37,105 nt of DNA from Thioalkalivibrio halophilus. Lineage in GTDB: Bacteria > Pseudomonadota > Gammaproteobacteria > Ectothiorhodospirales > Ectothiorhodospiraceae. The notes beneath the pieces are model-generated. The model was not told the origin of the DNA and made no database searches. It saw only the letters and a list, made by a program, of their open reading frames with translations. Positions 1 through 37,105 of the stretch are shown here, piece after piece. The position numbers and the translations under genes are program-made. The stretch is taken from positions 1 through 37,105 of the forward strand of contig NZ_MUZR01000029.1 of NCBI RefSeq assembly GCF_001995255.1. Reading direction: 5' to 3'. Within the stretch, counting starts at the first letter, position 1. Every line of letters starts with the position of its first letter.

Positions 1-39
1 GAAATCACTTGACCACCACATCAGCAGTTCTGAGCGAAG

Positions 40-833
40 GTCTTAATCCCCTTTCAGTCGGGGCATCGGTCAGACGAAACGTTCGCGGAACAGGATCCCA
101 CAGTCTGGTCTTAATCCCCTTTCAGTCGGGGCATCGGTCAGACGGAGTACACCGTCCAGGAAATCCTGGACATCGGGTCTTAATCCCCTTTCAGTCGGGG
201 CATCGGTCAGACTACTCGATAGGCACGATAAGGCGTTGGAAACGCGTCTTAATCCCCTTTCAGTCGGGGCATCGGTCAGACCCACAGCCCATGAATGCTG
301 AAACACGCGTTCATGGTCTTAATCCCCTTTCAGTCGGGGCATCGGTCAGACTGCCCCGGGGCAGGAGGCGTTCGTGATGGCCGTCTTAATCCCCTTTCAG
401 TCGGGGCATCGGTCAGACAAGCCATGAAATTCACTGACAGCGGAAAATATCGTCTTAATCCCCTTTCAGTCGGGGCATCGGTCAGACCCCCCACGGACGG
501 GAACCCCATAAGGAGGGGTTGTCTTAATCCCCTTTCAGTCGGGGCATCGGTCAGACCCGAGGGGTGGTCTATATGCGTCGGCCCGGGCGGTCTTAATCCC
601 CTTTCAGTCGGGGCATCGGTCAGACGCCCGCCTCTTCGAAGCTCTGCAGTCGTTCTGGGTCTTAATCCCCTTTCAGTCGGGGCATCGGTCAGACGCTCCG
701 AGGCTGTTCGGTACGCCGACTCTTACAGTCTTAATCCCCTTTCAGTCGGGGCATCGGTCAGACGGAACAATAAGGAGAAGTAATCATGCCCGACCACGTC
801 TTAATCCCCTTTCAGTCGGGGCATCGGTCAGAC
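40..833 (-). CRISPR. CRISPR array, 12 repeats and 11 spacers, no cas genes in window
   Basis: Twelve identical 36-bp repeats start at 40, 108, 177, 246, 316, 383, 452, 521, 590, 659, 728 and 798. On the plus strand each begins GTCTTAATCCCC and ends GCATCGGTCAGAC. The spacers are 31-34 bp and all different. A CCCC/GGGG pair inside the repeat can form a short stem. Read on the minus strand, the repeat ends in ATTAAGAC, which resembles the 8-nt 5' handle of many class 1 crRNAs. I therefore infer minus-strand transcription, with the leader right of 833 and the oldest spacers on the left. The subtype cannot be assigned without cas genes; type III or a type I system is possible. Bases 1-39 contain no further repeat, so the array either ends there or has an unusually long next spacer. 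Identical repeats at both ends argue against decay of the array itself. Confidence 0.97.
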
Positions 834-861
834 TCTTTCGCCGCGAAAACCATCGCTACTT

Positions 862-1249
862 TCAACAGGTTGCCAAGCCCACATTTGCACCATAATGGTG
901 CAACGAAAGTTTGCTTGTTGAGCCGCCATGAACATGGCCAAGGGTAGCTTGCTGGGGAGGCGCCCCGCAAGTCGCCAACGTGCCGCCACTGCAACCCGCG
1001 AGGGTATCGAACAATGCGAAGAAAGATTCCGCCGAATTGCCTGAGCGCGCCACGGCCAGCTCCGGGCCACCCCCGATGCCGACAGCCTCGACACCCGGGA
1101 AGACTCGCCTGGATTCGTGCCACATTCTCCGCGCGTCGCACCATGAGATCGCCGTTGGTTACCCTCAGACAGGCGGGCCCCGCAAGGTTGTCGCCCATGA
1201 CATACGTCGAGAATCCTTCTAGCCTGTTCCAAACACCGAAATGGGACTA
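862..1249 (-). pseudogene. Probable frameshifted remnant of an unidentified gene
   Basis: On the minus strand, reading down from a stop at 1247-1249, one frame gives protein-like sequence that includes GFSTYVMGDNLAGPACL and then VRRAENVARIQASLPG. Near position 1100 the sensible reading jumps to another frame, continuing VEAVGIGGGPELAVARSG and then NSAESFFALFDTLAG, and ending at a stop near 862. The joined product has an even mix of hydrophobic and charged residues and looks more like a real protein than either frame alone. Upstream of the stop a further stretch in the same frame (PRDWRSTLYVG) also looks coding. No family is recognised. The alternative is chance open frames in GC-rich DNA. The NtrC-like dyad falls inside the last codons. 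Confidence 0.3.
886..902. promoter_or_regulatory. NtrC-type binding site (perfect dyad) beside the CRISPR array
   Basis: The sequence TGCACCATAATGGTGCA is a 7-3-7 palindrome, extended by one more base pair on each side (885-903). It matches the enterobacterial NtrC (NRI) consensus TGCACY-A-N3-TGGTGCA at every defined position. It lies 53 bp outside the last repeat at 833, on the presumed leader side. NtrC sites normally act as enhancers for sigma-54 promoters. I looked on both strands and found no correctly spaced -24/-12 promoter nearby, so the target is unknown. Array control, a remnant of a lost nitrogen-regulated gene, or coincidence are all possible. Confidence 0.55.
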
Positions 1250-1335
1250 CCCGACGTACAACGTCGATCTCCAATCGCGTGGCAACCTTCCCGGCGCGCA
1301 CCCAGGCGACTCACCTACCCACACAGGAGCAAGTC

Positions 1336-1560
1336 TTGATCGAACAATACGTCGAAGCTTACAACTTCTGGAACACGCTCATCTTCTTTCTGATCGTCAT
1401 GTTTGTCTTGGGCGCTCTACGGCATCCCGTGGTTATGTCGAAGGCGCTCCTGACTATCGTGGCCAGCCTCCTCGGCATCGTCGCTACCACCTTGCTCCTG
1501 ATGGTCCATATGCTCGCCTATCCGTTCCGAAAGCTCACGAACCCTCAGCGTGAGGAGTAG
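1336..1560 (+). CDS. Small two-helix membrane protein, function unknown
   Basis: The gene predicts 74 residues if it starts at TTG 1336, which has AGGAG (1325-1329) six bases upstream. An in-frame ATG at 1279 would add 19 residues of non-hydrophobic sequence without a ribosome binding site, so I prefer the TTG. Two strongly hydrophobic segments are visible, about residues 11-27 (NFWNTLIFFLIVMFVLGAL region) and about 36-59 (a long run rich in L, I, V, A and T). A short basic tail (PFRKLTNPQREE) follows, probably cytoplasmic. The base composition is visibly less GC-rich than the core genes to the right, in keeping with an island. I recognise no family. Small two-helix proteins occur as holins, toxins and CRISPR-accessory effectors, but nothing here decides between them. 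Confidence 0.6.
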   Translation: MIEQYVEAYNFWNTLIFFLIVMFVLGALRHPVVMSKALLTIVASLLGIVATTLLLMVHMLAYPFRKLTNPQREE

Positions 1561-1585
1561 ATGTCGGATCGCGCCTGATTCGAGA

Positions 1586-1999
1586 TCAGGGAGAAATCCG
1601 CTCAAACAGATGCCTCATATCCGGCAAGGACATTAAAGCACCAACAGGACACGGGCATGCACAATCCGGGCGGCCGACAGGGACGGCCAACATTCGCCCG
1701 GACAAAGAGGACCGAGGCCAAAGACAAATTGAGGGAAAGCTATGCACGAAACTAAGCACCGCAACCACCAGGGCAATGACAAGAAAGGTAACTTTGCGAA
1801 ACCCATGCTGAGTTTTTCGACAAGATCGAAGGCGAATTGACAAAGACTTCGACAACCTTGATCGATACGGCCGCCAATAGCGACCGGATGCCTGAATGGG
1901 GACGTACAGGCCGCCGCCATCAAACAGCTTGCGGGGCCGCCCTTCGTACTTGGCGGCTGCCAGCGCGGCGGCAGTCAGCTTATTGGTTGGCTTGGGCAT
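1586..1999 (-). pseudogene. Truncated phage-type integrase (DUF4102 N-terminus only)
   Basis: From ATG 1999 the minus strand encodes MPKPTNKLTAAALAAAK, then KLFDGGGLYV, then GRYWRPYR. This is the N-terminal arm-binding (DUF4102) pattern of P4/tRNA-type tyrosine integrases: an LT..A..AAK start, then the K.FDGGGLYL and G.K.WR.KYR motifs. After about residue 48 the frame continues to 1586 but no longer resembles the family, and the core-binding and catalytic (R, H-x-x-R, Y) domains are absent. Full-length members are about 400 residues. The start lies 176 bp from the 3' end of tRNA-Arg, transcribed in the same direction, which is the usual position of an integrase beside its attachment site. I infer a deletion or recombination junction near 1855-1870. 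Recombinase activity is not expected. Confidence 0.7.
1742..1840 (+). CDS. Possible 32-aa ORF or 5' fragment of a decayed gene
   Basis: ATG 1742 is preceded by GAGGG (1731-1735), well placed for initiation. The frame runs 32 codons with a very hydrophilic, basic product beginning MHETKHRNHQGNDKKG. Just downstream another frame gives HAEFFDKIEGELTKTSTTL, also protein-like. A single frameshift near 1790-1805 would therefore join them into a longer protein, broken off near 1860 where the integrase scrap begins. The function is unknown. It may be only a chance frame. Confidence 0.25.
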   Translation: MHETKHRNHQGNDKKGNFAKPMLSFSTRSKAN

Positions 2000-2175
2000 G
2001 GGGGTCTCTCAGCAAGGTGACACAGGGCCAATCGGGCTTTCTACCCCCAAAAGCACCCCCGAAGGTGCGGAGCTGTCCATAGAAAGCGCCAGACAAGCAA
2101 GGACTGCCAGCACCAATAAATTGCGGTTTTTGGCCTTTATTGATGGACGCATCAGGATGGAACAAGATGGAAAGA

Positions 2176-2252
2176 TGGCGTCCCCGGCAGGATTCGAACC
2201 TGCGACCTACCCCTTAGGAGGGGGTTGCTCTGTCCAGCTGAGCTACGGAGAC
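2176..2252 (-). tRNA. tRNA-Arg (anticodon CCT)
   Basis: The minus strand folds as a complete 77-nt cloverleaf. The acceptor stem pairs GTCTCCG with CGGGGAC, the D arm contains AGCTGGAC, and the anticodon stem ACCCC/GGGGT encloses the loop CTCCTAA. The T arm is GCAGG TTCGAAT CCTGC, followed by discriminator G and an encoded CCA (2176-2178). Loop positions 34-36 read CCT, giving an arginine tRNA for AGG codons. Its 3' end faces the integrase fragment and the CRISPR patch, as expected for an integration site. A strong promoter lies just upstream (2269-2296). Confidence 0.96.
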
Positions 2253-2268
2253 GCGGGCGGGAAACCGG

Positions 2269-2296
2269 ATTATACGCGTGGCAGACCGCATGTCGA
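2269..2296 (-). promoter_or_regulatory. Sigma-70 promoter of tRNA-Arg
   Basis: On the minus strand a perfect -10 TATAAT (2274-2269) lies 16 bp downstream of TCGACA (2296-2291), a 5/6 match to the -35 consensus. Initiation would be near 2262, about ten bases before the mature 5' end. The bases after the -10 are G/C-rich (CCGGTTTCCCGCCCGC), like the discriminators of stringently controlled stable-RNA promoters. That regulation is an inference. Confidence 0.75.
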
Positions 2297-2309
2297 AAAC
2301 GCCGTCCTG

Positions 2310-2332
2310 TTCGCCTGCAAGCAGGCTCCCAC
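2310..2332. repeat. Single REP-like palindromic element
   Basis: TTCGCCTGCAAGCAGGCTCC followed by CAC has a CCTGC/GCAGG stem. It matches at 21 of 23 positions one arm of the REP pair at 19524-19548. It sits between the tRNA promoter and the next gene. Confidence 0.6.
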
Positions 2333-2415
2333 CGTTCTGCTCGCATCGGGTGCAATTCAGATTAGCGTGGCGGCACGGGGTGGCGCCCCGCGCGCCGGCG
2401 AACTAATGTACGGTC

Positions 2416-2745
2416 ATGGAGAAGCTGAACTCGGAGCAAACCGGCCGCCTGATCGACCTGCTCTGTCCGCTGGTCGGACTGCGTGGCGAGGTCGACGGCA
2501 AAGTGGTCGAACTGGTCGACATCCTTGACGAGGGTCCCGGCGGCCAGCCCGGGATCGCGCTGATGGAGGCCGGGGTCGATCGCAGCATTCAGACCAACCA
2601 GTACGGCGATCCGCTGTCGCGCCACTCGCGGGTGCGCACCCTGCCGGTGATGAGCGAGGTGGAGCCGGACCTGCATCCGGTGCTGCGCGCGCTGATCCCG
2701 GAGGACGTGCTGCGGCGCTGTCGCGAGGAACTGAGCGGCGATTGA
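2416..2745 (+). CDS. Small hypothetical protein, 109 aa
   Basis: The gene encodes 109 residues, acidic and without a signal peptide or membrane segment, so it is probably cytoplasmic. The N-terminal half has a regular helical look (LIDLLCPLVGLRGEVDG, VVELVDILDEG) and the C-terminal end is also helical (LRALIPEDVLRRCREEL). The start at ATG 2416 is the first in frame, and no clear ribosome binding site precedes it. Third-position GC is very high, like the core genes, which supports a real gene. It reads toward the tesA-like gene, ending 111 bp from the latter's stop, and it marks the first core gene right of the tRNA. I do not recognise the family and assign no function. Confidence 0.65.
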   Translation: MEKLNSEQTGRLIDLLCPLVGLRGEVDGKVVELVDILDEGPGGQPGIALMEAGVDRSIQTNQYGDPLSRHSRVRTLPVMSEVEPDLHPVLRALIPEDVLRRCREELSGD

Positions 2746-2856
2746 TTCCCGGCGTGGCGGTATCCTCACCGTTGCGTCCACGCCTGAACCGCTCCCGCCT
2801 GATTCGTCCCGCGTGCCGGAACGCCCGGTCGGGGCTTCACGACCCGCTGGCGGCGT

Positions 2857-3546
2857 TCATTGCCGCTCTTCCCTCTCTACCCGCTCCAGCACTGGCTTCA
2901 GCGACGGCCACAGATTGTCCAGAAGCTGCGGCTGGGCCTCGGCGGAGGGGTGAATCCCGTCGTCGTGCATCATCACGTCGTCATCGGCGATCCCGTCCAG
3001 AAAGAACGGCTCGAAAGCCAGCTCGCGTTCCTCCGCCAGGTCGCGAAACACGGCCTCGAAGCGGTCCGTATACTGGGGACCGTAGTTGGGCGGAATGCGG
3101 ATGCCCAGCAAGAGCGTCTCGGCCCCGGCCGCGTCGATGGCGTCGAGCATGGCCTCCAGGTTGTCGCGCATGGCTGCCGGCGACAGGCCGCGCAGGCCAT
3201 CGTTGCCGCCCAGCTCCAGGATGACGAGATCGGGTTCGGTGCGCTCCAGATTGTCGGGCAGACGCTGGCGCCCGCCCGCGGTGGTCTCGCCGCTGATCGA
3301 GGCGTTGTGCACCTCCCAGGCCGCGTCGCGGTCGGCGAGGCGTTCCTCCAGCAGGGCCACCCAGCCTTCGGACTCGTCCATGCCCCAGGCGGTACTGAGC
3401 GAGTCGCCGAACACCAGCAGCGGGTGAGCCCCGTTCTCCCCATCGACGGATGCGGAAGAATTGGTCTCTTCCGGGGAATTCGCGGCCAGCGGAAGACTCA
3501 ATAGCAGGGCAAACAGCCCTACGACGATGAACGGGAAACGCAACAT
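2857..3546 (-). CDS. tesA: GDSL-type esterase, TesA-like (acyl-CoA thioesterase I / lysophospholipase)
   Basis: This is a 229-residue SGNH hydrolase expected to cleave acyl thioesters or lysophospholipids in the periplasm. It has a signal peptide (hydrophobic residues 7-20, likely cut after LPLAA22). Block I is VFGDSL with nucleophile Ser49, block II is SGET (about 85-88), block III is ELGGND (Asn115), and block V is DGIHP with Asp196 and His199. The length is close to E. coli TesA (208 residues). The start is ATG 3546, with GAGGA about nine bases upstream; a longer frame upstream runs antisense into the ABC gene and is rejected. It is divergent from a ybbA/ybbP-like pair, the same arrangement as tesA-ybbA-ybbP in enterobacteria. 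The two start codons overlap in the tetramer CATG. Confidence 0.92.
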   Translation of the reverse strand: MLRFPFIVVGLFALLLSLPLAANSPEETNSSASVDGENGAHPLLVFGDSLSTAWGMDESEGWVALLEERLADRDAAWEVHNASISGETTAGGRQRLPDNLERTEPDLVILELGGNDGLRGLSPAAMRDNLEAMLDAIDAAGAETLLLGIRIPPNYGPQYTDRFEAVFRDLAEERELAFEPFFLDGIADDDVMMHDDGIHPSAEAQPQLLDNLWPSLKPVLERVEREERQ

Positions 3547-4255
3547 GGATGCATCCTCGCAAGCGGTACTCGAAGCCACGGACCTGCACCAGCGGGTGGA
3601 GGGACCCAGCGGCACGCTGGACATCCTTCGCGGCGTGTCCCTGGCGGTCAACCCGGGCGAGACGGTCGCCATCCTCGGCGCCTCCGGCTCGGGCAAGTCG
3701 ACCCTCCTCGGTCTCCTCGCAGGTCTTGACGCCCCCAGTGGCGGAGAAGTTCGCCTGCTGGGGCAGACCATCAGCGAACTGGACGAGGATGGCCGCGCCG
3801 CCCTGCGCGCCGGCCGGGTCGGATTCGTGTTCCAGTCATTCCAGCTGCTGCCGGCACTGAGTGCGCTGGAGAACGTCTTGCTACCGCTGGAACTCAACCC
3901 TGAGCACGAGGCGCAATCCGGCGCGGAGCTCACCCGCCGCGCAAACGAGGCGCTGGACCGGGTCGGGCTCGCACAGCGTGCCCGGCATTATCCGCACCAG
4001 CTCTCCGGGGGCGAACAGCAGCGCGTGGCCATAGCCCGCGCCATTGTGGATCACCCCGCCATCCTGTTCGCCGACGAACCCACTGGCAACCTCGACGGAC
4101 GTACCGGCGAGCCCATCATCGAGCACCTGTTCGCGCTGGCCCATGACGCCGAGCCCGGGCGCACGCCTACCGCCCTGCTACTGGTCACCCACGACCCCGA
4201 ACTGGCCAGCCGCTGCGACCGCATCATCCGCATTCAGGACGGAGTGCTGGCATGA
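3545..4255 (+). CDS. ybbA: ABC transporter ATP-binding protein, YbbA/LolD-like
   Basis: This 236-residue ATPase subunit is expected to work with the membrane protein encoded next to it. The Walker A is GASGSGKST (45-53), the Q-loop Gln is near 97, the signature is LSGGEQQR (153-160), Walker B with catalytic Glu is ILFADE (173-178), then a D-loop GNLD, and His216 in THDPE. The QLLPALSALENVLLPLEL segment is typical of the LolD/MacB/YbbA group. ATG 3545 overlaps the divergent tesA start by two bases. An in-frame ATG at 3527 would add six residues and cannot be excluded, since neither has a strong ribosome binding site. The stop overlaps the start of the permease gene as ATGA, so the two are translationally coupled. 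The substrate is unknown. Confidence 0.93.
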   Translation: MDASSQAVLEATDLHQRVEGPSGTLDILRGVSLAVNPGETVAILGASGSGKSTLLGLLAGLDAPSGGEVRLLGQTISELDEDGRAALRAGRVGFVFQSFQLLPALSALENVLLPLELNPEHEAQSGAELTRRANEALDRVGLAQRARHYPHQLSGGEQQRVAIARAIVDHPAILFADEPTGNLDGRTGEPIIEHLFALAHDAEPGRTPTALLLVTHDPELASRCDRIIRIQDGVLA

Positions 4256-6759
4256 ATCGACATACGGGCCTGCGCAATCTGCGCGGCTGGCTGCGCGGCA
4301 CCTGGCAGGAATGGCGCTCGGCCGAGCTGCGGGTGCTGGCCGCCGCGCTGGTGGTCGCGGTGGCCGCGGTGGCGGCGGTCGGCTTCTTCACCGACCGGGT
4401 CGACCGCGGCATGGCCGATCAGGCGGCATCCCTGCTGGGAGGCGATCTGGCCATCACCTCACGCAGCCCGGTACCGGATGAATGGGTGGACGAGGCGCGC
4501 GAGCGCGGCCTGCAATCCGTCCGTTCGGCTGCCCTCCCCTCGGTATTGTTCGGTGCGGACGACCAGTCGCGCCTGAGCTCCCTGCGCGCGGTGGATCCCG
4601 ACTGGCCGCTGGTCGGCGAGGCACGCATCCGCGACCCCTACGGCCAGGAACACACGATCACCCACGGCCCGGAACCCGGCGAGGCCTGGCTCGAGGGGGC
4701 CCTGCTGAACGACCTGGGCCTGGAGCCGGGGGATACGGTGACGGTCGGTCGCCGTGATCTGGAAATCACCGCCGTGCTGACCCTGGAACCGGACCGTGGC
4801 AGCGCCCTCACCGATCTCGCCCCGCGCCTGATGCTCGCCTACGAGGATCTCGAGTCCACCGAACTGATCGGCCCGGGCAGCCGTGTGAACTACCAGTTCT
4901 ATCTCTCCGGGATCGATTCCGTGGTGGAGGCCTACACCGACTGGCTGGAGCCCCGCCTGGAACCCGGCCAGCGCATCCAGGGCCTGGAGGATGCCGCCCC
5001 CGAACTGCGCGCGGCGGTGGAACGCGCGGAACGCTTTCTCGGCCTGGCGTCGCTGATGGCCGTGCTGCTGGCCGGCGCGGCCATCGCGGTGGCCGCCCAT
5101 CACTTCGCTCAGCGCCGAGCCGATTCGGCTGCGATCATGCGGGCTCTGGGGGCCAGCGCCCGGCGGGTGCTGGCGGTCTATTTCGGCCGCGTGCTGCTGG
5201 TGGCGGTCATCGCCTCACTCATTGGTCTGGCCCTCGGGTTCCTCGCGCAGTTCGTGCTCTCGGCCCTGCTGGGTGACTGGCTGGACGGTGATCTGCCCCC
5301 GCCGGGGCTGCGACCGGTCGTCGCCGGACTGGGCGTCGGGCTGATCACCGCCGCCGGCTTCGCCCTGCCCGCCATGCTGCGCATCGGACAGGTCCCGCCG
5401 CTGCGGGTGCTGCGCCGCGACATCGGCCTGCCCTCGGCCTCCGTCTGGCTCTCGGGCGCACTGGCGGTGGCGGCGTTCGGGGCGCTGCTGTGGTGGCAGG
5501 CCGCCGATCCGCAGCTGGCCCTGTGGGTCCTGCTGGGCACCGCCGGGGCCCTGCTGATCCTCGGCCTGCTGGGGGCGGCTCTGGTGCTGGCGGTACGCCC
5601 GCTGCGCGATCGCGGCGGCATCGCCCTGCGCTTCGGCCTGGCCAATCTGTCCCGCCGCGGCGGACTCAGCGCGGTGCAGCTGGTGGCCTTCAGCGTGGGC
5701 ATCCTCGCGCTGTTGCTGCTGGCGATCGTGCGCGTCGACCTGCTGGAGGCCTGGGATGCCAGCATCCCCGAGGACGCGCCCAACCACTTCTACGTGAACA
5801 TCCAGCCCGGCGAACAGGAGCCGCTGGCGGATCGCATGGAGGAGGCCGGACTGGAACGCCCGCAGATGGACCCGATGATCCGCGGCCGACTGGTCGCCAT
5901 CAACGACCTGCCGGTGGGACCCGGGGACTTCGACGACGAACGCACCCGGCGCCTGCTGGACCGCGAGTTCAACCTCTCGTATGCGGACGAACCGCCGGAG
6001 CACAATCCGGTGGTGGAAGGTCACTGGACCCTCGACCAGCCGGAGTCCGACGGGCTCTCGGTTGAGGCCGGACTGATGGAGCGCCTGGAACTGGAGCTGG
6101 GCGACAGCCTGACCTTCCGCATCGGCGGACGCGCGGTACGCGGGAGCATCACGAACGTGCGCGAGGTGAACTGGGACAGCTTCCGGGTGAATTTCTTCGT
6201 CACCGGTGCCCCGGCCCTGCTGGACGAGCAGCCGCGCACCTATATCACCGCGTTCCGCCTGCCGGAGGACATGCGCGACGCCCAGAGCCGCTGGCTGCGC
6301 GATTTCCCGGCGGTCACCGCGATCGATGTCAGCGCGATCCTGGAGCGCGTGCGCGACATCATCGAACAGGCCACGCGCGCGGTGGAGTACGTATTCCTGT
6401 TCACCCTGGTGGCCGGTCTGACGGTGCTGTTCGCCGCGGTCCAGGCAACCCGCGACGTCCGCCGGCGCGAGGCCGCCCTGCTGCGGACCCTGGGGGCGCG
6501 GCGACGCGACATCCGCAACGCGCTGCTGGCCGAATTCGGGACACTGGGTTTCCTCGCCGGGCTGCTGGCCGCGATCATCGCCACGGTGATCGGGGCCCTG
6601 CTGGCCTGGCAGGTGTTCGACTTCGACTACCGCGTCAACCCGATGACGTTCGTCTACGGGATCGGCGGCGGCACCCTGGGCATCGCGCTGGCCGGGTGGC
6701 TGGGAACCCGGCGGGTGCTGGATCAGGCACCGCTCACGGTGCTGCGCGGGCCGGAGTGA
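4252..6759 (+). CDS. ybbP: FtsX-family ABC transporter permease, YbbP-like
   Basis: This 835-residue inner-membrane permease is the partner of the preceding ATPase. It has an N-terminal membrane helix (about residues 24-46) followed by a periplasmic MacB-type domain. A first FtsX block of helices (about 260-385) includes the motif RRADSAAIMRALGASARRV, and more helices lie at about 400-500. A second periplasmic region follows, then a C-terminal FtsX block (about 710-830) with RRREAALLRTLGARRRDI. The duplicated FtsX arrangement and the length are as in E. coli YbbP (804 residues). Such transporters belong to the lipid or lipoprotein-handling and mechanotransmission group; the substrate is not known. 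It ends nine bases before the convergent uppP-like stop. Confidence 0.92.
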   Translation: MNRHTGLRNLRGWLRGTWQEWRSAELRVLAAALVVAVAAVAAVGFFTDRVDRGMADQAASLLGGDLAITSRSPVPDEWVDEARERGLQSVRSAALPSVLFGADDQSRLSSLRAVDPDWPLVGEARIRDPYGQEHTITHGPEPGEAWLEGALLNDLGLEPGDTVTVGRRDLEITAVLTLEPDRGSALTDLAPRLMLAYEDLESTELIGPGSRVNYQFYLSGIDSVVEAYTDWLEPRLEPGQRIQGLEDAAPELRAAVERAERFLGLASLMAVLLAGAAIAVAAHHFAQRRADSAAIMRALGASARRVLAVYFGRVLLVAVIASLIGLALGFLAQFVLSALLGDWLDGDLPPPGLRPVVAGLGVGLITAAGFALPAMLRIGQVPPLRVLRRDIGLPSASVWLSGALAVAAFGALLWWQAADPQLALWVLLGTAGALLILGLLGAALVLAVRPLRDRGGIALRFGLANLSRRGGLSAVQLVAFSVGILALLLLAIVRVDLLEAWDASIPEDAPNHFYVNIQPGEQEPLADRMEEAGLERPQMDPMIRGRLVAINDLPVGPGDFDDERTRRLLDREFNLSYADEPPEHNPVVEGHWTLDQPESDGLSVEAGLMERLELELGDSLTFRIGGRAVRGSITNVREVNWDSFRVNFFVTGAPALLDEQPRTYITAFRLPEDMRDAQSRWLRDFPAVTAIDVSAILERVRDIIEQATRAVEYVFLFTLVAGLTVLFAAVQATRDVRRREAALLRTLGARRRDIRNALLAEFGTLGFLAGLLAAIIATVIGALLAWQVFDFDYRVNPMTFVYGIGGGTLGIALAGWLGTRRVLDQAPLTVLRGPE

Positions 6760-6768
6760 CGCGGTGGT

Positions 6769-7647
6769 TCAGTGGCCGTACATCACGCCGGTATCGAGGA
6801 ACCCGAACAGCACGAGGAAGGCCAGGATCCACACATAGATGGAGAACACCTTCAGGCTGGAGCGATAGAGGAAGAACAGCACCATCTTCAGCGACACCAC
6901 GCCGACCACCGCAGAGACCACGAACCCGGTGATCAGCGCACTCCACGGCAGATCGCCCAGGCCGTCGTGGTTGAACACATCCAGCGACTGCACGGCGGTG
7001 GCCGCGAGGATGGTCGGGATCGCGAGGAAGAAGCTGTATTCCGCCGCCCAGCGCCGCTTGAGCCCGCTGAACAGGCCAAACACGATGGTCATGCCGCTGC
7101 GGCTGAGCCCGGGCACCAGGGCAAAGCCCTGGGCCACGCCGATCACCGTCGCGATGCGCGGGTTCAGCTTGCGCAGCCCCAGCGGCCGCCGGCTCAGGCG
7201 GTCGGTCCACCACAGCAATACGCCGGTCAGGGTCAGGGTCCCGGCGATCAGCACCGGGTTTGCGAAGACGTGCTCGAAGGTCGTCTTGAGGGTGAAGCCC
7301 ACCACGGCGGTCGCGGCCACCGACAGCACGCACAGCATCCCGAGGCGGAAGTACAGCATCTCGCGGCGCGCGTCGCCATGGCGCGAGGCCCACTGCCAGC
7401 TCTCGCGCACGATCCCGCCGGAGAGCTGCCACAGGCTGCGGCGGAACACATAGACGATCGACACCAGTGTGCCCACGTGCACCACCAGATCGAACAGGAT
7501 CATCTCCGGACTCTCCGGCGGCGGCAGCTCGTGCCCCTGACCAATGAGCCAGTGCTGGGTCAGTACCAGGTGCGCGGTTGAACTCACCGGCACGAACATG
7601 AAAATACCCTGTACGATTCCCAGCAGGGTCGCGATCCAGATCGCCAT
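6769..7647 (-). CDS. uppP: UppP/BacA-family membrane protein with altered active site
   Basis: The gene encodes 292 residues with about eight hydrophobic segments. The family dephosphorylates undecaprenyl diphosphate at the membrane to recycle the cell-wall lipid carrier. The second signature VPGLSRSG is intact, as are Ser23 and His26 of the first signature (PVSSTAH). The glutamates usual in this first motif are changed: E. coli Glu17 corresponds to Gln13, a common substitution, but E. coli Glu21 corresponds to Met17. The motif therefore reads QGIFMFVPVSS rather than EGLTEFLPVSS. This may be a divergent phosphatase using another residue, or a carrier-binding protein or transporter without that activity. 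ATG 7647 is chosen because it gives the family's normal N-terminus and follows GGAG; the in-frame ATG at 7701 would add 18 polar residues. The gene is divergent from the nuclease gene. Confidence 0.85.
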   Translation of the reverse strand: MAIWIATLLGIVQGIFMFVPVSSTAHLVLTQHWLIGQGHELPPPESPEMILFDLVVHVGTLVSIVYVFRRSLWQLSGGIVRESWQWASRHGDARREMLYFRLGMLCVLSVAATAVVGFTLKTTFEHVFANPVLIAGTLTLTGVLLWWTDRLSRRPLGLRKLNPRIATVIGVAQGFALVPGLSRSGMTIVFGLFSGLKRRWAAEYSFFLAIPTILAATAVQSLDVFNHDGLGDLPWSALITGFVVSAVVGVVSLKMVLFFLYRSSLKVFSIYVWILAFLVLFGFLDTGVMYGH

Positions 7648-7748
7648 CGCCGTTCGCTCCTGTCCGCGGGCGGGGAAGGCGCCGCAGTATACGGAAATCA
7701 CACCACGAAATCGCCGGGCGCCGTCACATGCCCGTCAAGGATGAACCC

Positions 7749-9440
7749 ATGCATCGCTTACTGCACCACGCCCCGCGCTCCGCACGGCGCGTCCTGACCG
7801 GCACCGCCGGCCTCTTCCTGCTGCTGGCCCTCGTCCCGGCGGCGACGGCGGCGGCCGACTGCCCCGCCCCGCCGCTCGACCGGCTGGCGTCCCTGAGCGA
7901 ACTGCGCAGCGGCGCGGTGGACGAAGACCGCCGGGTGGTCGCCGAGGGCACGATCAGCGGGGTGTTCTACGGCGACGACGCGCTGGGTGGCTTCTACCTG
8001 CAGGACGACGCCACCACCCCGCCCACCGGGCTGTTCGTCTACGCTCCCGGGAAAGACGACGCCGACCTGCGCCCCGGCGATCACGTGCAGATCCGCGGCC
8101 GCTTCGGGCGACACCACGGGCGGCCACAACTGTCCCGGTTGCAGGAGCTGGAGCGCTGCCGTCGCGGCGAACCACCCCAGACCGTGACCCTGCACCTGCC
8201 CGACGACGCCGCCCGCCTGCAGGATCTGGAAGACGTGCGCGTACGCTTCGACCAGACCCTCACGGTCATCGCCAACCGCGAGCTCGCGCGCTACGGGAGT
8301 CTGGACCTCGCCGCCGGCGGGCGCCTGCGCCGCCCGGGCCAGAGCGGGGCTTTCGGCGAGCCCGATGACCACGACCGCCGCATCGTGCTGGACGACGGCA
8401 GCTACCGCGCGAACCCGGACCCGGTGCCCTTTCTCGACGGCCAGGGGACCCGGCGTACCGGCAGCTGCGTGACGGACCTCACGGGCATCCTGACGCATGC
8501 CTTCGGCGCCCACCGCGTGCACCCGGTGGCGCCCCCGGAATGGGAAGGCGGCGAGCGTCCCGAACCGCCGCCGGCCCCGGCGGACGATGTCCTGCGCATC
8601 GCGACGGCCAATCTGGAAAACGACTTCGTAACCCTGGGCGAGCGCGGCGCGCGCAATGCCGCGGAACGGGATCGCCAGGTCGCCAAGCTGGATGCGGTGC
8701 TGGACGGCCTGGCCATGGATATCCTGGCGTTCATCGAACTGGAAAACCGCTCGGCCGCCGGGCGCGAACTGCGCCAGCGCGTGGATGCCCTGGACGACGC
8801 CACCACGATGCAAAAGCTCGCGCATCCCGACAGTGGCAGCGATGCCATCCAGGTCGGACTGCTGTACGACCGCGAGCGCGTGGAACGGCTGGGGAGCGCG
8901 GCAGACAACGACCCGGTCCACCACCGCCCGCCGCTGCTGGGCTGGTTCCGCCCGCGCGACGGTGGCGAACCCTTCGGCGTAGTCGCGGTGCATTTCAAGT
9001 CCAGGACCGGCTGCCCGGAACACGGCGACATCGATCGCGGCCAGGGCTGCTGGAACCAGCGCCGCACCGAACAGGCGCACCGGCTGGTGGAATGGATCAC
9101 GGAACAACGCGCGGCGCAGCCGGGCGAGCCGCCGGTGATCATCGCCGGCGATCTCAACGGCTATGCCGCCGAGGACCCCCTGACGGTGCTGCGCGAAGCC
9201 GGCAAACAGGACCTCGTCCACGAAGAGCCCGCCACGGCCTACACTTATGTCTTCCGCGGCCGAACCGGACAACTGGATTACCTGCTCGGCCCGCGGCCGC
9301 TCGCCGGGCACGTGATCGCCGCCGACACCTGGGCGGTCAACGCTGACGAACCGGTGTTTCTCGGCTTCGATGGTGACCGTCCGGGCGAAGGCCCGTGGCG
9401 CGCCTCCGACCACGATCCGGTCTGGCTGGACCTGCGTTAA
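7749..9440 (+). CDS. Secreted endonuclease/exonuclease/phosphatase-family nuclease, ExeM/NucH-like
   Basis: This 563-residue exported protein is predicted to degrade extracellular DNA. A basic N-terminus and hydrophobic stretch (about 17-37, ending ATAAA) form a signal peptide. Residues about 40-160 look like an OB-fold domain (VVAEGTISGVFYG, GGFYLQDD, GDHVQIRGRFG), as in ExeM-type nucleases. From about 278 the EEP domain shows IATANLENDF, AFIELEN (metal-binding Glu), VAVHFKS, AGDLNGY (Asp468, Asn470) and C-terminal SDHDPVW. Cysteines in the TGCPEHGD and GQGCWNQR segments may form a disulfide. ATG 7749 is preferred over ATG 7728 because AAGGA lies seven bases before it. No typical C-terminal sorting domain is visible. 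It converges with the mscS gene, leaving 11 bases between stops. Confidence 0.88.
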   Translation: MHRLLHHAPRSARRVLTGTAGLFLLLALVPAATAAADCPAPPLDRLASLSELRSGAVDEDRRVVAEGTISGVFYGDDALGGFYLQDDATTPPTGLFVYAPGKDDADLRPGDHVQIRGRFGRHHGRPQLSRLQELERCRRGEPPQTVTLHLPDDAARLQDLEDVRVRFDQTLTVIANRELARYGSLDLAAGGRLRRPGQSGAFGEPDDHDRRIVLDDGSYRANPDPVPFLDGQGTRRTGSCVTDLTGILTHAFGAHRVHPVAPPEWEGGERPEPPPAPADDVLRIATANLENDFVTLGERGARNAAERDRQVAKLDAVLDGLAMDILAFIELENRSAAGRELRQRVDALDDATTMQKLAHPDSGSDAIQVGLLYDRERVERLGSAADNDPVHHRPPLLGWFRPRDGGEPFGVVAVHFKSRTGCPEHGDIDRGQGCWNQRRTEQAHRLVEWITEQRAAQPGEPPVIIAGDLNGYAAEDPLTVLREAGKQDLVHEEPATAYTYVFRGRTGQLDYLLGPRPLAGHVIAADTWAVNADEPVFLGFDGDRPGEGPWRASDHDPVWLDLR

Positions 9441-9451
9441 GGAAACACTGA

Positions 9452-10351
9452 TCAGCGCGGCGTGTTGTCCACCGGCGGGGCGTCCGCCGAGCCGTCCGTT
9501 CCGGACTCCCCCGCCGACACTACCCGCACCGGGAAAGGCTCGCCGGCCAGCGAGCCCAGCGTGCGTTGCGGAAACGGGATGTCGATGCCGGCCCGGTCGA
9601 AGGCCTCCTTCACGGCGGGATGCATCCGGTTGCGCAGTTCGAGGAAGTTCTCCCGCTTTGCCCACACCGAAAACTGCAGCTTGAGCGCAGAGTCCCCGAA
9701 CTCGAGGAAAATGAACAGTGGCCGCGGTTCTTCCAGGCAAAGCGGTTCGCGGTCGGCCACGTCCATCAGGGTCTCGCGCACCCGGTTGATGTCTTCGCGA
9801 TAGGCCACCCCGATCTGCATGTCCAGGCGGCGGATGGGAAAGCGCGTCAGGTTGGTCAGCTGCGATTTGACCAGCGACTCGTTCGGCACCCGCACCATCA
9901 GGTTATCGAAGGTACGCAGCTTGACCGACAGCATGTCGATGGACAGCACCTCGCCGGTGACATCCCCCACCCGGATCACGTCGCCCACGGCGAACGGGCG
10001 TTCACCGATCAGGAACAGCCCGGAGATCAGGTTGGAGGCCGAGGTCTGCGACGCAAAGCCGATGGCGACCGTGAGGATCCCCGCCGCACCCAGCAGCACG
10101 GTGAGATCGAAGCCCAGCTCGCGCAGCGCCGACACCACCGCCAGCACCAGCACCAGATAGAAGCCGATCCGGCGCACCAGCATCGCCTGCTGGGCATCCA
10201 GATGCCGACCGGCGATCCGGATCAGGGTGCGCGAGACCAGGCGCGCCAGCAGCAGCCCCACGCCCAGGTAGATCGCTGCGCGCACCCAGGCCAGCACAGC
10301 CTCCGTGGTGATCAGTTCGATCCCCCGCGCAATCCAGGATCCGTCTTCCAT
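9452..10351 (-). CDS. mscS: Small mechanosensitive channel, MscS family
   Basis: This 299-residue inner-membrane channel is expected to release solutes on hypo-osmotic shock. Three helices are seen, about residues 19-42, 62-80 and 85-110. The last carries the glycine/alanine-rich pore pattern (LLGAAGILTVAIGFASQTSASNL region). It is followed by the MscS beta domain (FAVGDVIRVGDVTGEVLSI, PNESLVKSQLTNLTR) and the C-terminal alpha/beta domain ending near FPQRTLG. The acidic tail (SGTDGSADAPP) is unusual for a short channel and fits a salt-adapted proteome. The gene lies eight bases downstream of a DUF432 gene, so the two are probably cotranscribed. Confidence 0.93.
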   Translation of the reverse strand: MEDGSWIARGIELITTEAVLAWVRAAIYLGVGLLLARLVSRTLIRIAGRHLDAQQAMLVRRIGFYLVLVLAVVSALRELGFDLTVLLGAAGILTVAIGFASQTSASNLISGLFLIGERPFAVGDVIRVGDVTGEVLSIDMLSVKLRTFDNLMVRVPNESLVKSQLTNLTRFPIRRLDMQIGVAYREDINRVRETLMDVADREPLCLEEPRPLFIFLEFGDSALKLQFSVWAKRENFLELRNRMHPAVKEAFDRAGIDIPFPQRTLGSLAGEPFPVRVVSAGESGTDGSADAPPVDNTPR

Positions 10352-10359
10352 GTCGCCTC

Positions 10360-11172
10360 CTACTGGAACAGCGCGCTGAAGGTGCGCAGGCTGAAGCGGC
10401 TGCCCCCGGCCTCGCGCGGTTCAGCCACCCGCTCGGCCCGGGGCACGTGCGCGGGCGGCCCCTCGCCCAGCTTGACCTCGGCCATGTCACGCTCGGGCTC
10501 GCGCTCCAGACGCACCCCCGGGGTCCACAGCCGGCCATGCGGATCGGCGTACACCGGCAGCCGCGTCACCGGCAGCTTGATCCGTTCCAGCAGCAGGGTG
10601 TCCGCGGAACCGTTGCGTACGATCAGCGGTGTCACGATGCGGTGAACGCGTTCCGGTACCTCGTCGAGCGCCATGCGGGCCGCGGTGCGGCTCGCATAGC
10701 ACAGTTCGCCTTCCACCGTATCGGAGCCGAACCAGGTGTCCGAGGCCGGATAAGCCGGAAACTCGTGCACCCGGGCATCGCCCAGGCGCAGCTGAACCCA
10801 CGCCGGCGTGCTCACGTACAGGATGACTTCGCCCCCGGGAGGCACATGAAACGGGGCTTCGGGCCGACTGACCACCGGGCGATCCGCCAGGGCCACCCCG
10901 AGGGACGCGCCGACATCATCACCGGTGCCGGCAAAGCGGCGCTGCTCCGCGGGCTTCTCCGGCACCGGCTTCTGCGCGGGCACCACGCGGCGAAAACCGC
11001 TGTCGTCCGGGTCGCGTTCGCGCGCCAGCCACAGGTCCCATTCGCCGGCGCGGCGCTGCAGCCAGAGATCGAGCGGCCCGATGGACCAGTGGCCAATCTC
11101 CCCCGGCGGGAGGTGGACGGGGCCCCACCAGCCGCTGTCGTGTCCGGATCCTGCGTGTACGCGTACGCCCAT
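10360..11172 (-). CDS. DUF432-type protein, partner of MscS
   Basis: The 270-residue protein has no obvious signal peptide or helix. It contains repeated beta-rich stretches (GPVHLPPGEIGHWSIGPLDL, PFHVPPGGEVILYVSTPAW, LLERIKLPVTRLPVYAD) and a closing LWTPGVRLEREPERDMAEV. This pattern agrees with DUF432 proteins, which often sit beside mscS genes and have no established biochemical role. ATG 11172 is preceded by GGGGAGG at a good distance; the longer frame upstream has a skewed composition and is rejected. It ends eight bases before the mscS start, which suggests a function tied to the channel or to osmotic sensing. The family name rests on my recognition of the pattern. Confidence 0.75.
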   Translation of the reverse strand: MGVRVHAGSGHDSGWWGPVHLPPGEIGHWSIGPLDLWLQRRAGEWDLWLARERDPDDSGFRRVVPAQKPVPEKPAEQRRFAGTGDDVGASLGVALADRPVVSRPEAPFHVPPGGEVILYVSTPAWVQLRLGDARVHEFPAYPASDTWFGSDTVEGELCYASRTAARMALDEVPERVHRIVTPLIVRNGSADTLLLERIKLPVTRLPVYADPHGRLWTPGVRLEREPERDMAEVKLGEGPPAHVPRAERVAEPREAGGSRFSLRTFSALFQ

Positions 11173-11257
11173 GGGACCTCCCCGTTGCCCGTTTGCCACT
11201 GTAGCGCGAAGTGCGGCGCGGAAGAAGCGGCCAGCGGCAGCGCAATCAGGACCGAAT

Positions 11258-12337
11258 TCAGAACAGGTCGAGCTGGGAATCGTCCGCCGAGCGTGGCCGG
11301 GCCGGCGGACGGAATTGCGACACATCCAGATCGCCCGACCAGCGATCCAGCCCGCTGCGGCGCCGGGCCAGGACAAAGCGCTGCCCCAGCAGATCGGCCC
11401 AGGCCCCGGTACCCCGCATGCGCTGGCCAAAGCTGGAATCGTACACCCGCCCGCCGTGCGCCTCCCGCAGACGCGCCAGCACATGCTCCGCCTTCAGCGG
11501 CTCGTGGGTCTTCAGCCATTCCTCGAACAGGCCTGCCACCTCGCGCGGCAGACGCAGAAGCACGTAATCGGCCGATACCGCGCCGGCCGCGGCCGCCGCC
11601 TCCAGCAGGGCCTCGGTCTCGCCATCCGTGAGCACCGGAATCAGCGGCGCCACCAGCACGCTGACCGGAACCCCGGCCGCGGTCAGTCGCCGAATGGTCT
11701 CCAGGCGCCGCTGCGGCGCCGCGGCACGCGGTTCCAGGCGACGGGACAGACCCCGGTCCAGAGTAGTCAGCGACACCGCCACCTGCGCCAGCCCGGCGCG
11801 GCCCATCGGCCCCAGCAGGTCGAGATCGCGTTCCACCAGCGCCGACTTGGTGACGATGGACACCGGATGCGCGCTCTCCGCCAGCACCTCCAGCAGCTCG
11901 CGGGTCACGCCCCATTCCCGTTCCACCGGCTGGTAGGCATCGGTGTTGATGCCCAGCGCGACCGGTGATGGCCGGTAGTTGCGCGCGGCCAGCTCGCGCC
12001 GCAGCACGGCCGCGGCGCCGGTCTTCACGTACAGCCGGCTTTCGAAGTCCAGCCCGGGCGACAGCCCCACATAGGCATGCGCCGGCCGCGCGAAACAGTA
12101 GGCGCAGCCATGTTCGCAGCCCCGGTAGGGATTGATGGACAGGGTAAACGGGACATCCGGCGAGTCGTTGCGCACCAGCAGGCTGCGCGGCGTCTCCGGG
12201 GTTACCTCGGTGCGCAGCGCGGGGGCGGGTTCGTCGTCCCCGACCCAGCCGTCGTCCACGGGTTCGCGCTGCAGGGGTTCGTAGCGGGCGGCCGGCCGTG
12301 TGGCGCTGCCGCGGCCGCGCGGGGGCTCACTCGCCAT
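11258..12337 (-). CDS. Radical SAM protein, PA0069/SplB-like
   Basis: This 359-residue cytoplasmic radical SAM protein shows the iron-sulfur motif CEHGCAYC (Cys74, Cys78, Cys81) within NPYRGCEHGCAYCFARPAH. The glycine-rich and barrel segments follow (ALGINTDAYQPVE, VSIVTKSALVERDLDLL, VAVSLTTLDRGL, PVSVLVAPLIPVLTD). This is the pattern of the PA0069 family, related to spore photoproduct lyase-like enzymes. The natural substrate is unknown. ATG 12337 overlaps the end of the DUF1992 gene by 11 bases, indicating coupling; upstream in-frame residues are cysteine- and tryptophan-rich and not family-like. The C-terminus ends in a hydrophilic tail closing SQLDLF, reminiscent of a beta-clamp-binding motif (QLxLF). 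Confidence 0.88.
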   Translation of the reverse strand: MASEPPRGRGSATRPAARYEPLQREPVDDGWVGDDEPAPALRTEVTPETPRSLLVRNDSPDVPFTLSINPYRGCEHGCAYCFARPAHAYVGLSPGLDFESRLYVKTGAAAVLRRELAARNYRPSPVALGINTDAYQPVEREWGVTRELLEVLAESAHPVSIVTKSALVERDLDLLGPMGRAGLAQVAVSLTTLDRGLSRRLEPRAAAPQRRLETIRRLTAAGVPVSVLVAPLIPVLTDGETEALLEAAAAAGAVSADYVLLRLPREVAGLFEEWLKTHEPLKAEHVLARLREAHGGRVYDSSFGQRMRGTGAWADLLGQRFVLARRRSGLDRWSGDLDVSQFRPPARPRSADDSQLDLF

Positions 12338-12707
12338 CGAGCCTTGCGCACAGGGCCCGGAAATAGCCGGACTCGGTGGCCAGGCCGGCATCGCCACCGC
12401 TGCGCCCGCGCTCGCGCGCCAGTTGGTCCAGCAGCACACGCAGACGACGCGAATGGCGTTCCCGGCCCGCGGAATCTTCGGCCTCGCGCAGCAGGGCCTC
12501 CACCGAGGCGATCTCGCCGCGCAACCGGACCTCTTCCGGCACGTAGCCGGCGTTCTTCATGATGCGAAACGCCATGCGCATGTCTTCCGGCACGTCGCGG
12601 TCGTCATCCAGCTCCAGCGGCCGCCCGGCGCCGGGCAGATCATCGAACTCCCCGCGCCGCGCGGCATCGGCCAGCTGCGCCTCGATCTGCGCCTCGTTCA
12701 GCAACAT
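12327..12707 (-). CDS. DUF1992 / DnaJ-homologue-domain protein, YhdN-like
   Basis: The 126-residue cytoplasmic protein has the DUF1992 core: EAQLADAARRGEFDDLPGAG, then PLELDDD, VPEDMRMAFRIMKNAG and VPEEVRLRGEI, followed by a coiled region. E. coli YhdN has the same layout. The role is unknown, though the domain is sometimes annotated as DnaJ-like. ATG 12707 gives the usual N-terminus. A GTG at 12722 would add five residues and overlap the upstream stop; neither has a clear ribosome binding site. The start is four bases after the preceding gene's stop (12712), so it is probably in one operon with it and with the radical SAM gene. Confidence 0.85.
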   Translation of the reverse strand: MLLNEAQIEAQLADAARRGEFDDLPGAGRPLELDDDRDVPEDMRMAFRIMKNAGYVPEEVRLRGEIASVEALLREAEDSAGRERHSRRLRVLLDQLARERGRSGGDAGLATESGYFRALCARLDGE

Positions 12708-12711
12708 GGCG

Positions 12712-13209
12712 TCAGACGGCACCGCCCTGCTGGGCCACCGGCAACATCCACAGCGTCAGCGACAGCAGGATGGCCGTCAGGCTCACCCCGAAGATCGGCA
12801 GCATCATCACGCCCGCCAGCGGTTCGCGCCGGAACAGCCGGATGCCCATGCCGCCCAGGCTGATCGCCCAGCCCACGGCCACGAAGAACGAGAGCGCGTT
12901 GATCTCCCAGGTCCACAGGGCAATCAGGCCCAGCGGCAGGCCCAGGTTGAGCACCACCAGCCCCATCTCCTGGGAACCCGCGGCCTTGCCGGCAGACAGG
13001 GCGTAGGCATAGGCGGCCCAGATCATCATCAGGCCGAAGCCCAGGGCACCGGCCGCGGGCGACTGCAGCGGCGCGCGCAGGATGGCCGCACCGGCCGGTT
13101 CCAGCTGCACGCCCAGTCCGATAATGGCTGCCGCCACTCCCAGGCAGATCAGCAGCCAGAACCAGAGGGTTCCGCGCTGCACTTCAGGTTCGGTCACACT
13201 GTCCCGCAC
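12712..13209 (-). CDS. Small multi-pass membrane protein (DUF3429-like), function unknown
   Basis: The gene encodes 165 residues with about five hydrophobic segments (LWFWLLICLGVAAAIIGLG; ALGFGLMMIWAAYAYAL; MGLVVLNLGLPLGLIALW; LSFFVAVGWAISLGGMG; LPIFGVSLTAILLSLTLWM). The layout resembles short DUF3429-type inner-membrane proteins, but I am not sure of the family. GTG 13209 is chosen as start because it follows AAGGAG with six bases between; an upstream in-frame ATG adds 18 residues without a binding site. It is followed closely by the DUF1992 gene. About 90 bp separate it from pyrC upstream on the same strand. Confidence 0.75.
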   Translation of the reverse strand: MRDSVTEPEVQRGTLWFWLLICLGVAAAIIGLGVQLEPAGAAILRAPLQSPAAGALGFGLMMIWAAYAYALSAGKAAGSQEMGLVVLNLGLPLGLIALWTWEINALSFFVAVGWAISLGGMGIRLFRREPLAGVMMLPIFGVSLTAILLSLTLWMLPVAQQGGAV

Positions 13210-13299
13210 GTTAACTCCTTGCGAAAACGCATTGAAAGGTTCTGTCCGGAGAGACCGCGCCAACCGCCCCGTGGTTCAAACCCGGGAACGGCACAGGCT

Positions 13300-14334
13300 T
13301 CACTCGGCCACGCGCCAGGCGACGGTCTCGCCCGCCCGCAGGGGTACACCCGGATCATGTCCGAACAGGACCGCCTCGGGCACGGTCCACTCCGCGCGCT
13401 CCAGGGTGATGGTGCCGGTGTTGCGCGGCATGCCGTAGAAATCGGCACCATGATGACTGGCGAAACCCTCCAGCCGATCCAGCGCCCCGGCAGCCGCGAA
13501 TGCCTCGGCGTACAGCTCGATGGCCGCGTGGGCCGAATAGATGCCCGCGCAACCGCAGGCCGACTCCTTGGCGTGGCGCGGATGCGGTGCGGAGTCGGTC
13601 CCGAGGAAGAAGCGCGGGTGCCCGCTGGTCGCCGCGCGCACCAATGCTTCCCGGTGACGCTCGCGTTTGAGAATCGGCAGACAGAAATGATGCGGCCGCA
13701 TGCCGCCGGCAAACAGCGCATTGCGGTTGTAAAGCAGGTGCTGCGGTGTGATGGTCGCGCCCACGTTATTCGGCGCGGATTCCACGAAGGACACCGCCGC
13801 CTCGGTAGTGACATGCTCCAGCACGATCCGCAGTTCGGGGAAATCCCGCACCAGCGGCTCCAGGTGGCGTTCGATAAACACCGCCTCGCGGTCGAAAATA
13901 TCCACGTCCGGGTCGGTCACCTCTCCGTGGATCAACAGCGGCAGACCCGCCTGCTGCATGGCCTCGAACACCGGATAGCAGCGGCGGATGTCGGTGACCC
14001 CGCTGGCGGAATGCGTGGTCGCCCCGGCGGGATACAGCTTGACCGCGTGGACAAAACCCGACTGCCGCGCCGCGTCGATCATCCCGGGCGTGGTCTCCTC
14101 GGTGAGATAGAGCGTCATCAGGGGCTCGAAGTCGGCCTCGTCGGGGAGTGCCGCGAGGATGCGGTCGCGGTACGCGGCCGCCGCGTCCACCGAGGTCACC
14201 GGCGGCTTGAGGTTCGGCATCACGATCGCCCGGCGAAAGCGCCGCACGGTGTCCGGCAACACCGAGGCGAGGATGTCCCCGTCGCGCAGGTGCAGGTGCC
14301 AGTCGTCGGGACGGGTCAGCGTCAGGCGTTCCAT
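13300..14334 (-). CDS. pyrC: Dihydroorotase, class II
   Basis: This 344-residue cytoplasmic zinc enzyme of pyrimidine synthesis converts N-carbamoyl-aspartate to dihydroorotate. The metal motif HLHLRD has His13 and His15. The bridging lysine is in HAVKLYPAGATT (Lys99), further zinc ligands are in LIHGEV and LEHVTT, and the catalytic aspartate region is LGTDSAPHP. Substrate loops NVGATITPQHL and CGCAGIYS are typical of E. coli-type PyrC (348 residues). ATG 14334 follows AAGGA at a good distance. The gene is 12 bases downstream of the DUF167 gene and probably cotranscribed with it. No attenuator-like hairpin or upstream pyrimidine-rich leader was noticed. Confidence 0.97.
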   Translation of the reverse strand: MERLTLTRPDDWHLHLRDGDILASVLPDTVRRFRRAIVMPNLKPPVTSVDAAAAYRDRILAALPDEADFEPLMTLYLTEETTPGMIDAARQSGFVHAVKLYPAGATTHSASGVTDIRRCYPVFEAMQQAGLPLLIHGEVTDPDVDIFDREAVFIERHLEPLVRDFPELRIVLEHVTTEAAVSFVESAPNNVGATITPQHLLYNRNALFAGGMRPHHFCLPILKRERHREALVRAATSGHPRFFLGTDSAPHPRHAKESACGCAGIYSAHAAIELYAEAFAAAGALDRLEGFASHHGADFYGMPRNTGTITLERAEWTVPEAVLFGHDPGVPLRAGETVAWRVAE

Positions 14335-14346
14335 CAGTAATCCTTG

Positions 14347-14607
14347 TCATCCACCGAAGTGTTCACGGAGTGCGGCATCGCTCCAGCCGTCGATCTCCAC
14401 GGTCTTGTCGCGGCCGGTCTGTCCTGCCACCACACGCAACGAGCCCGCCGGCAGCCCCAGTTCGGCCGCCAGCAGGCGTTCCACGGCGCGATTGGCACGC
14501 CCCTTCTCCGGCGCGGCCCGCACCCGCATTTTGAGGGCCTCGCCCATCCAGCCCACCACCGCATCCTCGCGGGCACCGGGGGAGACGCGCAGCTTCAGTC
14601 GGGCCAA
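14347..14607 (-). CDS. DUF167 / YggU-family protein
   Basis: The 86-residue protein has the family core: LKLRVSPGAREDAVVGWMG, VRAAPEKGRANRAVERLLA, then SLRVVAGQTGRDKTVEIDG. E. coli YggU (about 96 residues) is the same size and fold class. It is cytoplasmic and its function is not established. It lies 12 bases downstream of the ubiE-like gene and 12 bases upstream of pyrC, so all three are likely one transcript. Confidence 0.9.
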   Translation of the reverse strand: MARLKLRVSPGAREDAVVGWMGEALKMRVRAAPEKGRANRAVERLLAAELGLPAGSLRVVAGQTGRDKTVEIDGWSDAALREHFGG

Positions 14608-14619
14608 GGCCGCGCGGTA

Positions 14620-15366
14620 TCAGGCCGGACGCGTGGCCATGTAGGCGGAGAAGACCCCGAGCTGCACTTCACGGTGAACGTCCTCGAAACCCACCGATTC
14701 GAGCGTCTCCATGATCTCCTCCGGGGGGACGCACTGGTCAATGGTTTCCCAGAAATACCGCATCAGGGTATGCCCGTCCGGATCACGTGTCAGCACCCGG
14801 CTGAGAAACGGGATGAAATCGCGGAAGTAGAAACGGGCCATGACCATCTGCCGCTTCGTCCGCGGACGCGAGACCTCGAGGATCATGCAGCGGCCGCCGG
14901 GCTTGAGCGCGCGAAAGTACTCCGCAAACGCCTCGCGCAGATCCCGAACGTGACGCAGACCGTAGCCCATGTACACGCGGTCGAACTGCTCGCTGGCGAC
15001 GGGCAGATCCTCGGCCAGCCCCTGGATGAAGCGCGAATTCAGCTTGCCCCGCGCCACGTCGATCATCCCGCGCGAAGGATCCACGCAGGTGATGCGCTCA
15101 TCGCCGGTGATCTTGCGGATCTCTTCGGCCACCGGGCCGGTCCCGGTCGCCACATCCAGGACCTCCATGTCCGGCTGCAGACCGGACTGCTTGAGCGAGT
15201 AGCGACGATACGCCTGCCCCGTACCCAGAAAACCGAACCGCAGGATCCGGTCGTAGTAGGGTGCGGTGCGATCGAACAGGTCGTCGACGAACGCGCGCTT
15301 GTTGCTTTCGTCCCCGTAGTAATCCTTGAGGACAGGATGCGGTTTCCGCTCCGGATCGGTTTCCAT
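14620..15366 (-). CDS. UbiE/COQ5-type SAM-dependent methyltransferase
   Basis: This 248-residue class I methyltransferase is expected to methylate a quinone precursor or a related lipophilic substrate. The N-terminal FDRTAPYYDRILRFGFLGTG matches the UbiE start (FDSVAAKYDLMN). Motif I is VLDVATGTGPVAEEI, the acidic end is ITCVDPSRGMIDVAR, and the later MGYGLRHVRDLREAF, LKPGGRCMILEVSRP and FYFRDFIPFLSRV match the family. The C-terminal FEDVHREVQLGVFSAYMATRP fits the usual closing motif. It differs in detail from canonical UbiE (for instance MGYGLRHV for TIAFGLRNV), so a paralogue for another substrate is possible; the symbol is left empty for that reason. ATG 15366 follows GGGGAG. Confidence 0.85.
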   Translation of the reverse strand: METDPERKPHPVLKDYYGDESNKRAFVDDLFDRTAPYYDRILRFGFLGTGQAYRRYSLKQSGLQPDMEVLDVATGTGPVAEEIRKITGDERITCVDPSRGMIDVARGKLNSRFIQGLAEDLPVASEQFDRVYMGYGLRHVRDLREAFAEYFRALKPGGRCMILEVSRPRTKRQMVMARFYFRDFIPFLSRVLTRDPDGHTLMRYFWETIDQCVPPEEIMETLESVGFEDVHREVQLGVFSAYMATRPA

Positions 15367-15440
15367 CGGTTCTGCTCTCCCCTGTGCCCGGTGCCGGGCC
15401 GGCCCAACAAGCCGCGAAGTGTACCAATTCCCGGCGCGCG

Positions 15441-18400
15441 TCACCCCCCCTGTTCGGAGGTGGCCAGGATGTCGCGCTCGAATTCCGCCACCGGTATCGG
15501 CCGGCTGGCAAAGTAGCCCTGATAAAAATCGCAGCTCAGCGCACACAGCGCCTCCAGCTGTTCGGCGGTCTCCACGCCCTCGGCCACCACGGTCAGCCCC
15601 AGCCCGTGCGCCATCGCCACGATCGCGGTGGTGATCGACCGGTCATGCACGTCATCCTCGTGCACCACTCCGGCGATGCCGTCGACGAAGCTCTTGTCGA
15701 TCTTGAGCGTGTCCACCGCGAAGCTCTTCAGCTGCGAGAGCGAGGAATAGCCCGTGCCGAAGTCATCCACCGCGAAATGCACCCCACGGTCGCGCAGCGA
15801 TTCCAGGATACGACGGGCTCGCTCGGCATCCGCCATCAGCGCGGACTCGGTGATCTCCAGCTCCAGGCATTCCGGCGGCAGCCCGTGCTCGTCCAGGGTG
15901 GCGACGACCTGTTCATCCAGCGCCATCCGCCGGAACTGCAGCGCAGACACGTTCACCGCCAGCCGGATCGGAGGATAACCCGCGTCCAGCCAGGCCCGTC
16001 CCTGCCGGATCACCTCCTGCAGGACCCAGGTGCCCAGCTCCACGATCAGGCCGGTTTTCTCCGCGACCGGGATGAAACGCCCGGGCGACACGCGGCCCAG
16101 CACCGGATCGTTCCAGCGCAGCAGGGCCTCGGCCCCGATCAGGCGCCCCGTCGCGATCTCGTACTGCGGCTGGTAATGGACCTCCAGATGGTCGTTCTCC
16201 ATCGCGCGGCGCAGGCGCGAGCTGAGATCGATGCGCTCGCGCGCCGCCTCGGTATAGGCGTCCGAGTAGTAACGATACGACCCGCGTCCCTCTTCCTTGG
16301 CGCGCGACAGCGCGGTGCCCGCCTGCTGCAGCAGCGCCTCGGGACCGGCCCCGTGATCCGGGAACAGCGCGATCCCGACGGTCGCCACCACCTCGACCTC
16401 GACCCCGTTGCCCAGATCGCAGGGCTCCGCCAGATGACGGATCATGGATTCGGCGATCATGCCGGCATCATCGGGATGCCCCAGATTCTCCACCACCACC
16501 GCAAATTCGTCCGCGGCCAGGCGCGCGACCGTGTCGGTCCCCCGGCGCTCGCGCTGCAGCCGGATGGCAGCGGTCCGCAGCAGTGAGTCTCCCGCGGCGT
16601 GACCATGGCTGTCGTTGACGTCCTTGAACCGGTCCAGGTCCACGATCAGCAGCGCCAGGACCCCGTTGCGCCGCCGCATCAGGGAAACCCCGTGCCCCAG
16701 TCGCGCCAGCAGGAGCCGGCGGTTGGGCAGCTCGGTCAGCGGATCATGATGCGCCAGGTAGTCCAGCTCCTCTTCCGAGGCCTTGATCCGCGAGATGTCG
16801 GCGAACACCGACACGTAATGCGTGCGCCGGCCCTGCGGGTCGTGCACCGCCGTGATGCTCTGCAGCTCGGGGAACACCTCGCCGTTCTTGCGCCGGTTCC
16901 AGATCTCCCCCTGCCAGTGCCCGTAGAGCTCCAGCTGGCGGAACATGTTCTGATAAAAGGTCCGGTCATGGCGGCCGGACTGGAACATCCTCGGCGTGTG
17001 ACCGACGACCTCGTCCTGGGTGTATCCCATCAGCTCGGTGAAGGCGCGGTTCACTGAAAGGATATGGGCGCTGCTGTCGGTAATCACCACGCCCTCGCGC
17101 GTGTTTTCGAACACTACCGAAGCCAGGCGCCGGCGTTCTTCCTCCTCCCGGCGCCGGGTGATGTCCTCCACCGTGACCACGACACGGTCCATGCTGCCGT
17201 CCGCGTGGCGGGTACACTTCAGCGAGAGGTGCGCCACCATCACGCTGCCATCCGCCCGCAGCAGGCGTTTTTCCACCTCGTAGCCGTCGCGCCGGCCTTC
17301 ACGCATCTCGCGATCCAGATCGGCACCCAGGGAACGGTCCTCGGGGTGCGCGAGACGATCCCAGTCGAGCTTCGCCAGTTCTTCCGGCCGGTAGCCCAGC
17401 ATGTCGCCCAGGCAGTCGTTGACGCGCTCCCAGCCCTGACCACCCGGCCCTGACACCGCCATGCCCACGAACGGCATGTCGAAGAACACCCGCAGCAGGC
17501 GGTCCTGTTCCGAATGCGACTGCATCAGCCGCAGGTTGCGCTGAAGCCATTGCTGACGCCCCACCAGCGCCCCGGCACCGGCCATCAGCAGCCAGACCAG
17601 CAACAGGGCTCCGCCGGTCCATGCCGCCTGCCGATGCGCCCCGGCCACCAGAGGCGCGCGGTCCCGCTTGACCACCACCGACCAGTCGTCGAGCTCCAGG
17701 CCACGCACCGCCGCCAGGCGACCATCATCCTCCTCGCCCAGCGATCCGATCCGCACCGCCTCGCCGGAACCGCCGCGCAGCAGGCGGCTCTCCAGCTGCG
17801 CAAACTCCGCCGGGGGTTCCACGCGCCGGGCCGATTCACCGTCCAGCCGCATCACCACCGGCGCGCGATCGGACGGATGACTGACCAGCCAGGTCGCCGC
17901 ATCCCCGTCTTCCAGGTCGATGGCGGCCCCGAGCAGCGGAGCCAGGCGATCCAGATCGGCGGAAAACAGCACCACCGCCAGCGGTTCAGAGTCGCGATCG
18001 GCGGGGTGATGCAAAGGCGCGGCCCAGTGCAGCCGGGTCGCCCCTGCGTCGTCCACGGCATCCACGTGCGCCCGGCTGACGGCTCCGGTCTGCATCGCTT
18101 CCACGCGGGCCGCCCTGGCCGCCGCGCGCTGGAAGGACGCATCTCCCGCAACCAGCAGTTCCGCGTGTTCCTCCGCCCCCAGGATCGCCACGGAGCGATA
18201 ACCGTAGGCCGTCCGTATCGCCTGCAGGCGGTTCTCCAGTGTGGTGCGCGCGACCTCGGAGTCGTGGCGCTGCAGCGAACGGACAAACGCGGTGAAACCA
18301 CGCGCATCCGCCAGGATTCGGGCATCTCCGGCGCGTTCCGCCATCCACCGATCGACCAGTCCGCCCTTGAGAAAGGCAGTGGCCCGCAGTTCTTCGCGCA

Positions 18401-18776
18401 CCTGCTGATCCGCGGTGGCCTGAGCAATATGGAACGTGCCGAAGGCGACACCACCGACCGAACCGGCGACCGCCACCGCCATGGCGACCCAGACCCAGGG
18501 CTGGCGACCGCGCAGCAGTGTCAGGCCGCCCCCGTTACGCGTCCGCGCGCCTCGGCGACCCCCGAATGTCCGCATGGCCAGGTACAGCAGTCCGCCACTC
18601 ACCCACACGAACCCCAGGCCCTTCAGCAGACTGACCCGAGTCAGGCTCGCCTCGATCCCGAAGCTCCACATGAAGAGCATGTCGGACAGAGCGACCCACA
18701 GGGAGCCCGCCACGAGATAGCCGAGCGCGATCAGTGCGGCCGGGCTGAGCCGAAACACCGGAGAACGGGAAAACAT
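15441..18776 (-). CDS. Membrane sensor with two PAS domains, degenerate GGDEF and intact EAL
   Basis: The 1111-residue protein is predicted to control cyclic di-GMP at the inner membrane. Helices lie at about residues 10-30, 78-100 and 395-415. The extracytoplasmic region between the last two has a Cache-like sensor appearance (FLKGGLVDRWMAERAGDARILAD). Two PAS segments follow (about 430-540 and 550-665, the second with FENTREGVVITDSSAHILSVN). The GGDEF domain (about 680-830) reads ARLAADEF, with AA for GG near residue 753, so cyclase activity is unlikely. The EAL domain (about 850-1100) keeps EALLRW, NVSALQF, LEITES, DDFGTGYSSLSQL and KIDKSFV, so phosphodiesterase activity is likely. ATG 18776 gives a standard membrane start; the upstream extension is rejected. 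It is divergent from the small gene pair at 19028. Confidence 0.9.
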   Translation of the reverse strand: MFSRSPVFRLSPAALIALGYLVAGSLWVALSDMLFMWSFGIEASLTRVSLLKGLGFVWVSGGLLYLAMRTFGGRRGARTRNGGGLTLLRGRQPWVWVAMAVAVAGSVGGVAFGTFHIAQATADQQVREELRATAFLKGGLVDRWMAERAGDARILADARGFTAFVRSLQRHDSEVARTTLENRLQAIRTAYGYRSVAILGAEEHAELLVAGDASFQRAAARAARVEAMQTGAVSRAHVDAVDDAGATRLHWAAPLHHPADRDSEPLAVVLFSADLDRLAPLLGAAIDLEDGDAATWLVSHPSDRAPVVMRLDGESARRVEPPAEFAQLESRLLRGGSGEAVRIGSLGEEDDGRLAAVRGLELDDWSVVVKRDRAPLVAGAHRQAAWTGGALLLVWLLMAGAGALVGRQQWLQRNLRLMQSHSEQDRLLRVFFDMPFVGMAVSGPGGQGWERVNDCLGDMLGYRPEELAKLDWDRLAHPEDRSLGADLDREMREGRRDGYEVEKRLLRADGSVMVAHLSLKCTRHADGSMDRVVVTVEDITRRREEEERRRLASVVFENTREGVVITDSSAHILSVNRAFTELMGYTQDEVVGHTPRMFQSGRHDRTFYQNMFRQLELYGHWQGEIWNRRKNGEVFPELQSITAVHDPQGRRTHYVSVFADISRIKASEEELDYLAHHDPLTELPNRRLLLARLGHGVSLMRRRNGVLALLIVDLDRFKDVNDSHGHAAGDSLLRTAAIRLQRERRGTDTVARLAADEFAVVVENLGHPDDAGMIAESMIRHLAEPCDLGNGVEVEVVATVGIALFPDHGAGPEALLQQAGTALSRAKEEGRGSYRYYSDAYTEAARERIDLSSRLRRAMENDHLEVHYQPQYEIATGRLIGAEALLRWNDPVLGRVSPGRFIPVAEKTGLIVELGTWVLQEVIRQGRAWLDAGYPPIRLAVNVSALQFRRMALDEQVVATLDEHGLPPECLELEITESALMADAERARRILESLRDRGVHFAVDDFGTGYSSLSQLKSFAVDTLKIDKSFVDGIAGVVHEDDVHDRSITTAIVAMAHGLGLTVVAEGVETAEQLEALCALSCDFYQGYFASRPIPVAEFERDILATSEQGG

Positions 18777-18976
18777 CAACACCGGACACCGGCTGGAAGA
18801 CAAGACACGTAACGGGATCCCCTGTGTGAAAACCCCGGCTCTGCGGCCGGTTGAAGAATGGAAGCTTCCCCCTCGACAAGCCCCCCGGGTCGCACGCATG
18901 GTCTACGCTCGGAGTGAGGCTTCCCGAGAATGGCATACGCCCTCGAGAATTTTACGCCCCCAATCCTGTCACAGTA

Positions 18977-18990
18977 TTGAGCTGGATCAA
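18977..18990. promoter_or_regulatory. FNR/Anr-like box
   Basis: TTGAG-CTGG-ATCAA matches the FNR consensus TTGAT-N4-ATCAA at nine of ten positions. It lies in the 251-bp divergent region between the GGDEF/EAL gene (start 18776) and the small gene at 19028. Its centre is about 44 bp before that ATG. This is too close for ordinary class II activation of that gene, because the transcript would start inside the ribosome binding site. It may repress the small genes, activate from another promoter, or be fortuitous. Confidence 0.4.
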
Positions 18991-19027
18991 GTCACCAACG
19001 CGCGACCATCCGCAAAAGGAGCCGCCC

Positions 19028-19252
19028 ATGGACGTCAAGAACGAAAACGGCATCGTCACGCTGACGCTGGACAAGAAAACGGCCAAAAGCATCACCGAAA
19101 ACCTGACGGAACTGAATGGCGAGGTCCGCAACGGCGCCCGCGCGCTGTCTTCGGTGCTGCAGCAGGGCGTGTACGAGCTGGACAACGAGTTCCGCCAGCC
19201 GCCGCACGCATTCGACGAACATGCGCCGCGCCAGCCCTCGATCGAGGACTGA
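19028..19252 (+). CDS. Small hypothetical protein, 74 aa
   Basis: The protein has 74 residues and is hydrophilic and acidic, with no membrane segment. The N-terminus looks like a short beta hairpin (NGIVTLTLDKKT), followed by a helix (SITENLTELNGEVRNGARALSSVLQQGVYELD) and a proline/histidine-rich tail (QPPHAFDEHAPRQP). ATG 19028 has AAAGGAG seven bases upstream, a strong site, which makes the gene credible despite its size. A longer frame from 18851 has no such site. It is followed by another tiny gene 28 bases on, with which it probably forms an operon. An FNR-like box precedes it. I do not recognise the family. Confidence 0.72.
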   Translation: MDVKNENGIVTLTLDKKTAKSITENLTELNGEVRNGARALSSVLQQGVYELDNEFRQPPHAFDEHAPRQPSIED

Positions 19253-19280
19253 ACCAGCGACTCAAACGGGAGGAGCAATC

Positions 19281-19484
19281 ATGAATCTGGTCAAGGCCGA
19301 AAATGGCGAAATCGTCATCCGCATGCCCGTCGCCGAGGCCTCGGATGCGCTGTACACCCTGCACAACCGGGCCGACGACCTGGACGACTGCGAGGACCTG
19401 ACCGAGGCCCTCGAAGCCGCCGGGGTACCCATGCCCGAAGAGGAACACCACCGGCGCTACGAATACATGCCCCCGGTCGACTGA
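19281..19484 (+). CDS. Small hypothetical acidic protein, 67 aa
   Basis: The 67-residue protein is strongly acidic (RADDLDDCEDLTEALEAAG) and without a membrane segment. It starts MNLVKAENGEIVIRMP, which echoes the NENGIVTLTL start of its neighbour, a possible sign that the two are related. ATG 19281 is preceded by GGGAGGAG, an excellent binding site. A paired REP element begins two bases after the stop and may act as a terminator or transcript stabiliser. The function is unknown. Confidence 0.72.
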   Translation: MNLVKAENGEIVIRMPVAEASDALYTLHNRADDLDDCEDLTEALEAAGVPMPEEEHHRRYEYMPPVD

Positions 19485-19485
19485 G

Positions 19486-19548
19486 TTCGCGGCCGAGGCC
19501 GCTCCCACAGCACCCCAACCCGCCTGTGGGAGCCTGCTCACAGGCGAA
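19486..19548. repeat. Paired inverted REP elements
   Basis: Two REP units face each other. TTCGCGGCCGAGGCCGCTCC (then CACAG) spans 19486-19510, and the inverse of TTCGCCTGTGAGCAGGCTCC (then CACAG) spans 19524-19548. Each has its own stem, and together the GCTCCCACAG ends can pair across the 13-bp gap. They lie between convergent genes, the usual place for such elements, where they often serve as bidirectional terminators. They match the units at 2310 and 35030-35106. Confidence 0.85.
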
Positions 19549-19557
19549 CCGACCACC

Positions 19558-19887
19558 TCAGCCGTCAGCCGGGTTCGGACGGTCCGCGACCTGGATCACC
19601 CCGTCCTGCACCCGCACCGGGAAGGTCGGGATGGGGTCCTCGGCCGGCGGCGTGAGTGCCTCGCCGGTGTGCAGGTCGAATTCCGCGTCGTGCAGCGGGC
19701 AGGTGATGCAGTCGTCGTCGATCGTGCCGCCCGCGATGGGGAATTCTTCGTGCGAGCAGAGGTTCTCGAGGGCAAAGTAGCGGCCATCCACGTTGAACAC
19801 CGCCACTTCGGTATCCCCGGCCTCGAGCAGCCGGTGGTCTCCGGGTTCAATCGAGCCTTCCGGCCCCACGTCGATCCATTCGGTCAT
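19558..19887 (-). CDS. Rieske-type ferredoxin
   Basis: This 109-residue soluble [2Fe-2S] protein has a complete Rieske site: CSH (Cys44, His46) and CPLH (Cys63, His66), with the typical FALENLCSHEEFPIAGGTI lead-in. The length and lack of a helix fit the stand-alone ferredoxins of dioxygenase systems or NirD-like proteins rather than the bc1 subunit. No oxygenase or reductase gene is adjacent, so the partner is unknown. It lies 36 bases downstream of the lipoprotein gene on the same strand and may share its transcript. The REP pair follows its end. Confidence 0.93.
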   Translation of the reverse strand: MTEWIDVGPEGSIEPGDHRLLEAGDTEVAVFNVDGRYFALENLCSHEEFPIAGGTIDDDCITCPLHDAEFDLHTGEALTPPAEDPIPTFPVRVQDGVIQVADRPNPADG

Positions 19888-19923
19888 GTGCGTCGTCCGC
19901 TCATTGGTCAGTGGATGGCGTTG

Positions 19924-20289
19924 TCAGTGGCTGGCGTTGGCGGCGGCCGTCGCCTCCGCATTCACTTCGAGCGAACGGCCACTCTCGGGATCATACGAAA
20001 ACCGGCCGACCAGGCGCACTTCCTCGCCCACGCGGTCGGCGACCGCCGCATCCGGCGAAATCGCAACGCGGTTGCGCGGATGATCCTCGATCCAGTAATG
20101 CCGCGGATCATCGAAGGACTGAACGCGGCCGGTCACCTCCACCATCTCGCCGTCAAACTCCGCTGCGGAGCTGCTCAGCTGATCCAGGGTCACCGGCGCC
20201 GTAGTCTCCCCGCCGCAGGCCATCAGCACCAGCCCCAGCAGTGCCCCGGCCAACGCCGGACCGGCATGACGAATCCTTTCTGCTTGCAT
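19924..20289 (-). CDS. Small OB-fold-like lipoprotein
   Basis: The 121-residue protein has a lipoprotein signal: hydrophobic residues about 12-23 and lipobox LMAC, predicting lipidation of that cysteine and membrane anchoring. The mature part resembles a single OB-fold domain (EFDGEMVEVTGRVQSF, HYWIEDHPRNRVAISP, GEEVRLVGRFSYDPE), similar to small periplasmic nucleic-acid- or ligand-binding modules. ATG 20289 follows GAGAG. A much longer frame upstream is antisense-like and rejected. The role is unknown; it lies between the histidine kinase and Rieske genes on one strand. Confidence 0.78.
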   Translation of the reverse strand: MQAERIRHAGPALAGALLGLVLMACGGETTAPVTLDQLSSSAAEFDGEMVEVTGRVQSFDDPRHYWIEDHPRNRVAISPDAAVADRVGEEVRLVGRFSYDPESGRSLEVNAEATAAANASH

Positions 20290-20360
20290 TGGTTCTCTCG
20301 ATGATACAGTGAAACCACAGATTACCCGGCGCCCCCGGCCGGCACCCGAAACCGCCGCCG

Positions 20361-21071
20361 CTACAGGGTTTCGGACGGCGGCAGCGCCGGCAGTCTCAGG
20401 GTAAAGCGCCCCCCGCCGAGATCCGAATCGTTCGACAGCCGGACCGAGCCCGGCGTCCCGTCCTGCACGGTGTGCAGCTCGGCGATCATCGCGCAGAAAT
20501 ACAGGCCCAGTCCGGTCCGCCCGGCACCGCGCTCCAGCATCGCCTGATCCTCGGTGGTTCGCGAACCCAGCATGGGCTCCGGGAAACCGGGACCGTCGTC
20601 TTCCACCTGCAGCCACAGCTCGCCGTCGCGCACCACGGCCGACAGACGGATGCGACCGTGACAATAACGCACGGTGTTGGTCACCACGTTCTCCAGCACC
20701 GCCGTCACCAGTTCCCGATCGAGCACCCATTCCAGGTCCTCGTCGCAGTCGATTTCGGCCGTCACCCCGCTGTGATCCATCAGCGGCTTGCTGGACGCCC
20801 AGTAGTCCTCCAGCAGCTCGATCACCAGCAGCGGACGCAACCGCGGGGTGTAGAGCCCCTGCTGGTTGCGGTACAGCGTGAGCATCTGTACCAGGCTGTC
20901 GTGCACGCGATGGGCCTCGTACTGCAGTCGCGCGATGGTCTGCTCGTCGCAGTTGCACTCGCCGGTTTCCGGGTCGCGCAGCGCCTCCAGCGAATTCATC
21001 GCCATCCCCAGCGAGTTCTTCATGTCATGGATGGAAATGGCGATGACGGTACCGAAATCGATGCTCTTCAT
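20361..21071 (-). CDS. Sensor-less histidine kinase
   Basis: This 236-residue cytoplasmic kinase lacks an input domain. The H box is ISIHDMKNSLGMAMNSL with probable phosphorylated His15. The ATPase domain shows an N box (LENVVTNTVRY), G1 (VEDDGPGFPEP) and G2 (GRTGLGLYFC). The kinase therefore likely receives its signal through the response regulator encoded just upstream, or from a soluble partner. Its ATG overlaps the regulator's stop as ATGA, indicating translational coupling and a fixed pair. A segment with three acidic/cysteine positions (GECNCDEQT, about 37-45) in the helical region is unusual and might bind metal or respond to redox; this is speculative. Confidence 0.9.
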   Translation of the reverse strand: MKSIDFGTVIAISIHDMKNSLGMAMNSLEALRDPETGECNCDEQTIARLQYEAHRVHDSLVQMLTLYRNQQGLYTPRLRPLLVIELLEDYWASSKPLMDHSGVTAEIDCDEDLEWVLDRELVTAVLENVVTNTVRYCHGRIRLSAVVRDGELWLQVEDDGPGFPEPMLGSRTTEDQAMLERGAGRTGLGLYFCAMIAELHTVQDGTPGSVRLSNDSDLGGGRFTLRLPALPPSETL

Positions 21072-22336
21072 GTCTCCCCCGGGCCGCCGTTCGATGTCCG
21101 CAGGCTCCGCGCGCGTTCGCCCTCACCCGCCTGCTCCAGCAGCTCCGGCAGCACCTCGCGCAGCGCCGGCGGCGGTGATCCGGCCGCCATGGCCGCATCC
21201 AGCTGGCCGAGCAACCCCGCACGATCCACCGCCACTCCGGCCAGCAGCAGGCGCAGACGCGTCACCACGACCCACCAGGCCACCTCCGGATGACCACGGT
21301 AATCACTCTCCAGGATCTGCAGTTTGGTCCGCGCCTCGCGGGTCGCCCCGCGCGCGATCAATGCCTCCAGCTGATACGCCATGTCACCCGGATGCGGTAT
21401 CTGCATCTGGGTCGCCAGGGCCATCGCATAGCGCCAGGCCCGCGCGGCGCGGTCGTATTCCCCCTGCGCCAGGGCCAGCTGCCCCAGCGCCCGCTGCCGC
21501 GCCAGCGACTTGGGCGAGCGTTCCGCCGCCGCGACCAGCACGTCCAGCGCCTCGCGCTCGCGGCCGGTGCGTTCCAGCACGAACGCCAGCCGATCATGCG
21601 CCGGCATGTAATACGGCGTCGCCGCAATGGCCGCCCGATACGCCTCCTCGGCGGCCGCGAGGTTGCCCTCGACTTCGGCCACCTCGCCCAGACGCGCCTG
21701 GGCCCAGGGCGGCGTGGTCTCACCCGTCACCGCACGGGCGGCCTCGGCCGCCACGCCCGGCTCGCCCTCGGCCAGGGCCAGATCGCTGCGCAGGCGCTGC
21801 AGGTCCGCGGCGCGCCCCTCTCCTGCTGCCAGCATGCGTTCGGCCTCGGCCCGCGCCTGTGCGATCTCGCCACGACGCCAGAGCGGATCCAGCGCACGCA
21901 GCGGATCCCGCCGCCGCAGCGCCCGCTGCAGGCGTACTACCAGCAGTTCGCGATTGAAGGGCTTGGAAAGGTAGGCATCGGGGCCGCTCTCCAGCGCCCC
22001 CATGACCATCTCGTTGCTGTTCTCGGCGGTGACCATCACGAACACCGTGGCCGGTCCGACCCAGCCCTGTTCGCGGGCCCGGTCCAGCACCTGCTGGCCG
22101 TCCGGCCCGTCCCCCAGGTTGTAGTCGCACAGCACGATGTCGTAGCGACGCCGTTCCAGCTTGTCCAGCGCATCCACACCATCGCGCGCGAGATCGATGT
22201 CCTCGAAGCCGGAGGTCAGCAGCATCTCGCGCAGCGTCGCCCGCATATTGGCGAAATCGTCCACCACCAGCACCGCCAGGCGCGACAGCGGGCGCCCGGC
22301 AGAACCGGCACGGGAAGGGGGAGCGGCGGTCGACAT
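21068..22336 (-). CDS. Response regulator with C-terminal TPR domain
   Basis: The 422-residue protein has an N-terminal receiver domain: acidic pair Asp26-Asp27 in LVVDD, phosphoacceptor Asp71 in IVLCDYNLG, Thr103 in MVTAEN, and Lys125 in LSKPFN. The rest (about 150-410) is helical repeat sequence of the TPR type, for example AQARLGEVAEVEGNLAAAEEAYR and ALGQLALAQGEYDRAARAW. There is no DNA-binding, cyclase or methylesterase domain, so output is probably by protein contact. It is coupled by a 4-base overlap to the kinase gene. It starts 73 bp after the BCCT gene ends on the same strand. Confidence 0.92.
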   Translation of the reverse strand: MSTAAPPSRAGSAGRPLSRLAVLVVDDFANMRATLREMLLTSGFEDIDLARDGVDALDKLERRRYDIVLCDYNLGDGPDGQQVLDRAREQGWVGPATVFVMVTAENSNEMVMGALESGPDAYLSKPFNRELLVVRLQRALRRRDPLRALDPLWRRGEIAQARAEAERMLAAGEGRAADLQRLRSDLALAEGEPGVAAEAARAVTGETTPPWAQARLGEVAEVEGNLAAAEEAYRAAIAATPYYMPAHDRLAFVLERTGREREALDVLVAAAERSPKSLARQRALGQLALAQGEYDRAARAWRYAMALATQMQIPHPGDMAYQLEALIARGATREARTKLQILESDYRGHPEVAWWVVVTRLRLLLAGVAVDRAGLLGQLDAAMAAGSPPPALREVLPELLEQAGEGERARSLRTSNGGPGET

Positions 22337-22409
22337 GCGCGCAGTGTGGCGCAGCCGCCCGCCGAAACCAAGACCCGGAGCAGGGGCTTGTCCCGCACGC
22401 GGCGACGCG

Positions 22410-23936
22410 TCAGTACGGGGCGGCCGTCTCGCCCTGCAGTGCCCGGGTCAGGTTCACGCAGGCGAACAGCAGGATGATCGCCACCGGCAGGCCCGCGGTG
22501 ATCGCCCCGGTCTGCAGCCCGTCCAGCGCCATCTCGCCGCCCACGATCAGCAGGGTCGCGGCGACCGCACCCTCGGTGATGCCCCAGATCACCCGCTGAC
22601 GCTTGGGCGAGCGCGTGCTCCCGCGCGAGACCAGCGCGTCGATCACATGGGTCCCGGACCCCGACGAGGTAATGAAGTAGGTCGCGATCAGGACGGTCGC
22701 CAGCCCCGAGGCCAGATGGAACAGCGGCAACTGCTCCAGCGTGGCGTACAGCGCGATGGTCGTGTCCTCGGCCACCGCGGCCGCAATCCCCGCGCCGTCC
22801 CCGAACAGCTCGAAATGCAGCGCCGTGCCGCCGAACACCGCCAGCCACACGAACACGAAAAGGGACGGCAGCAGCAGCACGCCGGCAATGAACTCGCGGA
22901 TGGTGCGCCCGCGCGAGACCCGCGCGATGAAGATCCCGACAAACGGCGACCAGGCGATCCACCAGGCCCAGTAGAAGATGGTCCAGCTCTTCTGCCACTC
23001 GGCCTCCTGCATCGCGCCGGCGGTCAGACTCAGCTGCACGATGTGATTGAGATACTCGCCGATGGAGTCGAGGAAGAAGCGGATGATGAACAGCGTCGGC
23101 CCGGCCAGCAGCACGAACAGCAGCAACGCGGTGGCCAGCCACAGGTTGGCCAGGCTCATCCACTTCAGCCCGCGGTCCAGACCGGAGATCACCGCCATCA
23201 CCGCGACGAAAGTGATCGCCCCGATGATCCCTACCTGGAACCACCCGGAGATCGGCATTCCGAACAGCACGTTGAGGCCGGTGTTCAGCTGCATCGCGCC
23301 GAAACCCAGCGAGGTCGCCAGGCCGAACAGCGTGCCGAACACCGCGAGGATGTCGATCACGTGCCCGATCGGCCCGTAGATCCGGTCGCCCAGCATTGGG
23401 TAGAAGATCGAGCGGATGGTCAGCGGCAGACCCTTGCGGAACGAGAAATACGCCACCGACAGGCCCAGCACCACATAGACCGCCCAGGCATGCAGCCCCC
23501 AGTGGAAGAAGGTGAAGGCCATCGCTTCGCTGGCCGCCTCCTGAGTCTCGCCCTCGCCGAACGGCGGGTTCTGGTAGTGGAGCATCGGCTCGGCCACGCT
23601 CCAGAAAATCAGGCCGATCCCCATCCCCGCACCGAACAGCAGCGAGAACCACGCCATGAAGCTGAACTCCGGGCGGTCCTCGGTATTCCCGAGGCGAATC
23701 CGCCCGTACGGACTGAGCGCCAGCCAGAGCAGAAAGGCGAGGAAGACGGTCACCGCCAGGATGTAGATCCAGCCGAGGTATTCGGTGATGAACCCGTGGA
23801 TCGCGGCAAAGGTCAGCGATGCCGTGTCGGTGAAGATGACCCCGAACAGCACGAAGGTCAGCACCACGATCGACGAGGCGGTGAATACCACCGGGTTTAC
23901 GGTGGCAAAGAACGCATGCGGTCGTCCGAATATCAT
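22410..23936 (-). CDS. BCCT-family osmolyte transporter
   Basis: This 508-residue inner-membrane carrier has about twelve helices and is expected to take up glycine betaine, choline or a similar solute with sodium or protons. The signature WTIFYWAWWIAWSPFVGIFIARVSRGRT is split across helix 8 and its loop. Helix 3-4 carries GAGMGIGLIFWSVAEP, whose MGIG form is typical of ion-coupled betaine carriers rather than the CaiT exchanger. The C-terminus is short (ending GETAAPY), lacking the long regulatory tail of BetP or BetT, so direct osmosensing by the tail is unlikely. It is a paralogue of the carrier at 26617. The response-regulator/kinase pair follows on the same strand. Confidence 0.93.
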   Translation of the reverse strand: MIFGRPHAFFATVNPVVFTASSIVVLTFVLFGVIFTDTASLTFAAIHGFITEYLGWIYILAVTVFLAFLLWLALSPYGRIRLGNTEDRPEFSFMAWFSLLFGAGMGIGLIFWSVAEPMLHYQNPPFGEGETQEAASEAMAFTFFHWGLHAWAVYVVLGLSVAYFSFRKGLPLTIRSIFYPMLGDRIYGPIGHVIDILAVFGTLFGLATSLGFGAMQLNTGLNVLFGMPISGWFQVGIIGAITFVAVMAVISGLDRGLKWMSLANLWLATALLLFVLLAGPTLFIIRFFLDSIGEYLNHIVQLSLTAGAMQEAEWQKSWTIFYWAWWIAWSPFVGIFIARVSRGRTIREFIAGVLLLPSLFVFVWLAVFGGTALHFELFGDGAGIAAAVAEDTTIALYATLEQLPLFHLASGLATVLIATYFITSSGSGTHVIDALVSRGSTRSPKRQRVIWGITEGAVAATLLIVGGEMALDGLQTGAITAGLPVAIILLFACVNLTRALQGETAAPY

Positions 23937-23987
23937 TCGTTCTCTCTCAGGTTTGTGCGTAGATCCGCTGGCCGCGCAGCCGTACCG

Positions 23988-24656
23988 TCAGGCCTCGCCC
24001 GAGCGACGGTAATGCTGCCGCAGCCAGCCCCCGACCGCCAGCAGCAGCGCCAGCACCCCCAGCGGCACCAGGGTCCAGGGCTGCAGTGCGTCACCGTCCT
24101 CAATGGCCTCTGCCGCCCCGTAGAGCACGCTGGAATACACCCCCCATTTCACGCAAAGCCCCAGGGTCGTGGCCAGCAGGAAGGTCGCGCGGGGCAGGCC
24201 CAGCATGCCCCCGGCATAATTGATGACGGAATGCGGGAACCCCGGGAAGGTACGCATCGCCATCAGATTCAGGAAGTCGCCGTGCCGACGCAGGGCCTCC
24301 ACCAGCCAGGGGTGGTGCCGCAGCGGCCCGCGATCCGCCCCCAGACGGCCCGCGAGCCAGTACCCGCCCAGCGCGCCCGCGACACTGCCGGTCACCAGCA
24401 GCGGGACCGCGACCCATGGCGCCACGAACGGCGCAATCAGCCACACCACCAGACTGCCCGGCAGTGCGAAGGTGAACAGGATCGCCATCAGCACCACCAG
24501 CCCCGCGAGCAGCCAGGGGTCTCCGGTCAGCCGGCGCCCCGTCTCCAGGATCCACTCCGGATCACCGACGCCGATGCCCAGCCCGATCCCGAGCACCACC
24601 AGCCCGGCCAGCAACAGCGGACCGGCATGCTCTTTCAGGAAGCTCGCCATGGTCAT
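23988..24656 (-). CDS. VTT/SNARE-associated (TVP38/TMEM64, YdjX-like) membrane protein
   Basis: The 222-residue inner-membrane protein has about five to six helices. The VTT-domain pattern is visible: FTFALPGSLVVWLIAPFVAPW, then LVTGSVAGALGGYWLAGRLG, then LMAMRTFPGFPHSVINYAGGML with the arginine and proline positions usual in the family. Relatives act in membrane lipid handling; the substrate here is unknown. ATG 24656 (with ATG 24650 as alternative) fits a normal start; the longer frame from 24749 has a cysteine-rich leader and is rejected. It is upstream of the BCCT gene on the same strand (51 bp) and divergent from the DUF302 gene, leaving a 61-bp promoter region. Confidence 0.87.
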   Translation of the reverse strand: MTMASFLKEHAGPLLLAGLVVLGIGLGIGVGDPEWILETGRRLTGDPWLLAGLVVLMAILFTFALPGSLVVWLIAPFVAPWVAVPLLVTGSVAGALGGYWLAGRLGADRGPLRHHPWLVEALRRHGDFLNLMAMRTFPGFPHSVINYAGGMLGLPRATFLLATTLGLCVKWGVYSSVLYGAAEAIEDGDALQPWTLVPLGVLALLLAVGGWLRQHYRRSGEA

Positions 24657-24717
24657 TTCACGCCCGACGGGCGTATCGTGGAGACGCTGACAACAAAAAC
24701 AGCGAGGAGAGAGCGCA

Positions 24718-25197
24718 ATGCAGAACCGTTTCCTGTTGGGGGCCATCATCGGCCTGATCGCCGGTATCGTCCTGGCCTTTGCCTATGCCTACAACGCCGC
24801 GCCCGGACTGATGATCGTCGAGGATGAAAGCCAGTACGGCTACGCCGATACCATCGAGCGTATCGAGACCGCGGCCGAAGCCGAAGGCTGGGCGGTCCCG
24901 ACCAAACACGACCTGAGCGGCACCGTGGGCGAACATGGATACGACGTCGCCCCGGTGACGGTCCTCGAACTGTGCCAGCCGGATCATGCCGGGAACCTCC
25001 TGAGCGAGGAAGACAACTATGTGGTGACCTCCATGATGCCCTGCCGCGTCTCGGTCTATGAACGCAGCGACGGCACCGTCATCGTATCGCGCATGAACAC
25101 CAGTCTGGTGGCGCGGGTGTTCGGCGGCAGCATCGCCGAAATCATGGCCGAAGCCACCGAGGACAACGAACGCATCCTCGAAAGCGTCCTGCAGTAA
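24718..25197 (+). CDS. DUF302-domain protein with N-terminal membrane anchor
   Basis: This 159-residue protein has an N-terminal helix (about 6-25, LLGAIIGLIAGIVLAFAYAY). The remainder is a DUF302-type domain: YADTIERIETAAEAEGWAVP, VAPVTVLELCQPDHAGNLL and MMPCRVSVYERSDGTVIVSRMNT are the conserved blocks. It is probably periplasmic and membrane-tethered. The domain's function is not established; a dimeric fold with a possible metal or small-ligand site is known for relatives. Two cysteines in the conserved blocks are notable. ATG 24718 follows GGAGAG. A strong hairpin lies downstream (25207-25229). Confidence 0.88.
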   Translation: MQNRFLLGAIIGLIAGIVLAFAYAYNAAPGLMIVEDESQYGYADTIERIETAAEAEGWAVPTKHDLSGTVGEHGYDVAPVTVLELCQPDHAGNLLSEEDNYVVTSMMPCRVSVYERSDGTVIVSRMNTSLVARVFGGSIAEIMAEATEDNERILESVLQ

Positions 25198-25206
25198 ACC
25201 GGCCCC

Positions 25207-25229
25207 GGCGCCCGGCTCGGCCGGGCGCC
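25207..25229. terminator. Strong hairpin downstream of DUF302 gene
   Basis: A perfect 10-bp stem (GGCGCCCGGC, loop TCG, GCCGGGCGCC) begins nine bases after the stop at 25197. No T-run follows, so it may stabilise the transcript end or need Rho rather than act as a classic intrinsic terminator. Confidence 0.5.
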
Positions 25230-25326
25230 CTCCCCGCCCGCTTGTCCGCACGAGCGGCAACCACGATGATAGGCCCTCTCACGGAGATCCACGGCGGCCC
25301 GCGCCGCCCCCGGCCACGAGACTGCC

Positions 25327-26532
25327 ATGTCGTACCTCAAGGACTTTCCGAATGCCGAAGGCTATTTCGGTGATTTTGGCGGCGCCTTCCTGCCACCGGA
25401 ACTCGAATCCCATTTCGCCGAGATCGAGCGCGCCTGGCGTCAACTGGCGCTGTCGGCGGACTTCCTGCAGGAACTTCGCTACATCCGCCGGCATTACCAG
25501 GGCCGCCCCACCCCGGTCTACTACGCGCGCAACCTCAGCCGCGAGGCCGGCGCGCATATCTACCTCAAGCGCGAGGACCTCAACCACTCCGGGGCACACA
25601 AGCTCAATCACTGCATGGGCGAGGCCCTTCTCGCGCGCCACATGGGCAAGAAGAAGCTGATCGCGGAGACCGGCGCCGGCCAGCACGGCGTGGCCCTGGC
25701 CACCGCCGCGGCCTGCTTCGGCATGGAATGCGAGATCCACATGGGCGAGATCGACATCGAAAAGGAAGCGCCCAACGTGACCCGCATGAAGCTGATGGGG
25801 GCCGAGGTCGTCCCGGTGTCCTTCGGCGGGCGCAGCCTCAAGGAAGCGGTGGACTCCGCGTTCCAGTCGTATCTCTCGCAGGCCGACGAGGCCCTGTTCG
25901 CGATCGGCTCGGTCGTCGGCCCGCACCCGTTCCCGCTGATGGTGCGCAACTTCCAGTCGGTGGTGGGGATCGAGGCGCGCGAGCAGTATCAGGAACTGAC
26001 CGACGGCCAGCTGCCGGAACAGGTGGTTGCCTGCGTGGGGGGCGGGTCCAACGCAATGGGCATGTTCGCCGGTTTCATCGAGGATCCGGAGGTGCAGCTC
26101 AACGGCGTGGAGCCGCTGGGTCGCGGCACCGAACCGGGACAGCATTCCGCCACCATGACCTTCGGCAAACCGGGGATGCTGCACGGCTTCAAGTGCATGC
26201 TGCTGACCGACGACGAGGGCAACCCGGCCCCGGTGCATTCGATCGCCTCCGGGCTGGATTACCCCGGGGTCGGGCCCGAACACTCCTATCTCAAGAAGGC
26301 CGGGCGAGTCGCCTATCACGCGATCGGCGATGACGAGACCCTGGATGCCTTTTACCGCCTGTCGCGGACCGAAGGCATCATCCCCGCCCTGGAGAGCGCC
26401 CATGCGGTCGCCTGGGCGGTGGAGCACGCGCGCGAGCACCCGGGCAGCACCGTACTGGTGAACCTCTCCGGGCGCGGCGACAAGGACATCGACTACGTGG
26501 CGCGCACCTTCGGTCATAACCGGGCCGGCTAA
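25327..26532 (+). CDS. TrpB-like PLP enzyme (tryptophan synthase beta-chain homologue), not beside trpA
   Basis: This 401-residue fold-type II PLP enzyme resembles the beta chain that joins indole and serine. The PLP lysine is in HSGAHKLNH (Lys92). The catalytic glutamate is in [11 protein letters not shown] (Glu114), the phosphate-binding loop is [12 protein letters not shown], and the closing motif [10 protein letters not shown] is intact. It differs from the usual consensus in some places: HSGAHKLNH for HTGAHKINN or [27 protein letters not shown] in the COMM/loop region, and a short N-terminus beginning with [15 protein letters not shown]. No trpA or other trp gene is near; it is instead 84 bp before a BCCT transporter. 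It may be an accessory beta subunit, an indole-salvage enzyme, or act on a different amino acid. Confidence 0.85.
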
Positions 26533-26616
26533 AAACGACGCGTGCATTGAGGGATTGAGGGCTCCACCCATGGCGTGCAATCATCCGGTGATCACCAAAA
26601 CAACGGAGGTATCGGG

Positions 26617-28251
26617 GTGAGCGACAACGACGACCTGCAAAAGCAAAAAGAAGAGCTGGAAAAGGCCTACGACACCGATCACGAGATCGGTGAGCAGAAC
26701 ATCAACCCTCTCGGACTGGATCTCCACAACCCGGTCTTCGTGGTCAGTGCCGCACTGATCCTCCTGTTCGTGATCGGCGCCCTGGTCTTCCCGGAGCAGG
26801 CCAATGACAGCCTCGGTGCCACCCAGACCTGGATCCAGGAAACCTTCGACTGGCTGTTCCTCTCGGCCGGCAACCTGTTCGTCCTCTTCGCCCTCGCCCT
26901 GATCCTCCTCCCGATCGGCCGCATCCGTATCGGCGGCCAGGATGCCAAACCCGACTTCGGGGTGCTGTCCTGGTTCTCCATGCTGTTCGCCGCCGGCATG
27001 GGCATCGGCCTGATGTTCTGGGCCGTGGCGGAACCGGTGGGCTACTTCACCGAATGGTTCGGCACCCCGCTGGGGATCGAAGGCGGCACCGAGGCTTCCA
27101 AGGAAGCCGCGCTGGGCGCCACCATGTACCACTGGGGCCTGCATCCTTGGGCGGTGTACGCCATCGTCGGCCTGGCGCTGGCCTTCTTCGCCTATAACAA
27201 GGGCCTGCCGCTGACCATCCGTTCGGCGTTCTACCCGATCCTGGGCGAGCGCGTCTGGGGCCCGTTCGGCCACGTGATCGACACCCTGGCGGTGCTGGCC
27301 ACGCTGTTCGGTCTGGCCACCTCGCTGGGTCTGGGGGCGCAGCAGGCGGCCTCCGGCCTGGACTTCCTGTTCGACGGCATCGACGGCGGACTGGGCACCC
27401 AGCTGGCGGTGATCATCGGCATCACCGTGATCGCCCTGCTCTCGGTCATGCGCGGCATCGACGGCGGGGTCAAGGTGCTGAGCAACCTCAACCTGATCGT
27501 CGCCGGGCTGCTGATGCTGTTCGTGATGATCTTCGGCGGCTTCATCGCCTTCCTCGCCAACACCGGCACCACGCTCTCGGCCTACGCCCAGTACATCATC
27601 CCGCTGAGCAACCCGGTCGGGCGCGAGGATGAGACCTTCTACCATAGCTGGACGATCTTCTTCTGGGCGTGGTGGATCTCCTGGTCGCCGTTCGTCGGCA
27701 TGTTCATCGCGCGCGTCTCGCGCGGCCGTACGGTGCGCCAGTTCGTCACCGCCGTGCTGATCGTACCCACGCTGGTCACCGTCATCTGGATGAGCGTGTT
27801 CGGCGGCACCGGCATCGACCAGGTGCGCGACGGCATCGGCGCGCTGGCCGACGAGGGCATCACCGACTCCTCGCTGGCGCTGTTCCAGATGCTGCAGAAC
27901 CTGCCGCTGGCCGCGCTCACCTCGTTCCTGGCCGTGGTCCTGGTGCTGGTGTTCTTCGTGACCTCCTCGGACTCCGGTTCGCTGGTCATCGACAGCATCA
28001 CCTCCGGCGGCAAGACCGACGCCCCGCAGTCGCAGCGCCTGTTCTGGGCCACCGTCGAGGGCCTGATCGCCGCCGTACTGCTGGCGGTGGGCGGAGCCGC
28101 CGCCCTGTCGGCCCTCCAGGCCGGCGCGGTCAGTACGGGTCTGCCGTTCATGATCGTGCTGCTCGTCATGTCGGTCAGCCTGCTGATGGGGCTGTTCCAC
28201 GAGCTGAAGCTGATCCGGCTGGCCGAAGCCGAAGCGGCCGGCAAGGCGTAA
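26617..28251 (+). CDS. BCCT-family osmolyte transporter (second paralogue)
   Basis: This 544-residue carrier has twelve helices preceded by about 35 charged residues (VSDNDDLQKQKEELEKAYDT start). The signature is WTIFFWAWWISWSPFVGMF followed by IARVSRGRTVRQF. Helix 3-4 holds GMGIGLMFWAVAEPVGYF. Later ATSLGLGAQQ and FVTSSDSGSLVIDS are also as in the family. The tail is short and acidic. The GTG start at 26617 is chosen because GGAGG (26605-26609) lies seven bases before it; the in-frame ATG at 26575 lacks a site. Together with the TrpB-like gene upstream it may form a solute uptake/metabolism unit. It is a diverged paralogue of the carrier at 22410. A clear terminator follows. Confidence 0.93.
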   Translation: MSDNDDLQKQKEELEKAYDTDHEIGEQNINPLGLDLHNPVFVVSAALILLFVIGALVFPEQANDSLGATQTWIQETFDWLFLSAGNLFVLFALALILLPIGRIRIGGQDAKPDFGVLSWFSMLFAAGMGIGLMFWAVAEPVGYFTEWFGTPLGIEGGTEASKEAALGATMYHWGLHPWAVYAIVGLALAFFAYNKGLPLTIRSAFYPILGERVWGPFGHVIDTLAVLATLFGLATSLGLGAQQAASGLDFLFDGIDGGLGTQLAVIIGITVIALLSVMRGIDGGVKVLSNLNLIVAGLLMLFVMIFGGFIAFLANTGTTLSAYAQYIIPLSNPVGREDETFYHSWTIFFWAWWISWSPFVGMFIARVSRGRTVRQFVTAVLIVPTLVTVIWMSVFGGTGIDQVRDGIGALADEGITDSSLALFQMLQNLPLAALTSFLAVVLVLVFFVTSSDSGSLVIDSITSGGKTDAPQSQRLFWATVEGLIAAVLLAVGGAAALSALQAGAVSTGLPFMIVLLVMSVSLLMGLFHELKLIRLAEAEAAGKA

Positions 28252-28269
28252 AACCGGCCTGCCCCGCTG

Positions 28270-28331
28270 CCCGCTCCGTGTCCCGGAGCGGGCCAGGTCA
28301 CCCGCCGGGAGCGTCTTCCGGCGGGTTTTTT
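28270..28331 (+). terminator. Tandem hairpins ending in a rho-independent terminator
   Basis: A first hairpin pairs CCCGCTCCG with CGGAGCGGG (28270-28292, 5-base loop). A second pairs CCCGCCGG with CCGGCGGG (28301-28325, 9-base loop) and runs directly into six T (28326-28331), the clear intrinsic terminator of the BCCT transcript. It separates that unit from the hydrolase-OsmC gene. Confidence 0.9.
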
Positions 28332-28391
28332 GTTTTCCGGGATCCGGCCGACATCCGGGCCGATCCCGGCACGGATACAGGAGGTCGCAGC

Positions 28392-29609
28392 ATGCGCCGA
28401 GAACGCGTCGAATTTCCGGGCCATCAGGGCCAGATGCTGGCCGGGCGCATCGACCGCCCCACCGGTCCCGTACGGGCCTGGGCCCTGTTCGCCCACTGTT
28501 TTACCTGCGGCAAGGACAACCGCGCCGCCAACCGCATCGCCCGCGGGCTGGCCGAGGCCGGGATCGCGACGCTGAGGTTCGATTTCACCGGACTGGGCGA
28601 CAGCGAGGGCGACTTCGCCAACAGCGGCTTCTCCTCCAATCTGGAGGACCTGCTGGCCGCGGCCGACTACCTGCGCGGGCGAGAGGCCGCCCCCGCCCTG
28701 CTGGTTGGCCACAGCCTGGGCGGCGCCGCGGTGCTGGGCGTCGCCGGGCGCATCCCCGAATGTCGCGCAGTCGCCACCATCGCCGCCCCGTTCGAGGCCG
28801 ACAGCGTGCTGGATCATTTCGGCGAGGCGCTGGAGACCATCGAAACCGAGGGCGAGGCCACGGTGAACCTGGCCGGGCGACCGTTCCGCATCCGGCGGGA
28901 ATTCGTCGAGGACCTGCGCAGCCAGACCCAGGCCGAACGCATCCGCGACCTCGACCGACCGCTGATGATCCTGCACGCTCCGGGCGACACGGTGGTGTCG
29001 GTGGACGCGGCGCGGCGCATCTTCGAGACCGCGCGCCACCCCAAGAGCTTCGTGTCACTGGACGATGCCGACCACACCCTGCTCAATCCGGCCGACGCCG
29101 AATACGTGGCCGGACTGGTGGCGGCCTGGGGCGCGCGCTATATCGGCGAAGAACGAGGCGATTCGGCGGACGCGGACGCGCCCGGCGACGGGACCGAAGT
29201 GACGGTCGAGGAGACCGGCGACGGCCAGTACCAGCAGGACGTACGCATCGGCCCGCATCACTTCCTGGCCGACGAACCGCCGGACGTCGGCGGCGATGGC
29301 ACCGGCCCCAACCCCTACGAGCTGCTGCTGGCGTCGCTGGGAGCCTGCACCAGCATGACCCTGCGCATGTACGCCGCGCACAAGCAGCTGCCGCTGGAAC
29401 GCGTCCGGGTGCATCTGCAGCACGAGAAGCTCAAGGGCGAGAACGGCCCGGTCGACCGCATCACCCGCGAGATCACCATCGAGGGCGAGCTGGATGCGAA
29501 ACAGCGTGAACGCATGCTGCAGATCGCCGATCGCTGCCCGGTACACCGCACCCTGCACGGCGAGGTCCAGGTCGAGACGCGGGAGACCACCGCCCCCGGC
29601 ACGGTCTAA
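28392..29609 (+). CDS. Alpha/beta hydrolase fused to OsmC-family domain
   Basis: This 405-residue cytoplasmic protein has two domains. Residues about 1-250 are an alpha/beta hydrolase with nucleophile Ser108 in GHSLGG, probable Asp199 (APGDT) and His228 (DADHTLLN). Residues about 265-400 are an OsmC/Ohr-type domain with the two redox cysteines, Cys319 in LGACTSMT and Cys382 in DRCPVH. An acidic linker (GDSADADAPGDG) joins them. The OsmC part suggests reduction of organic hydroperoxides or thiol chemistry; the hydrolase may act on esters of the same molecules. ATG 28392 follows AGGAGG. Its stop overlaps the convergent hydrolase stop by three bases. This fusion is a known architecture, but the substrates are not. 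Confidence 0.9.
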   Translation: MRRERVEFPGHQGQMLAGRIDRPTGPVRAWALFAHCFTCGKDNRAANRIARGLAEAGIATLRFDFTGLGDSEGDFANSGFSSNLEDLLAAADYLRGREAAPALLVGHSLGGAAVLGVAGRIPECRAVATIAAPFEADSVLDHFGEALETIETEGEATVNLAGRPFRIRREFVEDLRSQTQAERIRDLDRPLMILHAPGDTVVSVDAARRIFETARHPKSFVSLDDADHTLLNPADAEYVAGLVAAWGARYIGEERGDSADADAPGDGTEVTVEETGDGQYQQDVRIGPHHFLADEPPDVGGDGTGPNPYELLLASLGACTSMTLRMYAAHKQLPLERVRVHLQHEKLKGENGPVDRITREITIEGELDAKQRERMLQIADRCPVHRTLHGEVQVETRETTAPGTV

Positions 29610-30436
29610 TCCCCGGAATGCAGCCCCGCCGCGGCGAGGAAATCCTGCAGACCGCGGGTGTAAAGCGTCCCGGACCGCAGGAAGCCGTCGTTGTGGCCAC
29701 CGCACAGGCCCAGGATCGGCGGGATGCCCGGGGCCGCCGCCTGCAGGCGGCGCGCATGCTCGAAGGGCACGATCTCGTCCTCGCGCGCATGCACCAGCAG
29801 CAGCGGGGCTTCCAGGCGCCGGACATGTTCGACGACCGGATACGGGTGGCGGATCAGCCAGCGTACCGGCAGGAACGGGTAGATCTCCGCCCCCAGATCC
29901 GCCGCCGAAGTGAACGCGGACTCCAGGATCACCGCACCGGGTTCGCGCTCCGCCGCCAGGCGCGCCGCCACCGCCGCCCCCAGCGAGCGGCCGAACACCA
30001 CGATGTCCTCCGTCGCGTAGCCGCGTTCCTCGCGCAGATAGGCCCAGGCGGCCTCGGCGTCGGCGTGCAGCCCCGGCGCATCCGGCCGTCCCGAGGAACG
30101 GCCGTAGCCGCGATAATCGATGATCAGCACCGCGAGCCCGACCTCGTGGAACCGCTGCAGCGAATGCAGGCGATGCCCGATGTTGCCCGCATTGCCATGG
30201 AAGAACAGCAGCACCGGGGCATCCTCCTCCGGCCCCGGCAGATACCAGCCGTGCAGGCGCACGTCCGCCTCCGGCTCCAGCCACACCTCCTCGAAGTCCA
30301 GCCCGGCATCCGCGGGCGTGGAGGTCACGTCGCGCGAAGGCATGTAAATCAGGCGGTCCTGGGTCAGATAGACGGTCGCCACCAGCACGGCGTAACCCGT
30401 CGCAAGCAGGATCAGGAACCGGATCACATTGGCCAT
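29606..30436 (-). CDS. Membrane-anchored alpha/beta hydrolase, YfhR/ABHD13-like
   Basis: The 276-residue protein has an N-terminal anchor (about 5-22, FLILLATGYAVLVATVYL). The hydrolase core follows: oxyanion loop FFHGNAGNIGHR, then VLIIDYRGYGRSSG, then nucleophile elbow GRSLGAAVA, then acid site HAREDEIVP and His in GGHNDGFL. This is the YfhR/BEM46/ABHD13 group of serine hydrolases of uncertain substrate. ATG 30436 is chosen because it leads straight into the anchor and has AGGA upstream; ATG 30454 and ATG 30514 are alternatives. It is divergent from relA, with about 116 bp between starts. Confidence 0.85.
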   Translation of the reverse strand: MANVIRFLILLATGYAVLVATVYLTQDRLIYMPSRDVTSTPADAGLDFEEVWLEPEADVRLHGWYLPGPEEDAPVLLFFHGNAGNIGHRLHSLQRFHEVGLAVLIIDYRGYGRSSGRPDAPGLHADAEAAWAYLREERGYATEDIVVFGRSLGAAVAARLAAEREPGAVILESAFTSAADLGAEIYPFLPVRWLIRHPYPVVEHVRRLEAPLLLVHAREDEIVPFEHARRLQAAAPGIPPILGLCGGHNDGFLRSGTLYTRGLQDFLAAAGLHSGD

Positions 30437-30552
30437 GCCCACGATCCTGAACATCCCCGTCAACGGGCGCAACTCGCGTACAATACGATCCGTACTGCCC
30501 ATAGCCACCGACATGCCGCAAACCCCCATCCGCGCCTGAAACGGTCCTCGCG

Positions 30553-32808
30553 ATGCGCCATTCCCTGTTGACCAACACCGAACTCCGCGGACTGGATCGC
30601 GACCAGCTTTTGCGCCGCCTGGCCGGCGGCGACGCCCCGGATGGCGCCCTGGCCTCCGCACTGGACCGGGCACTGGAAGCCGTGGATACAGCCGGGCTCG
30701 AGGCGCACGCACTGGACGTCGCCGAGATCCTCCGCCACCTCAACGTCGACCGTCAGACCCTGATCGCCACCCTGCTGGTCCCGGTCTTCCTCGCCGGGCA
30801 CGCCGACGCGAAGGCCCTGCGCCGCGACTACGGCGAACGCGTCGCGCAGCTCACCGAGAACGTCTCCGCACTGGTCCGCCGACGCTTCGAGACCCCGGCC
30901 GGCCGGCCCGAACAGGCCGAACGCCTGCGCCGCATGCTGATGGCCATGGTCGACGACGTGCGCGCAGTGCTGATCAAGCTGGGATTCCGCGTACAGCACC
31001 TGCGGCTGGTGGTGAAGGAACCCGACACGGGCGCCCGCGCGCTGGCGCAGGAGACCCTGGACGTGATCGCCCCGCTGGCCAACCGTCTGGGGGTGGGTCA
31101 GCTCAAGTGGGAGATGGAAGACCTCTCCCTGCGCATACTCGAGCCCGAAACCTACCGGGACATTGCCCGCGGCCTTGAGGAAGACCGTACCGAGCGCGAG
31201 GAATACGTCGCCCGCTTCACCCGGATGCTGGAAAAGCACCTGGCCGATGCCGGGATCGAGGCCCGGGTGTTCGGCCGGCCCAAGCACATCTACAGCATCT
31301 GGAAGAAGATGCAGCGCAAGAACACCTCGCTGTCCGAGCTGTACGACCTGCGCGCCACGCGCGTGATCGTCGACCGGCTGGCGACCTGCTACACCGTGCT
31401 GGGCGTGGTGCACAACCACTGGCGCCACCTGCCCGGCGAGTTCGACGACTACATCGCCAACCCCAAGGACAACGGCTACCAGTCCCTGCACACCGCGGTG
31501 GTGGGGCCGGAGGGCAAAGTCGTGGAAGTCCAGATCCGCACCCGCGAGATGGACGAGTTCGCCGAACTCGGGGTCGCCGCCCACTGGCGCTACAAGGAAG
31601 GCGGACGCGAGGATCGCGCCCTGAACCAGGCCATCACCTCGCTGCGCCAGCTGCTGGAAACCGACGGCTCCGACCAGAACCTGCTCGACGAGATCCAGAG
31701 CGAGCCGCTGCACCAGCGCGTATTCGTACTGACCCCGCAGGGCGACGTGCTGGATCTCGCCCAGGGAGCCACGCCGCTGGATTTCGCCTACGCCGTGCAC
31801 ACCGAGGTCGGGCATCGCTGCCGTGGCGCCAAGGTGGACGGTCGCATCGTCCCGCTGACCCACCGCCTGCGCTCCGGCGAGCGGGTGGAGGTCCTCACTG
31901 CCCGCGAGGGCGGCCCCAGCCGCGACTGGCTCAACCCCAACCTCGGCTATCTCAACACCTCGCGGGCGCGGGCCAAGGTGCGCACCTGGTTCCGCCAGCA
32001 GCATCAGGACGAGCACCTCGCCACCGGCAAGCAGCTGTTCGACCGCGAATGCCAGCGCCTCGGACTGCACGAACGCATCCCCGATCTCGACCGCGACGAA
32101 CTCGCCCGGCAGATGAAATACCCCGGATTCGACGAGCTGATGATCGCGCTGGGCGCCGGCGACATCACCACCGGACAGATCGCCGGACGGCTGGCGCAGA
32201 TGATCCGCGAACGCCGGGAACGCGAAAAGGCCAGCGAGGAGGCGCCCGCCGCGCCGAGCCCCCGTCGCCGCGAGGGCCGCCGCGATGGCGACGCCGCGGA
32301 TCACAATGCCGAGGACATCCGCATCCGCGGGGTCGGCGGCCTGCTCACCACCCGCGCTCAGTGCTGCGATCCGCAGCCCGGTGACCCGATCATCGGCTTC
32401 ATCACCCGCGGTGCCGGGGTCTCGGTCCACCGCGATGACTGCCCCAACATCCTCCACCTGCCGGAGGACAAGCGCGCACGCCTGATCCCGGTCAGCTGGG
32501 GCGATGAACCCGAAACCGAGATCGTGTCGCTGGAGCTGGAAGCGCAGGACCGCCCCGGGCTGTTCGCCGAGGTCGGCGGGGTGTTCTCGCAGAGCGGGAT
32601 CAATCTGCTGCGGGTCAACACGCAGACCGATCCGGAGGATCGCAGCGTGCGCATGGAGCTGGAGGCGGAGGTCACGGATCTGGGCGAGCTGAGCGGCCTG
32701 TTCGACCGCCTGCATTCACTGGATAACGTCTACGAGGTGCGCCGGGTCAGCCCCGGCGGGTGTTCTGATACGCCCCCACCGCCCGCTGGCCCTGACGCAG
32801 GCCCTTGA
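30553..32808 (+). CDS. relA: Monofunctional (p)ppGpp synthetase RelA
   Basis: This 751-residue ribosome-associated enzyme makes (p)ppGpp during amino-acid starvation. The N-terminal pseudo-hydrolase region (about 50-200) lacks the HD metal motif. The synthetase region has FGRPKHIYSIWKKMQRK, then EFDDYIANPKDNGYQSLHT, where residues 296-299 (EFDD) are the acidic ExDD form typical of RelA rather than the RxKD form of bifunctional SpoT/Rel. A TGS domain (about 390-450: RVFVLTPQGDVLDLAQGATP), a helical/zinc-finger-like part (TTRAQCCDPQPGD, CPNILHL) and a C-terminal ACT domain (about 665-740) complete it. The length fits E. coli RelA (744). The last residues (CSDTPPPPAGPDAGP) read past the usual end and overlap the fliT-like gene antisense. 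A TACAAT at 30479-30484 may be its -10. Confidence 0.95.
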   Translation: MRHSLLTNTELRGLDRDQLLRRLAGGDAPDGALASALDRALEAVDTAGLEAHALDVAEILRHLNVDRQTLIATLLVPVFLAGHADAKALRRDYGERVAQLTENVSALVRRRFETPAGRPEQAERLRRMLMAMVDDVRAVLIKLGFRVQHLRLVVKEPDTGARALAQETLDVIAPLANRLGVGQLKWEMEDLSLRILEPETYRDIARGLEEDRTEREEYVARFTRMLEKHLADAGIEARVFGRPKHIYSIWKKMQRKNTSLSELYDLRATRVIVDRLATCYTVLGVVHNHWRHLPGEFDDYIANPKDNGYQSLHTAVVGPEGKVVEVQIRTREMDEFAELGVAAHWRYKEGGREDRALNQAITSLRQLLETDGSDQNLLDEIQSEPLHQRVFVLTPQGDVLDLAQGATPLDFAYAVHTEVGHRCRGAKVDGRIVPLTHRLRSGERVEVLTAREGGPSRDWLNPNLGYLNTSRARAKVRTWFRQQHQDEHLATGKQLFDRECQRLGLHERIPDLDRDELARQMKYPGFDELMIALGAGDITTGQIAGRLAQMIRERREREKASEEAPAAPSPRRREGRRDGDAADHNAEDIRIRGVGGLLTTRAQCCDPQPGDPIIGFITRGAGVSVHRDDCPNILHLPEDKRARLIPVSWGDEPETEIVSLELEAQDRPGLFAEVGGVFSQSGINLLRVNTQTDPEDRSVRMELEAEVTDLGELSGLFDRLHSLDNVYEVRRVSPGGCSDTPPPPAGPDAGP

Positions 32809-33070
32809 TCTCGCGCGCGGTCTCGGAGCGCCGTTCGGCCAGCCCCGGCACCGTGGCCGCATAGAACTCGGACAACCGCTCCAGCGCCGCGCGCACGTCG
32901 GTCTCGGCGCCCGCCGGAGGGCGGTCTCCGCTGCTCACCGTGGCACGCTGGATCAGCGCCCGCGCTTCCTCGTCCAGCGCGGGCAGGGATTCCCAGTCCT
33001 CGGCATCCCGGGCCGCCTGCAGGCGGCCCAGGACATCATCCAGCGCACTCGCCAGCGAACGAGGGTCCAA
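32747..33070 (-). CDS. fliT: FliT-like flagellar export chaperone
   Basis: The 107-residue protein is all-helical, with coiled-coil features (LDDVLGRLQAARDAEDWESLPALDEEARALI; LERLSEFYAATVPGLAERRSETAREIKGL). Position directly after fliS and size match FliT, which binds FliD before export and can inhibit FlhDC in enterics. Sequence alone is weak evidence because this family diverges quickly; the symbol rests largely on context. It starts five bases after fliS ends. Its 3' end overlaps the convergent relA end by 62 bp. Confidence 0.7.
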   Translation of the reverse strand: MDPRSLASALDDVLGRLQAARDAEDWESLPALDEEARALIQRATVSSGDRPPAGAETDVRAALERLSEFYAATVPGLAERRSETAREIKGLRQGQRAVGAYQNTRRG

Positions 33071-33075
33071 GACGG

Positions 33076-33498
33076 TCAGCTGGCGCGGGCCGCAGAGGCG
33101 TTGCGATGCTCCGGCGGGATCTCGTCCCAGCCTGCCTTGATCTCGCGCAGCAGCTTCGACACCTCGTCCAGCCGTTCCGGATCGTTGTGCAGGTTGGCCT
33201 CGGTCAGGCGGCGCATCATGTAGGAATACAGCGCGGCCAGACGCTCGGCCAGCTCCGGATTGTGCTTGTCATCCAGCATCGAGCGCAGGGAGTCGATGAT
33301 GTCGATCGCCTTGCCGATGCGCTCGCCCTTGTAAGCGATATTGCCCGCCTTCATCGCACCCTTGGCCACCGCGATCCGCTCCAGCGCCCCCTCGAACAGC
33401 ATCTGCACCAGACGGTGCGGATCCGCGACCTGCACCTCGGACAGCATGCCCGCCTGGCGGTAGGAATCGACGTTCTTTCTCGTGTTCATGCCGTACAT
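33076..33498 (-). CDS. fliS: Flagellin export chaperone FliS
   Basis: This 140-residue helical chaperone binds the C-terminus of flagellin in the cytoplasm to prevent early polymerisation. Typical pieces are SYRQAGMLSEVQVADPHRLVQMLFEGALERI, then AIDIIDSLRSMLDDKHNPELAERLAALYSYMMRRLTEANL (both are shown as parts of a longer helical run). ATG 33498 follows GGAGG with four to five bases to spare, and it gives the family-like start MYGMNTRKNVDSY. It sits between fliD (70 bp upstream) and the fliT-like gene, as in many polar-flagellum clusters. Confidence 0.95.
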   Translation of the reverse strand: MYGMNTRKNVDSYRQAGMLSEVQVADPHRLVQMLFEGALERIAVAKGAMKAGNIAYKGERIGKAIDIIDSLRSMLDDKHNPELAERLAALYSYMMRRLTEANLHNDPERLDEVSKLLREIKAGWDEIPPEHRNASAARAS

Positions 33499-33568
33499 GC
33501 TCGCCTCCGTTCGGAAACCGGACGGCACCTTTGCGGCACCGCCTGCCAATCATCGATGGATCGTTCTG

Positions 33569-34888
33569 TTACTGTCCCATACCGGCCAGCTGCTGCTGCA
33601 GGTAATCCCCTGTCTGCTGCATCTGGGCCACGGCCGTATCCATGCTGGAGAACTGGCGCACCAGACGGGCCTCCAGCCGTTCGATCCGGTCATCCAGCCG
33701 TTCACGCTGGTCGTCGACCCGCGACTGCTCGTTCTGCAACCCGTCCTGGCGGACCTGGAACAGACCCTCGCGTCCGGTAATGCTCTCGAGCGTGTCGTCC
33801 ACCCCGCCGGCCAGGTCGCGCACCGCCGCGGCGATGTCGTCGAAGCCCTCACGCTCCATCGCATCATCGAACCGCTGGGTATCGAACTGCAGCGTCCCGT
33901 CACGCTGAGTCGTGATGCCGAGATCCGCGAAGGTCTGGTTGTTGATGCCTTCTACCGACGAGCGTTCGATCAACGCATTGCTCAGGCGGCTGCGTGCACT
34001 GCGCACGGTGGAATCCCCGGTCAGCACCGAGGCCTCGTCTTCCTCGACGTCGTAACTCGTCAGTTCCCGGACCTCACCGATCATGGTGTTGTAGGCCTCG
34101 ACGAACGACTCCAGCTGATTGCGCAGTGCGCCCCGGTCTTCGCTAATGGAGACCCGCGTGGAACCTTCGGCTTCCAGGTCGATGGACAGACCCTCGATGG
34201 TTTCCTCCAGCGTGTTGCTCGAGCTGGTGATCGCCATCCCGTTGATCACGGCCTCGGCATCCTGGGCCTGCACCATCTCGGTCTGGTTCTCCAGACGCTG
34301 CAGATCCGCATCGCCATCCACGGTCACCGAGATGGTGTTCTCCGCTCCGGTGCGCTCGGCGGTCATCGTCAGGCGCGGGCCGTCGCCGTCGTTCACGATG
34401 GAGGCATTCACGCCGGCATCCGCGTCGTTGATCGCATTGCGCAGATCACGCAGGGAGTCACCCTCCTCCACCTCGATGGACACCGCATCACCGTCGCCCA
34501 CCTGGATGGTGAAGGTCCCGGCGCCGACCTCGTCGCTCGACTCCTCGAACAGCCCGGAATCGGAAGCCACCGTCTGCGCGCGCGCCAGCTGATTGACATC
34601 CAGATCGAAATCGCCATTGGGCGCATCGCCGGTGACGAACACACTGGCCACGTCGTCGTTCGTCAGCGACACAGACTGCTCGGGCTCGAACTCGGCCAGA
34701 CTCGACACGGCCGAACCGATCCCGTCCATGGTGTTGCTGATCTGCCCGTAGGCCGAGATCTCCGCCTCGATGCGTTCCTCGCGCTCGTTCAGCCGGGCCT
34801 CGCGCGGCGCGCGCTGCGAGTTCACCAGATCACCCACGATCTGGTTGAGATCCAGCCCGGAACCGACACCGAGAGAACTGATGGCCAT
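33569..34888 (-). CDS. fliD: Flagellar filament cap protein FliD (HAP2)
   Basis: The 439-residue exported cap protein promotes flagellin folding at the filament tip. The N-terminal signature SSLGVGSGLDLNQIVGDLV is followed by a heptad region (about 25-60), a central beta domain rich in D, E and N, and the FliD_C domain with FADLGITTQRDGTLQFD and a C-terminal coil (VDDQRERLDDRIERLEARLVRQF). There is no cleaved signal, as for other axial proteins secreted by the type III apparatus. A sigma-28 promoter lies at 34940-34966, and AGGAAGG precedes ATG 34888. Confidence 0.96.
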   Translation of the reverse strand: MAISSLGVGSGLDLNQIVGDLVNSQRAPREARLNEREERIEAEISAYGQISNTMDGIGSAVSSLAEFEPEQSVSLTNDDVASVFVTGDAPNGDFDLDVNQLARAQTVASDSGLFEESSDEVGAGTFTIQVGDGDAVSIEVEEGDSLRDLRNAINDADAGVNASIVNDGDGPRLTMTAERTGAENTISVTVDGDADLQRLENQTEMVQAQDAEAVINGMAITSSSNTLEETIEGLSIDLEAEGSTRVSISEDRGALRNQLESFVEAYNTMIGEVRELTSYDVEEDEASVLTGDSTVRSARSRLSNALIERSSVEGINNQTFADLGITTQRDGTLQFDTQRFDDAMEREGFDDIAAAVRDLAGGVDDTLESITGREGLFQVRQDGLQNEQSRVDDQRERLDDRIERLEARLVRQFSSMDTAVAQMQQTGDYLQQQLAGMGQ

Positions 34889-34939
34889 GATCGTTACCTT
34901 CCTGCCCGCTGCGCGGGTGTCCCGTCGTTTCTGATCAGG

Positions 34940-34966
34940 TTAACGGCCCTTCTGCCGAAAACTTGA
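34940..34966 (-). promoter_or_regulatory. Sigma-28 (FliA) promoter of fliD
   Basis: On the minus strand TCAAGTTT (34966-34959), 11 bases, then GCCGTTAA (34947-34940) matches the flagellar consensus TAAAGTTT-N11-GCCGATAA at seven of eight positions in each half. It lies about 52 bp upstream of the fliD start codon. Confidence 0.85.
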
Positions 34967-35029
34967 GCGGATGAATCATTATGGACCCACTCTGCCCCCG
35001 CGGGTCATCCTCGAATGAGAAGAGTCACC

Positions 35030-35106
35030 GTAGGAGCGGCTTTAGCCGCGAAAACGACCGCCGTGTAGCCCCCGCATCCACATTCGCGCGCAAGCGCGCT
35101 CCTGCA
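35030..35106. repeat. Paired REP elements, back-to-back arrangement
   Basis: Two units are seen: the inverse of TTCGCGGCTAAAGCCGCTCC (then TAC) at 35030-35052, and TTCGCGCGCAAGCGCGCTCC (then TGCA) at 35083-35106. Each has an internal stem. They share the TTCGC...GCTCC frame with the units at 2310 and 19486-19548, but here the TTCGC ends face each other, the reverse of the pair at 19486. Confidence 0.85.
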
Positions 35107-35181
35107 AGGCCCTCAAGAAGACCGCGCCAGCGCAATAACGCCTTCGACGCAGCAAGAACAATGCCGCCCGGCCCGAACCGC

Positions 35182-35634
35182 TCAGGCCTTGTCGACAAAC
35201 CCCGTGCCGCCAAGCGCCCGTTCGTTCTCGAAATGCTCCGCCAGGGCCAGCATCTGTTCCGGCGGGATCTGGCGGATGATCTCCTCGCTTTCGCCATCCA
35301 TCACCGTGATGACGGTGCGCCCGGTGGAATCATCCACACTGAACTCCAGGGTCCGCTGACTGTTCTGCAGATAGGCGTTGATCGATTCGACCACCGGCTC
35401 GAGCTCGGAGGCCTCCACCGGTTCAGCGACCTCCCGCCTCTCGCTGCCGGAAGCCCCCTGCCGTTCCGGCCCGCTCTCGCTCGCCGGGGCGGCAGCCCCT
35501 TTCCGCTCGACAGCACCACCGCCCGGGGCTTCCGAACCGCGCCCGTCAGCACGCCCGCCCCCGGACTCCCCGGAGCGGGTATTCGGCGTGTAGCCCCCGG
35601 CGCCCGGCATGCTGTTGTTGATCATATCCGTCAT
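35182..35634 (-). CDS. flaG: FlaG-family flagellar protein
   Basis: The 150-residue protein has a low-complexity acidic/glycine-rich first half (SGESGGGRADGRGSEAPGGG). The second half is a FlaG domain (LEPVVESINAYLQNSQRTLEF, RTVITVMDGESEEIIRQIPPEQML). FlaG proteins affect filament length in polar flagella, probably through FliD or flagellin; the mechanism is not settled. It lies 69 bp downstream of fliC. ATG 35634 is preceded by GGAGGG. No separate sigma-28 promoter was found in front of it, so it probably shares the fliC transcript past the hairpin at 35650-35682. Confidence 0.92.
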   Translation of the reverse strand: MTDMINNSMPGAGGYTPNTRSGESGGGRADGRGSEAPGGGAVERKGAAAPASESGPERQGASGSERREVAEPVEASELEPVVESINAYLQNSQRTLEFSVDDSTGRTVITVMDGESEEIIRQIPPEQMLALAEHFENERALGGTGFVDKA

Positions 35635-35649
35635 ATGCCAGCCCTCCGT

Positions 35650-35682
35650 GGAAGGACCCGGGCCTCATGCCCGGATCCTTCC
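35650..35682 (-). terminator. Hairpin between fliC and flaG
   Basis: A 14-bp stem (GGAAGGACCCGGGC and GCCCGGATCCTTCC, 5-base loop) lies just after the fliC stop. In the minus-strand transcript the single mismatch becomes a G-U pair, so the stem is continuous. No U-run follows. It may attenuate readthrough to flaG or protect the abundant fliC mRNA 3' end. Confidence 0.55.
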
Positions 35683-35703
35683 AGCGTCGTGGTCAGTGAG
35701 AGT

Positions 35704-36915
35704 TTACTGCAGAAGCCCCAGCACGTTCTGCGGCACCGCATTGGCCTGCGACAGCACCGAGATCCCCGCCTGCTGCAGCACCTGCGCCCGGGTCAGCTCC
35801 GCCGTCTCCGCGGCAAAGTCCGCATCCCGGATCCGCGAACGCGCATCCGACAGGTTTTCCGCGCTGATTTCCAGGTTGGAAATGGTGCTCTCGAAACGCG
35901 TCTGCACCGCACCCAGCTCCGCACGCAGCGAGTTCACCTCGGTCAGTGCACCGTCCAGCGCGCCCATCGCCTGCGTCGCCGTCTCGCGCGTCGTCACGTC
36001 GATGTCGTTCAGGGTTACGTTTTCGGCCGTTGCTCCGTCAAACAGGTCCACTGTCGTGGGCGTGGCTCCATCATCCAGGGTCACCAGACCACCCGACACG
36101 TCGAACCCGTCGGTACCCAGCTGGGAAGTCACGGCAATGGTCGTGGTGCCATCATTGCTGACCCGCAGGGATGCCTCCAGATTCGCATCCGCGACCGCCG
36201 CGGCATTGGTATCACCCGCCGCGGCCGCCTCGGCAATGTCGGCATTGATTAGCCGAACCGCATCTTCCAGCGTCTCCGCACTGCTCAGGTCCACATCAAT
36301 CTGGGCGAAATCAGTGCCATCAATCTGGATATTGGCGATCGTGTCGATGCCGATGTCCCGGATCTGTTCCTGCGTCAGGCCGTTCTCCCCCGCCACCTCG
36401 GTGGTCCCGAGCTGGGACGTCCGGGCATCGACACCGCTCACCGCGATGCTCTGACCCTGGTTCGCCCCCACCTGGAAGAACAGGTCCTCCACCGTGCCAT
36501 CCAGGATCCGGCCGCCGTTGAATTCCGCCGAGTTGGCCACACGACTGACCTCCTCCATCAGCTGCTGGACCTCGTCGTTGATCGCCTGACGGTCGGAGGC
36601 CGAGTTGGTGTCGTTCGCCGCCTGCACCGACAGCTCGCGCGCACGCTGCAGCGCGTCGCCAATGGTGTTCAGCGCGCCCTCCGCGGTCTGCGCGAACGAG
36701 ATGCCGTCATTCGAGTTGCGCACCGCCTGATTGAGGCCATTGATCTGGCTGGTGAAACGTTCCGAGATCGCCAGTCCGGCCGCATCGTCCTTCGCACTGT
36801 TGATACGAAGACCCGATGACAGACGCTCGAGCGACTGCGACAGGGCGTTCTGCGAGACATTCAGGTTCCGTTGGGCATTCAACGAAAGGATGTTGGTGTT
36901 GATGACTTGCGACAT
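35704..36915 (-). CDS. fliC: Flagellin
   Basis: This 403-residue filament subunit has the conserved N-terminal D0/D1 region (SQVINTNILSLNAQRNLN, LERLSSGLRINSAKDDAAG, LAISERFTSQINGLNQA) and a variable central part (about 175-320) rich in D, A and T. The C-terminal D1/D0 region follows (LGAVQTRFESTISNLEIS, ARSRIRDADFAAETAELTR), ending ANAVPQNVLGLLQ. The protein is acidic, in keeping with a saline habitat. ATG 36915 gives the standard start and follows AGAGGAAAAG; the frame extends 14 codons upstream to 36957, which is rejected. A sigma-28 promoter is present at 36989-37015. Confidence 0.97.
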   Translation of the reverse strand: MSQVINTNILSLNAQRNLNVSQNALSQSLERLSSGLRINSAKDDAAGLAISERFTSQINGLNQAVRNSNDGISFAQTAEGALNTIGDALQRARELSVQAANDTNSASDRQAINDEVQQLMEEVSRVANSAEFNGGRILDGTVEDLFFQVGANQGQSIAVSGVDARTSQLGTTEVAGENGLTQEQIRDIGIDTIANIQIDGTDFAQIDVDLSSAETLEDAVRLINADIAEAAAAGDTNAAAVADANLEASLRVSNDGTTTIAVTSQLGTDGFDVSGGLVTLDDGATPTTVDLFDGATAENVTLNDIDVTTRETATQAMGALDGALTEVNSLRAELGAVQTRFESTISNLEISAENLSDARSRIRDADFAAETAELTRAQVLQQAGISVLSQANAVPQNVLGLLQ

Positions 36916-36988
36916 GGTCTTTTCCTCTTGCCATGACAGCCCCATTACGGGGGCCAACCGTGCGGAAACACTTCCGCTCCTGCTGGCG

Positions 36989-37015
36989 GTAACGGCCGAC
37001 CGGCAAGAACCTTTA
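36989..37015 (-). promoter_or_regulatory. Sigma-28 (FliA) promoter of fliC
   Basis: On the minus strand TAAAGGTT (37015-37008), 11 bases, then GCCGTTAC (36996-36989) matches TAAAGTTT-N11-GCCGATAA at seven and six of eight positions. Initiation would be near 36980, giving a leader of about 65 bases before the fliC start. Confidence 0.82.
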
Positions 37016-37105
37016 GCCCCGGCGGCAAATTTTTTCCGCCCCGCTGCGCCGCACCATGTCGCGCCGCAAATCCCTTTACCCGGATTCTGGCCGATCCCGG
37101 CGGCA

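Follow-up and report, generated by a model that had tools for sequence, protein, structure and literature searches.

A predicted NtrC operator kept at a fixed place in a type III CRISPR-Cas leader of Thioalkalivibrio halophilus

The CRISPR array and its leader

The window analysed here, a stretch of 37,105 nucleotides from Thioalkalivibrio halophilus, represents a whole contig (C29 of the genome G000; NZ_MUZR01000029.1 of assembly GCF_001995255.1), which starts inside a CRISPR array, so that the array extends past the contig start. At positions 1-39 the contig start falls within a spacer. Due to this, the array is probably longer than the 12 visible repeats, with its far end on another contig. 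Since the contig starts within the array, cas genes past the other end of the array lie outside the view, and judged by eye no cas genes are present among the ORFs of the contig.

The minus-strand repeat ends in GGGATTAAGAC, as do many related arrays, and the 834-1000 side is conserved beside a second array of the same genome, located on contig C8. Both observations point to this side as the leader, which is the side presumed in the first-pass annotation. Read from the repeat, the leader displays an IHF-like site, a dyad and an element containing AACT, in this order:

40 to 833, minus strand: CRISPR array with 12 visible 36-nt repeats, minus-strand repeat GTCTGACCGATGCCCCGACTGAAAGGGGATTAAGAC
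834 to 885, minus strand: repeat-proximal leader of 52 bases, 19-30/52 identical between pairs of the four congeneric leaders
860 to 872, minus strand: IHF-like site CAACCTGTTGAAA, 8/9 consensus letters, 26 bases from the repeat, shuffle p 0.025
885 to 903, no strand: dyad, a 19-bp perfect palindrome enclosing the NtrC-type 17-mer at 886-902
908 to 915, minus strand: AGCAAACT element, its AACT 75-78 bases from the repeat

The palindrome is odd and reads TTGCACCAT-A-ATGGTGCAA (arm 9, gap 1). It extends by one base per side beyond the 17-mer TGCACCATAATGGTGCA, which was matched exactly at 886-902, where it had been reported. The accompanying distance of 53 bp to the array holds as the offset of the first dyad base, whereas the bases between the last repeat copy (798-833) and the dyad number 52 (834-885). 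A sigma70 promoter of the leader, read by eye, was discarded since a promoter scan found none.

Occurrence of the dyad within the genome

Allowing up to two mismatches, the 17-mer is present at one place in the window and in 0 of 100 window shuffles. The core GCACCN5GGTGC occurs once in the window with 0.16 occurrences expected, and 15 of 100 shuffles contain it at least once. Due to this, the core within the window taken alone is weak evidence.

For the search of the genome, which comprises 2.87 Mb, the strict dyad was defined as TGCACCN5GGTGCA and the reversed motif was used as control. The strict dyad is present at two places, C29:886-902 and C8:13288-13304, and the control at none. Each of these copies belongs to the leader of a type III CRISPR array and is separated from the first repeat by 52 bases. 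Loose matches mean little, since at up to two mismatches the reversed control also reaches 82 places, against 300 for the dyad. Within a phylum sample of 398 genomes the only dyad matches were these same two, and viral contigs scanned for the dyad together with the repeat end gave no match. A scan of contigs for the dyad together with AGTTTGC yielded four stretches, two from the congener Thioalkalivibrio sp. ALE14 and two from unrelated MAGs (L060 and L061), the latter being taken as chance matches.

The second array and its type III locus

The dyad at C8:13288-13304 is located in the leader of the second array, whose repeat differs by one base from that of the window. Past the dyad, the block AAAGTTTGCTTGTTGAG is shared with the window leader. 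The array is flanked by type III effector genes on one side and by Cas2 and Cas1 on the other. On the effector side, a RAMP protein (TIGR03986), Cas6 and weak matches to Cmr4 and Cas10 are found, and a gene for a Csm6 ring nuclease follows further along the locus. Here, Cas1, Csm6 NE0113, TM1812 and RAMP TIGR03986 score over the NCBIfam cut-offs, and Cas6, Cas2 and RAMP over the Pfam cut-offs. This identifies a predicted type III CRISPR-Cas locus beside the C8 array, in which Cas10/Cmr2 is represented by below-cut-off matches only. The first of two Cas2-like genes was identified by eye; in Allochromatium vinosum the annotated gene order is cas2-cas2-cas1.

Conservation and absence in related leaders

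A search with repeat and leader resulted in matches in 4 of 144 genomes, the own genome counted. One of these, G021, is taken as Thioalkalivibrio sp. ALE14 (contig C12, NZ_AQXY01000012.1). Its two arrays of the window repeat type carry TGCACCATCCTGGTGCG and TGCACCATTGTGGTGCG, with the core 53 bases from the repeat in both, equal to the window, and with one outer base of the dyad missing. The first-pass annotation had asked for conservation beside the array and had named absence from relatives with the same array and leader as an argument against its reading; this congener keeps the dyad at the same leader position. For the remaining genomes, G032 has a related repeat and no dyad, and G143 gave a weak match in which no array was found.

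The ALE14 contig harbors two further arrays (L137, 18001-28942) with a different repeat and a second Cas1. Their leaders show an IHF-like site 24 bases from the repeat, and no dyad was found in them, the best match having 4 mismatches. As repeat and Cas1 both differ, these arrays leave the weight of the explanations below unchanged.

The four congeneric leaders (window, C8 and two of ALE14) were aligned gap-free from the repeat. Within the dyad 13 of 17 columns are invariant, compared to 19 of 113 elsewhere (Fisher p 1.6e-6). Pairwise identity amounts to 14 or 15 of 17 within the dyad, and between dyad and repeat to the 19-30 of 52 listed above. Variation within the dyad is confined to the three bases of its centre and to one outer base.

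A fifth leader was found by a search of 369 genomes of the class with the C8 Cas1. It belongs to G061, a gammaproteobacterium of another family with a Cas1 44% identical and a different repeat. This leader carries CGCACCCGAATGGTGCG, with the core at 54, one base further than in the congeners.

For a broader comparison, 40 loci were fetched, 14 of which gave no array. The resulting set of 29 leaders comprises repeats ending in ATTAAGAC or ATTGAGAC, the repeat end being trimmed in two of them. Not included were eight arrays whose repeats end differently (L140, L148-L154); among the palindromes listed for them (at most six per array) there is no GCACC-type dyad. The exact core is present in 5 of the 29 leaders. 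In the last 100 bases of the other 24, the best matches have 2-5 mismatches at scattered offsets. Setting aside the four leaders aligned above, the probability that any of the remaining 25 would have the exact core at 53-54 is about 1e-4. The Sphaerotilus plasmid L161 has no dyad.

On the array strand, nine leaders of the Cas1 clade have the IHF-like site (YAANNNNTTGATW) at a distance of 26-27 bases from the repeat, namely those of the window, C8, G061, G082, both of G409, G102 and two of Allochromatium. In single leaders its p ranges from 0.005 to 0.185, and in C8 a minus-strand match elsewhere outscores the one at the fixed offset. Summed over the 29 leaders, the best score is 209, whereas 200 shuffles average 181.4 and reach 193 at most. 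In both ALE14 leaders the score is not above shuffles and only the right half of the site is present. Taken together, an IHF-like site is predicted at a fixed offset, and it is weak in both ALE14 leaders.

Column by column, 9 of the 13 Cas1-clade leaders were tabulated. The table does not cover array 1 of A. vinosum, two G409 arrays and G032, four leaders which lack the AACT element and were excluded for this reason. AACT is found at 75-78 in eight of the nine and at 77-80, two bases further, in G082. The array of G082 at 11376 of L117 (G082:C10:44000-63000) has a leader palindrome, ACCGGCCGCGAAAAAGCTAACTTTTTCGCGGCCGGT, with 16-base arms, which encloses the AACT element and lies 62 bases from the repeat. 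The Allochromatium plasmids L159 and L160 also carry type III loci whose Cas1 proteins are relatives within this clade, and pALVIN01 of A. vinosum carries two arrays with unlike leaders.

The dyad is missing in the sister lineages G102, Allochromatium, G082, G409 and G032, which belong to the same Cas1 clade. Most of these dyad-less lineages keep the IHF-like site and several keep the AACT element. On the Cas1 tree, the dyad is found in two branches, G000 with G021 (support 100/98) and G061, whose sisters G102 and Allochromatium (99/96) are without it; support for the entire clade is weak (82/71). This distribution would imply that the dyad is either old and was lost more than once or was gained twice.

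Predicted assignment of the dyad to NtrC

The NtrC consensus of enterobacteria is given as TGCACCAnnnTGGTGCA in PMC8743547, and a similar enhancer sequence appears in a table of PMC4987338. The consensus fit that had been claimed for the window is borne out with 14 of 14 letters. C8 fits equally well, both ALE14 dyads reach 13/14 and G061 reaches 11/14. Conserved and free positions of the dyad also agree with TGCACCAnnnTGGTGCA, the free centre being three bases.

A genome devoid of NtrC had been named as a ground for abandoning the idea. Here, NtrC is encoded at C35:91845-93269 (TIGR01818, 712.8 bits, cut-off 558.6), and the C-terminal domain of this protein matches the NtrC domain structure 1ntc (E 1.5e-15). 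1ntc, which we take to be a three-alanine variant of the domain, has alanines at the R, N and R within GWGRNTLTRK of the own NtrC.

The first-pass annotation had further proposed to look for the dyad in front of glnA, glnK or amtB. In the own genome this expectation failed, since no strict dyad is located at nitrogen genes and the two CRISPR leaders hold the sole strict copies. Upstream of ntrB (G000:C35:90591-90651, L057) three NtrC-like sites are present, 22 bp apart and with 3, 3 and 1 mismatches.

Within 500 bp upstream of the glnK-like PII genes of the own genome (L191, G000:C6, NF007946) and of ALE14 (L186), neither a dyad at up to three mismatches nor a sigma54 promoter scoring 8 or more is present. 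Both the dyad and the sigma54 promoter of the congeners' glnK are missing here. It is as though, in the species whose CRISPR leaders contain the dyad, glnK had escaped from regulation by NtrC.

Across the family the strict dyad is present in 24 of 47 genomes, at 32 places in total. Two of these places are the own leaders and 24 were read, within 23 loci, one in each of 23 other genomes. In 16 of these 23 the dyad is located by nitrogen genes:

PII gene (glnK), dyad 177 to 183 bp upstream: L172, L173, L174, L177, L178 and L179
ntrB, dyad upstream: L163 and L184, over cut-off; L182, just under
nifL, dyad upstream: L162, L165 and L167, all over cut-off
gltB, dyad upstream: L164 and L166, cut proteins below the full-model cut-off
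ureA, dyad about 1 kb upstream with one unassigned ORF between: L175 and L180

The six PII genes were assigned by NCBIfam NF007946, two scoring over and four just under the cut-off. In L168 the strict dyad lies beside a TorF porin, and the remaining six loci (L169, L170, L171, L176, L181 and L183) are without gene assignment. For glnK of both congeners tested, a sigma54 promoter with 10/11 letters follows the dyad. With nitrogen genes at 16 of 23 loci and this promoter, the strict dyad can be regarded, at the sequence level, as the family's NtrC operator, and the predicted identity of the leader dyad as an NtrC operator is well supported.

A candidate gate on leader function

What, then, would an NtrC operator do in a CRISPR leader? 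The dyad is a single site per leader, and it lies between the IHF-like site and the fixed AACT element, where spacer integration would assemble. Its position would therefore suit spacer integration at least as well as transcription. This affects the first-pass annotation, of which the NtrC-type site stands, whereas the suggested link of nitrogen status to array expression is not well supported, the site being single and sigma54 promoters in the leader regions scoring 8/11 at best.

Two further targets were considered and dropped. A role for the cas operon does not fit the arrangement of the loci, since two of the four congeneric leaders, those of the window and of ALE14 array 1, keep the dyad without an adjoining cas2-cas2-cas1 start, the latter facing the end of a csm6 gene. 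This argues that the dyad serves the leader. A role for a gene to the right of the window leader was rejected as well, because by eye there is no conserved gene there and the other dyad-bearing leaders have other neighbours.

Our preferred reading, which we hold to be somewhat better than an even bet, is that the dyad is an NtrC operator gating leader function, being either integration or transcription. Under nitrogen limitation, phosphorylated NtrC would bind the dyad as a dimer adjoining the DNA bent by IHF, and its occupancy would change what the leader does. A non-activating role appears likelier, given the lack of a recognisable sigma54 promoter and the placement of the dyad between the upstream leader and the first repeat. 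NtrC would then either gate spacer integration at the first repeat or block transcription of the pre-crRNA, the former being slightly favoured. More tentatively, and at rather less than even chances, NtrC could act beside IHF as an architectural or blocking protein that controls spacer integration or array reading by nitrogen status. In general, the sequence comparisons suggest that nitrogen supply may influence this CRISPR system.

Alternative explanations

The chief rival states that the dyad is read by the Cas1-Cas2 integrase or another host factor during integration, as an upstream or anchoring motif that is brought to the first repeat by IHF bending, and that its likeness to an NtrC site is coincidental. 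This would explain the fixed offset and register of the dyad with the integration point as well as the IHF-like site between dyad and repeat. It is also in line with published work: in IHF-folded type I-F leaders Cas2 contacts conserved inverted repeats (PMC12259127), and type III-B Cas1-Cas2 is IHF-dependent in vitro (PMC8211822). However, half-site and three-base gap both equal the NtrC consensus, which is unlikely as a coincidence, and close relatives of this Cas1 manage without the dyad. We consider this rival possible, though rather unlikely.

Far less probable is that the dyad is bound by a regulator devoted to CRISPR, either Csa3-like or some other dimeric HTH protein. The conservation pattern is of the dimer type and archaea have Csa3 regulators (PMC8699464), but among 19 distinct ORFs taken from the loci of C8, ALE14 and G061 a Pfam scan revealed no HTH protein.

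Classic activation, in which NtrC at the dyad would drive sigma54-dependent transcription of the array, the divergent cas operon or a neighbouring gene, is a still fainter prospect. It could draw on the dyads of C8 and ALE14 array 2, which are also upstream of a divergent cas2-cas2-cas1, and on the congeners' glnK, where the dyad is arranged with a sigma54 promoter. It is unlikely because the best match to TGGCAC-N5-TTGCA in the five dyad-bearing leader regions is 8/11; furthermore, the window array and ALE14 array 1 have their dyads apart from the start of the cas operon.

That the dyad acts in the leader transcript, as an RNA hairpin or a terminator, is very improbable. It could form a 7-bp stem with a 3-base loop, but its arms are preserved as sequence. 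In ALE14 a change on the array strand breaks the outer pair, while G061 has the outer pair changed on both sides and the inner pair broken, which leaves no consistent compensatory change, and 780-1300 of the window contains no terminator-like site. To a chance resemblance without function we give almost no credence, since the one point in its favour, the 0.16 occurrences of the short core expected in the window, is outweighed by position data, namely two strict copies against none for the control, both array-adjacent, the same offset in four congeneric leaders with otherwise diverged adjoining bases, and a fifth leader from another family with the core within one base of that offset.

Implications

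If the preferred reading of the dyad as an NtrC operator gating the leader is true, a core nutrient regulator would be wired into the DNA element controlling CRISPR arrays, and starvation would be tied to phage immunity. If the integrase motif is the true explanation, the dyad would represent a compact new leader motif for spacer integration in type III systems, a little-known process. Either way, the fixed anatomy of IHF-like site, dyad and AACT element provides defined parts.

In the literature searched, no title or abstract opening reports an NtrC site at a CRISPR leader. The work of Buyukyoruk et al. (2025) is reportedly a catalogue of leader motifs and may list this one. In a 2023 review of CRISPR regulation (PMC10013973) the term 'ntrc' does not occur.

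Comparison with known systems

With the NtrC operators of enterobacteria, as described in PMC8743547, the leader dyad shares the sequence, the symmetry and the three-base centre. The likeness extends to the presence of NtrC in the genome and to the same dyad at glnK, ntrB, nifL, gltB and urease genes of relatives. In contrast to these operators, the dyad lies in a CRISPR leader, is single and has no recognisable sigma54 promoter.

Leaders of type I-E systems are folded by IHF and contain upstream motifs. These leaders and the IHF-folded leaders of type I-F (PMC12259127) resemble the ones described here in that an IHF-like site lies close to the repeat, with a symmetric element further upstream at a fixed offset. 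Here, however, the locus is of type III, its Cas1 belongs to another clade, and the symmetric element, absent from sister lineages, reads as an NtrC operator.

Regulators acting at CRISPR leaders or cas promoters are known with H-NS and LeuO (PMC10013973). Like these and Csa3, the putative regulator of the present leaders would be a DNA-binding protein with a site in the leader region; unlike them, NtrC responds to nitrogen.
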